Shown here: piece by piece, positions 1 through 64,000 of the stretch
Numbering within the stretch: the first letter of the stretch is position 1
Layout: every line of letters starts with the position of its first letter
Source: Alistipes sp.
GTDB taxonomy: Bacteria; Bacteroidota; Bacteroidia; Bacteroidales; Rikenellaceae
DNA length: 64,000 nt
Assembly: GCA_017520545.1 (NCBI GenBank)
Contig: JAFXFM010000004.1
Location: 124,001-188,000 of the forward strand
Direction of reading: 5' to 3'
The notes under the pieces: generated by a model
Told to the model about the DNA's origin: nothing
Databases searched by the model: none
Seen by the model: the letters and a program-made list of their open reading frames with translations, nothing else
Position numbers and translations under genes: made by a program

Positions 1-5
1 CTTGA

Positions 6-266
6 TTACTTCTTCTTATCGTAGCGCTTTGCGTAACGGCTCATAAACTTATCCACACGACCGGCGGTATCAACCAACTTCATCTTACCTGTGTAGAATG
101 GGTGCGATGTGTTGGAGATCTCCATCTTATACACGGGATAGGTTTCGCCGTTCACCTCGATGGTCTCTTTTGTCGAAACGGCGGACCTGCACAAAAACAC
201 GTGGTCATTCGACATATCCTTGAATGCCACTAAACGATAGTTTTCCGGATGAATTCCCTTTTTCAT
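6..266 (-). CDS. rpmE: 50S ribosomal protein L31, type B
   Basis: This 86-residue protein is a structural component of the large ribosomal subunit. The sequence begins MKKGIHPENYRLV and contains the SNTSHPFYTGK block and a basic end (RYAKRYDKKK) typical of the type B form. The zinc-binding cysteines of type A L31 are absent, which fits the zinc-independent (C-minus) class. The ATG at 266 lies about 40 nt downstream of a TAnnTTTG box on the same strand. It is a single-gene unit, with no neighbour in the same direction within the window. Confidence 0.95.
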   Translation of the reverse strand: MKKGIHPENYRLVAFKDMSNDHVFLCRSAVSTKETIEVNGETYPVYKMEISNTSHPFYTGKMKLVDTAGRVDKFMSRYAKRYDKKK

Positions 267-306
267 CTTGAATGTGTTTTTTGTTAATTAAGTACTTAAT
301 GCGGTG

Positions 307-314
307 CAAAGGTA
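307..314 (-). promoter_or_regulatory. Bacteroidota -7 box of rpmE
   Basis: The minus strand reads TACCTTTG followed by C, a match to the Bacteroidota sigma-ABfr -7 element TAnnTTTG. It lies 41 nt upstream of the rpmE start. Confidence 0.7.
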
Positions 315-530
315 GAGAATAAAATTCAAAATGCAAAATTCAAAATGCAAAATTTTCTATTTTCCCTCTATTACCGCCAAAAAATTGTCATTGCGAAAGC
401 CGTTAAACTCGTGTCAAACGCCCTTATATGGCTTTTTCAGAGAATTTAGCGAGTGGCGCACCAAGACCCCTTCCTATTGTAAATTTAGCAAAAATTTTTT
501 CATAATAACGCAACTCTCGAAAATTATTCC

Positions 531-538
531 TAAATTTG
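531..538 (+). promoter_or_regulatory. Bacteroidota -7 box upstream of the 644 reading frame
   Basis: TAAATTTG matches the TAnnTTTG consensus. It would start a transcript near 545 that runs into the unidentified reading frame at 644-1207, which supports transcription of that frame. Confidence 0.5.
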
Positions 539-643
539 TAATCGCAATCGCAGGGTTGCATACATAATTACGCAGAAAGTGTAAGTTTATTCTCGTAAAC
601 GAAATGTAGGAAGTTTCAAAAAACGAGGGAATAGGCAAACATC

Positions 644-1207
644 TTGTTGCGTCATACCGCTTGGTATGGCGTGGTGTTGTTGCTTGTTTTGCTCGTTTGG
701 GTTTCCTACAACCTCGTTTGCCAAGATAAGTTTTCAGCACCACGCTTTCTTTTTTTACACTATTCCATTATGGGGCTGATGGGCAAAATAGTTGCGATGT
801 TCTACGCTGTTTATAGAAATGGGGCTATCGAAATGAAGCCAACTTTCGAGATGTTGCACCATAGTTCCGAGCATATTATACTCTTTGCTAAATGCCACAC
901 CTATACATCGTGCAAGCATTATCGCTTCCTAAATCAACAGGGCGAAACCACTATTCTGACCTTAAATGGGTGCAAATTATTATCTGTTATCTACAACATA
1001 TCTACACCCACACCCTCGATAGAGTTGGAGGTTGAGCGACCAAGCCGAGGTGTCGAAAGAGTCGAGGCATATAGGCAGGATGGTTTTTACATCCCACCTC
1101 TCTCCATTATTGCTTTTGTAATTGACAAAATCAATCGTGTCGGATTTGATGAATGGGCAGCGAAAAACAGAGAACTTTTCACTCAGAGAGTAGTTTTTAG
1201 AGAGTAG
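644..1207 (+). CDS. Unidentified protein, possible N-terminal membrane segment
   Basis: I do not recognise this 187-residue reading frame. The TTG at 644 gives an N-terminus with a strong hydrophobic run (VVLLLVLLVWVSYNLV), as in a membrane anchor. The first ATG, at 770, would give a 145-residue soluble protein. The C-terminal half has an even mix of charged and hydrophobic residues (SIELEVERPSRGVERVEAYR) and looks like real protein. A plus-strand promoter box lies about 105 nt upstream, and the frame ends just before the shared terminator with serS. It could be a small orphan protein or a decayed one. The start is uncertain. Confidence 0.45.
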   Translation: MLRHTAWYGVVLLLVLLVWVSYNLVCQDKFSAPRFLFLHYSIMGLMGKIVAMFYAVYRNGAIEMKPTFEMLHHSSEHIILFAKCHTYTSCKHYRFLNQQGETTILTLNGCKLLSVIYNISTPTPSIELEVERPSRGVERVEAYRQDGFYIPPLSIIAFVIDKINRVGFDEWAAKNRELFTQRVVFRE

Positions 1208-1286
1208 AGAGTAGTTAAACATATAGCGCATCCCTAACGCCCCTAAAAAATAATTCTTAATTTAGCAACGGCTAATGGCTAAAAGC

Positions 1287-1322
1287 AACAAGATGGGTAT
1301 CGTTTTCGATACCCATCTTGTT
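1287..1322. terminator. Bidirectional terminator between the 644 gene and serS
   Basis: A perfect 16-bp stem (AACAAGATGGGTATCG) closes a TTTT loop, and T-rich sequence follows. It sits between the convergent ends of the 644-1207 frame and serS. Its inner 18 nt, GGTATCGTTTTCGATACC, is identical to the hairpin core of the 50-bp repeat array near 45.5-46.2 kb. Confidence 0.85.
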
Positions 1323-1374
1323 TAGTAATTTTGCTATCCGACGACTCGTGCAAAATTAGCCAATCAGAACGATT

Positions 1375-2646
1375 TTAGTCAATCATATCGAAACCTGTGT
1401 AAGGTCGTAATACCTCTGGAATGCGAATACCCTCTGGGGTTTGGTTGTTCTCCAACAACGCTGCAACGATACGTGGGAGAGCCAACGACGAGCCATTGAG
1501 CGTGTGTGCCAACTTGGTCTTTTTGTTCGAGTCCTTATAGCGGAGCTTCAAGCGGTTTGCCTGGAACGACTCAAAGTTCGACACCGACGAAACCTCCAAC
1601 CAACGACCCTGTGCCTCCGAATAGACCTCGAAGTCGTAGGTCAAAGCCGAGGTGAACGACATATCGCCACCGCAAAGACGCAAAATACGATATGGCAAGC
1701 CGAGCGACTTAACCAATCCCTCAACGTGAGCAACCATACCATCGAGAGCCTCGTATGAGTTCTCCGGCAGTGCCAACTGCACAATTTCGACCTTGTCGAA
1801 CTGGTGCAGACGGTTCAAACCGCGCACATCCTTACCATACGAACCCGCCTCACGACGGAAGCAAGGTGTGTAGGCTGTCATCTTCACAGGAAACTCCTTC
1901 TCGTCGAGAATCACATCACGGAAGATGTTTGTAACCGGCACCTCGGCAGTTGGTACGAGGTAGAAGTTATCCGCCGTAGCGTGATACATCTGTCCCTCCT
2001 TGTCAGGCAACTGTCCTGTGCCGAAGCCCGAAGCCTCGTTCACCATCACCGGTGGCTCTACCTCCTGATAGCCTGCGGCTGTGTTGTAGTCGAGGAAGTA
2101 GTTGATAAGTGCACGCTGCAACTTTGCGCCCTTGCCCTTGTATACAGGAAAGCCTGCACCGGTCAATTTTACACCGAGGTCAAAGTCGATAATGTCGTAC
2201 TTCTTCGCCAACTCCCAGTGCGGAAGTGGGTTTTCCGGCAACGCCGAATAGTTCTCGTCAATCTTTACTACGAGATTATCCTCGGCGGTCATACCCTCAG
2301 GAACGATGTCGGCAGGGAAGTTCGGGAGCAACACAATCTGCGCCTGCAACGCCGCCGACGCCTCCTCGTGCTTCGCTGCGAGTTCAGCCGACTTCGCCTT
2401 CAAAGCAGCAACTTGTTGCTTGCGCTCCTCAGCCTCCTCGCGACGGCCCTGACCCATCAGCATACCAATCTCCTTGGCTGCCTTATTCTGCTCGGCAAGG
2501 CAGTTATCCAACTCCATCTGCAATGCCTTGCGGGCATCGTCCAACTCCTCAATCTTTGCGATAACGGGTGCTGCATCGACACCCTTCTTGGCAAGTTTCT
2601 TAATCGCCAACTCCTTATCGCCACGCAATTGTTGTAATGTAAGCAT
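1375..2646 (-). CDS. serS: Serine--tRNA ligase
   Basis: This is a class II aminoacyl-tRNA synthetase of 423 residues, the usual bacterial length, that charges tRNA-Ser (and tRNA-Sec where present). The N-terminal 110 residues form the long antiparallel coiled-coil arm (MLTLQQLRGDKELAIKKLAKKG onward) that grips the tRNA long variable arm. Motif 2 is visible as TPCFRREAGSYGKDVRG and motif 3 as HTLNGSSLALPRIVAALLEN. The start ATG at 2646 is the only sensible one, and a TAAATTTG promoter lies 50 nt upstream. The gene is monocistronic and ends in the strong hairpin at 1287-1322. Confidence 0.97.
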   Translation of the reverse strand: MLTLQQLRGDKELAIKKLAKKGVDAAPVIAKIEELDDARKALQMELDNCLAEQNKAAKEIGMLMGQGRREEAEERKQQVAALKAKSAELAAKHEEASAALQAQIVLLPNFPADIVPEGMTAEDNLVVKIDENYSALPENPLPHWELAKKYDIIDFDLGVKLTGAGFPVYKGKGAKLQRALINYFLDYNTAAGYQEVEPPVMVNEASGFGTGQLPDKEGQMYHATADNFYLVPTAEVPVTNIFRDVILDEKEFPVKMTAYTPCFRREAGSYGKDVRGLNRLHQFDKVEIVQLALPENSYEALDGMVAHVEGLVKSLGLPYRILRLCGGDMSFTSALTYDFEVYSEAQGRWLEVSSVSNFESFQANRLKLRYKDSNKKTKLAHTLNGSSLALPRIVAALLENNQTPEGIRIPEVLRPYTGFDMID

Positions 2647-2695
2647 ATACTATGTGTTTTTTAACCTAATTTCCTATTTCGGGAATTTAACCGTG

Positions 2696-2703
2696 CAAAT
2701 TTA
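2696..2703 (-). promoter_or_regulatory. -7 box of serS
   Basis: The minus strand reads TAAATTTG then C, a match to TAnnTTTG, 50 nt upstream of the serS ATG. Confidence 0.7.
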
Positions 2704-2743
2704 CAAAAAAGTGTGAGAATTTTCACTATAAAAGAAAGTTTGT

Positions 2744-2751
2744 TAAATTTG
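2744..2751 (+). promoter_or_regulatory. -7 box upstream of the fucosidase remnant
   Basis: TAAATTTG then C lies directly upstream of the decayed GH29 gene. The promoter seems to have outlived the gene. It is divergent from the serS promoter, with about 40 bp between the boxes. Confidence 0.55.
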
Positions 2752-2765
2752 CATTCGATAAAAAC

Positions 2766-3079
2766 CTAAAAAAGAGGAAAAAACTGATCATTTCAGCACT
2801 TCTTTTGACTATTGCGACACCATATATGACACTACCGCAGGTGATATCCCTGCACAAGATTGGAGCGTAACAACCCGCAAGGGCAAGCGTCTATTCGTGC
2901 ATATCTTTGATCTGAAAACGAAGGAGTTGCATTTACCGCTCTCGTGCAAGGTTGTCAAGGCTCGCACCTTCGATGATAATAAGGCGGTCGAATTTACGAC
3001 GGATAACAAAGGTGTTACTCTTCGATTTGACGAAGCACCTTCGGGAATAGACTATATCGTTGAGCTGATTACCAAATAG
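2766..3079 (+). pseudogene. Collapsed GH29 alpha-L-fucosidase: signal peptide joined to C-terminal domain
   Basis: Two pieces of one secreted enzyme survive here. From about 2769 a frame reads KKRKKLIISALLLTIATPY, a signal-peptide core without an ATG. Near 2820, in another frame, the sequence continues as YDTTAGDIPAQDWSVTTRKG and runs to the stop at 3079. That second piece resembles the end of the catalytic domain and the beta-sandwich tail of GH29 alpha-L-fucosidases (GxIPxxxWGVTTxKG, then HIFD..LHLPL and IVELITK). The whole catalytic barrel, about 350 residues in the family, is missing. A 60-codon frame from 2897 remains open but is only the tail. The GH29 assignment rests on remembered family pattern, so confidence is moderate. 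Confidence 0.65.
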
Positions 3080-3099
3080 TTCGATACACATACCAACAA

Positions 3100-3130
3100 G
3101 AGAGGGGTGTCATCTGCTGACACGCCTCTC
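3100..3130. terminator. Bidirectional terminator
   Basis: The stem GAGAGGGGTGTCA pairs with TGACACGCCTCTC around a TCTGC loop, with one G-G mismatch. It sits between the fucosidase remnant on the plus strand and the lipoprotein gene on the minus strand, which converge here. Confidence 0.75.
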
Positions 3131-3149
3131 CTATTGCGTAGCATCAATA

Positions 3150-6100
3150 CTACTCGGTTGGAGCAGCTGGATAGTAACTAGTACCCTTGTTTGAGAAACC
3201 GTTGAAATTAAGGTCTTTGCAGTTGCCGCCAAACCACTCCATATTGTCGCCGCTGCCTACCGCCTCTGTAAGGGTTGTTGCCGAGCCGCCTTTGGCATTG
3301 AATGTAAATGTACCGGCGCACTCGCTAACGTGCTTAATCGAGCCGATATCCACACCTACATAATATACACAGCCGGCAATCTCGCAGTAACTGCCCGAAG
3401 CGTAGTTGTGGTTGTAGTCGTTTGCGCCATCTGCTGAAACGCCGTTGTAGGTGTTGCCCGATACGGTATAGTCCGAAATAGTCATCGTGTATTCACCCGT
3501 ACCATTCTCCGCCTGTGTTTCGGTTCTGCGCGAGCGAACGTCGCCAATAAACTGATTGACGTGGCGACCGGCGATAGTTGTTGTGGCATTACCCTTAATC
3601 GTTGTACCCGATGTATAGGTTCCCTCGGTATATGCCGATGCACTCCATATATTGGCGATAACGTCCTTATTTGGTTGTCCCGTACAGTTTATTGCTGTAT
3701 TTGTAACCGAGCAGTTGCTGATATTTGCCGAGTGAGCCTCCAAGAAGCCGATAAGACCACCGCACTCGCCCGCTGTGTACCACCACTGCAAACCCTCTAC
3801 AACAAGGTCGCCAACGAGAATTATCGATGTACTCTTCTTCATTTTATAGTAGTTCACGATCATCGGGTCGTAGTTCTCGACAACGTAGTTATCCACCGAG
3901 CAGTTTTCCATCGTAATCTCTCCACGCATAGCACCTACAAGACCGCCCACCTTACAAACGCCACGAACTTTACCGTCGCGTGCGTGTATATTCGATATGG
4001 TATAGGTGGTGTAGCCTGTGGTATTACCATCGGCATCGGTGATTGACGAACGCCACGAGCGCGAAACGAGCGTTCCTGCATAGGCGTTACCTGCACCGCC
4101 ATCTTCGTCGTCGCCATAGACCGGTGCTGCAACCGTTGCATCGTGGTTACAAGTAACATCGGCACCTACGAAAGTGAGGTTCTTGTGAACAGTTGTACCG
4201 CTTGCATAGACAATAAAGCCTGCACCACGATTGTTCGCAGCGTCGTGCGTACGCACAACCTTCAAGTTGTGGAGTTCGTAGCCACCACCATCGAGGTAGC
4301 GCACGTAGTTGATAGGTTTGAATGCGTGACCACCCATATCGACGCTCGTCATAAAGACAATACCTGTGGTATCGCCGTAACTTACACCCTGCGCCTTTGC
4401 AAGGTCGAATGGCGAATATACGAGGTTACGACCGTCGGCATCTTTAATCATCGTGGCCGTACGTGTGCCGTCCCACTTGTAGAAGAAGCGATTGCCTTCG
4501 AAATGGATCATACCTCGGCAATAACGCTCACCACCGAGCAAGTCGTCGGTTGCATTATTGAGCGTTGTAGTGCAGAAGTCGGCACGATGAGCCTCGTTAA
4601 TTGAGAGCACAGCACTCTGTGCATACTTCTTGCCATTATCGTACAACGGAACGAGTGTTGCGGAGGTGCTGGCGCAATTTACAAAGTACAACTTCTCGTC
4701 GTTATTGTAGCCACCAAACTGACCAACCATCTTGCCGTAGAAGTAGTTCACAGCCTCCATATACGACTTTACGGTTGCCGAAGTGGTACAGTTTGTAAAG
4801 GTCGCAGTGCTCACGGTTGCACCATCGCCATTTTTGGCAATGCAACCTACCAAACCACCAGCCAAGCCCGACTTACCCGAAACATACGAAGTCTGAACCA
4901 AGCACTCACTGTTTGCCGTTACGCCCGAAATATTAAATGTTCCCGTATGGAGTGCACCAGCCACCAAACCAATCTTGCGCGGAGCAGTTACCGAGCAGTT
5001 GTTGAACGTTACATCGCTGACGGTCAATCCTTCCGACGCCATACCCACCAAGATACCTGCGCCTGTCTGTAACTCTGTATTCACAACGCAGTCGGTGAGT
5101 GTGAGGTTGTGGATATTGAGATTGTCGGCATCACCAAAGAGCGACGAAGCCTCAGGGTGCATATTCACACCCTTAACATACTTGTTGTTGCCATCAACCT
5201 CGGTACCATCGACGAGATTCATCGACGGAAGCGGAATAAGCCTATACACGCCCATTTCGATATTTGCGCCAATACGAATCTTCTTGTAGGTTACACCGCC
5301 TACGGTCTGACCATTGTGGCATACCCACATCAACTCCTGCGCATCGTTAAGCACAAGTACATCACCATCGATAGTTGTAGGTTTCTTCGAGTATGAGGTA
5401 TCGTCGATGGTCAGTTCGTCCTCCTCGCTATCGAATGGAGTGAGTACGCATTGTGCGCCATCTTTGAACAATACGGGTTTGAATTCACGCACAATACCAG
5501 CCTTAACAGCCGAAGTACCCGAAGTTTTGAAGCGAATATACATCGCACGATTGTTTGTAGTGCGCAATGCGGCAGTACAAATTCCGAACTCGCCACAAGG
5601 CAATACGATATATATCTGCTTTGCCTCGGTTGTCGAGAGAGTCAAGCCCTCACCAAACGAGTAGTTTAAGGTCGAAGATGCTCCCTCCAAAGCGGTAAGC
5701 TTTCCGGTTGTGAAATCCACAGCAAACTCACCGACGATAGAACCATCTTCGGCCGTTACGGTCATACTTTTGAGGGTTGTCGCGTCGTCGGTACCAAGAA
5801 TACTCAAACGCAATACGCCGCTCAAATGGCCCAACTTACCATTCATTCCGTCCTTCATGTATCCGTAGAATGGAGCTGTACCTGGCGCAAAACCGCCCTC
5901 GTGATAGCTCTGTGTTGCAGCAAATGTAACGTTATCGGAGGTCGATGCCGGATAGAGAATCTTATATGGCGGCATCAAATCCGAGCTACCTATTTCGAAC
6001 AACGCCGAACTTGGATTCTCTGAATCGACCACGATCTTGGTCGAAGCGACACCATTTACTGAAATCTGGTCATTTTCGTTCCAATAAACAGCATAGTTAC

Positions 6101-6278
6101 CACTCTCGTCTTTATCGCCAAGCGACACCTTTGTGTGGGGATCGGCAATCGTCAAAGAAATTGTAGTGGTACCATTGCCTACCAAAACATTGTCGTTGCC
6201 CATCTCGTCAATGCCGGCAGTACAGCCTACAAAGCCCCAAACAAGAAGGAGCAACAAGGAAAATGAGTAGTTTTTCAT
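3150..6278 (-). CDS. Surface lipoprotein: fimbrillin-like N-terminus plus beta-helix/GLUG-type repeats
   Basis: This protein of about 1042 residues is probably exported and lipidated. I start it at the ATG at 6278 (MKNYSFSLLLLLVWGFVGC), because the signal peptide and lipobox begin there. An in-frame extension reaches 6341 but lies across the promoter box. After the Cys, acidic residues follow (GIDEMGNDN). Residues of about 30-290 look like the fimbrillin/Mfa-type domain (VSLGDKDESGNYAVYWNENDQ, then PPYKILYPAS and LGHLSGVLRLSILG). The rest consists of repeated short beta-strand modules with GLVGxx and NCxVxN motifs (GGLVGCIAKNGDG, ENCSVDNYVVENY), a right-handed beta-helix pattern. It resembles the architecture of the protein starting at 59873. 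The role is probably surface adhesion or glycan binding, but no enzyme residues are evident. Confidence 0.75.
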   Translation of the reverse strand: MKNYSFSLLLLLVWGFVGCTAGIDEMGNDNVLVGNGTTTISLTIADPHTKVSLGDKDESGNYAVYWNENDQISVNGVASTKIVVDSENPSSALFEIGSSDLMPPYKILYPASTSDNVTFAATQSYHEGGFAPGTAPFYGYMKDGMNGKLGHLSGVLRLSILGTDDATTLKSMTVTAEDGSIVGEFAVDFTTGKLTALEGASSTLNYSFGEGLTLSTTEAKQIYIVLPCGEFGICTAALRTTNNRAMYIRFKTSGTSAVKAGIVREFKPVLFKDGAQCVLTPFDSEEDELTIDDTSYSKKPTTIDGDVLVLNDAQELMWVCHNGQTVGGVTYKKIRIGANIEMGVYRLIPLPSMNLVDGTEVDGNNKYVKGVNMHPEASSLFGDADNLNIHNLTLTDCVVNTELQTGAGILVGMASEGLTVSDVTFNNCSVTAPRKIGLVAGALHTGTFNISGVTANSECLVQTSYVSGKSGLAGGLVGCIAKNGDGATVSTATFTNCTTSATVKSYMEAVNYFYGKMVGQFGGYNNDEKLYFVNCASTSATLVPLYDNGKKYAQSAVLSINEAHRADFCTTTLNNATDDLLGGERYCRGMIHFEGNRFFYKWDGTRTATMIKDADGRNLVYSPFDLAKAQGVSYGDTTGIVFMTSVDMGGHAFKPINYVRYLDGGGYELHNLKVVRTHDAANNRGAGFIVYASGTTVHKNLTFVGADVTCNHDATVAAPVYGDDEDGGAGNAYAGTLVSRSWRSSITDADGNTTGYTTYTISNIHARDGKVRGVCKVGGLVGAMRGEITMENCSVDNYVVENYDPMIVNYYKMKKSTSIILVGDLVVEGLQWWYTAGECGGLIGFLEAHSANISNCSVTNTAINCTGQPNKDVIANIWSASAYTEGTYTSGTTIKGNATTTIAGRHVNQFIGDVRSRRTETQAENGTGEYTMTISDYTVSGNTYNGVSADGANDYNHNYASGSYCEIAGCVYYVGVDIGSIKHVSECAGTFTFNAKGGSATTLTEAVGSGDNMEWFGGNCKDLNFNGFSNKGTSYYPAAPTE

Positions 6279-6311
6279 CTGTTTAGTTGATTGATTTAGA
6301 ATAATTTGGCG

Positions 6312-6319
6312 CAAAGGTA
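6312..6319 (-). promoter_or_regulatory. -7 box of the 3150-6278 lipoprotein
   Basis: The minus strand reads TACCTTTG then C, 34 nt upstream of the ATG at 6278. This supports 6278 over the longer in-frame start at 6341, which would lie upstream of the promoter. Confidence 0.7.
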
Positions 6320-6363
6320 GCCATTTTATGCAATACTCCAAATAATTTTCGACTAATTTTGAC

Positions 6364-6371
6364 TATATTTG
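6364..6371 (+). promoter_or_regulatory. -7 box of the U32 family gene
   Basis: TATATTTG then C lies 21 nt upstream of the ATG at 6393. It overlaps the alternative TTG start at 6369, which rules that start out. Confidence 0.7.
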
Positions 6372-6392
6372 CGCTATAAAAAGTGGTGGCTG

Positions 6393-8198
6393 ATGAAAAA
6401 AATTGAACTTCTTGCACCAGCAAAAAATTTCGATACTGCGGTCGATGCTATCGACTGCGGTGCCGATGCCGTCTATATTGGTGGTGCGAAGTTTGGTGCA
6501 CGCCACTCGGCAACCAACTCCATAGCAGAGATTGCCCGAGTTGCGGAGTATGCCCACCGCTACGGCGCAAAGGTATACGCAACGCTCAATACCCTACTCT
6601 TCGACAACGAGTTGGAGGAGGCTCGCCGGCAGGCTCTTGCGCTAATTGATGCAGGCGTTGATGCACTTATAGTGCAGGATATGGCGTACTGCCGTATGGG
6701 GTTGCCAATCGAGTTGCACGCCTCGACCCAGACCAACTGTGTTTCGGCAGAGAAGGTGCGTTTTTTCGAGGAGGTGGGCTTTGCAAGAGCCATCTTGGAG
6801 CGCTCGCTCTCGAAAGAACAAATTCACGAGATTCGCAAGGCTACCTCCATCGAGTTGGAGGCGTTTATTCACGGTGCAATTTGCGTATCGCAAAGTGGCC
6901 GTTGTTTCTTCTCGCGCTCAACGTCGGAGCGCAGCGGAAATCGTGGCGAATGTAGCCAACCGTGCCGCTTGGAGTACGACCTATGTAACGATAAGGGCGA
7001 GGTAATTATCAAGAGCAAACACCTTCTTTCAGTACGCGACTTGGACCTCTCGGCTCGTTTGGGCGAGATGATAGACGAGGGCATAACTTCGTTCAAAATT
7101 GAGGGCAGATTGAAGGACCGCGCCTACGTTCGTAACATAGTAAGCCTCTATCGCCGATTGCTCGACCACGAAATAGCCAAACGCGACGACGTTGAGCGCA
7201 GTTCGGCAGGACGCAGTTCGATTGAGTTCGAGCCTAATGCCGCACGCTCCTTCACACGAGGTGCTACGGAGTATTTTTTCGATGGCAAGTGTCGTGGCGT
7301 GGCTTCGTTCGACACACCAAAGGCGGTAGGCGAGCGCATCGGCAAGATAGTTCGGGCAGATAGGCGTGGCATCGTCCTCGACTGCAAACACAACCTCGCA
7401 ACGGGCGACGGCGTGTGCTTTATAACAAATGGTGTATTGGTAGGCACCAATGTCGTGGGCACAGAGGGTGAACGAGCGCAACTCAACCGCTACGAAGGTG
7501 TGGCGGTGGGCGTGGAGTTGTTCCGCAACTACAACCGACTATTCTCGCAAGCGGTGGAGCGCAGTCGCGTTAAGCGAACAGTCGCCACCGACCTCGTTTT
7601 GGTATTCGAGGAGAATAAAATAACTCTTACTGCCACCGACGAGAAGGGTGTAACCGCCACTGCATCCATTGATTACACCACCGAGGAGACTCGCAACAAA
7701 GAGCGAGGCGAAGCGGCTTTGCGCCAGCAACTTATGCGTTCGGGCGACACAATGTTCGAGGTGCGCGACATTGGGATTGAGAATCTGCGTTTTGCACCGA
7801 TGTCGGTGGTCGGCGCACTCCGTCGTGAAGTGTTGGAGAGGCTCGAAGCGGAGCGCATAAAAAGCCATAAGAGAGGGGTTGAATTTAGCGAAAATCGAGA
7901 TGCGAAATACCCTGCGGACAAACTCACCCCGCAGGATAATGTAACCAATCGCTTGGCGCGAGAGTTCTATGCCGACCACGGCGTGAAGGAGATTGCCGAG
8001 GGTTTGGATTGTCGCACCTCGACCTCGGGCGAGGAGGTTATGGTGTCGGACTACTGCATACGTCGTGAAATTGGCGAGTGCCTGTTGGAGCGACCACGTT
8101 TGAAGGGCGACCTCTATTTGGTGCGTGGAACAAAGAGGTATCGTTTGTGCTTCGACTGCAAAAAGTGCCAGATGAAAATCTTTGATGCTTCTTTATAA
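6393..8198 (+). CDS. U32 family protein (collagenase-like peptidase fold; RlhA/TrhP-type RNA hydroxylation)
   Basis: The protein has 601 residues from the ATG at 6393 (MKKIELLAPAKNFDTAVDAI). The N-terminal TIM-barrel-like half has the hallmark GADAVYIGG and the U32 signature FIHGAICVSQSGRCFFS, followed by further cysteines (GECSQPCR). Known E. coli members of this family (RlhA and TrhP) support hydroxylation of 23S rRNA or tRNA uridine and depend on such cysteines. The C-terminus carries another cysteine pair (CFDCKKCQ). The original peptidase annotation is therefore probably misleading for this group. The gene is monocistronic and is followed by a long RNA hairpin. Its exact substrate cannot be read from the sequence. 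Confidence 0.85.
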   Translation: MKKIELLAPAKNFDTAVDAIDCGADAVYIGGAKFGARHSATNSIAEIARVAEYAHRYGAKVYATLNTLLFDNELEEARRQALALIDAGVDALIVQDMAYCRMGLPIELHASTQTNCVSAEKVRFFEEVGFARAILERSLSKEQIHEIRKATSIELEAFIHGAICVSQSGRCFFSRSTSERSGNRGECSQPCRLEYDLCNDKGEVIIKSKHLLSVRDLDLSARLGEMIDEGITSFKIEGRLKDRAYVRNIVSLYRRLLDHEIAKRDDVERSSAGRSSIEFEPNAARSFTRGATEYFFDGKCRGVASFDTPKAVGERIGKIVRADRRGIVLDCKHNLATGDGVCFITNGVLVGTNVVGTEGERAQLNRYEGVAVGVELFRNYNRLFSQAVERSRVKRTVATDLVLVFEENKITLTATDEKGVTATASIDYTTEETRNKERGEAALRQQLMRSGDTMFEVRDIGIENLRFAPMSVVGALRREVLERLEAERIKSHKRGVEFSENRDAKYPADKLTPQDNVTNRLAREFYADHGVKEIAEGLDCRTSTSGEEVMVSDYCIRREIGECLLERPRLKGDLYLVRGTKRYRLCFDCKKCQMKIFDASL

Positions 8199-8324
8199 GG
8201 GTTTGTAAAGGCTAGTAAGGGCCAGTAAGGGCCAATAAAGGCTAGTAATGTATATTCTTGTCTTTTTCTTGCGCCACCCTTAAATACCCTTACTAGCCAT
8301 TACTGGCCGTTAATAGCCCTTATG
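8196..8324 (+). repeat. Long imperfect inverted repeat after the U32 gene
   Basis: Arms of roughly 47 nt (about 8194-8245 and 8277-8324) pair with scattered mismatches. Each arm is built from the near-repeated word AAGGGCCAGTAA / AAAGGCTAGTAA. The left arm begins at the U32 stop codon. As RNA it would be a long rod hairpin that could act as a terminator or 3' stabiliser. Confidence 0.7.
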
Positions 8325-8407
8325 TTTTGGCGCACAAAAAAATGCGACCGCCCAAAAGCAGTCGCAAAAGTTTGAAAACTAAAAGTTTTCCGTTTCCCGT
8401 TTTTTAC

Positions 8408-8415
8408 TATCTTTG
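8408..8415 (+). promoter_or_regulatory. -7 box of the methyltransferase gene
   Basis: TATCTTTG then C lies 54 nt upstream of the ATG at 8470. Between them are copies of the slippage word GGCTAACGGCTAA. Confidence 0.7.
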
Positions 8416-8469
8416 CAAAAAGAAAAAGCCAATGGCTAACGGCTAACGGCTAAAAGCCTATAAAAAGTT

Positions 8470-9375
8470 ATGAATTTAACACCAGACTTTAAGGATTACG
8501 AGTTGATAGACTCGGGCGAGGGCGAGAAGTTGGAGCGCTTTGGAGCCTACACACTGCGCCGACCTGAGCCTCAGGCGGTATGGCGCAAATCGCTCGATGA
8601 GCGTGAGTGGCAACGCTTGGCAGAGGCCTCGTTCCTCCGCACCGACCGTAGCGAGGAGCGTGGCGAGTGGCGCAATAAGCCGCAGATGCGCGACCGCTGG
8701 AATATCCGCTACGACTATAAGGCAATGCACCTCACTATGCGACTTGCTTGCACAGCCTTCAAACACATTGGCATATTCCCCGAGCAGGCGGCAAATTGGA
8801 ACTTTATATACGACACGTGTCGCGCAAAGATTGAAAAGCCCACCCACGAAGGAAAGCCGAAGATATTAAACCTCTTCGCCTATACGGGTGGTGCGACGTT
8901 GGCAGCCGCAGCTGCAGGGGCAGAGGTTACACACGTCGATTCGGTGAAACAGGTGGTTACGTGGTCGCGCGAGAATATGGAGTCGAGTGGCTTGAAGGAT
9001 ATTCGCTGGATAGTGGAGGATGCCTTGAAATTTGTTCAGCGCGAGGTACGCCGAGGCAACCGTTACGACGGTATAATCCTCGACCCTCCGGCATACGGAC
9101 GTGGTGCAAATGGCGAGAAATGGGTGTTGGAGCAGAATATAGCCGAGATGTTGGAGGCGTGTGCGCAGCTGCTTGCCGAAGATGGTTTTTTGGTACTGAA
9201 CCTCTACTCTATGGGGCTCTCCTCAACCATTGCCCGCACGCTCGTGCATCAGATGTTCGGCTCCCCCGCTACCGAAGAGTATGGCGAATTGTACTTTGCA
9301 GACCGTGCAGGCAAGGTGCTTCCATTTGGAACATACTACCGAATGAAACGGAAAACGAAAATTCAGGGTCGTTAA
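8470..9375 (+). CDS. Class I SAM-dependent methyltransferase, RlmI/RlmK-like
   Basis: The protein has 301 residues. The Rossmann core is at about residues 135-235: motif I is NLFAYTGGATLAAAAAGAEV, followed by the acidic ribose-binding residue in HVDSVKQ, and motif IV is DGIILDPPAYGRG. The DPPA(Y/F) motif and overall layout match the RlmI-type rRNA methyltransferase group (Methyltrans_SAM), although the N-terminal PUA domain of E. coli RlmI is not obvious. The substrate is probably rRNA, but that is inference. It stands alone, with its own promoter. Confidence 0.8.
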   Translation: MNLTPDFKDYELIDSGEGEKLERFGAYTLRRPEPQAVWRKSLDEREWQRLAEASFLRTDRSEERGEWRNKPQMRDRWNIRYDYKAMHLTMRLACTAFKHIGIFPEQAANWNFIYDTCRAKIEKPTHEGKPKILNLFAYTGGATLAAAAAGAEVTHVDSVKQVVTWSRENMESSGLKDIRWIVEDALKFVQREVRRGNRYDGIILDPPAYGRGANGEKWVLEQNIAEMLEACAQLLAEDGFLVLNLYSMGLSSTIARTLVHQMFGSPATEEYGELYFADRAGKVLPFGTYYRMKRKTKIQGR

Positions 9376-9574
9376 GGGAGTGCAGAAGGCAAAATAAAAA
9401 AGTAACAGCGCACCCCATAGAGCGACCAACAGGAGCTACCCCATAAAGGGCAGAACGCACGCCCCTGTAAAGCAGACGCAGACTGCACCTCCTCCCGGAA
9501 TCACTGCGCCGGAACAAGGGCAGGAGTCTGCAAAACTAAAAAACGGAGAAAGCAACCTCTAAAAATTAAGAGCT
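9376..9574. other. Intergenic stretch, no gene seen
   Basis: About 200 bases hold no convincing reading frame, RNA or promoter box. The only nearby structure is the start of the small membrane protein gene at 9575. Confidence 0.5.
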
Positions 9575-9868
9575 ATGTTGTCAATTATTATTTTTGCGAT
9601 ATCGGCGGGCGTACTGCTCGATGCAATAGTGGGTTTGGTGGGCAGTCGTCGCGACATTGGCTTTGGCTGGTCATTCCTTATTTCGGTGCTATTTACGCCT
9701 CTTATTGGTCTTATCGTTGTACTTCTCTCACCCGCACTGCCTGCAGGTGCACCACCACGATATGGCTGTCTTGGCAGATCCTTTGGCTGCCTCGGAACGG
9801 TACTACTTGTAGCGATTGTAGCGTCGTTACTTTTGGGCTTAGCTCTACTATTTGTTCCGATAGTTTAG
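9575..9868 (+). CDS. Small two- or three-helix membrane protein
   Basis: This 97-residue hydrophobic protein is one I do not recognise. Three hydrophobic stretches are visible, at about residues 3-22 (IIIFAISAGVLLDAIVGLVG), 31-52 (FGWSFLISVLFTPLIGLIVVLL) and 74-97 (GTVLLVAIVASLLLGLALLF). A short proline/glycine- and cysteine-containing loop (PAGAPPRYGCLGRSFGCLG) lies between the last two. Such proteins are usually inner-membrane accessory proteins of unknown function. It precedes a strong terminator and has no obvious partner. Confidence 0.6.
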   Translation: MLSIIIFAISAGVLLDAIVGLVGSRRDIGFGWSFLISVLFTPLIGLIVVLLSPALPAGAPPRYGCLGRSFGCLGTVLLVAIVASLLLGLALLFVPIV

Positions 9869-9933
9869 CCGCAAAGGTAAAGTATCCCTATTATCACCCA
9901 AAAGTGCAGATAGCGGAGGAATTTCAACAAAAA

Positions 9934-9992
9934 CAAACCCTTCCTAATACCGCAGCATACTTAGCGTATGTGAGGATTTAGGAAGGGTTTTT
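9934..9992. terminator. Bidirectional terminator between the small membrane protein and the POT transporter
   Basis: The outer stem AAACCCTTCCTAA pairs with TTAGGAAGGGTTT, and a nested hairpin CATACTTAGCGTATG lies inside, with a T-run on the plus side. The inner TACTTAGCGTA is also found in the apex of the terminator at 36561-36610. Confidence 0.8.
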
Positions 9993-10024
9993 ATGGGAAG
10001 AAATTACCCGTTATTGCGCTTTTG

Positions 10025-11554
10025 CTATTTGGTTGCTGACTCCAAACGCTTCATCATTACAAACATAAACAATGCCGAAAGGAGGCACAAACCGATAAAT
10101 ACCGACCAAACAATAGTCAATGGAATACCACCCCAGAGGAAGCCTCCTACAGCTACGAGCATATTACCAATTGCGGTAGCAACAAACCAGCCTCCCATCA
10201 TCATACCCTTGTACTTTGGAGGTGCAACCTTGGACACAAACGAGATACCCATAGGCGAGAGAAGCAACTCTGCAAAGGTCAAAACGAGGTAGGTCATAAT
10301 AAGCCAATTTGCCGATACAAGCGGTGCATCTGCACCAGCCTTGATAGCCTCAGCCTGCTCGTTTGGAGTAAGCAGACCCTGTGAGCCAAACGCCATAACT
10401 GCGAAGCCCACCGCTGCAACGAGCATACCGTAAGCGATCTTACGAGGTGCTGAAGGCTCCTTGCCACGCTTTGCAAGTGCGCCAAAGATAGCCAACGATA
10501 CAGGAGTCAATGCTACAACGTAGAATGGGTTGAACTGCTGGAAGATCGGAGCATTTACTGCAACCGAAGCGTCGCCAACATTCATACCCTTATAGATAAG
10601 GTAGCCAACCGATGCCGCAAGCACTACTGCCGAGAGAGCCTTGCCCTTACCCGACTCGCTCTGGAATGTCGAGAATGCAGCATAAACAGCAACGATAACA
10701 ACAACCAAGTTCCATACGCTGAACGCCATACTCTGCAAGCCGAACGACTCCTTCACGGTGAATTCATCAGCGAAGTAGGTCAATGTAAGGCCGTTCTGGT
10801 GGAATGCCATCCAGAAGAAAATCACAACGGCAAATACGAGGCATAACGCTACGATACGAGCCTTAGTCTCGGCAGGAGTGAGGTTATCCTCAACCTGAAC
10901 TGCGGCAGTCTTGTTGCCCTTGCCACCCTCAACGTGACGGAACCAATTGCGGCAAGCGTAGTAGATAATCATCGACACGATCAACGCCACACAAGCCACT
11001 GCAAACGAGAAGTGGTAGGCATCGTTACCCTCGAAGCCGAGCGACTTCTCTGCCCAATCCTTGATTGCTACGGCTGCGGTTGGAGCGAACAACGCGCCAA
11101 TGTTGATAGCCATATAGAAGAGCGAGAATGCCGAGTCGCGCTTGTCGGCGTACTGCGGGTCGTCGTAGAGGTTACCCACCATAACCTGCAAGTTACCCTT
11201 GAAGAGACCTGTACCGACCGAGATAAAGAGCAAAGCACCAAGCATTGCAATCATCGCCAAGGTGTCGCCACCAAGAGGCAACGAGAGAAGAAGGTATCCT
11301 ACGAACATAATCGAGATACCGATGGTAACCATCTTGCCATAGCCGAATTTGTCGGCCAAGATACCGCCAAAGAGCGGCATAAAATAGACCAAACCGAGGA
11401 AAGTGCTGTAAATTGCACCTGCTACACCTGCGTCCAAACCGAAGTTTGCGCGAAGGAACAGAGCAAATACCGCCAACATTGTGTAGTAGCCGAAACGCTC
11501 ACCCGTATTGGCGAGAGCGAGGGCATAAAGGGCTTTTGGATGTCCTTTGAACAT
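10025..11554 (-). CDS. POT/PTR family proton-coupled oligopeptide transporter
   Basis: This inner-membrane symporter of 509 residues imports di- and tripeptides with protons. The N-terminal helix has the ExxERFxYY motif of the family as NTGERFGYYTML, and the PTR2 signature appears as FSLFYMAINIGALFAP near residue 145. Hydrophobic segments alternate with short loops throughout, consistent with 12-14 helices. An upstream TAnnTTTG box drives it alone. Substrate range cannot be read from the sequence. Confidence 0.9.
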   Translation of the reverse strand: MFKGHPKALYALALANTGERFGYYTMLAVFALFLRANFGLDAGVAGAIYSTFLGLVYFMPLFGGILADKFGYGKMVTIGISIMFVGYLLLSLPLGGDTLAMIAMLGALLFISVGTGLFKGNLQVMVGNLYDDPQYADKRDSAFSLFYMAINIGALFAPTAAVAIKDWAEKSLGFEGNDAYHFSFAVACVALIVSMIIYYACRNWFRHVEGGKGNKTAAVQVEDNLTPAETKARIVALCLVFAVVIFFWMAFHQNGLTLTYFADEFTVKESFGLQSMAFSVWNLVVVIVAVYAAFSTFQSESGKGKALSAVVLAASVGYLIYKGMNVGDASVAVNAPIFQQFNPFYVVALTPVSLAIFGALAKRGKEPSAPRKIAYGMLVAAVGFAVMAFGSQGLLTPNEQAEAIKAGADAPLVSANWLIMTYLVLTFAELLLSPMGISFVSKVAPPKYKGMMMGGWFVATAIGNMLVAVGGFLWGGIPLTIVWSVFIGLCLLSALFMFVMMKRLESATK

Positions 11555-11607
11555 AATTATACGTGTTTTTAGTTAATAAATAAATTTTTATTCCTTTTAC
11601 TTCGGGA

Positions 11608-11615
11608 CAAAGATA
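11608..11615 (-). promoter_or_regulatory. -7 box of the POT transporter gene
   Basis: The minus strand reads TATCTTTG, 54 nt upstream of the start at 11554. Confidence 0.65.
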
Positions 11616-11724
11616 CGAAGAAATTAAAAATTAAGAATTAAAAATTAAAAATTCTTTTTTAGTGAGTTTAGGGAATTTAAGGAATTTAGAGAAAATTTTG
11701 TATATCTCCGTTTTCCGCCTTCGC

Positions 11725-13755
11725 CTATTTGTGCCACTTCAACACCATTGCCGTACGGGCGGTGTTATATATCTTTATAAAGTAGTGCGGATTGTCCCAC
11801 TCGTCCACAATAGTCTCGGTGAAGTGCTCCTGTCCCTTGGTGTGGCGGTCGAAGCCTCCGAAACGACCCTCGTCTGTCGAGAGTTCAATGGTATATTTTC
11901 CTGCCCACGGAACCTCAACACGATAGTCTGGCACCGAGTTGCTTGGGCTCCAATTAAATACGAAGTACAACCCCTTGTGCGAGAATGCCAACGTCTTATT
12001 CTCCCAATCGGTATGCCATTTGTAAGGATAACCGTCCGACAGCACCTTATATTTCTTAACCACTCGCAACATCTCCTTATCAAACAAGCCGAGTTGTCCG
12101 TAGCGCAAGAAGCCGTTATCCGCCAACGACCATTGACGGCGTGCGTGGGCATAACTCCAATCGTTACCCTCGCGCGGGAAGTCTATCCACTCGGGGTGTC
12201 CGAACTCGTTACCCATAAAGTTGAGATAGGCATCGCCACCTGTTGCGATAGTCATCAGGCGAATCATCTTGTGCAACGCCATACCGCGCTCCACCATCAG
12301 GTTCTCCGACCCCTTATTCATCGCAAAGTACATCTCCTTATCCATCAGTCGGAAGGCGATTGTCTTGTCGCCCACCATCGCTTGGTCGTGCGACTCGGCA
12401 TAAGCCACCGTCTTAACTTTCGGCAGACGGTTGGTCATCACACTCCACATCTCGTCGATATTCCAATCTTCGTCGCGCTCGTCCTCCAACAACTTAATCC
12501 AAAAGTCGGGAATTGCCATTCCGAGTCGGAAGTCGAAGCCTATACCGCCATCCTCAATCGTACGACACATACCCGGCATTCCGCTCACATCCTCGGCTAT
12601 GGTTACGGCCTCGGGGCGGAAGTCGTGTACGAGTTTATTCGCCAACGAGAGATAAACCAAGGCATCGCGATTGACACCCTCGTCAAAAAACTTCTCACGG
12701 CAGTCGAAGTCGGTATATCCGTGATGGTGGTATATCATAGAGGTTACGCCATCGAATCGGTAGCCGTCAAAGTGGTACTCGTCGAGCCAATACTTGACAT
12801 TTGAGAGGAGGAAGTGTTCCACCTCGCGTTTGCCATAGTCAAAGACTTTCGAGTCCCAATACTTCTGATAGCCCGCATCGCCCTCCTTTGAGTAGTGGTA
12901 TGGCGAGCCGTCCAACTCGTTGATGCCCTCGTTGAAGTTCTTAACATAGTGAGCGTGAACGATATCCATAATTACGGCAATACCCATCTTATGAGCCTTG
13001 CGCACCAGCGACTTCAGCTCCTCGGGAGTGCCAAAGCGTGATGACGGCGCGAAGAAGTTAGCTACGTGGTAGCCAAACGAACCGTAGTAGGGGTGTTCGG
13101 CAATAGCCATAACCTGAATGGCGTTGTAGCCCGCCTTCTTAACACGTGGCAGGACGCTTTTCTCGAACTCCTTGTAGGTGCTTACGCCCTCCTTCTCGGA
13201 GGACATTCCGATATGCGTTTCGTAGATGAGCAGATTGTTCTTATCGACAACCAACCTGTCGTCGCCCCAATCGAATGGCTGCGGAATCCAGAATTGTGCC
13301 GAGTAGTTCTTCGTATTGTCGTCCTGAACAAGTCGTGTAGCATAGGCAGGGATACGGTCGTGCCAACCATTTTGTCCGTGAATATGGAGTTTATAGAGCG
13401 AGCCGTGCGTCAGACGGAACTCATACATCGCATCGGGCAGGAAGATACTCCAAACACCATTTGCATCTTTGTTCAAACGCAACTGTGTGCGTTGCCAATT
13501 ATTGAAGTCGCCAAAGATATAGACATCTTGTGCCGCAGGCAGCCACTCGCGGAACCACCAGCCCGCCATATCCTCGTCGCGCTGCCAACCAAAGTAACGG
13601 TAGCCATTTGCGTAATCTACGATAGAGTTATTGCGCTCAATCTCGGCAAGGTGTGAGCAGTACATCCTGTATCGCTCATTCACCGCCTCCTCGACAGGCT
13701 GTAACCACTCGTCCTCGGCGACCATTGCCAACTGTTTCTTCTCGTTCTCTGCCAT
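11725..13755 (-). CDS. glgB: 1,4-alpha-glucan branching enzyme, GH13 (eukaryotic-like type)
   Basis: The protein has 676 residues and makes alpha-1,6 branches in glycogen. An N-terminal CBM48-like beta-sandwich (about residues 60-150, FREWLPAAQDVYIFGDFNNW) precedes the GH13 barrel. The four catalytic regions are visible: DIVHAHYVKN, GYRFDGVTSMIYHHHG (nucleophile Asp about 325), TIAEDVSGMP (acid Glu about 378) and AESHDQAMVGD (His/Asp about 446-447). RFDGVTSM followed by YHHHG is the signature of the eukaryotic GBE1-like group found in many Bacteroidota. No other glycogen gene adjoins it. It has its own promoter. Confidence 0.93.
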   Translation of the reverse strand: MAENEKKQLAMVAEDEWLQPVEEAVNERYRMYCSHLAEIERNNSIVDYANGYRYFGWQRDEDMAGWWFREWLPAAQDVYIFGDFNNWQRTQLRLNKDANGVWSIFLPDAMYEFRLTHGSLYKLHIHGQNGWHDRIPAYATRLVQDDNTKNYSAQFWIPQPFDWGDDRLVVDKNNLLIYETHIGMSSEKEGVSTYKEFEKSVLPRVKKAGYNAIQVMAIAEHPYYGSFGYHVANFFAPSSRFGTPEELKSLVRKAHKMGIAVIMDIVHAHYVKNFNEGINELDGSPYHYSKEGDAGYQKYWDSKVFDYGKREVEHFLLSNVKYWLDEYHFDGYRFDGVTSMIYHHHGYTDFDCREKFFDEGVNRDALVYLSLANKLVHDFRPEAVTIAEDVSGMPGMCRTIEDGGIGFDFRLGMAIPDFWIKLLEDERDEDWNIDEMWSVMTNRLPKVKTVAYAESHDQAMVGDKTIAFRLMDKEMYFAMNKGSENLMVERGMALHKMIRLMTIATGGDAYLNFMGNEFGHPEWIDFPREGNDWSYAHARRQWSLADNGFLRYGQLGLFDKEMLRVVKKYKVLSDGYPYKWHTDWENKTLAFSHKGLYFVFNWSPSNSVPDYRVEVPWAGKYTIELSTDEGRFGGFDRHTKGQEHFTETIVDEWDNPHYFIKIYNTARTAMVLKWHK

Positions 13756-13787
13756 TGTATCGGAAAATTATTAGAATAAACCTCCAA

Positions 13788-13795
13788 CAAAGATA
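13788..13795 (-). promoter_or_regulatory. -7 box of glgB
   Basis: The minus strand reads TATCTTTG, 33 nt upstream of the glgB ATG at 13755. Confidence 0.7.
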
Positions 13796-13915
13796 AGAAA
13801 AAAAATTGAAAATTGAGAATTAAAGGTATTATTATTTAGGCATCTTCGGCACACCTCTAACGGTCCTAAAAGCCTTCCCCCTAAAAATAAATTTTTAAAA
13901 ATCTCAGACTTTTGT

Positions 13916-13923
13916 TATCTTTG
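13916..13923 (+). promoter_or_regulatory. -7 box almost touching the start of the CxCxxCH protein
   Basis: TATCTTTG then C ends only 4 nt before the GTG at 13928. A start site about 7 nt downstream would make the message essentially leaderless, or would require a later start codon. Confidence 0.65.
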
Positions 13924-13927
13924 CGCC

Positions 13928-14260
13928 GTGAAACAGTTGATACGACATAAGAAGTTCATCTCTTATCTGCTTGTTGCGCTGATGATTACAGCCTATTCGA
14001 GCAGGTTGTATCTAACGCTCGACCACGGCTTCGTCAAAACAAGTTGGGGCACAAAGATATTCACCGACGACAGCTGCGAACAACTGCGCTGTAATTGCCC
14101 GATATGCCACGCAGAGGAGCTATTATCAACCGAAGCCGAGTCGTTCGACTATCAACCTTTTTTCACCACCCTGACATTCGAATTTGCCGTCTGCCATACC
14201 GCAGAGGCTAATAATATCGCTACATTATCCTCGCTCCGAGGACCTCCCTATTTATCGTAA
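13928..14260 (+). CDS. Small exported CxCxxCH protein upstream of a TonB receptor
   Basis: I do not recognise this 110-residue protein as a named family. The GTG start gives a basic n-region followed by a hydrophobic segment (MKQLIRHKKFISYLLVALM), so it is likely exported or anchored. The middle contains CEQLRCNCPICHAEE, a cluster of four cysteines and a histidine that could bind metal or form disulfides. The next ATG (13982) would remove the signal segment. The gene precedes the His-rich TonB receptor by 80 nt, apparently as one unit, which suggests a shared role in metal or metal-complex uptake. That role is inference. Confidence 0.65.
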   Translation: MKQLIRHKKFISYLLVALMITAYSSRLYLTLDHGFVKTSWGTKIFTDDSCEQLRCNCPICHAEELLSTEAESFDYQPFFTTLTFEFAVCHTAEANNIATLSSLRGPPYLS

Positions 14261-14284
14261 AACAATACCATTTTACCCTCTTTT

Positions 14285-14306
14285 GCACATACTATAAAGT
14301 GTGCAG
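14285..14306 (+). promoter_or_regulatory. Hairpin in the gap before the TonB receptor
   Basis: TGCACA and TGTGCA frame a short loop in the 80-nt gap between the CxCxxCH gene and the receptor. It could be an operator half-site pair or an mRNA hairpin that sets relative expression. Confidence 0.35.
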
Positions 14307-14340
14307 TAAAATTATTGATTAACGATAAATATAGCCCGAA

Positions 14341-16707
14341 ATGAAAAAATTATTTTCAACCATTATGGTTGTGTGGTTGGTGTGTGCATCAGCCGCAGCA
14401 CAGACAACAAACACACATAAGCACGGCCACTCGCAGGGTGAGCAGTGCGAAGCTACAATTCACGGACACGTAACAGACTCCCGCACAAAGGAGCATCTTC
14501 CATATATCACGGTTACTATCGACGGCACAACCGTAGGCACAACAACCGATGCCACAGGCCACTACACCCTATACCACACTCCCGTCGGCAAATTGAAGGT
14601 GTCTATCTCGGCGGTGGGTTACGCCAATCAAACTAAAGAGATAAACGTAGAGTGCGGTTCGGATATTCAGCTCAACTTCGAGACTACCGAGTCGCAGATT
14701 TCGGTGGACGAGATTGTAGTGTCGGCAAACCGCAACGCAACAAAACGTAGCGAGGCCCCTACACTCGTAAACATCGTCGATGCCGACCTATTGAACAAGG
14801 TTTCGGCTCCGACCTTGGCCGAGGGTTTGTCATTCCAGCCTGGTGTCCGTGTCGAGAACTCGTGCCAGAACTGCGGCTTTGCACAGGTGCGCATCAACGG
14901 CTTGGCAGGACAGTATTCGCAGATTCTTATCAACTCTCGCCCTATATTCTCGGCATTGGCGGGCGTCTATGGCTTGGAGCATATCCCTGCGAATATGGTG
15001 GAGCGCATCGAGGTTGTACGAGGTGGAGGATCTGCCCTCTTTGGCTCGTCGGCTATCGGTGGCACCATCAACATCATCACCAAAGAGCCTCTGCGAAACT
15101 CGGGTGAGTTGGCTCATACGCTCACTTCGATTGGCGTAACGGGTGCACTCGACAACAATACCACACTGAACGCCTCGCTCGTAACCGATGATCGCAAGGC
15201 GGGACTTACAATCTATGGTCAAAACCGTATTCGCGACGCTTACGACCACGATGGCGACGGTTTTGTGGAGATTCCGACCATCAAGTCGCAGACTATCGGA
15301 ACGCAAGCCTATATCAAGACCAGCGCATACAGCAAGCTGACACTCGACTACCACGCCACAAATGAGTATCGTCGTGGTGGCGACCGTCTCGACCTCCCTC
15401 CACACGAGGCTCTGATTGCCGAGACCACCGACCACCTCATCAATAGCGGAGGTATCTCGTTCGACGGCACATCGAAGAACTCGTGCCACCGTTACAGCAT
15501 CTTTGCTTCGGCGCAATCGACCCACCGCGACAGCTACTATGGCGCAGGTCAAGACCCTAACGCCTACGGCAAGACCACAGGTGTAACCGCCGTAGCAGGT
15601 GCGCAGTACCTCTACCGCATAAAGTTCTTCGAGCTCACAACGGGCGTAGAATACAACTACGACTACCTCTACGATAACCCTATCGGCTATGTTGCGCAGG
15701 GCTATACCTCGATGATTACCAAGCAGCACATTCACAATGCAAGTGTATATGCTCAGGGCGAGTTCAAGTTCAACAAGTGGGGCTTCCTCGTTGGCGGCCG
15801 CCTCGATAACTGGTATAACGCCACAGCAAAGCGTTTCCTCTGTATCCCTTCGCCACGTGTTACATTGCGCTATAACCCTACGCACAACATAAACCTCCGC
15901 GCAACCTACGGCTCGGGCTTCCGTGCACCACAGGCATTCGACGAGGATTTGCATATCCTTATCGTAGGTGGTGAGCGTACCCGCATCCGCTTGGCAGACG
16001 ACTTGCGCGAGGAGCGTTCGCACTCGTTTACCCTCTCGGCAGATATGTATAAGACCGTTGGTCGTGTGCAGATGAATCTCCTCGTTGAGGGCTTCTACAC
16101 TATGCTTAATGGTGTATTTACGCTTCGTGAAACGGGTGAGATTGGCGAGGACGGTGCAACAATCTACGAGCGCCACAATGGTTCGGGCGCAAATGTTATG
16201 GGTTTTAATGTCGAGGGTAAAATCGCCTACGCTCCGTGGGTGGAGGCTTCGGCAGGAGTAACCTTGCAGCGCAGTAAATACACCTCGCCCGAGTATTGGA
16301 GCGACGATGCAAGCGTTGAGCCTGCAACAAATATGTTCCGCTCGCCAAATGTATATGGCTACTTCACCGTATCAACCCAGCCTCTCAAGAACTTCAAGAT
16401 CGACCTATCGGGTAACTATATGGGTCGTATGTATGTGGACCACTACGCAGGTGGTATGCTCCCTGACGGAACTATCCTCGCGCAGGACCGCATCGAACAC
16501 ACCAAGCCATTCTTCGACCTCGGCATTAAGTTGGCTTACGACTTCAAGATATGGAAGACAATCGGATTGCAGATAAACGCAGGTGTGCGTAATATATTAA
16601 ATTCGTATCAGAACGATTTCGACCGTGGCGAGAATCGCGACTCGGGCTACATCTATGGTCCGTCGCTTCCTCGCTCGATATTCGTAGGAGCAAAGTTGTC
16701 ATTCTAA
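14341..16707 (+). CDS. TonB-dependent outer-membrane receptor with His-rich N-terminus
   Basis: This is a 788-residue outer-membrane beta-barrel. The order is: signal peptide (MKKLFSTIMVVWLVCASAAAQ); a His-rich mature start (THKHGHSQGEQCEATIHGH); a carboxypeptidase-regulatory-like domain at about 40-120 (GHVTDSRTKEHLPYITVTID); a plug domain at about 130-245 (VNGLAGQYSQ-type segment, then IEVVRGGGSALFGSSAIGG); and then barrel strands ending in the aromatic terminus IFVGAKLSF. No SusD partner follows, so it is not a typical glycan (SusCD) system. The histidines and the CxCxxCH neighbour suggest a metal or metal-chelate substrate, by inference. Confidence 0.88.
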   Translation: MKKLFSTIMVVWLVCASAAAQTTNTHKHGHSQGEQCEATIHGHVTDSRTKEHLPYITVTIDGTTVGTTTDATGHYTLYHTPVGKLKVSISAVGYANQTKEINVECGSDIQLNFETTESQISVDEIVVSANRNATKRSEAPTLVNIVDADLLNKVSAPTLAEGLSFQPGVRVENSCQNCGFAQVRINGLAGQYSQILINSRPIFSALAGVYGLEHIPANMVERIEVVRGGGSALFGSSAIGGTINIITKEPLRNSGELAHTLTSIGVTGALDNNTTLNASLVTDDRKAGLTIYGQNRIRDAYDHDGDGFVEIPTIKSQTIGTQAYIKTSAYSKLTLDYHATNEYRRGGDRLDLPPHEALIAETTDHLINSGGISFDGTSKNSCHRYSIFASAQSTHRDSYYGAGQDPNAYGKTTGVTAVAGAQYLYRIKFFELTTGVEYNYDYLYDNPIGYVAQGYTSMITKQHIHNASVYAQGEFKFNKWGFLVGGRLDNWYNATAKRFLCIPSPRVTLRYNPTHNINLRATYGSGFRAPQAFDEDLHILIVGGERTRIRLADDLREERSHSFTLSADMYKTVGRVQMNLLVEGFYTMLNGVFTLRETGEIGEDGATIYERHNGSGANVMGFNVEGKIAYAPWVEASAGVTLQRSKYTSPEYWSDDASVEPATNMFRSPNVYGYFTVSTQPLKNFKIDLSGNYMGRMYVDHYAGGMLPDGTILAQDRIEHTKPFFDLGIKLAYDFKIWKTIGLQINAGVRNILNSYQNDFDRGENRDSGYIYGPSLPRSIFVGAKLSF

Positions 16708-16722
16708 AAAGTTTTTACAACA

Positions 16723-16758
16723 AAGAGCGAGCCTACCCGTCGGGTTAGGCTCGCTCTT
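16723..16758. terminator. Bidirectional terminator between the TonB receptor and the GH78-like gene
   Basis: AAGAGCGAGCCTA pairs with TAGGCTCGCTCTT over a smaller CCCGTCGGG hairpin. It is located between convergent gene ends. Confidence 0.85.
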
Positions 16759-16773
16759 CTATCAACAGAGTCC

Positions 16774-18999
16774 CTATTTCACCTCCACCCTGCTTTTGGT
16801 TGGGAGTAGCTCGTAGGTATAACCCTCGGGAAGAGATATTTTGACATTGAACTCACCATTGCGCTGTCTCCACTCGACCTCTATCTGCTCATCACCGACA
16901 GGTATCGAGCCCTTGCACCACTCCAAACCACTGTCGATAAAACGCAATCGAACCTTACGCTCGCAAGGTAGCACCTCATATACGCCCAGAACATCGCGAT
17001 ACAACACATTCGTCAAGTGCGAAGCAAATCCGTGGTTGCAGCTTGCATTTGCACGCAAACTCTCCCACAATGTTCCTGTGCGAGTAGCCATAGATTTATA
17101 GGTGGCGATAGATTCGTCAAGAATCTGCTTCGACAGTCCACACCTCGACAACAACTCCAGACGAAGATAGCTTCCGATAAAGGCGTTGATTGGATGGAGG
17201 TCCGAATACAACCCCCGCTCTACTCTGCCCGGAACAACCTCATCGCGCAGACGAGCCCACAATGCAGGGTGGCTCTCCGGTGATGCCACACCAAAGAAAT
17301 ATGCATAATACTGGCAGACTTCGGTATGTTCGCCGCTCAACACCAACTCTCCCTTTTCGTTACGCAGAGCATTATCCACAAAGTACTCGCCATCGAACGA
17401 TTGGCGCAGTATCTCCTTGCGGATAGCAGCAACCTGCTCAGCAAGTGATTTATCACCATAAAGGCGCGACACAGTATCGAGCATCTCGGCATAGAGCATA
17501 TTCGATGGATAGCTGACGTCCTGCACCAATTTATTAGCGTGCGACCACTCAATAAAGACCCATTTCGGCAACTTCTCGAGCAAACCATCTTCGTTCAAGT
17601 ATGGACGGAAGAACGCCACCAATTCGTATACTCGAGTGCGTGCTCGGTCGATCGTTACGCGGTCGCCAGTACGCTTCAAATACTCCTCCAGCTCCAACAC
17701 AAACCACATAGCCCAATTCGGAATGTAGTTGTGGTTACGATGGTCGGCAGGATAGCACATAGGCAACATACCATTGTCGATATCCTTAAATTCGGTTGGA
17801 AGCAGGAAATTTTCGATAAAGTTGCGTTCAATACGGCTCTTGCCCGACAAGGCGAACTCCACACGTCCTGTAAAGTAGCTGTCGCACAACCACCCTGCAC
17901 GCTCGCGCGAGGGGCAGTCCATATAGATATCGAGAGCATTTTGGCGATAGGTTTCGCGTGCCGCCTCGAATATAAAGTTCAAATCTGCATTGCTCGACTC
18001 GAACTTTGCGCGGTGGCAGTCGGAGTTGCAGTAGTCGCGCATCGAAATCTCCTCAACCTTAACCGCACCCTCCTCGGCAAAGACCTCAACATATTGCATT
18101 GTATATGGCTCGAATGACTCCAACTCGTACTCACCCACCTCCAAGTTGTAAACGAGGTATGATCTCCAACCTAAACGGCGCTTCATAACACGGCCATCTT
18201 TGCCCAAAATCTCGTCGAAACGGAACATTAGTTGCGTAGGTTTAGCAACTTTCACCTTCGCACGTAGAAAACCGCTACTGTTGGTTGCAAATTTATAGAG
18301 CGTCCTGCCATCAATACACTTTGCACTATGCAAACGGTAGTCGGGATACGCCACACCTCGGGGTAGTAGCGCCTTGTAGTTCTGACTAACGAGCCTCTCG
18401 GGTGCAACATCTGTCCTCCACTCTTTGTCGGTAGCCCAATCATTGTAGTGGCTATCTAAGTTGTACACCTCCGAGTATGTGCGCTGAAACGAGAACTTCG
18501 GAACATCTGCCACACGCTGACCGAAGGCATACGCCACAAAATCTCTGCCCGTAGCGGCTATCACCACACCATCTATCTCCACCTCTGCCAGCAAGAAAGA
18601 GGGTTGGTCAAGCAGATAGTAGCTTGGGCAATTGTAGCCTGCCACCTCGATAGCCACAACATTTTTGCCTCGACGCAGATAGGGTTTAAGGTCGTAAATA
18701 TCAATCCGATAGAAGTCGTGTGCAGCTACACACGGTCCGTGTGCCACAAACTCACCATTCACTCGCAAACGGTAGTCGCACGATGCCGTAAGGCGAATTA
18801 CAGCCTGCTTTGACACCCTGCCTACATTTACTACTTCACGGAACGACAATGTTAGGTTCTGCTCCTTTTCGCGACCTTCACTCCAAACAGGTATCGCCTT
18901 GACGAAACTATCACTTTGAGGCGAATCGGCATTGCCGTAGGCGATAGAATAGAGTGGTAAAAATAGTAGCAGTAGCAGCGTTTTTAGGTAATCAGCCAT
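16774..18999 (-). CDS. GH78-like alpha-L-rhamnosidase family protein
   Basis: The protein has 741 residues from the ATG at 18999; an in-frame TTG lies six bases further up. It begins with a signal peptide (DYLKTLLLLLFLPLYSIAYG). An N-terminal beta-sandwich (YRLRVNGEFVAHGP, RRGKNVVAIEVAGYN) resembles the lectin-like domain of bacterial rhamnosidases. The (alpha/alpha)6 barrel begins near residue 330 and has the GH78 hallmark DCPSRERAGWLCD at about 363-375. A C-terminal beta domain follows. The action is probably exo-release of rhamnose or a related deoxyhexose in the periplasm. It lies 38 nt downstream of the EEP lipoprotein gene on the same strand, so it may be co-transcribed with it. Confidence 0.8.
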   Translation of the reverse strand: MADYLKTLLLLLFLPLYSIAYGNADSPQSDSFVKAIPVWSEGREKEQNLTLSFREVVNVGRVSKQAVIRLTASCDYRLRVNGEFVAHGPCVAAHDFYRIDIYDLKPYLRRGKNVVAIEVAGYNCPSYYLLDQPSFLLAEVEIDGVVIAATGRDFVAYAFGQRVADVPKFSFQRTYSEVYNLDSHYNDWATDKEWRTDVAPERLVSQNYKALLPRGVAYPDYRLHSAKCIDGRTLYKFATNSSGFLRAKVKVAKPTQLMFRFDEILGKDGRVMKRRLGWRSYLVYNLEVGEYELESFEPYTMQYVEVFAEEGAVKVEEISMRDYCNSDCHRAKFESSNADLNFIFEAARETYRQNALDIYMDCPSRERAGWLCDSYFTGRVEFALSGKSRIERNFIENFLLPTEFKDIDNGMLPMCYPADHRNHNYIPNWAMWFVLELEEYLKRTGDRVTIDRARTRVYELVAFFRPYLNEDGLLEKLPKWVFIEWSHANKLVQDVSYPSNMLYAEMLDTVSRLYGDKSLAEQVAAIRKEILRQSFDGEYFVDNALRNEKGELVLSGEHTEVCQYYAYFFGVASPESHPALWARLRDEVVPGRVERGLYSDLHPINAFIGSYLRLELLSRCGLSKQILDESIATYKSMATRTGTLWESLRANASCNHGFASHLTNVLYRDVLGVYEVLPCERKVRLRFIDSGLEWCKGSIPVGDEQIEVEWRQRNGEFNVKISLPEGYTYELLPTKSRVEVK

Positions 19000-19037
19000 T
19001 ACCAAAACAATTTTTGTGGGTTATTGGATATATACTA

Positions 19038-19943
19038 TTATTTCAATTTGATAATAGTATAGATTGGGTAGTGGTCCGAAACAAACTTCACATTGTTGTA
19101 TGTATCTTTGATTGTGCGATACTCCACCGGATTTTTGAGCTCCTTATCGTAATATATGTGGTCAATCTTCAATGTTTTGGTCTCTGACTCGAAACTGTTT
19201 GTTGTACCATAGTTATCGGTACGATTAGCGTAGCTTCGGGCGTTCTTCATATAACCACTTATCGCTTTAAGAGCATCGTGAGTAGCACTGACATTGAGAT
19301 CGCCCGTAAGGAAGATAGGCATTTTACCCTTATACTCCTCGAACTTTTTAGAGATAAGTTTCATACCTTCAATCTGCGCCTTCTCAACCTCGTGATCGAG
19401 ATGCGTATTGATATAGAAGAACTGCTCGCCGGTCTGAATATGTTCAAACAATCCCCAAGTAGCTGTTCGGTAATAGTTTGCACCCCATCCCTTCGAAGGT
19501 GTATCGGGGGTTTCGGAGAGCCAAAATGTGCCAACCTCTATCTTCTTTATAACACTCTTGTCATAAAGGATACCCGGGCACTCACCAGCACCGGACTCCT
19601 TGCCGGTTTGGCGATTTACACCATAACCATCGTAGCCTTCGCTCCTTAACTGACTCTTAATCCACTCCCACTGTGTGCTATACACCGCCTCTTGAAAGCC
19701 AATGATGCTCGGCTTATGGTCCTTGATAAGTGCTATACACGCATCTTTGCGGTTATCCCAATGGTTCGGCGTACCTTTGTCCATTGCAGAGGTGCGAACA
19801 TTGAAACTCATAATTTTAATTTCGTTCTCCTTGGCATACTTCTGATACTTCGATGCAGGTGGGGTTGAAGGTGCCGGTTCTTCTGTATCACCACATCCCG
19901 ATACAAGCATTACAATACTCAATAAAATAAATATCTTCTTCAT
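19038..19943 (-). CDS. Endonuclease/exonuclease/phosphatase (EEP) family lipoprotein
   Basis: The protein has 301 residues from the ATG at 19943, chosen because the signal peptide with lipobox (MKKIFILLSIVMLVSGC) starts there. The frame extends to 20021 but would overlap ygiQ. EEP motifs are in order: MSFNVRTSAMDK, IIGFQEAV, YINTHLDHE, LTGDLNVSATHDAL, KIDHIYYD and VSDHYPIYTII. These are the metal-binding and catalytic Asp/His/Asn residues of the DNase I-like fold. Secreted members act on nucleic acids, sphingomyelin or inositol phosphates, and the substrate here is open. It follows ygiQ by 13 nt and precedes the GH78-like gene. Confidence 0.85.
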   Translation of the reverse strand: MKKIFILLSIVMLVSGCGDTEEPAPSTPPASKYQKYAKENEIKIMSFNVRTSAMDKGTPNHWDNRKDACIALIKDHKPSIIGFQEAVYSTQWEWIKSQLRSEGYDGYGVNRQTGKESGAGECPGILYDKSVIKKIEVGTFWLSETPDTPSKGWGANYYRTATWGLFEHIQTGEQFFYINTHLDHEVEKAQIEGMKLISKKFEEYKGKMPIFLTGDLNVSATHDALKAISGYMKNARSYANRTDNYGTTNSFESETKTLKIDHIYYDKELKNPVEYRTIKDTYNNVKFVSDHYPIYTIIKLK

Positions 19944-19956
19944 ACTATTTAGTGTT

Positions 19957-21666
19957 TTAGTGTTGTTTCTTGAAAAAATATTGTTTTTGTTTGCGTTTGT
20001 CATCTTGCGAACGAGCAACATAGACCTTCTCGCCCGTGTATGGGTTTTCGCCCGTGTAGAACATCACCGACGAGAGCGTCATCGGCGTAGGGGTCAGGTC
20101 CTGCACCTGCTCCAACGTGAAGTGCAATTTGCCAAGCACCTTTTGCGACAAGGCTCGCATATCCGCCTCACGACACCCCGGGTGCGACGATATAAAGTAT
20201 GGTATCAGCTGATAACGCAGCCCATTCTCGCGGCAAATTTTGTTGAATTTTTGGTTCAACTCCTCGAACAATGAGAATGACGGCTTGCGCATCAACTGTA
20301 ACACCCCCTCCTCGGTATGCTCGGGCGCAACCTTCAATCGTCCCGATGTATGATGCACCACAACCTCGCGCAGATACTCTGAATTGTCGAACAAATCGTA
20401 GCGAATACCGCTACCAATATAGGCGTGTTTCACCCCTTTGAAGGTGCGGATTTTGCGATACAAATCGAGTAGTGGGCGGTGGTCGTTATTGAGGTTCGGG
20501 CAGACCTTTGGGTGCAGGCACGACGGGCGCACACACTTGGCACACGCTGCTCTGTTCTTGCCACCCAAGCCGTACATATTTGCCGAAGGGCCTCCGATAT
20601 CGGTGATTGTGCCGTGAAAGTCGGGCATCTCGGTTATCGCCTGCACCTCACGCATAATCGACGCCTCGCTGCGCGACGATATAAACTTGCCTTGATGAGC
20701 CGAGATAGTGCAGAACGAGCAACCTCCAAAGCAACCACGATGGATATTTACCGAGTGCTTAATCATCTCCCACGCAGGGATATCGCCACGACCTTTGTAG
20801 CGTGGATGGGGCGCTCGCATATATGGAAGGTCGAATGCCGAATCCAACTCCTCGCTCGAAAGTGCCGAGTGCATAGGGTTTATGACAATATAGTCGTTGC
20901 CCGTACGCTCTACCAAGATATTTTCGCTTTCGAGGCGGTTGCTCTCCACCTCCTCTTTCGTAAAGTTCTCGCCAAAGGCTCGCTTATCCTTTTTGCACTG
21001 CTCAAACGAGTGTAACATCATAACCTTCTCGCTCGGCAAAGCCTCAACAAACCTCTTGTCCGCAACAAAACCCACCTGCTTCAAACCACGCAACAACTTG
21101 GCATTGTAGCCATTGCGCATTGCGCGTGCCACCTCGCGGATAACCTTCTCGCCCATTCCGTAGAGCAAAAAATCGGCTCCACTCTCGACCAGAATCGAAG
21201 GTTTCAGTCCGTCTTGCCAATAGTCGTAGTGGGTAAGTCGGCGCAACGAAGCCTCGATACCTCCAATCAGCACAGGTGTCGTCGGAAAGAGATTTTTCAG
21301 GATTTTCGTATAGGTGGTAACTGCGTAGTCTGGGCGGAAACCTGCTGCACCACCTGCGGTGTAGGCATCGTTCGAACGAAGTCGCTTATTGGCGGTGTAG
21401 TGGTTCACCATCGAATCCATTACGCCAGCCGTAACACAGAAGCAAAGGCGCGGAGTGCCGAACTTCTTGAAGTCGCGCAAATCATCTCGCCAATTGGGCT
21501 GCGGCACAACCGCCACACGCAACCCCTCGTCCTCGAAGAGTCGCGACACCACCGCCGTACCGAACGACGGGTGGTCGATGTAGGCATCGCCCGAGAAGAG
21601 AACTATATCGACATAGTCCCACCCAAGTGCACGCATCTCCTTAACGGTTGTTGGCAGAAAAGACAT
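19957..21666 (-). CDS. ygiQ: YgiQ-type radical SAM protein (UPF0313)
   Basis: The protein has 569 residues. The N-terminal region (FLPTTVKEMRALGWDYVDIVLFSGD) is characteristic of YgiQ. The radical SAM cluster motif is in HRGCFGGCSFCTIS, with a downstream cysteine-rich block (CAKCVRPSCLHPKVCPN) that may bind a further cluster. The reaction of the family is not established. The gene leads a likely ygiQ-EEP-GH78 unit; its promoter box is at 21687-21694. Confidence 0.9.
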   Translation of the reverse strand: MSFLPTTVKEMRALGWDYVDIVLFSGDAYIDHPSFGTAVVSRLFEDEGLRVAVVPQPNWRDDLRDFKKFGTPRLCFCVTAGVMDSMVNHYTANKRLRSNDAYTAGGAAGFRPDYAVTTYTKILKNLFPTTPVLIGGIEASLRRLTHYDYWQDGLKPSILVESGADFLLYGMGEKVIREVARAMRNGYNAKLLRGLKQVGFVADKRFVEALPSEKVMMLHSFEQCKKDKRAFGENFTKEEVESNRLESENILVERTGNDYIVINPMHSALSSEELDSAFDLPYMRAPHPRYKGRGDIPAWEMIKHSVNIHRGCFGGCSFCTISAHQGKFISSRSEASIMREVQAITEMPDFHGTITDIGGPSANMYGLGGKNRAACAKCVRPSCLHPKVCPNLNNDHRPLLDLYRKIRTFKGVKHAYIGSGIRYDLFDNSEYLREVVVHHTSGRLKVAPEHTEEGVLQLMRKPSFSLFEELNQKFNKICRENGLRYQLIPYFISSHPGCREADMRALSQKVLGKLHFTLEQVQDLTPTPMTLSSVMFYTGENPYTGEKVYVARSQDDKRKQKQYFFKKQH

Positions 21667-21686
21667 AGCAGTTAACTTTGTAACTG

Positions 21687-21694
21687 CAAAATTA
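21687..21694 (-). promoter_or_regulatory. -7 box of ygiQ
   Basis: The minus strand reads TAATTTTG then C, 20 nt upstream of the ygiQ ATG. Confidence 0.6.
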
Positions 21695-21722
21695 AGAATT
21701 AAAAATTAAAATTTAAAAGTTG

Positions 21723-21912
21723 TGTCGGCAAAAATGATAATGACATCCGGGCTTGCGCCCTTAATGGCACACAATGGCATTCGCAGTCTGCGACTGCTGA
21801 ATGACAAAAAATAACCAAATGTCGGCTTGCCATTCAGCGAGTGGAACGAGCGATTGCCATTCGTTGTCATTCAGCGACCATCGGGAGCGAATGCCATTTA
21901 TTTCTGCCGACA
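21723..21912. repeat. 190-bp nested palindromic element
   Basis: Outer arms are TGTCGGCA and TGCCGACA. Inside them are TGGCATTCGC and GCGAATGCCA, then GCTGAATGACAA and TTGTCATTCAGC. Single small hairpins are also present (GGGCTTGCGCCC and GCAGTCTGCGACTGC). There is no reading frame. It resembles a non-autonomous palindromic or REP-like element. Confidence 0.65.
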
Positions 21913-22014
21913 ACTTTGCAACTCTCAAAAATAATTTCTAAATTTGTGAAACAGTAAAACAAAAAAGAATTTGCCTATGAAACATCGCGTATAATTTGAT
22001 ACGCACATTTTAGA

Positions 22015-22193
22015 CATATTGGAAAAGCGTTTTAGCTTTATTCTGCTACCTAGAAGTTTGGCGACTAAATAGAAACAGCAGGGATATTGCAAGAATGCTC
22101 GCACTATACGGTGCGGGCTTTTAGATATTCTGCTGTTAGGTTACGCCAAACACCTTAGGTAGGGAATATTCTAAAAGTTCCGCGCTTTTTTTG
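22015..22193 (+). ncRNA. Candidate 6S-like regulatory RNA
   Basis: About 180 nt can fold into one long rod with internal bulges. The 5' arm segments GGAAAAGCG, TTTTAG, ATTC, CTACCTA, GTTTGGCG and AACAGCAG pair in order with the 3' segments CTGCTGTT, CGCCAAAC, TTAGGTAG, GAAT, CTAAAA and CGCTTTT. The apex is the hairpin CGCACTATACGGTGCG. A T-run ends it near 22193. Size and rod shape fit 6S RNA, which binds RNA polymerase, and the Bacteroidales candidates for it. A weak TAnnTTTG-like box (TAATTTG) lies near 21992. The identification is from structure only. Confidence 0.5.
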
Positions 22194-22275
22194 TGCGTAT
22201 TACTCATACTTACACTTAAAAGGAACAACAGAGTATAAAAAGTAAGTGAAAAACAGTTAAAAAACTTAAACTATT

Positions 22276-22680
22276 ATGAAAAAGGCGTGTATTATCATAC
22301 TGTCAGCTATTTTTACAATTTTCAATTTTTTAATAGCCTCTGCAAGAACACCAGAATCACCGCAATCCAACGGATCTCTCCAACAAACGACAGCGTACTA
22401 CCAATGTTATAACAAAGAGGTAAAAGCAGTACCTATTCGTGTTAAGTTCGAGAGTAATTGGTATGGTTCAAGTATAAAACTTGCCGAAGTGTATGCTTAC
22501 AATGCTGCCGCTGGAAGACGTATGTGGACTACTGCTATTAGTGGAACTGTAAGAGAATGTGATGAAAAAGGACCAAATGGAAATCACTATTTCTACAAGG
22601 CACTTGTAACAGCTAGTAGCATAGGCGATATGAGTGCAGGAGGAACAGGTGGTCAGGTTTGGATTTATTTCAATCTATAA
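22276..22680 (+). CDS. Small secreted protein of unknown function
   Basis: The 134-residue protein has a clear signal peptide (MKKACIIILSAIFTIFNFLIASA) and a mature part of about 110 residues rich in Tyr, Ser and Gly (YYQCYNKEVKAVPIRVKFES, AEVYAYNAAAGRRMW, MSAGGTGGQVWIYFNL). I see no known domain. Base composition is more AT-rich than most neighbours, which could mean recent acquisition. It follows the 6S-like RNA and ends before a perfect terminator. No partner gene is evident. Confidence 0.7.
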   Translation: MKKACIIILSAIFTIFNFLIASARTPESPQSNGSLQQTTAYYQCYNKEVKAVPIRVKFESNWYGSSIKLAEVYAYNAAAGRRMWTTAISGTVRECDEKGPNGNHYFYKALVTASSIGDMSAGGTGGQVWIYFNL

Positions 22681-22730
22681 TCGTGATTGAGCTATTTAGT
22701 GTCAATCCATAAGCAACAATACATAAGAGC

Positions 22731-22760
22731 ATCGCCTCGCAGTTTACTCTGCGAGGCGAT
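22731..22760. terminator. Bidirectional terminator between the secreted protein and rluD
   Basis: A perfect 12-bp stem (ATCGCCTCGCAG) surrounds a TTTACT loop, between convergent genes. Confidence 0.85.
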
Positions 22761-22789
22761 AATTTCATTCTGCATTTTTAATTTTGCAT

Positions 22790-23923
22790 TTATTCAAAAG
22801 CACTCGCTTTTGAATAGTTGTCCCACTTCTCCAAGACCGCCTTAAAGTCGGCAGGAAGGTCGAGTGTAAACTCCTTATACTCGCCTGTGGTTGGGTGTTC
22901 GAAGCCGAGCAAGCGAGCGTGAAGAGCGTGGCGCGGCATCGTCTCGAAGCAGTTTTCTATAAACTGCTTATACTTCGAGAAGGTCGTACCCTTCAATATC
23001 TTGTCGCCACCATATCGCTCGTCGTTGAAGAGCGGGTGGCCGATATACTGCATATGTACACGAATTTGGTGCGTACGTCCCGTTTCGAGGCGGCACTCCA
23101 CCAAGGTTACATATCCGTAGCGTTTCAGCACGCGGTAGTGTGTAACGGCGTGTTTACCCTCCGAGCCATCGGCAAAGACATACATCTGGTGGCGATTTTT
23201 CGGATTACGACCGATATTGCCCGTAATTGTCCCCTCATCCTCTGCCAAGTTGCCCCACACAAGCGCGATATAGCGACGTTGCGTGGAGTGGAGAAAGAAT
23301 TGGTGCGAGAGGTGCTGGCACGCCTGCTCGTTCTTGCCCACAACGAGAATACCAGAGGTGTTCTTATCTATTCGATGCACCAAGCCGGCACGTTCGTTGC
23401 CCTGCTGGAACATCGGGTTATCCTTCAAGTGAAAAGTGAGCGCATTGACAAGCGTACCGCAATAGTTGCCGTGTCCGGGGTGGACGCACATTCCCGCCTC
23501 CTTGTTCACCACGATAACATCGTCGTCCTCGTACATAATGTCGATCGGAATATCCTCCGGCGTAAGCGTTACCTCGTAACGCGGGAATGCCAAGCGCATA
23601 GAGATGTGGTCGAAGGGTTTCACCTTGTACGACGCCTTCTGCGGCTTCTCGTTCACGAAGACTCCGCCATCGTCTATGGCATTTTGTATGCGGTTGCGCG
23701 AGCAGTTTTCGATATGCGTGGTCAAAAACTTATCCAAGCGCATCATCGACTGTCCCTTATCGACCGTTATGGCGTAATGCTCGTACAAGCCGTTCTCGTC
23801 GGGTTTCTGATCCGAAAGGAAACGTCGTGGCATAACGCCCACGCCCGACTCCTCGTCATCACCCTCAAAATCGACCTCGATATCCTCGTCCAACTCCTCG
23901 TCTATGTACTTCTCGTCTGCCAT
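22790..23923 (-). CDS. rluD: 23S rRNA pseudouridine synthase, RluD family
   Basis: The protein has 377 residues from the ATG at 23923; a TTG nine bases upstream is less likely. The acidic N-terminus (EELDEDIEVDFEGDDEESG) precedes an S4 RNA-binding domain (MMRLDKFLTTHIENCSRNRI) and the RluA-type catalytic domain with the motif LVHRIDKNTSGILVVGK, whose Asp is catalytic. It modifies uridines of 23S rRNA helix 69 in E. coli RluD. The gene is the last of the tgt-lptG-mqnE-PASTA-rluD run, 18 nt after the PASTA gene. Confidence 0.9.
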   Translation of the reverse strand: MADEKYIDEELDEDIEVDFEGDDEESGVGVMPRRFLSDQKPDENGLYEHYAITVDKGQSMMRLDKFLTTHIENCSRNRIQNAIDDGGVFVNEKPQKASYKVKPFDHISMRLAFPRYEVTLTPEDIPIDIMYEDDDVIVVNKEAGMCVHPGHGNYCGTLVNALTFHLKDNPMFQQGNERAGLVHRIDKNTSGILVVGKNEQACQHLSHQFFLHSTQRRYIALVWGNLAEDEGTITGNIGRNPKNRHQMYVFADGSEGKHAVTHYRVLKRYGYVTLVECRLETGRTHQIRVHMQYIGHPLFNDERYGGDKILKGTTFSKYKQFIENCFETMPRHALHARLLGFEHPTTGEYKEFTLDLPADFKAVLEKWDNYSKASAFE

Positions 23924-23941
23924 AATGCTCAATTATGAGAA

Positions 23942-24925
23942 CTACTGCTGTGGTTCTGCCGACGGCTCCGTCTTTGACTCCTCCGCACTCGTCTTCGGCT
24001 CCTCTGCCGCCGGTGCAGGTTGCTCGGCTGCGGTCAAAGAGTCGATTAACGCCTTCTCGTTGATGTTAGCCAGCGAATCCGCCTCCAACTTAGCCTTCAA
24101 CGCCTCCTCTGCGGCAGCCTTCTCGCTATCAGCAACAGATACCGATATCTTCTCGCCATCAATAGAGAGTTTCAACGATATGCTCTCGCCGTACCAAACC
24201 ATCTTGTTTGGACGCTCCGACTGATAATAGACCTTGGCATTGCTACGCTCGATTGCAGGTATTCCCTGATCGAAGGTAATCTCTCCGACATTGAGTCCCG
24301 ACTCCCAGATGCGGTTCTTCGCCTCGAAAATGGTCAGGCCCGTAAGTTGCGGAACAGCGATAGCGGTAGCCTTTGCCGCCACGCCAACCTTCAACACCAC
24401 TCCACTGCCAAGTATCGCCTCCAAGGTGCTACCCTGAACAATCTCCTTGTTGCCAACATACTCGCCAAGCACATAGTTTGTAGCCATATCGTGTACGTAG
24501 TCGATTCTCTCGATTGCGAAGCCCGCAGTTTCGAGCATATTCAAAGCCTGACGCAAGGTGCGCTTTGCAACATAAGGCACAACAGCCTTGCGCTGACTCA
24601 TCGAGCTGATAGTTACATAGATTTTACGTCCCGGCTTCACGACGGTACCCTCGACAGGGTGCTGTTCGAGCACTACCCCACCGGGATACGATGCTACGTA
24701 GAGCGAGTCGTTGATAACAATCTCCAAATCGCGACGGTCGGCAAAGTGCTCGGCATCGTCCATAGCCAAACCCACAAAACTCGGCACAATGCGACGTGCG
24801 CTATGGCGTGTGCCGAAGTCCATTGCATAGTACGCAACAGCAACCAAGCCTAAAACCACTATTACTGCCAATACGAGATGCTTGGCAATCAGATGATTTT
24901 GGAACCAATCAATAATCTTCTTCAT
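23942..24925 (-). CDS. PASTA domain membrane protein
   Basis: The protein has 327 residues. A short cytoplasmic start and one membrane helix (HLVLAVIVVLGLVAVAYYAM) precede three PASTA-type repeats of about 65-70 residues (VPSFVGLAMDDAEHFADRRD; VPYVAKRTLRQALNMLETAG; VPQLTGLTIFEAKNRIWESG). A Glu/Ala/Pro-rich tail (PAPAAEEPKTSAEES) ends it. In Gram-positives, PASTA repeats sense peptidoglycan fragments. Here there is no kinase domain, so it may be an envelope-associated sensor or scaffold. It lies 24 nt downstream of mqnE. Confidence 0.85.
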   Translation of the reverse strand: MKKIIDWFQNHLIAKHLVLAVIVVLGLVAVAYYAMDFGTRHSARRIVPSFVGLAMDDAEHFADRRDLEIVINDSLYVASYPGGVVLEQHPVEGTVVKPGRKIYVTISSMSQRKAVVPYVAKRTLRQALNMLETAGFAIERIDYVHDMATNYVLGEYVGNKEIVQGSTLEAILGSGVVLKVGVAAKATAIAVPQLTGLTIFEAKNRIWESGLNVGEITFDQGIPAIERSNAKVYYQSERPNKMVWYGESISLKLSIDGEKISVSVADSEKAAAEEALKAKLEADSLANINEKALIDSLTAAEQPAPAAEEPKTSAEESKTEPSAEPQQ

Positions 24926-24949
24926 AGTTCTATCCTTTTGTTATCTCTT

Positions 24950-26020
24950 CTAAATCTCGTTATAGTGAGTATCGCGCTCTACGGCCTTATATCCCGCTGC
25001 AGCGCACATCTTCTCTATCTCGGCAATGGTGAGGCGAGGTTGCGCATCTGCCGCTCCCGCCATCGAGTATATTTTTGTCGAGTCCTCTATTGTTCCGTCT
25101 ATATCGTCCGCACCAAACGACAGCGCCAACTCAGCCGTAGCCTTGCCATACATCACCCAATAGGCTTTGATGTGAAGAACGTTATCCAAAATAAGTCGGC
25201 TCATAGCCAAGGTGCGCATATCATCTACAACCGATGTCTCGCCCAAAGCCTCCAAACCATTGTTTGCACTGCGGAATTTCAGAGGAATAAAGGCATTAAA
25301 GCCGCCTGTTCTATCCTGCAACTCGCGCAAACGCAAGAGGTGATCGATGCGATGGTCGATGCTCTCAATGTGTCCGTATAGCATCGTGGCATTCGAGTCG
25401 AAGCCCAAGCGATGCGCCTTTTCGTGCATCTCCAACCACTCCGCGGACGAGCACTTGCCCGGACAAATCTCGGCACGAATCTTCTCGTCAAAAATCTCGG
25501 CTCCACCACCCGGAATAGACTCCATACCCGCCTCTTTCAGCAAGCGCAAGCCCTCCTCGATAGAGAGTCCCGCTTTGCGAATCATATAGTGTAGCTCCAC
25601 CGCCGTAAAGGCCTTAACACACACCTCGGGCATAATAGCCTTGATACGGCTAATCATCTCGGCATAGTAGTAGATATCGTGCTCCGGGTGCACTCCGCCA
25701 ACGATATGTATCTCGGTAGCACCGCTATCCTTGCGAGCCTCGACCTGCGCCAAAATCTCCTCCATTGAGTAGTCCCAGGCTCCTACCTCGCCCTTGCGAC
25801 GACGATACGAGCAAAATCGGCACTCGAAAAGACAGATATTTGTAGGTTCGAGGTGGAAATTCTTATTGTAATATACGGCATTGCCACTCTTGCGCACCTT
25901 CGCCTCGGTAGCCAAACGCGCCAGCAACCACAGCGGAGCCTCCTCCCAGAGGAGTTTAGCCTCGGCTGCATCTATACGCTCTCCACGCGATAACTTTGCG
26001 GCAATGCTCTCGATGTCCAT
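24950..26020 (-). CDS. mqnE: Aminofutalosine synthase, radical SAM
   Basis: The protein has 356 residues. The iron-sulfur cluster cysteines are in NICLFECRFC (Cys 63, 67, 70), in the CxxxCxxC spacing of the MqnE/MqnC/CofH group. Other family marks are HIVGGVHPEHDIYYY and KAFTAVELHYM. MqnE joins 3-(1-carboxyvinyl)oxybenzoate to SAM-derived adenosine in the futalosine route to menaquinone. MqnC is the nearest alternative, but the start region and the GGVHP motif favour MqnE. It overlaps the transcription unit of lptG tightly, with one base between stop and start. Confidence 0.82.
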   Translation of the reverse strand: MDIESIAAKLSRGERIDAAEAKLLWEEAPLWLLARLATEAKVRKSGNAVYYNKNFHLEPTNICLFECRFCSYRRRKGEVGAWDYSMEEILAQVEARKDSGATEIHIVGGVHPEHDIYYYAEMISRIKAIMPEVCVKAFTAVELHYMIRKAGLSIEEGLRLLKEAGMESIPGGGAEIFDEKIRAEICPGKCSSAEWLEMHEKAHRLGFDSNATMLYGHIESIDHRIDHLLRLRELQDRTGGFNAFIPLKFRSANNGLEALGETSVVDDMRTLAMSRLILDNVLHIKAYWVMYGKATAELALSFGADDIDGTIEDSTKIYSMAGAADAQPRLTIAEIEKMCAAAGYKAVERDTHYNEI

Positions 26021-26021
26021 A

Positions 26022-27146
26022 CTATTTTGGTGCTTTGCGATAGAGGTAAATAGCGATTATTATATAGACTATATTTGGCAACCAAACAGCCAACAATGTC
26101 GGCAACGAGCCACCCTTTGCGAACTCCTCGAAGATGCGGTTAAGCAAGATGTAGGAGAAGCACAACACAATGCCCACGCCAATATGCAAGCCTGTACCAC
26201 CGCGAGTCTTACGCGACGAAAGCGACACTCCGATAAGTGTCAGAATAAACGTTCCGAGTGGATAGGCGTAACGAGTGTGATGTTCGACCTCGAACTGACG
26301 AATAAGATCGGAGCCCTTGGTACGCTGCTGTTCGATGAAGGTGTTCAACTCGGTGATGTTCATCGTCTTAACCAAAGACTGCATCTTACCTAACTCCACA
26401 ATATCCAGATTCAGCAGCGTGTCGAGGTTTCGATTCTGTTGGAAAGTCTCCACACCCTTCTCATCGAAATTGCGGGTGATATATCGCTGCGCTGTCCAAC
26501 GTTTTGTTTCGGGGTCGAACTTAACGTCCGAAGCGTCCAACACCGAGCGCATAGCACCATCTTCGTAACTTTCGAGCGCCATAAACGACGCCTGCAAGGA
26601 GCTTGGGCTAAATCCGCGAATATAGAGGAATGTACCAGGGGATATCTGTCGATAGATATGTCGTTCGTACTGAACAGCCTTGCGACGTGGGATATACTGC
26701 TCCTCGAAGGCTACGCAACTGCGTTGAGATATAGGAATTACCCAAAGACTCAGCACAAGCGATATAGCAGTAATCATCGAGGCACTGATAAAATACGGCC
26801 ACATAAGTCGGCGAAAACTCATACCGCCCGACAACATCGCCACAATCTCGGTACGGTGCGCCAATTTCGACGTAAAGAAGATACAGGCAATAAAGGTGAA
26901 GAGCGCACTGAACTGATTTACGAAGAATGGCACGAAGTTGAGATAGTAGTCGAGGAAGATGCTCTTCAATGGAGCCTGTGTTGTGGCGAAGTCGTCAATC
27001 TTCTCCACATAGTCGAAGACCACAACCACCACAACAATCATTGCAATCGCAAAGAGGTAAGTTCCGACGAACTTACGAATGATGTAGCGGTCGAGAATCT
27101 TCAATCCCGGCCACCAGCTTATACCCTTTTTATATTGCGGTTCCAT
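26022..27146 (-). CDS. lptG: LptF/LptG family permease (lipopolysaccharide export)
   Basis: The protein has 374 residues and is one half of the inner-membrane LptBFG transporter that extracts LPS. Three N-terminal helices (TYLFAIAMIVVVVVVFDYV; FFVNQFSALFTFIACIFF; FISASMITAISLVLSLWV) and three C-terminal helices surround a periplasmic jellyroll domain. The conserved MLSGGMSFRRLMWPY loop is present. I see only one permease gene here. The start is about 14 residues longer than the usual KILDRYI opening. It lies between tgt and mqnE in the same direction. Confidence 0.88.
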   Translation of the reverse strand: MEPQYKKGISWWPGLKILDRYIIRKFVGTYLFAIAMIVVVVVVFDYVEKIDDFATTQAPLKSIFLDYYLNFVPFFVNQFSALFTFIACIFFTSKLAHRTEIVAMLSGGMSFRRLMWPYFISASMITAISLVLSLWVIPISQRSCVAFEEQYIPRRKAVQYERHIYRQISPGTFLYIRGFSPSSLQASFMALESYEDGAMRSVLDASDVKFDPETKRWTAQRYITRNFDEKGVETFQQNRNLDTLLNLDIVELGKMQSLVKTMNITELNTFIEQQRTKGSDLIRQFEVEHHTRYAYPLGTFILTLIGVSLSSRKTRGGTGLHIGVGIVLCFSYILLNRIFEEFAKGGSLPTLLAVWLPNIVYIIIAIYLYRKAPK

Positions 27147-27231
27147 TGTTTAATGCAAAATTCAGAATGCAGAATGCAAAATGCAAAATGCAAAATTAGT
27201 TTTCCGTTCTCCGTTTTCCGTTCTCCGTTTA
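27147..27231. repeat. Slippage-like word repeats between tgt and lptG
   Basis: The words AATGCAAAATGCAAAATT and TTCCGTTCTCCGTTTTCCG are repeated in near-tandem over 85 bases with no gene. The same words occur in many intergenic gaps of the window. Confidence 0.6.
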
Positions 27232-28362
27232 TTACAGTCTTCGACCGAGTTTTTCGACCATTACCGTCTTCCACTGTGCAAAGTCGCCGGCGACAATATG
27301 CTTGCGAGCCTCGCTCACCAGCCACAAGTAGAAACCTATGTTGTGCAACGATGCAATTTGCGCTGCCAACATCTCACCACACACCACAAGGTGGTGCAGA
27401 TAGGCCTTCGAATAGGTATAATCCACGAAGGTCGTTCCGTTAGGGTCAATCGGCGAAAAGTCGTTTTCCCACTTCTTGTTGCGGATATTAATAACGCCCT
27501 CACTCGTAAAGAGTTGTCCGTTGCGTCCGTTGCGTGTAGGCATCACACAGTCGAACATATCTACACCTCGGGCAATACCCTCCAAGATATTTATCGGCGT
27601 ACCCACCCCCATCAAGTAGCGAGGTTTATCCTCGGGCAATACCGCATTTACGACCTCAATCATCGCGTACATCACCTCGGTAGGCTCTCCGACAGCCAAT
27701 CCTCCAATAGCGTAGCCGTCGGCGTTGTACTGCAAAACATTCTCTGCCGCCTTGACGCGAAGGTCGGCATAGCCACAACCCTGCACGATAGGGAACAACG
27801 ACTGGTAGTGTCCGTATTTCGGTTGGGTTTTGTGGTACTGATTGAAGCAACGGTCGAGCCAACGCTCGGTCAATGCCAACGACTTTGCCGCATACTCCTT
27901 TGGAGCATCACCCGGAGGGCACTCGTCGAATGCCATCATAATATCGGCACCGATTGTACGCTCGGTGTCAATTACGCTCTCGGGCGTGAAGAGATGGCGT
28001 GAACCATCAATATGCGACTGAAAGTGGCAACCCTCCTCCTTCAACTTGCGACAAGCCGCCAACGAAAAGACCTGAAAACCGCCACTATCGGTGAGCATAG
28101 GTTTGTCCCACGTCGAAAAACGATGCACACCGCCCGCCTCCTCCAGAATTTTCATTCCGGGACGGAGATAGAGGTGATAGGTGTTAGCCAGAATAATCTG
28201 CGCCTTCGCCTCGTTGCTAACGTCGCGATGAAAGATGCCCTTCATAGCCGCAGCAGTGCCCACAGGCATAAAAATCGGAGTCTGTATGACGCCGTGGTCG
28301 GTAACAATCTCTCCTGCGCGCGCGTTGGTCGCAGAGTCCTTATGTTGTAAAGTAAACTTCAT
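27232..28362 (-). CDS. tgt: tRNA-guanine transglycosylase (queuosine pathway)
   Basis: The protein has 376 residues from the ATG at 28362; the frame reaches a TTG at 28374. It exchanges G34 for preQ1 in tRNAs with GUN anticodons. The active-site motif is MLTDSGGFQVFSLA, the substrate loop is GGLAVGEP, and the nucleophile loop is FDCVMPTRNGRNG. The zinc-binding CxCxxC found near the C-terminus of E. coli-type enzymes is replaced by PNGTTFVDYTYS, so the usual zinc site is absent, although AYLHHL and SLHN remain. It heads a minus-strand run with lptG, mqnE and others. Confidence 0.92.
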   Translation of the reverse strand: MKFTLQHKDSATNARAGEIVTDHGVIQTPIFMPVGTAAAMKGIFHRDVSNEAKAQIILANTYHLYLRPGMKILEEAGGVHRFSTWDKPMLTDSGGFQVFSLAACRKLKEEGCHFQSHIDGSRHLFTPESVIDTERTIGADIMMAFDECPPGDAPKEYAAKSLALTERWLDRCFNQYHKTQPKYGHYQSLFPIVQGCGYADLRVKAAENVLQYNADGYAIGGLAVGEPTEVMYAMIEVVNAVLPEDKPRYLMGVGTPINILEGIARGVDMFDCVMPTRNGRNGQLFTSEGVINIRNKKWENDFSPIDPNGTTFVDYTYSKAYLHHLVVCGEMLAAQIASLHNIGFYLWLVSEARKHIVAGDFAQWKTVMVEKLGRRL

Positions 28363-28371
28363 AATCTTGTG

Positions 28372-28379
28372 CAAAATTA
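28372..28379 (-). promoter_or_regulatory. -7 box of tgt
   Basis: The minus strand reads TAATTTTG then C, 9 nt upstream of the ATG at 28362. It is divergent from the glycosyltransferase promoter. Confidence 0.55.
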
Positions 28380-28401
28380 CTAATTTTTACGAAATTTTGC
28401 G

Positions 28402-28409
28402 TAAGTTTG
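28402..28409 (+). promoter_or_regulatory. -7 box of the glycosyltransferase-sigma-rsmG unit
   Basis: TAAGTTTG then C, 28 nt upstream of the ATG at 28438. Confidence 0.6.
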
Positions 28410-28437
28410 CAAAATAATTGATAACACGTTCGCTCAA

Positions 28438-29604
28438 ATGGAGAATATATCTACTACAATCTTCGGTTTTTCAACTTACGACACAGTTTGCATAGCACTG
28501 GCTATCACAATTATAGTGTTGTTCATCATTCAACTCGCACTCTATTTCAACCTATACGGGCGAATCTCCTCTTTCCGTATGATGGATAAACGACCAATCA
28601 GAGAGAGCGAGCCTGCAATATCGGTTATCGTGCCGATGTTCGTCGAAGATTCGTACTATCTCGACACCACACTCGCCACGCTCCTTACCCAAGACTACAA
28701 GGAGTTTGAGGTAGTGTTGATATACGTGGGTAAAAGCGACGACTTCTTCAATGAGATAAAGTCGTTGCAGAAACTATATCCAAATCTCACGCCTATACAG
28801 ATCGACTACTCGCCTCGATACCCCGTATCGACAAAAATCGCACTGAATGTGGGCATCAAGAGTGCAAAATACGACTTTATAGTTACGACGTCGTACGATG
28901 CAGCACCGTCGTCCGAACGTTGGCTCTCGTTGCTTGCCAAAGGCTTCTTGTATGGTGATGTAGTGCTGGGTTACAGCGGCATAGTACGAAAGGAGGGCTT
29001 TGCGAACTTCATCTTCCGCGAGTACCAAATCAACAAGTCGTTGGCGTGGATCTCGGCAGCTATTCGTGGCAAGGCGTATGCCGGTTCACGCAATGCATTG
29101 GGCTTCAAGAAGGAGTTGTACTTCAATGTAAGAGGATTTAATCACCTCGATATGAATGCGGGCGAAGATGACCTTTTCGTTCAACAGATTGCAACACCCG
29201 ACAATGTCAGCGTAGTGCTCTCTCCACGTGCAACGTGCATAGAGCAGACGTGGGGCGGCTTCGCTTGGTGGTTGCGCAAAATGCAGATGTTGCGAGAGAC
29301 TCGTCGCTTCTACAAGCGAGGTGTTACGGCTAAATCTACTGCCGAGTTGGTGATGCGCACACTCTTTTTCATCGCCGTACTCGCCGCAATAATCGTTCTG
29401 CCTTGGGAGTTCAAGGCTATACCGATTGCCGTAGCGGTTTTACGATACCTTCTGTCGTTTTACCTCTTTGTACGCAACACACGCCGACTTGGAGAGGAGG
29501 GGCTTTCGTCGCGCCATATCATCTACGACTTTATAGAACCGGCATTGCGACTCTTCGTCATCGTGGCTCCACTCACAAAAGGAAGCAATACCTATCAGAA
29601 TTAG
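28438..29604 (+). CDS. Family 2 glycosyltransferase with membrane helices
   Basis: The protein has 388 residues. An N-terminal helix (VCIALAITIIVLFIIQLALYF) is followed by a GT-A domain at about 55-270: ISVIVPMFVEDSYYLDTTLA, a TTSYDAAPSS segment in place of the DxD, and GEDDLFVQQIA, the catalytic-base region. Two to three C-terminal helices follow. It is probably a processive or lipid-linked sugar transferase in the inner membrane. The acceptor is unknown. It lies one base upstream of the ECF sigma gene, so the two are co-transcribed. Confidence 0.83.
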   Translation: MENISTTIFGFSTYDTVCIALAITIIVLFIIQLALYFNLYGRISSFRMMDKRPIRESEPAISVIVPMFVEDSYYLDTTLATLLTQDYKEFEVVLIYVGKSDDFFNEIKSLQKLYPNLTPIQIDYSPRYPVSTKIALNVGIKSAKYDFIVTTSYDAAPSSERWLSLLAKGFLYGDVVLGYSGIVRKEGFANFIFREYQINKSLAWISAAIRGKAYAGSRNALGFKKELYFNVRGFNHLDMNAGEDDLFVQQIATPDNVSVVLSPRATCIEQTWGGFAWWLRKMQMLRETRRFYKRGVTAKSTAELVMRTLFFIAVLAAIIVLPWEFKAIPIAVAVLRYLLSFYLFVRNTRRLGEEGLSSRHIIYDFIEPALRLFVIVAPLTKGSNTYQN

Positions 29605-29605
29605 A

Positions 29606-30208
29606 ATGGTCGCAAACGGATACGACATATACGACGATTGCACTTTGGCAAAGATGGTTACCGAGGGTGATAGCACCGCCTTCGATACTCTGTTTGCACG
29701 CCATAGCGACTCGATTTACGCAATGTTGCTCAAATACACGGGCAACAGCAACGATGTGAATGATTTGATGCAGGAGGCCTTTATGAAAGCCTTCTTAAAA
29801 ATAGGTCTTTACGACCCGAAATACGACTTCGGAGCGTGGATATACACCATAGCACGAAACACCTTTGTCGATTTCAGCCGCTCGCGCAAGAGCAACGCTC
29901 TGAACCCGCAGAACCTCTCACCCGAGATTGACAATACGGCACAATCGTCATCGCCAACGCCCGAAGACTATATCATAAATGCGCAACAACGAGCACAGAT
30001 TGAGCGATATATCTCGATGTTGCCACAGGATTACCGCCAACTCTTTGAGTTGCGATTTCTCGACGAGTATAGTTACGAGGAGATCTCTGAAAAACTCGAT
30101 ATGAAACTCGGAACGGTGAAAACCCGAATTTTCCGAGTACGCAATATGATGTGCCGACTCATTACCGACGGCGAAAAGCAATTTGAGAAACAGGGCATAA
30201 ATGGATAG
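29606..30208 (+). CDS. ECF-type RNA polymerase sigma factor
   Basis: The protein has 200 residues. Region 2 is at about 20-90 (FDTLFARHSDSIYAMLLKYTG, DLMQEAFMKAFLKIGLYDP, WIYTIARNTFVDFSRSRKS). Region 4 is at about 130-190 (YISMLPQDYRQLFELRFLDE, YSYEEISEKLDMKLGTVKTR). Region 1.1 and the region 3 of primary sigmas are missing, as in the ECF group. No anti-sigma gene adjoins it. The gene overlaps rsmG by 8 nt and follows the glycosyltransferase by 1 nt, so translation is probably coupled. Confidence 0.88.
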   Translation: MVANGYDIYDDCTLAKMVTEGDSTAFDTLFARHSDSIYAMLLKYTGNSNDVNDLMQEAFMKAFLKIGLYDPKYDFGAWIYTIARNTFVDFSRSRKSNALNPQNLSPEIDNTAQSSSPTPEDYIINAQQRAQIERYISMLPQDYRQLFELRFLDEYSYEEISEKLDMKLGTVKTRIFRVRNMMCRLITDGEKQFEKQGING

Positions 30209-30830
30209 CGTAGCACTAATCGAGAAGTACTTCCACGATTTGTCGGAGGAGCAGCGCGAGCAGTTTGCGAGGCTCGGCGAGGTATATGCCGAGTGGAACT
30301 CGAAGATAAACGTAATCTCGCGCAAGGATATGGAGCACATCTACCTGCACCATATTCTCCACTCGCTCGCCATAGCCAAAGTATGCCACTTTGCCGATGG
30401 CGCCGAGGTACTCGACGTGGGCTGCGGAGGCGGTTTCCCATCGGTGCCGCTCGCCATTCTCTTTCCGAATGTAAAATTTACAGCCTGCGACTCGATAGGC
30501 AAGAAAATACGCGTTGTCGAGGGTGTTTGCCAGGCGATAGGTATCAAAAATATCCGCACCGTAAATGGTCGTGTCGAGCAGTTGAAGGAGAAGTTCGACT
30601 ACATCGTATCGCGTGCCGTAACCGATATGCCTACCTTTGTAGGTTGGGTGCGCGGAATGGTACGCAAGGGTGAGAAGGGCTCATTGCCGAATGGTATTCT
30701 CTACCTCAAAGGCGGTGATTTAACCGAGGAGCTACGCGCAAGTCATCGCGAGTGGACACGACACTACATCTCGGAGCTATTCGACGAAGAGTTCTTCGAG
30801 ACGAAGCAGGTGGTCTATTCGAAGGAGTAA
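30201..30830 (+). CDS. rsmG: 16S rRNA (guanine527-N7)-methyltransferase
   Basis: The 209-residue protein methylates G527 of 16S rRNA. The SAM-binding motif is EVLDVGCGGGFPSVPLAIL, with ACDSIGKK as the acidic ribose contact, and YIVSRAVTDMP matches the catalytic loop region of GidB/RsmG. It overlaps the sigma gene by 8 nt and is followed 18 nt later by the phosphoesterase-like gene. Confidence 0.92.
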   Translation: MDSVALIEKYFHDLSEEQREQFARLGEVYAEWNSKINVISRKDMEHIYLHHILHSLAIAKVCHFADGAEVLDVGCGGGFPSVPLAILFPNVKFTACDSIGKKIRVVEGVCQAIGIKNIRTVNGRVEQLKEKFDYIVSRAVTDMPTFVGWVRGMVRKGEKGSLPNGILYLKGGDLTEELRASHREWTRHYISELFDEEFFETKQVVYSKE

Positions 30831-30848
30831 TAGAAGGAGGGGTTATAT

Positions 30849-32522
30849 ATGATTTTTCGCACGATACTTCTATGCGCACTATTTGTGGCATCGATCTTCA
30901 CGGTCGAAGCAAAGAGGGTGCCGAAGGCGCAACAGCGCGACTCGATAACTATATTTGGTCGTGTATTGTGCGATGGAAATCCCGTTGCCAACGTTCCCGT
31001 ATCGGACGGAGTGCATATAGTAAAAACCGACTCGTTGGGACGCTATGCCATCGCGTCGTATAAGTTCCAAAATACGGTATTCGTAATTACCCCCTCGGGG
31101 TATGAGCCCGTTTGTCGCAAGCGTATTCTACCGACATTCTGGGCAGAGTTGCGCAAAAAACGAGAGGTAGCAGAGGAGCACAACTTCTACCTACAAAAAC
31201 GCAACCAGCAAAATCATCGCATAATTTTTATGTCGAATCTCTTTTTGCAAAACTCTAACGACGACCTTTTACAATTCAAGAAAAAGACTATTCCTGCAGC
31301 TCGTATATTGAGTGATGAGGCAGTGGCAGATTCGACCGCCGTATATACCATTCTATTAGGCGATATAAGCAACTGTCCGAATTGGTACTCACGCGAGTTT
31401 GACGTGGGCGATGCCGTGTCGCTGATAGCCTCGCTGCGCTACCCAACAATGCTGTATACGGTGATGGGCGACCAAGACAACGATGGCGCAGTTCCCGGAA
31501 CGGGTCTGACCGACTACAAGGCGGAGCGACAATATGTATATACGTGCGGTCCGAAGTACTACTCGATGAATATCGGCGATATACACTACATCGTTCTCGA
31601 CAACACCGTATTTCGCAACGAAGCCGGAAAGGGTAAATATCCGCCCGAGATTGCGGGCAGGCGCAACTACGACCGCTTTGTAACCTCCGACCAACTTGCT
31701 TGGTTACGTCGCGATTTGGCGCTTATCAAAGATAAGAGCACCCCTATCGTGGTGTGTATGCACCATACCGCATTTACGGCGAACTCAAAGAACCGTATCT
31801 CAAAGCGATTCAGCAAACCCGAACATCTCGACTCGCTGACCAAGTGCTTTACCGAGTATCAGAATGTTCACTTCGTAACGTCGGGCTCGATGGACCGTCG
31901 CATATCGCGTCCAAAGGAGTTGCCGAATATCGTCGAACACGCCATAGCCTCAACCTCGGGCGACAGGTGGAAGACCGGCTATAATGGCTACCGACAGATT
32001 AATGGCGCAGGAACACCGGCAGGCTTCGAGGTTTTCGATATAAAGGGACGCAAAATGGAGTGGTACCACGCGGACGAGAGTGGCAGCACCAAGCCTTTCC
32101 GCGTATATGATATGACGAAGGTCGGCGAGTATTATCGCGAAAATCTCGATGTCCAAAACCTTATCCGCGAGTATTCGAGAACGGTTTTAAATTATGGTGC
32201 TCCCGAGTTTGCGCAGTATATTTATATTAATTGGTGGGGAAATGAACGAGGTGCAAAGTTGGAGGTTTTCGAGGATAATAAGCCTCTGCGTGTACGCCAA
32301 ATACACCACACCGACCCACTCTTTGTGGTTACTTCAACAACATTCACACTCAAACATAGTCGCAACAAGCCACGCATCGGTCGCAACAACAGCAACCACC
32401 TCTTCCGCGTGCAGCGAACATCGCAAAACTCTACTATCAGAGTGCGAACAACCAGTCCATTTGGTGTTGTTCACGAAGAGATTATCGTAGGAAACAAACC
32501 TTTTTCGCAGCAGGCAAATTAG
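30849..32522 (+). CDS. Calcineurin-like phosphoesterase family protein with degraded active site
   Basis: This is a 557-residue exported protein (signal MIFRTILLCALFVASIFTVEA). An N-terminal Ig-like domain (ITIFGRVLCDGNPVANVPVS, about 33-95) precedes a metallophosphoesterase-like core (about 120-380) and a C-terminal beta domain, the layout of the MetallophosN/MetallophosC family. Several metal ligands appear altered: the usual DxH or DPQ is FMSNLF (about 127-132), GNHD is GDQD (about 207-210), and the GHxH is SGSMD (about 345-349). LLGDIS and CMHH are kept. The fold seems intact but activity is doubtful. It follows rsmG by 18 nt. Confidence 0.75.
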   Translation: MIFRTILLCALFVASIFTVEAKRVPKAQQRDSITIFGRVLCDGNPVANVPVSDGVHIVKTDSLGRYAIASYKFQNTVFVITPSGYEPVCRKRILPTFWAELRKKREVAEEHNFYLQKRNQQNHRIIFMSNLFLQNSNDDLLQFKKKTIPAARILSDEAVADSTAVYTILLGDISNCPNWYSREFDVGDAVSLIASLRYPTMLYTVMGDQDNDGAVPGTGLTDYKAERQYVYTCGPKYYSMNIGDIHYIVLDNTVFRNEAGKGKYPPEIAGRRNYDRFVTSDQLAWLRRDLALIKDKSTPIVVCMHHTAFTANSKNRISKRFSKPEHLDSLTKCFTEYQNVHFVTSGSMDRRISRPKELPNIVEHAIASTSGDRWKTGYNGYRQINGAGTPAGFEVFDIKGRKMEWYHADESGSTKPFRVYDMTKVGEYYRENLDVQNLIREYSRTVLNYGAPEFAQYIYINWWGNERGAKLEVFEDNKPLRVRQIHHTDPLFVVTSTTFTLKHSRNKPRIGRNNSNHLFRVQRTSQNSTIRVRTTSPFGVVHEEIIVGNKPFSQQAN

Positions 32523-32524
32523 CG

Positions 32525-32717
32525 TTTGACGTCCGACACACTCGTGCAGAATGCCGCCAACTGATTTATTAAGGGGCGGTATCGCAAGACTCAATAATCG
32601 TTATAAGTGAGCAGATTTTGTGCGATGTTAGGCGACAAATCCGCAGCATAGCCATTCTATGTGAGGAATTTGACGTCCGACACACTCGTGCAAAATATGC
32701 CGCTTATAACGATTATT
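32525..32717. repeat. Nested palindromic element upstream of greA
   Basis: A perfect 15-bp inverted repeat, AATAATCGTTATAAG at 32593-32607 and its complement at 32703-32717, encloses a second, looser inverted pair (ATTTTGTGCG.. with ..CTCGTGCAAAAT) and a central CATAG/CTATG hairpin. A 24-bp direct repeat beginning TTTGACGTCCGACACAC occurs at 32525 and 32669. There is no reading frame. The right arm overlaps the -33 box of greA. Confidence 0.7.
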
Positions 32718-32747
32718 TGGTGAATTGATTTTTTTGCCTTATATTTG
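32716..32747 (+). promoter_or_regulatory. greA promoter (TTTG, 20 bp, TATATTTG)
   Basis: TTTG at 32716-32719 and TATATTTG at 32740-32747 have the Bacteroidota -33/-7 spacing. The start ATG is 92 nt downstream of the -7 box. Confidence 0.75.
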
Positions 32748-32839
32748 CACTGCAAAACGTTAGGGTTTCAATCTTGAAGGGGGTTGAAATTCTTTATTTT
32801 TTTTGTTTTTTTATTGGTTGAAAAGTAAAAATTAGAGAT

Positions 32840-33313
32840 ATGACACAAATTAATTATCTTACAGCAGAGGGTTACAAAAAGTTGAAGGACGAACTCGACC
32901 ATATGCGTTCGGTGGAGCGTCCGGCTGCGGCTGCGGCTATTGCCGAGGCACGCGATAAGGGAGATTTGTCGGAGAATGCCGAGTACGATGCAGCACGCGA
33001 GGCACAGGGCTTATTGGAGATGCGTATTGCTCAGTTGGAGGCAACATTGAACAACTCACGCGTTATAGACGAGAGCAAAATCAGCAAGGATAAGGTACAG
33101 ATTCTCAGCAAAGTAACACTCCTAAACCACAACAACAAACGCGAGGTTACCTACACTATCGTTTCGGAGAATGAAGCGAACCTTCGTGAGGGTAAGTTGG
33201 CGATAGGCACGCCTATCGCAAAGGCTCTGCTCGGCAAGAAGAAGGGCGAGGTGGTAGAGGTTACCGTACCTGCCGGCGTCATAAAATTCGAGATTCTCGA
33301 CATTTCGATCTAA
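32840..33313 (+). CDS. greA: Transcription elongation factor GreA
   Basis: The protein has 157 residues, the usual length. It rescues backtracked RNA polymerase by stimulating transcript cleavage. The N-terminal coiled coil contains the tip acidic region (ARDKGDLSENAEYDAAREAQG), with the key Asp and Glu, and the C-terminal FKBP-like domain ends PAGVIKFEILDIS. It is monocistronic, with its own promoter and a strong terminator. Confidence 0.95.
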   Translation: MTQINYLTAEGYKKLKDELDHMRSVERPAAAAAIAEARDKGDLSENAEYDAAREAQGLLEMRIAQLEATLNNSRVIDESKISKDKVQILSKVTLLNHNNKREVTYTIVSENEANLREGKLAIGTPIAKALLGKKKGEVVEVTVPAGVIKFEILDISI

Positions 33314-33342
33314 CAATATAGAGAAATGGGGTAATTAGAGAG

Positions 33343-33372
33343 GAGCGTGTCGAAATGACACGCTCTTTTTTT
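33343..33372 (+). terminator. greA terminator
   Basis: GAGCGTGTC pairs with GACACGCTC, and seven T residues follow. Confidence 0.9.
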
Positions 33373-33438
33373 GCATTATCTTGGTGATTTCGTACTTTTT
33401 CACCATATTTGTAGAAAGTTTCACAAAAGAGTTTCGCT

Positions 33439-34746
33439 ATGAAGAGGTTTTTTGTAATGATATTCGCCCTATGCGCCTTTGGGCAAGCACTATCGCAGCA
33501 GGTTTATCGCACCGAATTTTCGGTGTTCGACACACGCGAAGATGCACTAAAAAATGACCACTCGAAGAGTGTGCGCCATATTCGCTTTGCTCCAAAGCAG
33601 TTAGAAGTGGTGGACAAAGTGGTAGTGATGGGGCAAAACATCGACATTCCTACGGCGTGGAGCGACTACAACACCTATCTCCATATTCAAAATAGCGTCA
33701 AGGCGTATGACCTTGTGGTAAATGGACAATTGGTGGCTTCGGTCGAGGACCTTAACACCCCTGCCGACTTCCAGATATCACCCTACTTGCGTCAGGGAAG
33801 CAACGAAATTTTATTGCTCGTCCGCGATGCGATTTGCGGAGCGTTGAATAGTGGTGCGCAAAGCAATCAGGTGGCGCAATTCGACGGCTCGTACCTCTTT
33901 GCACAGCACCGCAAGCATATCTTCGACTACGATGCACGCATAGTTCAGGAGGAGAAGAAGTTTGCTCTCGAATTGGATATAATCGTGCGTAACGACTTCA
34001 ACTTCGAGGAGGTTGTGCAGGTGGGTTACGACATCTATGCACCCGACAACAAGCTGATCGACTATGCCGTGCGCGACTTCTCGGTTGCAGGTCGCTCACT
34101 CGATACGCTCAACATTCGTGTTGCATTGGGCGAAAATAGCAATTTCCTATGGAGCGACCAAAATCCAAAACTCTATCGCTTGACGCTCTACACCAAGCGC
34201 GACGGCAAACCTCGCGAATACATCTCATTCTACGTAGGTGCGGGTTCAACGACATTTGCCGACGGAAGATTGATGCGCAATGGTAAGCCAATAGAGGTGA
34301 AATCTGCCGTATATAATGCTGTCAGTACCTACGACAATGCTCTTGCCGAAATCAAAGCATTGAAGGCAAAGGGCATCAATACCCTACTGCCGAACAACCC
34401 TCAACCCGAATGGTTCTACGATATCTGCGACCAATTAGGCGTATATGTTGTGGAGCGAGCGAACAACAACCCTGTCGAGCAGTCGGAAAATCGCAAAATC
34501 GGAGGTACTCCGTCGAACGACCCGACACTCGTAGGAGACTACTTATCGCGCGTGAAGGCGATGTACTACCGCACCCGCAACCACTCGTGCATCGTAGCCT
34601 ACGCGCTCGGTGGCGACAAGGCCGGAAACGGGTACAATATGTATAAGGCGTATCAATGGTTGAAGAGCGTGGAGAAAAATCGCGCCGTAATATGCACATC
34701 AGCCGAAGGCGAGTGGAATACGGATATTTCAGCCATTGGCCAATAG
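33439..34746 (+). CDS. Truncated GH2-like secreted protein without catalytic glutamates
   Basis: The protein has 435 residues with a signal peptide (MKRFFVMIFALCAFGQALSQ). N-terminal beta-sandwich and Ig-like domains (YDLVVNGQLVASVEDLNTPA) precede the first part of a TIM barrel, as in GH2 beta-galactosidase/glucuronidase relatives. Family proteins usually exceed 600-900 residues, but this one stops shortly after MYYRTRNHSCIVAYALGGDKAGNG. The family acid/base there is the Glu of WSLGNE; here it is ALGGDK. The nucleophile region is absent altogether. It may be a carbohydrate-binding relic or a truncated gene. It is followed by rlmH 22 nt later. Confidence 0.6.
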   Translation: MKRFFVMIFALCAFGQALSQQVYRTEFSVFDTREDALKNDHSKSVRHIRFAPKQLEVVDKVVVMGQNIDIPTAWSDYNTYLHIQNSVKAYDLVVNGQLVASVEDLNTPADFQISPYLRQGSNEILLLVRDAICGALNSGAQSNQVAQFDGSYLFAQHRKHIFDYDARIVQEEKKFALELDIIVRNDFNFEEVVQVGYDIYAPDNKLIDYAVRDFSVAGRSLDTLNIRVALGENSNFLWSDQNPKLYRLTLYTKRDGKPREYISFYVGAGSTTFADGRLMRNGKPIEVKSAVYNAVSTYDNALAEIKALKAKGINTLLPNNPQPEWFYDICDQLGVYVVERANNNPVEQSENRKIGGTPSNDPTLVGDYLSRVKAMYYRTRNHSCIVAYALGGDKAGNGYNMYKAYQWLKSVEKNRAVICTSAEGEWNTDISAIGQ

Positions 34747-34768
34747 TCTTTGATGAAATTGACAATTT

Positions 34769-35242
34769 ATGGGTATAGAGTTAGTTGTTGTAGGTAAGAC
34801 CGATATGAAAGAGGTGGATGCGCTGGTACAAATGTACTCGAAGCGCATAAATCACTATGCCAAATTTGCAATAACATATCTGCCCGACTTACGAAATACA
34901 AAGAGTCTATCCGAGCAGCAACAGAAGAGTGCCGAGGGAGAGATGTTGTTATCGGGAATTACCGCCGGCGACTATGTAGTGTTGCTTGACGAGGCAGGCG
35001 AAGAGATGCGCAGTATAGCCTTTGCGCAGTGGTTGCAGAAGCGAATGAATAGCGGCGTGCGTCGCTTAGTGCTGATGATTGGTGGTCCATACGGCTTCTC
35101 AGATGAGGTATATGCGCGAGCCAACTCGAAAATTTCGCTCTCGAAGATGACATTTTCTCACCAGATTGTGCGTGCAATCTTTACCGAGCAACTCTATCGC
35201 GCCTTCACAATTATCAAAGGCGAACCATACCATCACGAGTAG
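34769..35242 (+). CDS. rlmH: 23S rRNA (pseudouridine1915-N3)-methyltransferase
   Basis: This is a 157-residue SPOUT-class enzyme that methylates pseudouridine 1915 in helix 69. It shows the opening IELVVVGKTDMKEV, the SAM-knot segment LVLMIGGPYGFSDEV, and the C-terminus SKMTFSHQIVRAIFTEQLYRA, all characteristic of RlmH/YbeA. It lies 22 nt after the GH2-like gene and may be co-transcribed with it. A strong terminator follows after a hairpin-rich gap. Confidence 0.95.
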   Translation: MGIELVVVGKTDMKEVDALVQMYSKRINHYAKFAITYLPDLRNTKSLSEQQQKSAEGEMLLSGITAGDYVVLLDEAGEEMRSIAFAQWLQKRMNSGVRRLVLMIGGPYGFSDEVYARANSKISLSKMTFSHQIVRAIFTEQLYRAFTIIKGEPYHHE

Positions 35243-35299
35243 AGAACTGAAAACGGAAAGCGGAAAACGGAAAACTTTTAGTTTTGCGTTTGGAGCGGA

Positions 35300-35460
35300 A
35301 TACGGAACGCCGCGATTAAGTTGAGAGCAAAGGCTGTTAGCAGCCTTTGCCGAGACGGAGCGGTGAAGCCCGAAGGGCAACCGACGACAAACCGAGAGCA
35401 GAGGGTGCTTGCACACTTTGCCGAGGTGCGAAGGAGGAAAAGCCTGCGGAGCAGGATTAA
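35300..35460. repeat. Cluster of short hairpins after rlmH
   Basis: There is no gene in this gap. It holds a row of small hairpins: GCAAAGGCTG-TTAG-CAGCCTTTGC; a diverged copy, GCAGAGGGTG-CTTG-CACACTTTGC, with one G-U change; GCCC-GAA-GGGC; and CCTGC-GGA-GCAGG. The first two share flanks (GAGA before, CGAG after), so they look like copies of one unit. Confidence 0.6.
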
Positions 35461-35491
35461 AACGGAAAACTTTTGTATAGAGAGTAGATAA

Positions 35492-35537
35492 AAGAGATAG
35501 GCAAATCGTTGTGATTTGCCTATCTCTTGTTTTTTTT
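35492..35537 (+). terminator. rlmH terminator with T8 tract followed by G9
   Basis: A perfect 16-bp stem (AAGAGATAGGCAAATC) is followed by G, eight T and then nine G residues. The G9 tract lies outside any gene. Confidence 0.88.
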
Positions 35538-35551
35538 GGGGGGGGGTTGGG

Positions 35552-36391
35552 TTATCTCTTCGCCTTTATTGACTGTGGGTCGAAGATATTATTCAGCACG
35601 AAGGCCAAGCGATAGCCTGCGCGTTGCAACTGCTGGTCGGCAAGTGCAACCATCTCGTCGTGTTGCTCCTTCGGAATCTTGGCAAAATCCTCGCCTGCAA
35701 CAATATACTTGAACGAGGCGCGATTATCCTTCACACTCTGATTAACCCAATCGGTGAGGGTTCCCTTGCAAATCTTCTTAATCTCACGCTTCGAGAGAGT
35801 ATTCAACTCCTCGTTGAACTTCTCACAGTGCCAACCCTTGTGGAAGATTGCCGGCGCATTATCCCAAAAACCGTGATAGCCCATCTTTTTGCCCTTATAC
35901 TTAAATTTCAAGCCCTGCGAATAGCCTGGTGCCCACTTAGGCTTCTTCCAATCAAATGGCGGTGCCAAGTAGCGATTGTGCGAAGGGCAGTGAAGATCGA
36001 CCGCTATGTGGGTAATAAGTTTGAGATTGAGGGACACGAGCGAATCGGGAAGGTTCTTGTAGTCCTTCATCTCCTTCATAATACGGGTGAGTTGCACGTA
36101 ACCACTACGTCCATCAAGTTCAACGATATTGTTATTCTCGTCTACCGCAACATTATGCCACCAATCGAGCGGCTCGTATGGAATGGTACAACGATAGTGA
36201 TCCATCCACGTTGCATAATATGTGAGCGTGTGAGGAAGGTATTTACGAATCTCCGCCTTGGTCTTTGGAGTGAGATTCTGCTCCGCAATATATACCGCAG
36301 CGTGATGCGCTACTGTACCCCACGCCTTCGCCTCGAATGATGCACCCAGCATAAATGCTACTGTCAAAAGTGCAAAAATTACTCTTTTCAT
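35552..36391 (-). CDS. S1/P1 family zinc nuclease
   Basis: The 279-residue exported enzyme has the signal peptide MKRVIFALLTVAFMLGASFEAKA, which is cut before WGTVAHHAAVYIAE, so the mature protein starts with Trp as in P1 nuclease, where the N-terminal Trp is a zinc ligand. Other ligand positions are visible: ATWMDHYR, WWHNVAVDE, LITHIAVDLHCPSHNRY and GFWDNA. It is probably a periplasmic single-strand nuclease or 3'-nucleotidase. It is monocistronic, with promoter box TATCTTTG at 36419-36426. Confidence 0.87.
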   Translation of the reverse strand: MKRVIFALLTVAFMLGASFEAKAWGTVAHHAAVYIAEQNLTPKTKAEIRKYLPHTLTYYATWMDHYRCTIPYEPLDWWHNVAVDENNNIVELDGRSGYVQLTRIMKEMKDYKNLPDSLVSLNLKLITHIAVDLHCPSHNRYLAPPFDWKKPKWAPGYSQGLKFKYKGKKMGYHGFWDNAPAIFHKGWHCEKFNEELNTLSKREIKKICKGTLTDWVNQSVKDNRASFKYIVAGEDFAKIPKEQHDEMVALADQQLQRAGYRLAFVLNNIFDPQSIKAKR

Positions 36392-36418
36392 AGTTTGGTT
36401 GGTTTAGTTTATCTTCTA

Positions 36419-36426
36419 CAAAGATA
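36419..36426 (-). promoter_or_regulatory. -7 box of the S1/P1 nuclease gene
   Basis: The minus strand reads TATCTTTG, 28 nt upstream of the ATG at 36391. Confidence 0.65.
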
Positions 36427-36560
36427 GTAATCAATTTTTGATTTTGCAAAAATGGGAGCGTGAAACAAAAAATGAGAAAGAAAATAAAAATGATAAAAAA
36501 CACCCTGCAAATAGCAACAAAAAAATTGATTTTAAGCAGATGAGAGCAAGGCTTGCGAAA

Positions 36561-36610
36561 AATCCCCAAGGCAGGGGGAATACTTAGCGTATTTTCCTGT
36601 CTTGGGGATT
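36561..36610 (-). terminator. Terminator at the end of the rpsH-rplQ operon
   Basis: AATCCCCAAG pairs with CTTGGGGATT, enclosing further pairing and an apical ATACTTAGCGTAT. It lies 37 nt beyond the rplQ stop. Confidence 0.85.
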
Positions 36611-36646
36611 GAGCGTAACGCAGCTATCGCTGCTTAAAATCGATTT

Positions 36647-37210
36647 TTACATTTTCTTGCCAACATTAGTCTTCTTCGCAACCTTCGCAGCAGTAGCCTT
36701 AGTAGCAGCGGCCTTTGGTGCCTTTGCCTTTGGAGCCTTTACTACGTTTGCGTCCTCAACTGCATCGGTAGCCTTCTTAGCACGCGAACGACGTGTCTTT
36801 GGCTTCGCCTCAGTTGCAACCGCTGTTGGAGTTACGCCGAGTGTGTATGCCTCGTTGAAATCAACGAACTCGATGATACACATATCAGCACCGTCACCCA
36901 AACGGAATCCGGTCTTCAAAATACGAGTGTAACCTCCCGGACGCTCTGCAATCTTTGGAGCGATAGTACGGAACAACTCGGTAACGGCCTCCTTCTGCTT
37001 GAGGTACGAGAATACGATACGGCGCGAGTGGGTTGTATCCTCCTTCGAACGAGTTACGAGTGGCTCGATGAACTGACGTACAGCCTTCGCCTTTGCAACA
37101 GTCGTCTCGATGCGCTTGTGGAGAATCAACGACGACGCCATATTCGACAACATCGCCTTACGGTGTCCCGCCTGACGGCCGAGATGATTGAAATTCTTAT
37201 TGTGTCTCAT
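36647..37210 (-). CDS. rplQ: 50S ribosomal protein L17 with basic C-terminal tail
   Basis: The protein has 187 residues. The core of about 120 residues ([20 protein letters not shown]) is standard. After about residue 130 a tail of some 55 residues rich in Lys and Ala ([18 protein letters not shown] and following) extends beyond the usual length. Similar tails occur on L17 in other Bacteroidota. It is the last gene of the operon, 2 nt after rpoA. Confidence 0.95.
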
Positions 37211-37212
37211 AA

Positions 37213-38205
37213 TTATTCTTTATCAAGTTTGTAAATTGATACATCCATTCCGAACTTCAAGTCGAGCGATGCCAACAAAGCGTCGAGCTCTGTGAGCGAC
37301 TTCTTACCGAAGTTGCGGAATTTGAGAAGGTCATTGCGATTGAGCTTAACCAAGTCTCCGATGGTCTCTACATCAGCAGCTTTGAGGCAGTTGAGAGCAC
37401 GAACACTCAAATCCTTGTCCACCAACTTGGTTTTGAGCAGTTGTCGCATATGCAACTCCGGCTCGTTCAACTCGGCCTCCGAAGATACCTCGTCGAGGTT
37501 GATGGTCATCTTCTCGTCCGAGAAGAGCATAAAGTGCTGAATAAGAATCTTCGCAGCCTCCTTCAAAGCCTCCTTCGGCTTGATGGAACCATCAGTAGTA
37601 ATCTCAAGGTTCAACTTCTCGTAGTCGGTGCGCTGCTCTACACGATAGTCCTCACGCGAATACTTTACATTCACGATTGGAGTGTGAATCGAGTCGATTG
37701 GCAACAAACCAAACTCGGCGTTCTCCGGTGTATTCTCCTCTGCAGGTACGTAGCCACGGCCCTTACCAATGGTGATGGTGAGCTGCATCTTCGAACCCGG
37801 TGCGAGGTGGCAAATTACCAACTCCGGATTGAGAACCTTGAACGAGGTCAAGAAGTTCGAAATGTAACCCGCTGTAAGCTCGGTTACTCCGGCAACGTTG
37901 ATGGTCGCCTTCTCGAAATCCTGATTCTCGACGGTGCGAATGAAGCGAATCTGCTTGAGATTCAAGATGATATTCAACATATCCTCCATTACGCCCGGAA
38001 TAGCGGCAAACTCGTGGTCAACGCCGTCAACCTTAACGGTTGTGATAGCATAACCCTCCAACGATGAGAGCAATACTCGGCGCAAAGCATTACCGATAGT
38101 CATCGCGTAGCCAGGCTCCAACGGACGGAACTCAAATTTTCCGAACGATGCGGTCGATTCTACTACGATTACCTTCTCGGGTCTTTGAAATGCTAAAATT
38201 GCCAT
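37213..38205 (-). CDS. rpoA: RNA polymerase subunit alpha
   Basis: The protein has 330 residues. The N-terminal domain ([20 protein letters not shown]) mediates dimerisation and assembly with beta and beta-prime. The C-terminal domain (about 255-320) has [20 protein letters not shown] and [16 protein letters not shown], the DNA- and activator-binding helix-hairpin-helix. It lies between rpsD and rplQ, the standard alpha operon order. Confidence 0.97.
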
Positions 38206-38231
38206 AATTTTATTGTGTTAATTAGTTACTA

Positions 38232-38840
38232 CTATTTAGAGTACAACTCGACGATCAACTGCTCCTTGATGTTCTCCGGAATCTCCTCACGCTCTGGACG
38301 TGCCAAGAACTTACCGCTCATCGAAGCGCCGTCCCACTCCAACCAAGCGTAACGGCTGTGGTTGGTGCCGAGCAACGACTCGGTGATAACCTCCAATGTC
38401 TTCGACTTCTCACGTACCGATACTACATCGCCAATACGCAACGAATACGATGGAATGTTAACTACATTACCATTAACACAGATATGACGGTGAGAAACCA
38501 ACTGACGTGCTGCTGCACGGGTTGGAGCGATGCCAAGACGATATACTACGTTGTCCAAACGGCACTCCAACAACTTCAACAAGTTCTCACCTGTGATACC
38601 TCCCATACGAGCCGCAGCGTCGTATGTACGAGCAAACTGCTTCTCCAACAATCCGTAGGTGTACTTTGCCTTCTGCTTCTCGCTCAACTGTACGCCGTAC
38701 TCCGAAACCTTCTTACGCTTGCGGGCAAGACCGTGCTGTCCCGGTGGTACGTTGCGCTTGTCGAGAGACTTGTCGGCACCATAAATTGCCTCACCAAAGC
38801 GGCGGGCGATTTTAGTTTTTGGTCCTATATACTTTCCCAT
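38232..38840 (-). CDS. rpsD: 30S ribosomal protein S4
   Basis: The protein has 202 residues. It is a primary 16S rRNA binder and, in many bacteria, the translational repressor of the alpha operon. The S4 RNA-binding domain is visible as [20 protein letters not shown] followed by [13 protein letters not shown]. There are no zinc cysteines in the N-terminus, so this is the C-minus form. Confidence 0.97.
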
Positions 38841-38901
38841 TGTTCTTTACTTTTTTTGTTTGATTAAGTTTTTAAGTGATTCTCTTCTTTCGCCTCGTAA
38901 A

Positions 38902-39291
38902 TTATACACGACGACGGTTTGGAGCGCGGCAGCCATTGTGTGGCAGTGGAGTTACGTCGATAATCTCGGTAACCTCGATACCTGCACCGTGAATTGTGCG
39001 AACTGCACTCTCACGACCCTGACCCGGACCCTTCACATAAACCTTAACCTTACGCAATCCCATATCAAAGGCAACCTTGGCGCAATCTGCTGCTGCTGTC
39101 TGCGCTGCATAAGGAGTGTTCTTCTTCGAACCACGGAAGCCCATCTTACCGGCCGACGACCAGCTGATAACCTCACCAACCTCGTTAGTGATGGTAATGA
39201 TGACATTGTTGAAGGTAGAGTGTACGAAAGCCATACCATTCGCACCAACCTTAACGACCTTCTTCTTAACTGATTGTGTTTTCTTTGCCAT
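38902..39291 (-). CDS. rpsK: 30S ribosomal protein S11
   Basis: The 129-residue protein forms part of the platform. The sequence [20 protein letters not shown] and the C-terminus [12 protein letters not shown] are diagnostic. It lies 12 nt after rpsM. Confidence 0.97.
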
Positions 39292-39303
39292 AATTCTTCA
39301 CTA

Positions 39304-39684
39304 TTACTTAGTTGCCTTCTTCTTATTTGCTACGGTCTTCTTCTTACCCTTACGTGTACGAGCGTTGTTCTTGGTGCTCTGTCCACGAACCGGAAGACCA
39401 ATACGATGGCGGATTCCACGGTAGCAACCGATATCCATCAATCGCTTAATGTTCAACTGTACGAGCGAACGAGCCTCTCCCTCTACCTTGATATCCATCT
39501 CGGCGATAGCGGCACGGATTGCTCCGACCTGCTCATCTGTCCACTCATCTACCTTAATATCGTAGCTAATGCCACACTTGTCGAGGATCTTCTGTGCTGT
39601 GCTGCGACCAATACCATAAATGTAGGTCAAGCCAATCTCGCCTCGCTTATTCTTTGGTAAATCTACACCGACTATACGTGCCAT
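39304..39684 (-). CDS. rpsM: 30S ribosomal protein S13
   Basis: The 126-residue protein contacts the P-site tRNA and the large subunit. The start [20 protein letters not shown] and the end [20 protein letters not shown] with a basic tail are diagnostic. It follows rpmJ by 40 nt. Confidence 0.97.
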
Positions 39685-39724
39685 AAATCTTTTCTTTTTC
39701 TTTTTTGGTTAAAAAGTTTTTTAT

Positions 39725-39841
39725 TTACCCTTGGCGCATTTTAAACTTTGGATTCTTCTTGCAAATCACATAGAGCTTACCCTTGCGACGAACAATCTTG
39801 CAATCCTCGCTTCTTTTCTTAATTGATGCTTTTACTTTCAT
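39725..39841 (-). CDS. rpmJ: 50S ribosomal protein L36, partly lacking zinc cysteines
   Basis: This is a 38-residue protein read from the minus strand: [20 protein letters not shown] and on to [10 protein letters not shown]. The usual first zinc ligand (KKRC) is Ser (KKRSEDC), and the terminal ligand region also lacks the usual His. One Cys of the first pair and one later Cys (YVICKK) remain, so zinc binding is probably lost. It sits between infA and rpsM as expected. Confidence 0.93.
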
Positions 39842-39862
39842 AATTTTTCAAGCAATCTTTTG

Positions 39863-40081
39863 TTATTTGTACCTAAAGGATATACGACCCTTACTCAAAT
39901 CGTAAGGTGTCATCTCCACTTTTACTTTATCTCCCGGAAGAATCTTGATGTAGTGCTGTCGCATCTTTCCGGAGATATGGGCCGTGATAACGTGTCCGTT
40001 ATCCAACTCTACTCGAAACATTGCATTCGACAATGCCTCGGTTACTGTTCCGTCCCTTTCAATAGCAGTCTGTTTTGCCAT
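39863..40081 (-). CDS. infA: Translation initiation factor IF-1
   Basis: The 72-residue S1-fold protein binds the A site of the 30S subunit. The sequence [20 protein letters not shown] and the end [14 protein letters not shown] are diagnostic. It lies between map and rpmJ. Confidence 0.97.
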
Positions 40082-40131
40082 CTTGAGTTTTCGCTTTTTT
40101 AACAGGTAGCAAGCCCGATATTTCGAACCCT

Positions 40132-40905
40132 CTACCCAAGTGAATTTTCGATAATACTAAAATCTGTAAGCACATCGGGACCATCTTTGCGAATTGCAAC
40201 AGCAAACTCATAGTGTGCTGCCGGCTTGCGATCGCGCGTTCTGACTGTCCAGCCATCTCGCTCGAACACTATCGCTCTGCTTCCCATCGTAATCATCGGT
40301 TCTATGCAGATGACCATTCCCTCTTTCAATAAGGGGCCTCTGCCTCGCAAACCGTAATTGGGCACCCCTGGCTCTTCGTGCATTCTTCGACCCAGTCCGT
40401 GTCCTTCCAATTCGCGCACTACGCCATAACCGAAACTCTCGGCGTAGTCTTGCACGGCTGCGGATATATCGCCTACGCGATTTCCGACCTTCGCCTGTGC
40501 TGTACCTCTATAAAGAGCCTCTTTGGTAACTTCCAGAAGTTGGCGAACATCGTCCGCTACTTCGCCTACGGCAAACGTATATGCCGAATCACCCACAAAC
40601 CCCTTCATAAAGGTTCCTACATCGACCGATACTATATCGCCCTCCTTTATTACGATGTTGTCCGAAGGAATACCGTGAACCACCTGCTCGTTTACCGATA
40701 CGGTAATTGATGCCGGATAACCTTGGTATCCAAGAAAAGCCGGAGTTGCACCGTGCGAACGGATAAAATCGTCTGCAATTTTATCCAACTGCTTCGTGGT
40801 TACGCCCGGTTTAATGTGGCGACCAACCTCGGCGATTGTCTTACTCACCAAAAGGTTGTTCTCACGGAGCAACTCGATCTCTTCTTCTGTTTTCAGATAT
40901 ATCAT
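40132..40905 (-). CDS. map: Methionine aminopeptidase, type I
   Basis: The 257-residue protein removes N-terminal Met from nascent proteins. Metal ligands are visible in order: [19 protein letters not shown] (two Asp), [20 protein letters not shown] (His) and [13 protein letters not shown] (Glu), with the last Glu in [12 protein letters not shown]. It follows secY in the order typical for this operon in Bacteroidota. Confidence 0.96.
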
Positions 40906-40928
40906 CTTCCAACTCGATATATTGGCTT

Positions 40929-42302
40929 TTAGTGACGACCCTGAATACGTCCGGTCTTCATAAGACCATCATAATGACGATTCAAAAGGTGGCTCTCAAT
41001 CTGCTGCAGAGTGTCAAGAACCACTCCTACCATAATCAGCAACGATGTACCTCCGAAGAAGTATGCAAACTCCTGCTGAATACCCAATGCTGTCATTGCT
41101 ATTGCCGGCATAATTGCCACCAACGCAAGGAAGAGTGAGCCCGGAAGGGTGATTCGTGTCAGAATGCCATCGACATACGAAACGGTTGCCTTACCCGGCT
41201 TAACACCCGGAATAAAACCGCCATTACGCTTCATATCGTCGGCCATCTGCTGAGGGTTGATGATAATCGCAGTATAGAAATATGTAAATACGATTACCAA
41301 CACTGCGAGCGTAAGGTTGTACCACACACCTGTCATATCGGCAAATGCCGCTGCAAACTTAGGTGCCACACCAGCAAACAACATAGGGATAAACATCAGT
41401 GCCTGTGCAAAGATGATTGGCATTACGTTTGCCGCATTCATCTTCAAAGGAATGTACTGACGTACACCTCCGTACTGCTTGTTGCCTATGATACGCTTCG
41501 CATACTGTACAGGTACCTTGCGGACTGCCTGTACTACTGCAATGGTTGCCATAAATACCACGAAGAGCAATACCAACTCCACGATAACCATAATAAGCGA
41601 GTTACTACCGCCCATACGAGCGTTCAACTCAGCCATCAAGGCGTGTGGCAAACGTGCCACAATACCAATCATAATTATCAACGACACGCCATTTCCGATA
41701 CCCTTGTCGGTGATCTTCTCACCAAGCCACATTACGAACATTGTACCCGCGATGAGGAGTACGATGGCGTAGATTGTGAACCAAACCGAGTCGAAAAGGA
41801 ACGCCGCCGGAACCTGATTGTGGAGGTTTGCAAGATATGCCGGACCCTGTATCGCGAGTACAGCGATGGTCAAAAGACGTGTCCAGTTGTTCATCTTGCG
41901 ACGACCACTCTCACCCTCTTTCATCACCTTCTGAATGGCAGGAACCATCATACCAAGCAGCTGAATGATAATCGAAGCGGTAATGTATGGCATAACTCCG
42001 AGTGCGAAGATCGAAGCGTTGGCAAATGCACCACCAGAGAATACGTTAAGGAGGCCCAAAAGACCCTCACTTGTCTGGTTTGCCAATGCCGAACCCTCAC
42101 CCAATACATTTGGATTGATACCCGGAATTACCACGTAACAGCCCAAGCGATATACCAAGATCAAGAGTACGGTGTAAAGTATACGCTTACGCAACTCCTC
42201 AATCTTGAATATATTCTTGACTGTCTCCAAAAACTTCTTATTGGTAAACATCAAGGCCACAAAGACCAAAAGGACGATACCAACAATCAGAACACTATTC
42301 AT
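40929..42302 (-). CDS. secY: Preprotein translocase subunit SecY with extra N-terminal hydrophobic segment
   Basis: This is the 457-residue channel subunit of SecYEG. The usual start region (KKFLETVKNIFKIEELRKRI) is preceded by an extra hydrophobic stretch, MNSVLIVGIVLLVFVALMF. The alternative ATG at 42251 (MFTNKKFLETVK) would give a normal N-terminus but leave a 75-base gap after rplO. Ten helices, the plug and the C-terminus QQIESHLLNRHYDG are recognisable. It partners SecE, whose gene is at 57476. Confidence 0.95.
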   Translation of the reverse strand: MNSVLIVGIVLLVFVALMFTNKKFLETVKNIFKIEELRKRILYTVLLILVYRLGCYVVIPGINPNVLGEGSALANQTSEGLLGLLNVFSGGAFANASIFALGVMPYITASIIIQLLGMMVPAIQKVMKEGESGRRKMNNWTRLLTIAVLAIQGPAYLANLHNQVPAAFLFDSVWFTIYAIVLLIAGTMFVMWLGEKITDKGIGNGVSLIIMIGIVARLPHALMAELNARMGGSNSLIMVIVELVLLFVVFMATIAVVQAVRKVPVQYAKRIIGNKQYGGVRQYIPLKMNAANVMPIIFAQALMFIPMLFAGVAPKFAAAFADMTGVWYNLTLAVLVIVFTYFYTAIIINPQQMADDMKRNGGFIPGVKPGKATVSYVDGILTRITLPGSLFLALVAIMPAIAMTALGIQQEFAYFFGGTSLLIMVGVVLDTLQQIESHLLNRHYDGLMKTGRIQGRH

Positions 42303-42325
42303 AAAAATCTAGGTTTTAGCCTGTT

Positions 42326-42772
42326 CTACAACTTTACAATGCTACCACCCGCTGCAACGATAGCTGCCTCGGCGCTCTTCGAGAAAGCGTGAGCAGTTAC
42401 TGTCAATGCTGCGGTCAATGCACCATTACCCAAAATCTTCACACGGTCGTTGCCCGATACGAATCCAGCTGCTACCAATGTGTCGATATTTACCTCCTTA
42501 ACACCACTCTTTGCTACGAGAGCCTCGAGAGTCGAGAGGTTGATTGGCTTAAACTCTACTCTTTTAAGATTCGTGAAACCGAACTTAGGAAGACGACGCT
42601 GCAATGGCATCTGACCTCCCTCGAAGCCCAACTTCTGCGAATATCCAGAACGCGACTGCGCACCCTTATTACCACGAGTCGAGTAGCCTCCGTGTCCCGA
42701 ACCTGCACCACGGCCTACGCGCTTATCGTGGTGTGTCGAACCCTTTGCGGGTTTAAGATTATTGAGTTCCAT
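42326..42772 (-). CDS. rplO: 50S ribosomal protein L15
   Basis: The protein has 148 residues. The start MELNNLKPAKGSTHHDKRVG and the glycine-rich GRGAGSGHGGYSTRGNKGAQ block are diagnostic. It lies 3 nt after rpmD and directly precedes secY. Confidence 0.97.
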   Translation of the reverse strand: MELNNLKPAKGSTHHDKRVGRGAGSGHGGYSTRGNKGAQSRSGYSQKLGFEGGQMPLQRRLPKFGFTNLKRVEFKPINLSTLEALVAKSGVKEVNIDTLVAAGFVSGNDRVKILGNGALTAALTVTAHAFSKSAEAAIVAAGGSIVKL

Positions 42773-42775
42773 TTA

Positions 42776-43135
42776 CTATTCCTCCTTCTTTGTCTTTGTT
42801 ACTTTCTTTGCGGCTGGCTTCTTTGCTGGAGCCTTCTTCTCTGCTGCCTCAGCCTTCTTTGCAGGGGCCTTCTTCGCAGGAGCCTTCTCCTCTGCTACCG
42901 GAGCCTCAACAACCGGAGCCTCTACCTTTGCAGCCTTCTTTGCAGGAGCCTTCTCCTCTACTACCTCAACCTTTACCAAGTGCTTCACACGATTGATCAT
43001 ACCCAAGATGATTGCCGAATCGCTGTGAGTTACGGTGTGGTTAATTCTGTGGAGTCCGAGTGCATCGAGGTTCTTGCACTGCTGTGCAGTCGAACCGATA
43101 CGGCTCTTAATCTGTGTAATCTTCAATGTTGCCAT
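42776..43135 (-). CDS. rpmD: 50S ribosomal protein L30 fused to an Ala/Lys-rich tail
   Basis: The first 58 residues are ordinary L30 (MATLKITQIKSRIGSTAQQC, then LDALGLHRINHTVTH). The family is about 60 residues long. Here a further 60 residues follow, made of repeated APAKKA, VEAPV and EKKAPAKK units, resembling histone H1 tails. The extension is in frame, without a stop, and continues to 3 nt before rplO. It is probably disordered, with a possible rRNA or nucleoid contact. Confidence 0.93.
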   Translation of the reverse strand: MATLKITQIKSRIGSTAQQCKNLDALGLHRINHTVTHSDSAIILGMINRVKHLVKVEVVEEKAPAKKAAKVEAPVVEAPVAEEKAPAKKAPAKKAEAAEKKAPAKKPAAKKVTKTKKEE

Positions 43136-43150
43136 AGTTCTTCCTTAAAA

Positions 43151-43672
43151 TTAACCGTTAAACACTTGTTTGAGTGAGATACCACGAGTCTGTGCCACTG
43201 TGTAAGCGTCACGCAACTCGCAGAGTGCACCTACGGTAGCCTTCACGAGGTTGTGTGGGTTCGACGAACCCTTGCTCTTTGCAAGCACGTTCTTGATACC
43301 TACCGACTCCAATACGGCACGCATCGCACCACCGGCGATGATACCGGTACCCGGAGCTGCCGGACGAATCATTACCTCCGAACCACCGAAACGCATCTCC
43401 TGCTTGTGAGGAATGGTACCGTTGATTACAGGAATACGAACCAAGTTCTTCTTTGCATCCTCTGTTCCCTTTGCGATAGCCGAAGCAACCTCCGATGCCT
43501 TACCGAGGCCGTAGCCTACTACACCGTTCTCGTTACCTACTACAACAATTGCAGAGAAGCTGAATGTACGACCACCCTTTGTAACCTTTGTTACACGGTT
43601 GATACCAACGAGACGCTCTTTCAACTCGCCGAGGTCGCCTGTGTTTACTTTCTTTACATTTGTATTTGCCAT
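43151..43672 (-). CDS. rpsE: 30S ribosomal protein S5
   Basis: The 173-residue protein has a double-stranded RNA-binding domain ([20 protein letters not shown]) and the C-terminal domain with [20 protein letters not shown]. It contributes to decoding fidelity. It lies between rplR and rpmD. Confidence 0.97.
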
Positions 43673-43680
43673 ATCGCTTC

Positions 43681-44037
43681 TTAGAATTTAAGACCGCCCT
43701 CACGAGCTGCGTCTGCCAACATTTTTACTCGTCCGTGATAGAGGTAACCGTTACGGTCGAATGCTACTGCCGAAATACCCTTCTCAATAGCCTTCTTTGC
43801 TGCCAATGCGCCTACCAACGCTGCTACCTCACACTTATTCTTTCCTGCTGTCTCGGCTGCCAACTCCAACGACGAAGCGGTTGCCAATGTTACGCCAGCA
43901 AGGTCATCGATAAACTGTACATAAATCTGCTTGTTGCTACGGAATACAGTCATACGAGGACGCTCAGATGTACCGCTTACGACCTTGCGTATGCGCATCT
44001 TGATTCTCTCTCTTCTTTCAATCTTATTCAAAGCCAT
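43681..44037 (-). CDS. rplR: 50S ribosomal protein L18
   Basis: The protein has 118 residues and binds 5S r[23 protein letters not shown] and the C-terminal [19 protein letters not shown] are diagnostic. Confidence 0.97.
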
Positions 44038-44054
44038 AACTTTTTCCTCCTTTA

Positions 44055-44642
44055 TTATTTAGCATTTGCAGACTTACCTGCCTTACGACGAATTACCTCG
44101 CCTACGAACTTAATACCCTTGCCCTTGTATGGCTCAGGCTTACGCAACGAACGGAGTTTTGCTGCTACCTGACCGATGAGCTGCTTGTCTGCGCTCTTCA
44201 ATGTTACGATAGGAGCACCCTTCTTCTCGGTTACAGCAGTTGCTGTTACCTCCTTTGGAAGCTTCAAATATGTGTCGTGCGAATATCCGAGGCTCATCTC
44301 GAGAACATCTCCCTTAACCTCTGCTTTGAAACCGACACCTACCAACTCTTGCTTAATCTCGTAGCCTTTCGACACACCAACAACCATATTGTTGATGAGT
44401 GCACGATAAAGTCCGTGCAACGAGCGATGACGCGGTTGGTTTGTAGGGCGAGTGACAATCACTGCAGGAACCTCCGCACCGCTCTCCTTCGAGATTGCTG
44501 TACCGACCTCAACAGTAATATCTGAATCAACCTTCTGACTCAGTGTCCCAAGTGGCCCTTTCACGCTTACCGTATTATCTGGTGCGATAGTTACCTCAAC
44601 ACCAGCAGGTAAGATTACAGGTAATTTACCAATTCTTGACAT
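44055..44642 (-). CDS. rplF: 50S ribosomal protein L6
   Basis: The protein has 195 residues and two related domains. The start [20 protein letters not shown] and the end [20 protein letters not shown] are diagnostic. The short basic tail is slightly longer than in E. coli. Confidence 0.97.
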
Positions 44643-44663
44643 TTTGTTTTGGTTTTTAAAAGA

Positions 44664-45056
44664 TTAATAAATGTAGCACAATACCTCGCCACCAACGTTC
44701 TCCTTAACAGCCTGTGCGCCTGTCATAATACCCTTTGATGTCGATACGATTGCAGTTCCGAGACCATTGAGTACGCGTGGCATATCGGCAACCGACGAAT
44801 ACTGACGCAAACCCGGACGCGACACACGCTTCAAATCCTTGATAGCGTTGGTCTTGTCGTTCCACTTCAATGCAATCTTGATGATTGGATGACCCTTCTC
44901 ATCCTTGTCAAACTTGTAAGCAAGGATATAACCCTGCTCGAAGAGAATTCGAGTGATGGCCTCTTTAATTTTTGAGCCAGGAGCTACAACCACCTTGTGG
45001 TTGGCTTTCACTGCGTTTCTAATTCTCGTCAAAAAATCCGCAATTGGATCTGTCAT
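44664..45056 (-). CDS. rpsH: 30S ribosomal protein S8
   Basis: The protein has 130 residues and is a primary 16S rRNA binder. In other bacteria it represses spc-operon translation by binding its own message. MTDPIADFLTRIRNAVKANH and the C-terminal STSKGIMTGAQAVKENVGGE are diagnostic. Here it is the first gene of the unit: rpsN, rplE and the genes before them are absent upstream. The long leader (about 300 nt to the promoter at 45371) could hold an S8-binding control site, by inference. Confidence 0.96.
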   Translation of the reverse strand: MTDPIADFLTRIRNAVKANHKVVVAPGSKIKEAITRILFEQGYILAYKFDKDEKGHPIIKIALKWNDKTNAIKDLKRVSRPGLRQYSSVADMPRVLNGLGTAIVSTSKGIMTGAQAVKENVGGEVLCYIY

Positions 45057-45370
45057 AACTGTAAAGAATTAAAAGTTAAAAATTAAATTGTTTGTTAAAA
45101 ATTTGTTTTTTGCCCGATTTTTCTCGCTTTTTCGACTAAATTTCACAACCGAAAGGCAGAAACTTCGACCTTTCGTATCCAAGTATCCCCCTCGCTTTCC
45201 GACCCTGAAGACGGTTTTTCGTTCATTCTATAAGCACATCTGCTGCGCCTATCACCCATACGAAACCCTCCTTCTGCGAAGCCGTAACCCCATAAGCACC
45301 AACAACTTAGCACCTTTGGCGGTTGTTAAAATGTCAGTTGTCTTGCGACAAAAACTCTATTTCGAGCCTG
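45057..45370 (-). promoter_or_regulatory. Long 5' leader of the rpsH-rplQ operon
   Basis: About 300 nt separate the promoter box from the rpsH ATG. No ribosomal-protein remnant is visible. A 38-codon minus-strand frame exists at 45143-45259 (MGDRRSRCAYRMNEKPSS) with no clear ribosome site. It may be a regulatory leader. Confidence 0.45.
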
Positions 45371-45378
45371 CAAAGATA
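45371..45378 (-). promoter_or_regulatory. -7 box of the rpsH-rplQ operon
   Basis: The minus strand reads TATCTTTG then C. It is the best promoter between the array and rpsH, and would give a leader of about 300 nt. Confidence 0.6.
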
Positions 45379-45536
45379 AACATTATTTCTCACACTACCA
45401 AACAATTACAAAGACTTTTCACTCAGTGAGTAGATAGTAGTGAGTAGGTAAAAAGATATTGCGCACCGCTAACGACTCTAACGCACCAAACGACTCTAAA
45501 ATAGTTGCGCCGTGATAAGATGGTAGCACTCACCCA

Positions 45537-46218
45537 CTATCGCAGGTATTGTTTTCGATACCCGACATACAAAAGGCACTTCTCCACTAACATAGGTATC
45601 GTTTTCGATACCCAACATACAAAAGGCGACACCACACTAACACAGCTATCATTTTCGATACCCGACATACAAAAGGCGACACCACACCAACACAGGTATC
45701 GTTTTCGATACCCAGCACACAAAAGGCGACACCACACCAACACAGGTATCGTTTTCGACACCCGACATACAAAAGGCGACACCGTACAAACACAGGTATT
45801 ATTTTCGATACCCGACATACAAAAGGCGACACCACACCAACACAGGTATCGTTTTCGATACCCGACATACAAAAGGCGACACCACACTAACACAGCTATC
45901 ATTTTCGATACCCGACATACAAAAGGCGACACCACACCAACACAGGTATCGTTTTCGATACCCAACATACAAAAGGCGATACCACACTAACACAGGTATC
46001 ATTTTCGATACCCGACATACAAAAGGCGACACCACACCAACACAGGTATCGTTTTCGATACCCAACATACAAAAGGCGACACCACACCAACACAGGTATC
46101 GTTTTCGATACCCAGCACACAAAAGGCGACACCACACTAACATAGGTATCATTTTCGATACCCAGCACACAAAAGGCGACACCACACCAACACAGGTATC
46201 GTTTTCGACACCTGTGAG
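45537..46218. repeat. Tandem array of 13 units of exactly 50 bp, each with a hairpin
   Basis: Units begin at 45551 and at every 50th base up to 46151, and a partial unit follows at 46201. Each unit carries GGTATCG-TTTT-CGATACC, spanning the unit border, plus a spacer CGACATACAAAAGGCGACAC.. of about 32 bp that is the same in all units. Variants are few: A for G at the loop start, AACATAC or AGCACAC for GACATAC, ACTAA for ACCAA, and GCTATC for GGTATC. The left-most units are the most diverged. Spacers are constant, so it is not CRISPR. Fifty is not a multiple of three, and several frames on both strands happen to be open. Confidence 0.95.
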
Positions 46219-46303
46219 GGGAGGGGCAGGGGTGCTTAATGATAGGTGGCTAACCCATTGGTCATATTGGTCATATTAGCCTCGCGCCCTATTAAGCCAA
46301 CAA
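46219..46303. other. Short gap between the array and the rpoC terminator
   Basis: About 85 bases with no gene. It contains a short direct repeat, TTGGTCATATT, twice in tandem near 46259-46275. Confidence 0.4.
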
Positions 46304-46331
46304 AAAAGGCTCGGAAAATTCCGAGCCTTTT
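46304..46331 (-). terminator. rpoBC operon terminator
   Basis: AAAAGGCTCGG pairs with CCGAGCCTTTT around AAAATT. It lies 28 nt beyond the rpoC stop. Confidence 0.88.
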
Positions 46332-46358
46332 GCTATTATATTTCGCTTATCCGATTGC

Positions 46359-49300
46359 TTATTGCTTTGAGATAAGGAACTCCAAGTCCGACTTCAAACC
46401 TACAACGAGATTGTCGTACTCGCGGAGACCTGTACCACCAGGGATAAGATGACCGCAGATGACGTTCTCTTTGAGGTTTGCCAATGGGTCGCTCTTCGCC
46501 TGAATTGCCGCCTCGTTCAAGACCTTGGTTGTCTCCTGGAACGATGCAGCCGAGATAAAGCTCGAAGTCTGCAACGCCGCACGGGTGATACCCTGAAGAA
46601 TCTGGTTCGAGGTTGCCGATACAATTGGACGAGTCTCAACAAGCTTCATATCACGACGCTTCAACGACGAATTTTCATCGCGCAACTTACGCATCGAGAT
46701 AATCTGACCCGGATGAACGTTTGTCGAGTCGCCCGCATCGGTAACTACTACCTTATCATACAACTCATCGTTTACGTCCATAAACTCCCACTTATCGACA
46801 ATCTGGTTCTCGAAGAAACGCGAATCTCCCGGATCCTCGATTTGAACCTTGTTCATCATCTGACGAACAATTACCTCAAAGTGCTTGTCGTTAATCTTCA
46901 CACCCTGCATACGGTAAACCTCCTGTACCTCGTTTACGATGTACTCCTGAACCTTGGTAGGTCCGAGGATGCGGAGAATATCGCTTGGCGTGATAGCACC
47001 GTCCGACAACGCCATACCTGCGCGAACATAGTCGTTCTCCTGAACGATAATCTGACGCGACAGTGGCACGAGGTAACGCTTAATCTCGCCGTCCTTAGCC
47101 GTAATGACAATCTCGCGGTTACCACGCTTAATTTTGCCAAATGTTACCTCACCGTCAATCTCCGAAACGATTGCTGGATTCGATGGGTTACGAGCCTCGA
47201 ACAGCTCGGTAACTCGTGGAAGACCTCCGGTGATATCGCCGCCGCTCTTACCAACAACGCGCGGAATCTTGATGATGATATCGCCGACGTGAATCTTCGC
47301 ATTATCCTTAACGGCAACGTGAGCATTTACAGGCAAGTTGTATGCCTTAACCTCCTCGCCATTCTTGTCGAGAATTTTAATAACAGGGTTCTTCGTACGA
47401 TCCTTCGAGTCGATAATCACGCGCTCTGCCAAACCGGTCTGGTCGTCGCGCTCCTCACGATAGGTAACACCCTCGATGACGTTGTCATAGATAGCCTTAC
47501 CATCGGTCTCGGCAACAACAACGGCATTGTATGGATCCCACTCGCAAATCAAATCGCCCTTAACGATTGCATCACCATCGTTCTTGAAGATGGTTGCACC
47601 GTACGGCAATGCGTGAGTGTAGAGAACAATCTCGGTCTTTGGATCTACGATGCGCAACTCCGACTGACGCGAAACAACGATATTGATAGCCTCGCCCTGA
47701 GAATTCTTGCCCTTAACGGTGCGCAACTCATCAATTTCAAGGCGTCCCTCATACTTCGAAACAACATTTGTCTCAACGGTTGAACCACCCGCAACACCAC
47801 CGACGTGGAATGTACGGAGGGTAAGCTGTGTACCCGGCTCACCGATAGACTGTGCTGCGATAACGCCGACAACCTCACCCTTCTGAACAGGGCGTGCAGT
47901 TGCGAGGTTACGTCCGTAGCACTTCGCACAAACACCGTGGCGCGATACGCAAGTGAGTACCGAACGGATATCCACAGACTCGATTGGCGACTTCTCGATA
48001 GCCTCGGCAATAGCCTCGGTAATTTCATCACCAGCCTTGCAGATAACCTCTCCGGTGATTGGGTGGATAACATCGTTCAAAGCTGTACGTCCGAGAATTC
48101 GATCGTAGAGAGTCTGAACAACATCGTCGTTACGCTTGATAGCCGTAGCAGTCAAACCACGCAATGTACCACAATCCTCCTCGTTTACGATAACGTCCTG
48201 TGCAACATCAACCAAACGACGTGTCAAGTAACCTGCATCGGCTGTCTTCAACGCGGTATCCGCCAAACCCTTACGAGCACCGTGGGTAGAGATAAAGTAC
48301 TCCAACACCGAAAGTCCCTCCTTAAAGTTCGACAAGATAGGGTTCTCGATAACCTGCTGGCCACCCTCAACACCCGACTTCTGCGGCTTCGCCATCAGAC
48401 CACGCATACCCGACAACTGACGAATCTGCTCGCGCGAACCACGGGCTCCCGAGTCGAGCATCATATATACAGGGTTAAATCCGTCGTCGTTCTTGGTCAA
48501 TGTCTCAACCACCTCCTTGGTGAGCTTATTATTTACGTTTGTCCAAACGTCGATAATCTGGTTATAACGCTCGTTATTGGTGATAAGACCCATATTATAG
48601 TCGTCGATAATGGCATCTGCCTTCTCGTATCCCTCCTGAACGAGCTTCTCCTTCGACTCCGGAATAATTACGGCCTCCAAGTTGAACGACAAACCACCTC
48701 GGAATGCCATCTGGTAACCCATATTCTTAATGTCGTCGAGGAACTTCGCAACCTTATCGGCACCCGCCTTCTTCATCACTACCGAGATAATATCACGGAG
48801 CGACTTCTTGGTGAGCAAAGTATTTACGTAGCCAACCTCCTCAGGTACAACCTGATTTACGAGGATACGACCGATAGTAGTATCCTTCAATACGGTTACA
48901 GGGTTGCCATTCTCATCAAGATCACGAACACGGCACTTAACCGATGCGTGGATATCTGCACGACCCTCGTTGTAGGCGATAATTGCCTCCTCCGGACCGT
49001 AGAATGTCAATCCCTCACCCTTAACTCCCGGACGAGCCTTGGTGATGTAGTAAAGACCAAGGACCATATCCTGCGATGGCACGGTAATAGGTGCACCATT
49101 CGCCGGGTTAAGGACGTTGTGAGAACCGAGCATAAGAAGCTGTGCCTCCAAAATTGCGGCGTTACCGAGTGGCAAGTGTACCGCCATCTGGTCACCGTCG
49201 AAGTCGGCGTTGAACGCTGTACACGAGAGTGGGTGCAACTGCATTGCCTTACCCTCGATAAGCTTCGGCTGGAACGCCTGAATACCCAAACGGTGAAGGG

Positions 49301-50615
49301 TTGGTGCACGGTTCATCAATACAGGGTGTCCCTTGATTACATTCTCCAAAATGCCCCAAATCACAGGATCCTTTCTATCGATAATCTTCTTTGCCGACTT
49401 AACTGTCTTGACGATACCGCGCTCGATGAGCTTGCGAATGATAAATGGCTTGTACAACTCCGCAGCCATATCCTTCGGCATACCCATCTCGTGCATCTTC
49501 AACTCCGGACCCACGACAATAACCGAACGTGCCGAGTAATCAACACGCTTACCGAGCAAGTTCTGACGGAAACGTCCCTGCTTACCCTTCAACGAATCGG
49601 ACAACGACTTCAATGGTCGGTTGCTCTCGTTCTTTACGGCATTGCTCTTACGCGAGTTGTCGAACAGAGAATCGACAGCCTCCTGCAACATACGCTTCTC
49701 GTTACGGAGAATAACCTCCGGTGCCTTGATATCGATCAAGCGACGAAGACGGTTGTTACGGATAATTACGCGACGATACAAATCGTTCAAATCCGAAGTT
49801 GCGAAACGACCTCCGTCGAGTGGTACCAATGGACGAATCTCCGGTGGAATAACCGGAATAACGTCGAGTACCATCCACTCCGGATGGTTCTTACCCTGCG
49901 ACGCGCGGAATGACTCAACTACGTTGAGCTGCTTCAACAACTCGCTCTTACGCTGCTGCGAAGTCTCACGCGATGCACGATCTCGCAAATTGTATGACAT
50001 AGTGTCGAGATCAACATCCTGCAAGAGAATTTTGATTGCCTCGGCACCCATCATTGCTATAAACTTGTTAGGATCATCATTCGGGAGTTGCTGATTGCCC
50101 TTTGGCAATGCTGCAATGATATCGGTGTACTCCTTCTCGCCAAGGGTCTGCAATTTCTCTACACCCTGCTCCGAAGCAGCACCCGCCTGAATAACGACGT
50201 AACGCTCATAGTAGATAATCGACTCCAACTTCTTCGATGGAATACCCAACAGATATCCTATCTTCGAAGGAAGCGACTTGAAGTACCAAATGTGTACTAC
50301 CGGCACCACCAACGAGATATGACCCATACGCTCGCGGCGCACCTTCTTCTCGGTAACCTCCACACCACATCGGTCGCAGACGATACCCTTGTAACGAATA
50401 CGCTTGTACTTTCCGCAGTGGCACTCGTAGTCCTTCATAGGACCAAAAATGCGCTCACAGAAGAGTCCGTCACGCTCCGGCTTGTAGGTACGATAGTTGA
50501 TGGTCTCTGGTTTCAAGACCTCACCGCTCGACTGCGCCAAAATCTCCTCAGGAGATGCAAGGCTCACCGAAATACGGTTGTAACCGCCCTTTGAATTGTC
50601 TTTGTTGAATGACAT
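46359..50615 (-). CDS. rpoC: RNA polymerase subunit beta-prime
   Basis: The protein has 1418 residues. The N-terminal zinc ribbon is [20 protein letters not shown], the catalytic magnesium loop is [15 protein letters not shown], and the second zinc site is [13 protein letters not shown]. It follows rpoB by 38 nt. Downstream, the usual rpsL/rpsG/fusA block does not appear. Instead the terminator and the 50-bp array follow. Confidence 0.98.
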
Positions 50616-50653
50616 AATCTTATACAGTTTTTCTTTTATACCTACTTATATTA

Positions 50654-53600
50654 TTATTCGAGTGTTACCGAGAGTCCCAAACCACGCAACTCGTGCAACA
50701 ACACGTTCATCGCCTCTGGAATACCCGGCTTTGGAAGGTTATCGCCCTTCACAATTGCCTCGTAAACCTTCGCACGACCCATTACGTCGTCCGACTTAAC
50801 GGTCAAAATCTCTTGGAGAATGTTTGCTGCACCGAAGCCCTCCAATGCCCAAACCTCCATCTCACCGAATCGCTGACCACCAAACTGTGCTTTACCTCCG
50901 AGTGGCTGCTGAGTGATAAGCGAGTAAGGACCAATCGAACGAGCGTGCATCTTATCGTCGATCATATGACCGAGTTTAAGCATATAGATAACTCCCACAG
51001 TAGCCGGCTGGTCGAAACGCTCTCCCGTACCACCATCATAGAGGTAGGTACGTCCCGTGCGTGGCAAGCCTGCCTTGTCGGTGTACTCGTTAATCTGCTC
51101 CAACGATGCTCCGTCAAAAATTGGTGTTGCGAACTTCAAACCAAGTTCACGACCTGCCCAACCGAGTACGGTCTCGTAGATCTGTCCGAGGTTCATACGC
51201 GAAGGCACACCAAGTGGGTTCAAGCAGATATCAACGATTGTTCCATCCTCCAAGAATGGCATATCCTCATCGCGAACAACCTTAGCCACAATACCCTTGT
51301 TACCGTGGCGTCCTGCCATCTTATCACCCACCTTCAACTTACGCTTCTTGGCGATGTAAACCTTCGCCATCTGAATAACGCCAGGTTGAGTAATCTCATC
51401 TCCGTTAGTGAGGTTCGAACGCTCACGCTTGGTATTCGCATCCGCCTTCTTAACCTCAATCGTATAGTTGTTTACCGTAGTGGTAATCAATCCATTAATG
51501 TGCTCGTCGGCAGTCCAATTGCAGTCGCCCAAGTTCAAGTAACCCATTGCGATACCGCTCTTCTCGTCGATTGTCTTGCGAGCAATCTCTTCGAGCATCT
51601 TCTGGGTAAACTTCGCTCCCGCAGCGTACAACTCTACGCCGAAGTAGTCCTTGATACCTGTTGTGGTCTTACCCTGCAACAAAGTCCAAAGCTTCGATAC
51701 AAGAATCTTGGTCAACGCCGCAACCTCGTCTGCGAACTTCTTGTCAATCTTCTCTAACTGCAACTTCTCGGCTGCACGGCCCTTCTTATCGACCTTGCTT
51801 GCACGGCTGTACAACTTGGTGTCGATAACCACACCCTGCAACGATGGATTTGCCTTCAACGAAGCGTCCTTAACGTCGCCAGCCTTGTCGCCAAAGATTG
51901 CACGCAACAACTTCTCCTCAGGCGATGGATCGCTCTCACCCTTCGGTGTGATTTTACCGATAAGGATATCGCCCGGTTTGATGTTGGCGCCAATACGGAT
52001 AATACCGTTCTCGTCGAGATTCTTGGTTGCCTCCTCGCTGACATTCGGAATGTCCGAAGTAAGCTCCTCGACACCACGCTTGGTATCACGAACCTCCAAC
52101 ATATACTCATCAACGTGTACCGAGGTGAAGATATCCTCACGCTGGATACGCTCCGAGATAACGATAGCATCCTCGAAGTTGTAACCCTTCCAAGGCATAA
52201 ACGCCACCTTCAAGTTGCGACCCAATGCCAACTCGCCATTCTGTGTCGAGTATCCCTCGGTCAAAATCTGACCCTTAACCACACGGTCGCCGGTCAAAAC
52301 ACGAGGCTTCAAAGTTACCGAAGTATTCTGGTTTGTACGACGGTAGCGTGGCAACTCATAAACGGTTACCTCAGGCTCGAACGAGCAGAGAATCTGCTCC
52401 TCGGTGCGGTCGTACTTGATTTTGATTACGGTTGCATCTGCAAACTCTACTACACCATCGCCCTCGGCTACAATCTGGATACGGCTGTCCGAAATCATAT
52501 CCTTCTCGATGCCCGTACCTACGATTGGCGACTCGCAAGTTACGAGAGGCACTGCCTGACGCATCATATTCGAGCCCATCAATGCACGGTTAGCATCATC
52601 GTGCTCCAAGAATGGAATCAACGACGCTGCAATCGAAGCAATCTGGTTAGGTGCTACATCGACAAGATTTACCTCCTCGCCGTGTACTACCGGGAAGTCG
52701 GCGCCCTCACGAGCCTTGATACGACCATCGTTCACGAAACGATTATCGGCTGTGAGTGGCTCACCCGCCTGAGCGATAACCTTGCCCTCCTCCTCTTCGG
52801 CAGAGTAGTAGCGAATGTGTGAGTTGTCCATATCGACAACGCCATTCTCGCACGAACGGTATGGTGTCTCCAAGAAGCCCATATCCGAAATTTTTGCATA
52901 TACGCAAAGCGACGAGATAAGACCGATGTTTGGACCCTCCGGCGACTCGATTGGACACAAACGACCATAGTGGGTGTAGTGTACGTCTCGAACCTCGAAG
53001 CCTGCTCTATCTCGCGAAAGACCACCAGGACCGAGTGCCGACAAACGACGCTTGTGGGTAATCTCCGAAAGCGGGTTAATCTGGTCCATAAACTGCGACA
53101 ACTGCGAAGTGCCGAAGAACGAGTTGATAACTCCCGACAACGACTTCGCGTTGATCAAATCGATTGGCGCAAATACCTCCGAGTCGCGAACATTCATACG
53201 CTCACGAATAGTTCTCGCCATACGAACGAAACCTATCGAGAACTGGTTCGACAACTGCTCACCCACGGTGCGAACACGACGATTCGACAAGTGGTCGATG
53301 TCGTCCAACTCGGCACGCGAGTTAATCAACTGAATGAGGTACTTGATAATTGCTATGATATCCTCACGAGTAAGTGTGCGGATAGCTGGATCGATACCCA
53401 AATCCAACTTCTTGTTGATGCGGAAACGACCTACATCACCCAAGTCGTAACGCTTGTCCGAGAAGAACAACTTCTCGATAACGTCGCGAGCGGTTGTATC
53501 GTCCGGTGCCTCCGAAGCACGCAACAAACGATAGATGTAGCGTACGGCATCAACCTCCGAGTTGCAGGTATCCTTCTGCAAGGTGTTGTATATGATTGAG

Positions 53601-54514
53601 AAATCAACGCCCGACGGATTCTCCTTGTGAAGAATGATGGTCTTGGCGCCACTCTCCAAAATTGCATCAATATGACTCTCCTCCAAAATCGTCTCGCGAT
53701 CAACAATAACGCTGTTTCGCTCAATCGAAACAACCTCACCTGTATCCTCATCAACGAAATCCTCTACCCAAGTCGAGAGAACACGAGCTGCCAACTTACG
53801 GCCAACAGCCTTTTTGAGGTTCGTCTTCGAAACCTTAACCTCGTCGGCAAGGTCAAATATGTCGAGAATCTGCTGGTCGGTCTCAAAACCGATAGCACGC
53901 AAAAGTGTTGTTACTGGCAACTTCTTCTTACGGTCGATGTATGCGTACATCACGTTGTTGATGTCCGATGCAAACTCAATCCACGAACCCTTGAACGGAA
54001 TAATTCGTGCCGAGTAGAGCTTTGTTCCGTTGGTGTGAGTGCTCTGACCAAAGAATACACCAGGTGAACGGTGTAACTGCGAAACGACTACTCGCTCCGC
54101 ACCATTGATGACGAAAGTGCCTCGCTCCGTCATATAAGGGATTGCTCCAAAATATACATCCTGAACAACGACGCCAAAATCCTCGTGCTCGTTGTCGGTG
54201 CAATAGAGCTTCAACTTCGCTTTGAGCGGCACGCTATATGTCAAGCCACGCTCCAAACACTCCTCAATGGTGTAACGAGGAGGATCGATGTAGTAGTCGA
54301 GAAATTCGAGTACGAAGTTGTTTCTTGTGTCTGTGATTGGGAAATTCTCCTGAAATACACGATAGAGACCTTCATTCTTGCGGTTCTCCGCTGTGGTATC
54401 CATCTGGAAGAAATCCCTGAACGATTTGAGTTGTACCTCCAACAAATCCGGATAAGGCACTCGGTTGCGGACTGTGGAGAAACTAATTCTTTCTTTTTGT
54501 GTTGTAGTGGACAT
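50654..54514 (-). CDS. rpoB: RNA polymerase subunit beta
   Basis: The protein has 1286 residues. The rifampicin pocket region ([40 protein letters not shown]) looks like a susceptible-type sequence. [18 protein letters not shown] and [18 protein letters not shown] are conserved catalytic-core segments. It is preceded by the 250-nt gap with hairpins after rplL. Confidence 0.98.
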
Positions 54515-54595
54515 TGCTAAAAATCCATTTGTTTTTGTTGTGAGTACTCAAAGGGGAAAAACAACCCCCGCGTGTGCGCGTTATTTTTAACCGCG

Positions 54596-54634
54596 CTAAT
54601 GCTCTCAACTGCAACACATTACGCACCGAGAGCA
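54596..54634 (-). promoter_or_regulatory. Hairpin near rpoB in the rplL-rpoB gap
   Basis: ATGCTCTC and GAGAGCAT pair across about 18 nt. With the hairpin at 54696 it forms a structured stretch like the attenuator/RNase III region at this place in E. coli. The comparison is by position only. Confidence 0.5.
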
Positions 54635-54695
54635 TCAATATAGTCTTGGTATGGGCACAGCTCAGTATGGCACTCCCACTACTTAGACCCGAAAA

Positions 54696-54732
54696 GGTAT
54701 AGCGCTTACACTGCAGTCGTAAGCACTATACC
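54696..54732 (-). promoter_or_regulatory. Long hairpin after rplL
   Basis: GGTATAG.GCTTAC pairs with GTAAGC.CTATACC, with one opposed mismatch, around a 9-nt loop. No strong T-run follows, so it may be a partial terminator or processing site that lowers rpoB relative to rplL. Confidence 0.6.
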
Positions 54733-54766
54733 CGTTGTCTTAGGCGAGCTAAATAACTCCTCGGAA

Positions 54767-55144
54767 TTATTTCAACTCAACCTCAGCACCTGCCTCCTCA
54801 AGAGCGGCCTTGATCGACTCAGCCTCCTCCTTCGAAACACCCTCCTTAACAGCCTTAGGAGCTGCATCTACGAGAGCCTTAGCATCGCCAAGCGAAAGAC
54901 CTGCGAGGTCCTTAACAGCCTTGATTACGCCAAGCTTAGCCTGACCTGCGCTCTTCAAAATAACATCGAACGATGTCTTCTCAGCTGCAGCAGCCTCACC
55001 TGCAGCAGCAGGAGCAGCAGCAACTGCAACAGCTGCAGCAGCTGGCTCAATACCGTACTCCTCCTTGAGGATAGTAGCCAATTCGTTTACCTCTTTAACA
55101 GTCAAGTTTACCAACTCTTCTGCCAATACTTTTACATCTGCCAT
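54767..55144 (-). CDS. rplL: 50S ribosomal protein L7/L12
   Basis: The protein has 125 residues. It contains the N-terminal dimer region, an alanine-rich hinge ([20 protein letters not shown]), and the C-terminal domain that binds elongation factors ([20 protein letters not shown]). It forms the stalk with L10. Confidence 0.97.
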
Positions 55145-55181
55145 AGTTGTAATTTTATTAAATTTTTGTTTTTAATTTTTC

Positions 55182-55706
55182 TTAATTGTTTCTTTCTTCG
55201 AGTGTCTTTACGATACCCGCAATCTTCTGTCCTGCGTTACCCTGCAATGCCGAAATAACGTTCTTTGCAGGCGACTGCAAGAGCGATACAATATCGCCAA
55301 TGAGTTCCTCGCGGCTCTTGATGGTGCAGAGTGCGTCCAACTGGTTATCGCCAACGTATACGCAACCCTCTACCGATGCTGCCTTCAATACCGGCTTGTC
55401 GCTCTTCTTGCGGAACTCCTTGATGAGGAGCGCCGGAGCCTTACCGGTGTTGGCAAACATAATAGATGTAGGACCCTGCAACACTTTGAGCAACTCAGCA
55501 TCTGCCAAATTCATCTTCTCGAGAGCCTTGCCGAGCAATGTGTTCTTAACGACAACCAACTTGATGTCGCTCTCGAAACACTTGCGACGCAACTGAGCTG
55601 TCTGCTCTGCGTTCAAAGCCTCGATGTCTGTGATGTAGAAGTGAGGATACTCACCAAGTTGAGCAGCGATATTCTCAATTACTAATGCTTTTTCTTCCTT
55701 AGTCAT
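55182..55706 (-). CDS. rplJ: 50S ribosomal protein L10
   Basis: The protein has 174 residues and anchors L7/L12 to the ribosome. MTKEEKALVIENIAAQLGEY and the FESDIKLVVVKNTLLGKALE segment are diagnostic. It lies 14 nt after rplA. Confidence 0.96.
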   Translation of the reverse strand: MTKEEKALVIENIAAQLGEYPHFYITDIEALNAEQTAQLRRKCFESDIKLVVVKNTLLGKALEKMNLADAELLKVLQGPTSIMFANTGKAPALLIKEFRKKSDKPVLKAASVEGCVYVGDNQLDALCTIKSREELIGDIVSLLQSPAKNVISALQGNAGQKIAGIVKTLEERNN

Positions 55707-55720
55707 CGTATATCCTCCCT

Positions 55721-56419
55721 TTATTTGGTTTCTACTGATTTAGGATCAATCTGCACGCCCGGACTCATTGTAGTCGAAAGATAGATACTACGTACATAAG
55801 TACCCTTCGCAGCAGATGGTTTTAACTTGATAATCATTCCCATCACCTCCTTAGCATTCTCCTCGATCTGCTCTGGAGTGAACGAAATTTTACCGATTGA
55901 GGTGTGGATAATACCGAACTTATCAACCTTGAAGTCGATCTTTCCGGCCTTAACCTCCGATACAGCTTTGCCGACCTCCATCGTAACGGTTCCGGTCTTA
56001 GGGTTTGGCATCAAGCCACGTGGACCGAGAATACGACCCAAAGCTCCTACCTTACCCATTACATTTGGAGTACAGATGATTACATCAACGTCGGTCCAAC
56101 CGCCCTTGATCTTCTCTACGTACTCATCAAGACCTACATAATCAGCGCCCGCTGCCTGTGCCTCTGCCTCCTTCTCCGGAGTACACAATACGAGAACTCG
56201 CACTGTCTTACCCGTTCCGTGTGGAAGAGTTACAACGCCACGAACCATCTGATTTGCCTTACGAGGGTCTACGCCCAAACGCACATCGATATCAACTGAA
56301 GCATCAAATTTCGTAAAGGTAATTTCCTTTAGAAGAGCAGCAGCCTCACCGAGTTTGTAAGCCTTGTTGGCCTCTACCTTTGCGTAGGCGATCTTTTGAT
56401 TTTTTGTCAATTTACTCAT
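55721..56419 (-). CDS. rplA: 50S ribosomal protein L1
   Basis: The protein has 232 residues. It forms the mobile L1 stalk and often represses its own operon. Diagnostic segments are [20 protein letters not shown] and [20 protein letters not shown]. Confidence 0.97.
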
Positions 56420-56433
56420 CTCTTTGTAACGAA

Positions 56434-56874
56434 TTACATGTTAGGAAATTCACCAACTACGCTGATACCCATACTACGCGCAGTACCGGCAACCATACGC
56501 ATTGCAGCCTCCAAGGTGAAGCAATTCAAGTCAGGCATCTTGTCCTTGGCAATCTCGGCTACCTGATCCCAAGTAACCTGTCCTACCTTGGAACGGTTCG
56601 GCTGTGCCGAGCCCGACTTAACCTTTGCAGCCTCTTTGAGCTGAACGGCTACTGGTGGCTGTTTTACGATGAAATCGAACGACTTATCGCTATAAACTGT
56701 GATGATGACTGGAAGCACCTTTCCCGCCTTGTCCTGGGTACGGGCGTTGAATTGCTTGCAGAAGTCCATAATGTTGACTCCCTTAGAACCCAAAGCCGGA
56801 CCTACCGGTGGAGAAGGGTTGGCAGCACCACCCTTAATCTGCAACTTAATAAATGCAGCAACCTCTTTTGCCAT
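56434..56874 (-). CDS. rplK: 50S ribosomal protein L11
   Basis: The protein has 146 residues. It binds the GTPase-associated centre with L10. [20 protein letters not shown] and [20 protein letters not shown] are diagnostic. Confidence 0.97.
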
Positions 56875-56889
56875 AGTTTTCCTTGGTTT

Positions 56890-57450
56890 TTATTCTTTTT
56901 CTACTTGTGTGAAGCTCAACTCCATAGGAGTCTTGCGTCCAAATATCTTCACAGAAACCACGAGCTTCCTTGCCTCGCTGTTGACACTCTCAATAGTACC
57001 TTGGAAGCTTGAGAATGGGCCGTCTGTAACCTTTACGACCTCGCCAACAACATAAGGAATCTCCTGTTCCTCGTCCATCTCGTTCATCTCATCTACTCGA
57101 CCAAGCATACGGCTTACCTCCTGTGGACGAAGGGCCATTGCGTTCATCTTGCGACCGTCCTCTCGGGTTTCGCCCAAGAAGCCGAGAACGTGAGGGATAT
57201 TGCGAATGATATATGGTATTTGTCCATCAAATATAGCCTCTACGAGTACATAACCCGGGTACGAAGGCTTCTCCTTCGACACCTTCTTGCCGTTACGAAT
57301 CGTAAAGACTTTCTCGGTCGGGATAAGGACCTGCGATATGTAGTCCTCGAGGTGCCCGCGGCGAATCTCACTCTCGAGATACTCCTTCACCTTATTCTCC
57401 TTGCCACCAATGGCGCGAACTACATACCACTGTTTTTGGTTTTCGCTCAT
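56890..57450 (-). CDS. nusG: Transcription termination/antitermination factor NusG
   Basis: The protein has 186 residues. The NGN domain opens with QWYVVRAIGGKENKVKEYLE, and the C-terminal KOW domain contains VVKVTDGPFSSFQGTIESVN. It couples RNA polymerase to Rho or to the ribosome. It lies between secE and rplK as usual. Confidence 0.96.
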   Translation of the reverse strand: MSENQKQWYVVRAIGGKENKVKEYLESEIRRGHLEDYISQVLIPTEKVFTIRNGKKVSKEKPSYPGYVLVEAIFDGQIPYIIRNIPHVLGFLGETREDGRKMNAMALRPQEVSRMLGRVDEMNEMDEEQEIPYVVGEVVKVTDGPFSSFQGTIESVNSEARKLVVSVKIFGRKTPMELSFTQVEKE

Positions 57451-57475
57451 AACTCTAATAACGATTACCTGTCAA

Positions 57476-57667
57476 TTACTGTAAATTTCCCAAGAAACTG
57501 TAAATCTTACCCATAATGCCATCGAACGATGTATCCATTACGAGTACGATCAATGCAAAAATCAACGACGCTACCATAACGAGTATCGCCGAGCTCTGCA
57601 ACGACGAGAAAGAAGGCCACGAAACCTTCTCTACGAGCTCCTTGTAAGAATCTTTAATGTATCCCAT
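57476..57667 (-). CDS. secE: Preprotein translocase subunit SecE
   Basis: The 63-residue protein has an amphipathic start (MGYIKDSYKELVEKVSWPSF) and a single membrane helix (SAILVMVASLIFALIVLVMD). It is the minimal one-helix form, and partners SecY. Confidence 0.95.
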   Translation of the reverse strand: MGYIKDSYKELVEKVSWPSFSSLQSSAILVMVASLIFALIVLVMDTSFDGIMGKIYSFLGNLQ

Positions 57668-57689
57668 TTTCTTCTCTTTTTCGTTTTCT

Positions 57690-57763
57690 TGGCAGGAGCA
57701 GAGAGATTCGAACTCCCATCAACGGTTTTGGAGACCGCTATTCTACCCTTGAACTATGCTCCT
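57690..57763 (-). tRNA. tRNA-Trp (anticodon CCA)
   Basis: The minus strand reads a cloverleaf starting AGGAGCATAG, with anticodon loop CTCCAAA and T-arm GGTTCGAATC-like sequence. The 3' CCA is encoded. It lies between tuf and secE, as in other Bacteroidota. Confidence 0.95.
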
Positions 57764-57769
57764 AAATAA

Positions 57770-57789
57770 GGGAGTGGCGAACCACTCCC
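57770..57789 (-). terminator. tuf terminator
   Basis: GGGAGTGG pairs with CCACTCCC around a GAA-type loop, and TTATTT follows on the minus strand. It lies between the tuf stop and tRNA-Trp. Confidence 0.75.
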
Positions 57790-57812
57790 GTGTATTTTGA
57801 GGTGTTCGAGAA

Positions 57813-58997
57813 TTACTCTACAACCTTCAATACCTGACCTGCACCCACTGTACGACCACCCTCACGGATTGCGAAACGAAGACCCTCGTTCAACGCAACT
57901 GGATAGATCAAAGTTACAGTGATAGTTACGTGGTCACCTGGCATAACCATATCTACACCCTCTGGCAACGCAACCTCACCGGTAACGTCCATTGTACGGA
58001 GGTAGAACTGAGGACGGTACTTGTTGTGGAATGGAGTGTGACGACCACCCTCTTCCTTCTTCAATACGTAAACCTCAGCGGTGAACTTGGTGTGAGGAGT
58101 AATCGAGCCCGGCTTAGCAACAACCATACCACGCTTAACATCCTTCTTGTCGATACCACGAAGCAAGAGACCTACGTTATCACCAGCCTCACCCTCATCG
58201 AGGAGCTTGCGGAACATCTCAACACCTGTACAAGTCGAAGTGAGCGACTTCTCACCCAAACCAACGATCTCAACTGGATCACCAACGTGGATGATACCTG
58301 TCTCGATACGACCGGTAACTACAGTACCACGACCTGTGATCGAGAATACGTCCTCAACAGGCATCAAGAATGGCTTCTCATTCTCACGCTGTGGGATTGG
58401 CACGTACTCATCAACAGCAGCCATCAACTCCATAATCTTCTCCTCCCAAGTTGGCTCGCCATTGAGACCACCGAGAGCAGAACCGCGGATGATTGGGCAC
58501 TCCTCATCGAAGTCGTACTTCGCCAAGAGGTCACGAACCTCCATCTCAACGAGGTCGAGCATCTCTGGATCGTCAACCATATCGCACTTGTTCAAGAATA
58601 CAACGATACGAGGAACGTTAACCTGCTTTGCGAGGAGAACGTGCTCGTTAGTCTGAGGCATAGGACCATCGGTAGCAGCAACTACGAGGATCGCACCGTC
58701 CATCTGCGCAGCACCGGTAACCATATTCTTCACATAGTCGGCGTGTCCTGGACAGTCAACGTGAGCATAGTGACGGTTTGCAGTCTGGTACTCAACGTGT
58801 GCAGTGTTGATGGTGATACCACGCTCCTTCTCCTCTGGTGCGTTGTCGATCGAATCGAAAGAACGCAACTCCGAAAGACCTGCCTTTGCAAGTACGGTGG
58901 TGATAGCAGCAGTAAGAGTAGTCTTACCGTGGTCTACGTGTCCGATAGTACCGATGTTTACGTGCGGTTTCGAACGCTCAAATTTTTCTTTTGCCAT
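57813..58997 (-). CDS. tuf: Elongation factor Tu
   Basis: The 394-residue GTPase delivers aminoacyl-tRNA to the ribosome. G-domain motifs are [21 protein letters not shown] and NKCDMVDD. Domains 2 and 3 are complete, and the protein ends [10 protein letters not shown]. It lies between tRNA-Gly and tRNA-Trp. Confidence 0.98.
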
Positions 58998-59066
58998 AGC
59001 TTTTTTCTATTAATAGTTTATTAAAAAGTTTTACCTTTATATCGTTAAGTTTTTAAGGTTCTTATG

Positions 59067-59112
59067 CAGACGTAAGCAATGCCCCTTTGCGTGAAAGGTG
59101 CATTGCATTACG
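59067..59112 (-). promoter_or_regulatory. Long hairpin between tRNA-Gly and tuf
   Basis: ACGTAATGCAATGC.CCTTT pairs with AAAGG.GCATTGCTTACGT. It may separate the tRNA transcript from tuf or act as the tuf leader. Confidence 0.55.
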
Positions 59113-59123
59113 TTAAAACGAGA

Positions 59124-59195
59124 GCGGAAGACGAGGCTCAAACTCGCGACCCTTAGCTTGGAAGGCTAATGCTCTATCAACTGAGCTACTTCCGC
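59124..59195 (-). tRNA. tRNA-Gly (anticodon TCC)
   Basis: The minus strand begins GCGGAAGTAGCTCAGTTGAT. The anticodon loop CTTCCAA gives TCC, and the T-arm is GAGTTTGAGCCTC. No CCA is encoded. Confidence 0.95.
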
Positions 59196-59234
59196 ATTTT
59201 TGCTGTTGCGACATCTTTTCGCTCGGCTTATTTG

Positions 59235-59317
59235 TGGGAAGAGATGGATTCGAACCACCGAAGGTAAAAACCAGCAGATTTACAGTCTGCCCCATTTGGC
59301 CACTCTGGTATCTTCCC
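59235..59317 (-). tRNA. tRNA-Tyr (anticodon GTA)
   Basis: The minus strand begins GGGAAGATACCAGAGTGGCC. The anticodon stem-loop CAGACTGTAAATCTG gives GTA, and a long variable arm follows. It is 83 nt, class II. Confidence 0.95.
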
Positions 59318-59340
59318 GATGGATTGGTAATGAAAATTTG

Positions 59341-59414
59341 AGCCGATGGAGGGATTCGAACCCCCGACCAGCTGATTACAAATCAGCTGCTCTGGCCAAC
59401 TGAGCTACATCGGC
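59341..59414 (-). tRNA. tRNA-Thr (anticodon TGT)
   Basis: The minus strand begins GCCGATGTAGCTCAGTTGGC. The anticodon loop TTTGTAA gives TGT. It is the first gene of the tRNA-tuf cluster. Confidence 0.95.
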
Positions 59415-59596
59415 ATTATTTACCAACCGCGGTGCAAAGTAAGCGAAAAAAAATGAAACCGCAAAATTTTAGCGAAAATTTTTCTCGTTTCTCAAAGAAC
59501 GCTCGATTTTCCACACCCCCACCGACCGCCTTGTTGCAGCCACCTTGCGCCTACCCACAAACTGATGCGCCAACGGGTAAATCTCGAAAATCGGTG

Positions 59597-59604
59597 CAAA
59601 GATA
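59597..59604 (-). promoter_or_regulatory. Possible -7 box of the tRNA-tuf cluster
   Basis: The minus strand reads TATCTTTG then C. A second, imperfect box (TTACTTTG) lies nearer the tRNA at about 59429-59436. Either could start the tRNA transcript. Confidence 0.5.
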
Positions 59605-59742
59605 GAATAGTTTTATGAAAAATAAAACACTCGGGGCAAAAAATCTGCAAAAAGTTGGTGTTTTTTTTATTATTCGACCATACCTATTATATATAATAAG
59701 AAAAAAACATCGAAAACGCTTGCTATTTAAAATATAATGACT

Positions 59743-59750
59743 ACCTTTGC
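59743..59750 (+). promoter_or_regulatory. -7 box of the large surface lipoprotein
   Basis: TACCTTTG then C, about 120 nt upstream of the ATG at 59873. The intervening leader is AT-rich and contains three near-copies of TTTTTACACA. Confidence 0.65.
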
Positions 59751-59796
59751 ACACCTATAAATATATGTGCACACACGTAAGCACGCGTAGGACAGA

Positions 59797-59837
59797 TTTT
59801 TACACATTTTTTACACACTTATTTTTACACACTTTTA
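59797..59837 (+). repeat. TTTTTACACA repeats in the lipoprotein leader
   Basis: Three near-identical words, TTTTTACACA(C)(TT), start at about 59797, 59807 and 59822 and run up to 35 nt before the start codon. They could set translation or, by slippage, vary it. Confidence 0.5.
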
Positions 59838-59872
59838 TTAACTTTAATTTTAACCAAAAACCAAAAAAAACG

Positions 59873-62800
59873 ATGAAAAATTTGACAAAAATTTTCACGG
59901 CGGTTGTGGCGGGAATGTTCGCATTCTCTTGCGTTACAGACACAACCGAGGACCTCGGCATTCAGGTCGGAGGTCAAGGTGGTGTAACGGAACTCACCGT
60001 TTCGTTGGAGGCGAGTAGAACTCACCTCGGCGAGAAGGCGGGCGAACTTTACCCACTCTATTGGAGCGAGGGCGATGCTATTGCAGCAAATGGCGTAGCT
60101 TCGTACGCGCTCGAGGGTGTTGAGGAGAGCGCAAGCGCTTACTTCAAGTTCCCGCAGGAGGTTACTTATCCTCTCTGCGTTGTTTATCCTGCTTCGGCAG
60201 CAGCAACCGTTGAGGAGGGTGAGGGCGAAGGCGAGGTTACCGAGCCTGCTCCTGTTACCGCTTATCCGGTAAACTTCTTGGCTGAGCAGCCTTACACTGT
60301 TGGCACATTTGCTCCACAGGCAGCGCCAATGTACGGCTACGCAACCGAGGGCCTCAATGTTCAGCTTCAGCACCTCACCGGTGTTCTTCGCTTGGCTATC
60401 GCTGGTAATGGCGAGAAGGTAACCAGCATCGCAGTTCGTGCTCAGAAGGGCAAGATTGCTGGTGCTTACACCGTTGATTGCACTACTGGCGAGGTAACTC
60501 CAAACGCAGAGGCAGTAAGCACCTTGACCGTAACCTTTGCAGAGCCATTGGTACTCGGTGCAGAGGCTACTCCTGTTTATGTAGCTGTTCCTGCTGGACA
60601 GTACGGAACTTTCGTTATCACCGTAAACACCGAGGCTCACGAGAAGATGACCGTTAAGTTCGATAGCGACAAGAAGCCTATCAACGCAGGTACTGTTCGC
60701 GAGTTCTCCGCATTCACTTACGAGGCTAACACCAACGACTCGGAGGATACATTCATCATCGACAGCGAGGAGGCTCTTTTCGAGTTCGCAAAGATTGCTT
60801 CGGTATTCTACCCACGCACTAAGGCTGTCGTTACAGCAGACATCACCATCACCAAGCCTTGGACTCCAATCAAGGATTTCGGTGCATATGAGTTCGATGG
60901 TGGTCGCGAGGAAGGCTTCTCAATCAGTGGTTTGAACGCTCCTTTGTTCGAAACTACTGCTGCTTACATCCACAACTTGGAGTTGAAGGATGTAAACATC
61001 ACTATTACCGATCGTCTTCACTCGGGAGCTATTGCTTGCGACCTCTATGGAGACATCGACAACTGTAAGGCTACAGGTACTATCAACATCAACAACACCA
61101 CTTTCAACGGTACAGCTAGCAACAACTACGACGGTATTACTCACGGTGGTTTGGTAGGTTCACTCTACGATGCAGAAGCAACTAACTGTACTAACGACAT
61201 CGATATCACCGTTACCTCGTTGGTTGCCCCTGAGAAGTCTTTGAAGGGTACTGTCGGTGGTGTAATCGGTAGTGTTAACGGTACAGAGGGTTCGACTATC
61301 TCTGGCCTCATAAACGATGGTCATATTACCTACGTAGGTAAAACTCAGATAGCAAACGTTTATATTTCGGGTATTGTTGGTAAGAATGCTGATACCAATG
61401 GTCAGACTGACATCAAGTCTATCAACAGCTGTACAAACAACGGTAACCTCTCTACCTCTGAGGATAGTGAGAGTACAGCAAGCATTCTCCTTTGCGGTAT
61501 TACAGGTCGTTTGGATATTGGTGCAGATGTTGTTTGCGACAAGTTGGTAAACAATGGTGATTTGACCCACAACGGAACAGTTAAGGGTCTGTCTCTTGGT
61601 GGTCTTTTTGGCTATTCTAACAAAGTTTCGTTAACCAACAGTCAGAACACTGGTGATCTTACTGTTGCCGATGGAGCAACGGTTAGCGGTGATATTCTCC
61701 AAATCGCAGGTCTTTGTACACAAAAATTGACTGCCAACAAGTTGGAGACCTGCTCGAACAGCGGTAAGATCTATGTCGGTTCGAAGGCTACTGCAGGTAA
61801 AAGGTCTACTATCGCAGGTCTTGTTACAGATCAGACCACTATCGGTACTGTTAGCGATTGCCACAACACTGCTGCTATCGAGGTTAAGGATGCTACATTC
61901 GAGTCTTGGGTTATCATTGGTGGTTTGTTCGCAGGTAGTGATAATGCAACTACTATTGACACTTATAAGAACTGCTCGAACTCGGGTAACATCTCTGTTG
62001 CAAGCAACACTACAATTCCTAATTCGCTCCATATTGCGGGTTGTGGTGGTTACAGCTTGATTCTCAACACGTTGATGGATAATGTTGATAACACAGGTAA
62101 TATCACTGTTGGCGACAATATCGCACTCAATGGTTATCTTGCCATTGGTGGTATTGCTCGTTCTATCACCAACCACGGCGATGTTAAGAACTGTAACAAC
62201 AGCGGTGCAATTACAATTGGTAAGTGTAGCAACACTGCTACCGGTACCGGTGGTCGTTTGTATTTGGGTGGTCTGTTCTATCAGGCTTTGGGTGGTACTT
62301 TCACCAACTGCGTAAACGAGGCGACTGGCGATATCACCATTCATAGCGGCGATTGGGCATCACGCCACATTGTCGGTGGTTGGGCTTCATATTTCTCGTA
62401 CACCGCAACTAAGCTCACCACTCTCACAAACTGCGAGAACAAGGGTGATGTAATCGATGTTCCTGCTGAGGGTTGCACTATTGAGTCTTGCGAGATTGGT
62501 GGTTTCACCGGCGAGCCTTACTCAAACCTGGCTGCTGACGAGAATGGTGCTCAGCCTACTATTGTATTCAACACCTGTAAGAACTCGGGTAATGTAACCA
62601 TCGGTGGTAAGTGGACTACAAACCACAACCCAATGGTTGGTGGTTTCATTGGTGTAAACAACTACGATTGCATCGAGATGAACACTTGCGAGAACTCGGG
62701 TAATGTAACTGTTACTACTGTCGATACAGTTGCTCCTCGTGTTGGTGGTTTCGCAGGTCACGATACAAACAACGGTTGGTGGAATTTGAACAACTGTACA

Positions 62801-64000
62801 AACAGTGGTGAGATTAAGATTGACGGCGTTGCAACCGGTCTTGCTGACGGCTACACTATTAAGTTGGGCGGTTTCGTAGGTATTAAGGATAGTAACACTA
62901 ATCTTGTCTTCTCAAATTGCAAAAATACAGGTAAGGTAACTTTGGGTGGTGAGCAGACTGCTCAGAGCACAAAGGGTTACAACTACTGCGTTGGTGGCTT
63001 CGTAGGTTATACAAGTATCGCTAAGATTACTTTCCCGGGCAGCGTAAACGGTTCGGATACTGACGCTACTAAGGGTGCTGTTACTATCGGTACTGCTAAA
63101 TCGGGCGTAGGTCTTGGTGGTTTCATCGGTGTCTCTACCGTAGCAATCACTCTCGACGGCTTGAAGAACTATGGTCCTGTTCAGATAACTGGTGCTTGTG
63201 GTCAGAGCAATACTTACCGTGTTAATATCGGTGGTATCGTTGGTGTTTGCCCAGGTGTAAAACCTACAATTCAGAACTGCGAGAACTATGGTCACATAAA
63301 GTACGGTCCTACAGCATCTCTCTCTCGTGCTGACCTTGGTGGTATCATCGGTGGTACTCCTGCAGGTGCAACTATCAGCAACTGTAAGAACGGTGGTAAG
63401 GTTGAGCATACATCAGCAACTGCTTCGGGTGAGCAGACTGTTGCAGGTATCTGCGGTTGCCCTCAGGTAGGCACAATCTTCAACGACTGTGTGAACCTCG
63501 CTTCGGCTGAGATTATCGGTGGTGGTAAGACTGGTTCGGGTTACGATGTTGCAGGTATCGGTGGTGGTCCTTCGGGCGCAGATATCGAGTTCAACCGTTG
63601 TAAGAACTACGGAACTGTTAAGCACACCGTACAGCACAGTAACTCTACCTATGTTGGTGGTATCTGTGGTTATGGCTACTCGTTTGCTAAGTTCGTTGAT
63701 TGCGAGAACCACGGTCCCGTAACTACTGTAGGTTCGACTGGTACAACCTATATCGGTGGTATCGTAGGTTGGGGTCGTATTGCAGTTGATGGAAACACGA
63801 CTGCATCAACTCGTATTATGAAAGATTGCGTGAACTATGCAAGCTTTGACTTCGGTGGTAATGCAGGTGCCGGCACAATGCACGCCGGTGGTGTTGCTGG
63901 TCGTATCAACGATGAGGATGCTGAGCGTCATTGGGAGGAGATTAGCGGAAATAAGAACTATGGTAACCTCACATTCAGCAGCAATCCAACGACTTGCTAC
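59873..64000 (+). CDS. Very large surface lipoprotein, fimbrillin-like plus GLUG-type repeats (3' end outside window)
   Basis: The frame is open from the ATG at 59873 to the last base, at least 1376 residues. It begins MKNLTKIFTAVVAGMFAFSC, a signal peptide with a likely lipidated Cys followed by acidic residues. Residues of about 30-265 match the fimbrillin-like pattern of the protein at 3150-6278 (LYPLYWSEGDAIAANGVAS; APMYGYATEGLNVQLQHLTG). From about 290 a repeat of roughly 50-70 residues recurs many times, each with GG(F/I/L)xG, then NCxNxG and a short beta-strand (TNCENKGDVIDV, NTCENSGNVTVT, VGGFVGYTSI). This is a right-handed beta-helix or GLUG pattern. It is probably a highly expressed adhesin or surface-layer protein. 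Long reading frames on the opposite strand within it are shadows. Confidence 0.85.
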   Translation, partial: MKNLTKIFTAVVAGMFAFSCVTDTTEDLGIQVGGQGGVTELTVSLEASRTHLGEKAGELYPLYWSEGDAIAANGVASYALEGVEESASAYFKFPQEVTYPLCVVYPASAAATVEEGEGEGEVTEPAPVTAYPVNFLAEQPYTVGTFAPQAAPMYGYATEGLNVQLQHLTGVLRLAIAGNGEKVTSIAVRAQKGKIAGAYTVDCTTGEVTPNAEAVSTLTVTFAEPLVLGAEATPVYVAVPAGQYGTFVITVNTEAHEKMTVKFDSDKKPINAGTVREFSAFTYEANTNDSEDTFIIDSEEALFEFAKIASVFYPRTKAVVTADITITKPWTPIKDFGAYEFDGGREEGFSISGLNAPLFETTAAYIHNLELKDVNITITDRLHSGAIACDLYGDIDNCKATGTININNTTFNGTASNNYDGITHGGLVGSLYDAEATNCTNDIDITVTSLVAPEKSLKGTVGGVIGSVNGTEGSTISGLINDGHITYVGKTQIANVYISGIVGKNADTNGQTDIKSINSCTNNGNLSTSEDSESTASILLCGITGRLDIGADVVCDKLVNNGDLTHNGTVKGLSLGGLFGYSNKVSLTNSQNTGDLTVADGATVSGDILQIAGLCTQKLTANKLETCSNSGKIYVGSKATAGKRSTIAGLVTDQTTIGTVSDCHNTAAIEVKDATFESWVIIGGLFAGSDNATTIDTYKNCSNSGNISVASNTTIPNSLHIAGCGGYSLILNTLMDNVDNTGNITVGDNIALNGYLAIGGIARSITNHGDVKNCNNSGAITIGKCSNTATGTGGRLYLGGLFYQALGGTFTNCVNEATGDITIHSGDWASRHIVGGWASYFSYTATKLTTLTNCENKGDVIDVPAEGCTIESCEIGGFTGEPYSNLAADENGAQPTIVFNTCKNSGNVTIGGKWTTNHNPMVGGFIGVNNYDCIEMNTCENSGNVTVTTVDTVAPRVGGFAGHDTNNGWWNLNNCTNSGEIKIDGVATGLADGYTIKLGGFVGIKDSNTNLVFSNCKNTGKVTLGGEQTAQSTKGYNYCVGGFVGYTSIAKITFPGSVNGSDTDATKGAVTIGTAKSGVGLGGFIGVSTVAITLDGLKNYGPVQITGACGQSNTYRVNIGGIVGVCPGVKPTIQNCENYGHIKYGPTASLSRADLGGIIGGTPAGATISNCKNGGKVEHTSATASGEQTVAGICGCPQVGTIFNDCVNLASAEIIGGGKTGSGYDVAGIGGGPSGADIEFNRCKNYGTVKHTVQHSNSTYVGGICGYGYSFAKFVDCENHGPVTTVGSTGTTYIGGIVGWGRIAVDGNTTASTRIMKDCVNYASFDFGGNAGAGTMHAGGVAGRINDEDAERHWEEISGNKNYGNLTFSSNPTTCY

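What the first reader, a model, noticed from the sequence alone, without database searches (positions are those of the whole stretch)
45537..46218. Fifty-base tandem array, 13 units, each with a perfect-type hairpin, next to rpoC
The period is exactly 50 bp over 650 bp, with a hairpin GGTATCG-TTTT-CGATACC in most units and a constant spacer. It sits inside the core transcription/translation cluster, between the rpoC terminator and the rpsH promoter. Transcribed from either strand, it would give a string of 13 stem-loops, for example as a protein-binding or insulating element. Constant spacers exclude CRISPR. I know of no named family with this unit, but I could not search.
Basis: seen in the sequence. 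Interest (0 to 1): 0.85.

Follow-up and report, generated by a model that had tools for sequence, protein, structure and literature searches.

The report
Gene-end palindrome array near rpoC
The 50-base repeat beside rpoC is one copy of an unnamed family of short hairpin-forming repeats that sit just after genes in a group of uncultured gut bacteria and may descend from the tips of ordinary transcription stop signals.

Summary
The array is real: 14 palindromes GGTATCG-TTTT-CGATACC, every 50 bp, window 45545-46212. It is not a one-off rpoC element. The 18-bp core is dispersed through this genome (109 sites within 2 mismatches, control 18), singly and in other arrays, mostly at 48-56 or 64-80 bp spacing. 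It lies between genes, mostly at gene 3' ends, and is rare between divergent genes. High copy number marks one subclade of the genus plus one species of its sister group. The rpoC array occurs in 1 of 25 rpoC loci. In a sister genus, and in 26 of 64 single copies here, the core tips a longer hairpin, usually followed by a T-rich tail as in intrinsic terminators. Array copies mostly have neither. The REP transposase domain, GTAG/CGTC tags and a DNA-uptake-type half-site excess were tested and not found. Best reading: a REP/BIME-like gene-end palindrome, probably derived from terminator tips and amplified in tandem, acting, if at all, as a string of 3'-end hairpins. Function, binding factor and means of spread are unproven.

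The parts
45545..46212 (.). Array of 14 palindromic cores (GGTATCG-TTTT-CGATACC on +) at 50-bp steps with a 32-bp shared spacer
45595..45612 (.). One of the six perfect cores (others at 45695, 45845, 45945, 46045, 46095)
45613..45644 (.). One 32-bp spacer; GT-rich on the - strand, with AAAA loops on that strand in all 14 cores (the reverse of most other arrays)
46304..46331 (-). Terminator-like hairpin of rpoC, separate from the array
   Evidence: scan lists it on +; the stem is symmetric, and rpoC runs on -
46359..50615 (-). rpoC (named from its sequence; 1418 aa ORF)
45141..45409 (-). Upstream region of rpsH conserved in G056 and G057, with a Bacteroidota-type promoter-like stretch (motif recalled)
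44664..45056 (-). rpsH (130 aa)
1287..1322 (.). Single core (1296-1313) as the tip of a 16-bp-stem hairpin between two convergent genes (one is serS); terminator form of the same element

Best explanation
It is one locus of a lineage-specific, REP/BIME-like family of intergenic palindromic repeats. The conserved part is an 18-bp palindrome (GGTATCG, four T or four A, CGATACC). The core most likely began as the tip of long-stem, often bidirectional intrinsic terminators, a form still seen in a sister genus and in some single copies here. In one subclade of the genus it left that setting and multiplied at gene ends as tandem arrays of core plus spacer (mostly 30-38 or 46-62 bp). The rpoC-rpsH array grew from one founder unit in this lineage, at a place where relatives carry xerD-recO or other sequence. 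Proposed working: transcribed with the mRNA 3' region, each core folds into a 7-bp hairpin; without U-tracts the string would slow 3' exonucleases or weakly affect read-through rather than terminate by itself; identical hairpin units slip or recombine, so copy number drifts. Shown: dispersal, gene-end placement, two forms, clade restriction, copy-number differences at shared loci. Inferred: direction of descent, RNA-level action, slippage.
For: Dispersed core: 109 sites against 18 control at up to 2 mismatches, 35 against 0 at none. Of 225 distinct cores in fetched stretches 0 lie in called genes; gaps with cores 30 convergent, 31 co-directional, 2 divergent against 13, 64, 36 for gaps without (Fisher p 2.8e-7 for convergent, 2.2e-6 for divergent). 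Terminator form: T-rich tail (5 or more T in 11) on at least one strand in 11 of 15 sites of genus g20, 19 of 26 long-stem singles here, 3 of 38 short-stem singles, 19 of 176 array cores; on both strands 8, 9, 0, 0. Outer stems of singles covary (z up to 5.0 over 64 singles), not in arrays. The 12 genomes with 4 or more copies on the rpoC tree form one clade (96/95). Shared loci with different unit numbers: 7, 2, 2 and 1, 5, 5. Array at rpoC in G000 only.
Against: 38 of 64 single copies have a short stem and 35 of those no T-rich tail; in this genome only 6 of 20 singles have 4 or more extra stem pairs. Several long-stem copies of G107 have G-runs, not T-runs, after the stem. The core is held far more constant than pairing alone needs. 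In co-directional gaps the sense strand shows A and U loops equally (16 and 15) and no G-U excess over A-C mismatches (13 to 9), so RNA-level selection on the array core is not shown. No mobilising enzyme and no expression data. The g20 and other sites were found through similarity to the core, so its constancy among them is partly selection.
Confidence: 0.5

Rival explanations
1. The core is a duplex-DNA site for a dimeric DNA-binding protein (nucleoid, chromosome-organising or regulatory). Arrays are high-affinity clusters, much as sopC of plasmid F (12 repeats of 43 bp, each with a 7-bp inverted repeat; recalled) is for SopB.
For: Two-fold symmetric core, A4 or T4 centre, loop orientation indifferent to transcription (16 to 15), core nearly fixed while spacers average 48% and 36% identity, spacing classes about 20-21 bp apart (Rayleigh p about 2e-13 on 78 non-redundant spacings, though shared ancestry of spacers weakens this). 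Amplified at least twice in different settings.
Against: Near-absence between divergent genes and absence from genes is unlike a chromosome-wide architectural site; covarying outer stems in singles and terminator-like sites in g20 need RNA. No candidate protein was looked for genome-wide.
Confidence: 0.25
2. A functionless selfish or accidental minisatellite: a non-autonomous mobile fragment or hairpin-driven duplication that survives where it does least harm, namely at gene ends.
For: Patchy copy number, 4 to 85 among multi-copy carriers; other repeated modules crowd the same intergenic regions; unit number changes at shared loci; avoidance of genes and of divergent gaps fits mere purging.
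Against: The core stays nearly constant while spacers diverge, which plain duplication would not give; the same core caps terminator-like hairpins in another genus.
Confidence: 0.2
3. Assembly artefact at rpoC-rpsH: the array or the join was made by a short-read assembler.
For: Draft assembly of 24 contigs; some other copies lie near contig ends (C8, C17, C24); rpsN and xerD-recO were not found in it.
Against: G056, a separate assembly, also has rpoC close to rpsH in the same order, with xerD-recO between; arrays of the same core occur in six other named assemblies; units carry distinguishing variants.
Confidence: 0.05

Closest known systems
REP / BIME repeats (PMC3733652 abstract and passages; PMC2817692 passages)
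   Same: Short extragenic palindromes in about 100 copies, mostly between convergent and co-directional genes, single or clustered with other modules; hairpins thought to act at RNA ends or bind proteins
   Different: No GTAG/CGTC tag, no Y1 transposase in 12 genomes tried, arrays head-to-tail and not alternating, core fixed at 18 bp
BrickBuilt minisatellite-MITE of Porphyromonas gingivalis (PMC4596501, abstract and one section)
   Same: Same bacterial order; intergenic tandem arrays dispersed in the genome with unit number varying between strains
   Different: 23-nt units without spacers, leader and tail with terminal inverted repeats and target duplications; none of these was seen here
Uptake sequences in terminators of Neisseria and Pasteurellaceae (PMC1852404, passages)
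   Same: One fixed sequence built into many terminator hairpins, commonest between convergent genes
   Different: No excess of the half-site outside cores (80 seen, 84.3 expected from its sub-words, 30.2 from base composition alone)
sopC-type centromere arrays (recalled)
   Same: Tandem units of similar length, each with a 7-bp inverted repeat
   Different: Many chromosomal sites at gene ends; no match in the 72,556 plasmid records

Membership tests
REP (GTAG/CGTC superfamilies) | High-copy extragenic palindrome at gene ends | tested here: met
   core is 18 bp against the 20-40 bp usual for REPs
REP (GTAG/CGTC superfamilies) | Conserved unpaired GTAG or CGTC tag | tested here: not met
   GTAG 5, CTAC 0, CGTC 1, GACG 4 of 240 cores within 6 nt
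REP (GTAG/CGTC superfamilies) | Associated Y1 (RAYT) transposase | tested here: not met
   PF01797 0 of 12 genomes (6 of them carriers); controls positive. Described CGTC REPs also lack one (PMC3733652 abstract)
BIME | Palindromes in alternating orientation with mosaic modules | tested here: not met
   mosaic modules present, but loops agree in direction in most neighbouring pairs (114 T-T, 20 A-A, 9 mixed of 147)
BrickBuilt MITE | Terminal inverted repeats and target-site duplication | tested here: inconclusive
   no common ends seen by eye in the flanks shown; no clean empty site was found
Intrinsic terminator | Stem followed by U-tract: array cores | tested here: not met
   19 of 176 on one strand, 0 on both
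Intrinsic terminator | Stem followed by U-tract: long-stem single copies and g20 copies | tested here: met
   19 of 26 and 11 of 15; termination itself not measured
CRISPR | Unrelated spacers between repeats | tested here: not met
   spacers related
DNA uptake sequence | Half-site in excess across the genome | tested here: not met
   on 261,308 bases of this genome
sopC-type centromere | Bound by a partition protein | not testable with these tools
   needs a binding assay

The most novel reading that the evidence does not exclude
GGTATCG-A4/T4-CGATACC is the recognition element of an unknown trans-acting factor in this bacterial family (a hairpin- or palindrome-specific binding protein or endonuclease at gene 3' ends). 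The factor holds the core constant in two genera, had it built into terminators with unrelated outer stems, and drove two separate amplifications, one into head-to-tail arrays, without a REP-type transposase.
Probability: 0.2. Interest if true: 0.75.

Novelty: new variant of a known kind. Interest (0 to 1): 0.5.

Why it matters
If right, REP-like gene-end palindromes have arisen outside the known tagged, transposase-linked families, from terminator tips, with both forms still present in living relatives, so the origin of extragenic palindromes becomes testable by comparison. The repeat also sits at an operon breakpoint and near several contig ends in gut Bacteroidales assemblies.

Tried and rejected
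CRISPR, rejected: related spacers. Coding repeat, rejected by inference: the period is not a multiple of 3, and ORFs of 161 aa on + and 143 and 128 aa on - lie over the same array; no family search was run on them. Rfam over 44500-47000: 3 weak hits, all below gathering score and all over the rpoC terminator. RAYT-driven REP: PF01797 in 0 of 12 genomes. Uptake sequence: no half-site excess over its sub-words; a first look in the window alone gave GGTATCG 22 against a mean of 7.4 for shuffled words, maximum 29. A fold conserved in spacers: none (one search stopped with a script error after one result that paired only the flanking arms). G-U bias in the sense strand: 13 to 9 (p 0.40 for the 14 to 9). 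Viral, plasmid and phage collections: no match. Papers: the core sequence in 0 papers; listings showed no description of this repeat (listings only, apart from the papers named). The first gene-context tally was spoiled by small ORFs inside arrays and replaced, which held duplicate stretches, removed. Two hits outside the family (Bacilli assembly L058, 23-bp period; Shinella L068, other loops) were set aside as different in layout. From I fetched 17 stretches and used the 13 of genus g20; the four from G216, G197, G176 and G153 lacked a paired flank or T-tail and were left out.

Full report
What is there. Window 45545-46212 holds 14 copies of an 18-bp palindrome, GGTATCG-TTTT-CGATACC, at exact 50-bp steps with a shared 32-bp spacer. 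Six cores are perfect, five have one change, three have two. The array ends 147 bp from the rpoC stop codon, after a separate terminator-like hairpin (46304-46331), and before an rpsH upstream region conserved in G056 and G057 (45141-45409). Both strands fold better than shuffles.

It is one locus of many. In the same genome (1.93 Mb, 24 contigs) the arm pattern GGTATCG-N4-CGATACC has 109 sites at up to 2 mismatches against 18 for the reversed pattern, and 35 perfect sites against 0. Other arrays (L027, L029, L033 and others) and single copies exist. A scan of genome contigs (one genome for each of 84,980 species) for two perfect palindromes 25-55 bp apart gave 21 stretches: 19 from six Rikenellaceae/Alistipes assemblies (five from ruminants by their titles), one Bacilli assembly and one Shinella, both laid out differently (the window's own genome may be left out of that scan). 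No match in viral contigs, plasmids or phages.

Distribution. Of the 180 held genomes of the genus, 24 have the core at up to 1 mismatch; the reversed control hit once in all. Copies: G112 85, G000 60, G107 34, G128 19, G056 15, G005 12, G077 10, G082 8, G140 8, G118 6, G057 6, G110 4, G048 4, the other 11 genomes 1-3. I asked for rpoC in 30 genomes; 26 matched, G107, G138, G039 and G029 did not, and G010 and G142 gave fragments that I left out. On the tree of 25 rows (24 genomes; G057 has a second, probably foreign, copy) the 12 genomes with four or more copies form one clade (96/95, bootstrap not fully settled); the other 12 have 0-3. On a serS tree of 25 genomes the ten with four or more copies other than G107 group together (90/87), and G107 falls in the sister group beside genomes with 0-1 copies (G128 and G057 gave no serS match). 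So there were at least two expansions. In 150 family genomes 16 have a match, in 5 of 22 genera.

Context. Of 225 distinct cores in fetched stretches (15 duplicates dropped) none lies in a called gene. Gaps with cores: 30 convergent, 31 co-directional, 2 divergent; gaps without, in the same stretches: 13, 64, 36 (Fisher p 2.8e-7 for convergent, 2.2e-6 for divergent). Genes were called by a simple codon-score script, and the stretches were chosen because most hold cores. This placement is that reported for REPs (PMC3733652, abstract and passages).

Two forms. In some single copies the stem runs on beyond the core with different but complementary letters (CAAGATG/CATCTTG, AAGACG/CGTCTT, GGGCG/CGCCC and others). 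Pairing there exceeds shuffles with z up to 5.0 over 64 singles, and does not in array cores (176, of which 175 could be used). In a second genus of the family (g20; 13 stretches of six genomes) the same tip, GGTATC-six bases-GATACC, caps hairpins such as AAAAAACTCACG-core-CGTGAGTTTTTT. A T-rich tail (5 or more T in 11) follows the stem on at least one strand in 11 of 15 g20 sites, 19 of 26 long-stem singles, 3 of 38 short-stem singles and 19 of 176 array cores; on both strands in 8, 9, 0 and 0. So one form looks like bidirectional terminators, while the array form has little more than the core. Against this, most singles (38 of 64) are short-stemmed, and several long-stem G107 copies end in G-runs. 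At the serS 3' end, of 16 loci printed, G000 and G082 share a core-tipped hairpin (G082's with changes), and others carry different sequence, G077 and G118 another hairpin.

Spacers. Between cores the DNA is GT-rich on one strand and related among arrays, but after removal of near copies averages only 48% (34 spacers, 49-54 bp class) and 36% (27 spacers, 69-74 bp class) identity, with no consensus fold. The loop is TTTT on the GT-rich strand at both ends of 114 of 147 spacers and AAAA at both ends of 20; all 14 window cores are of the AAAA kind. Since they are all flipped the same way, the array probably grew from one founder. Recurring variants (GCTATCA at 45645 and 45895) fit unequal duplication.

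Change over time. After an M50-peptidase gene there are 7 units in G000, 2 in G056 and 2 in G128, and a single copy with similar flanks in G048; beside another gene (Radical SAM/TRAM) 1 in G000, 5 in G112 and 5 in RGIG9899 (G056, G112 and G128 equated with SIG168, RGIG5255 and RGIG7672 from matching contig lengths and positions). At rpoC only G000 has the array: none of 24 other rpoC loci has a core downstream, 21 of them with more than 1 kb read. Seven of the 24 have xerD there, six close and one further off, and G056 runs rpoC-xerD-recO-rpsH. xerD-recO and rpsN were not found in the G000 assembly, whereas rpsN precedes rpsH in 24 of 30 rpsH loci; the other six are G000, G056, G057 and three with short upstream sequence. 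The array therefore marks a breakpoint in this lineage. Whether it caused the rearrangement is unknown.

Mechanism. I favour a gene-end hairpin repeat derived from terminator tips and amplified in tandem. What suggests that something reads the sequence, not just the fold, is that the core stays almost fixed across two genera and two expansions while outer stems, spacers and loop direction vary; part of that constancy comes from having searched with the core. Arm changes with both sides altered are few here (GGTATTG/CAATACC in 3 of 240 sites), with two more in g20 (GGTAAC/GTTACC in L232, GGTATTA/TAATACC in L242). Equal A and U loops in sense strands (16 and 15) and no significant G-U excess (13 against 9) keep a duplex-DNA site open. 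No trans factor was identified.

Compared with what is known. REP/BIME repeats match in placement and mosaic habit but not in tag, transposase or alternating order. BrickBuilt of P. gingivalis (PMC4596501, abstract and one section) is the nearest array that I found in the same order, with different units and ends. Uptake sequences in terminators (PMC1852404, passages) are the nearest case of a fixed sequence in many terminators, but the half-site excess is missing here. HuH endonucleases of Bacteroidetes with atypical flanking structures are described (PMC6006769, passages); only Pfam Y1_Tnp was searched for here. The core sequence itself was in no paper of the library.

Noticed in passing
window 1328-1377: A second dispersed repeat of about 50 bp, beside the serS hairpin, matches many places at 79-92% identity in this genome and relatives; its sense looks like ...GCCAATCAGAACGATTTT.
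   Followed up: partly
L027:4610-4728, L044:1400-1500, L054:1480-1596: A recurring module with its own inverted repeats (GAGATTAAAGAATTTAGGGAGTTTAGCGA...CTCCCTAATCTCATTAAATTCCCTACACTCCCTACTGCCG) directly precedes the first core at several loci.
   Followed up: partly
window 44664-46359: The spc-type operon is broken between rpsN and rpsH: rpsH follows rpoC here, and rpsN and xerD-recO were not found in this assembly.
   Followed up: partly
L169 (G107:C24): G107, outside the main clade, has its own array with 69-96 bp spacing, and many of its single copies carry CGTG/CACG next to the core.
   Followed up: partly
L058:4281-4367: A rabbit Bacilli assembly has four near-identical palindromes of the same core at a 23-bp period; unexplained, perhaps chance or independent.
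   Followed up: no
L192, L063, L066, L043: Degenerate cores that stay palindromic (for example with shortened or lengthened loops, or GGGTACG...CGTACCC), as template switching within inverted repeats might leave.
   Followed up: no
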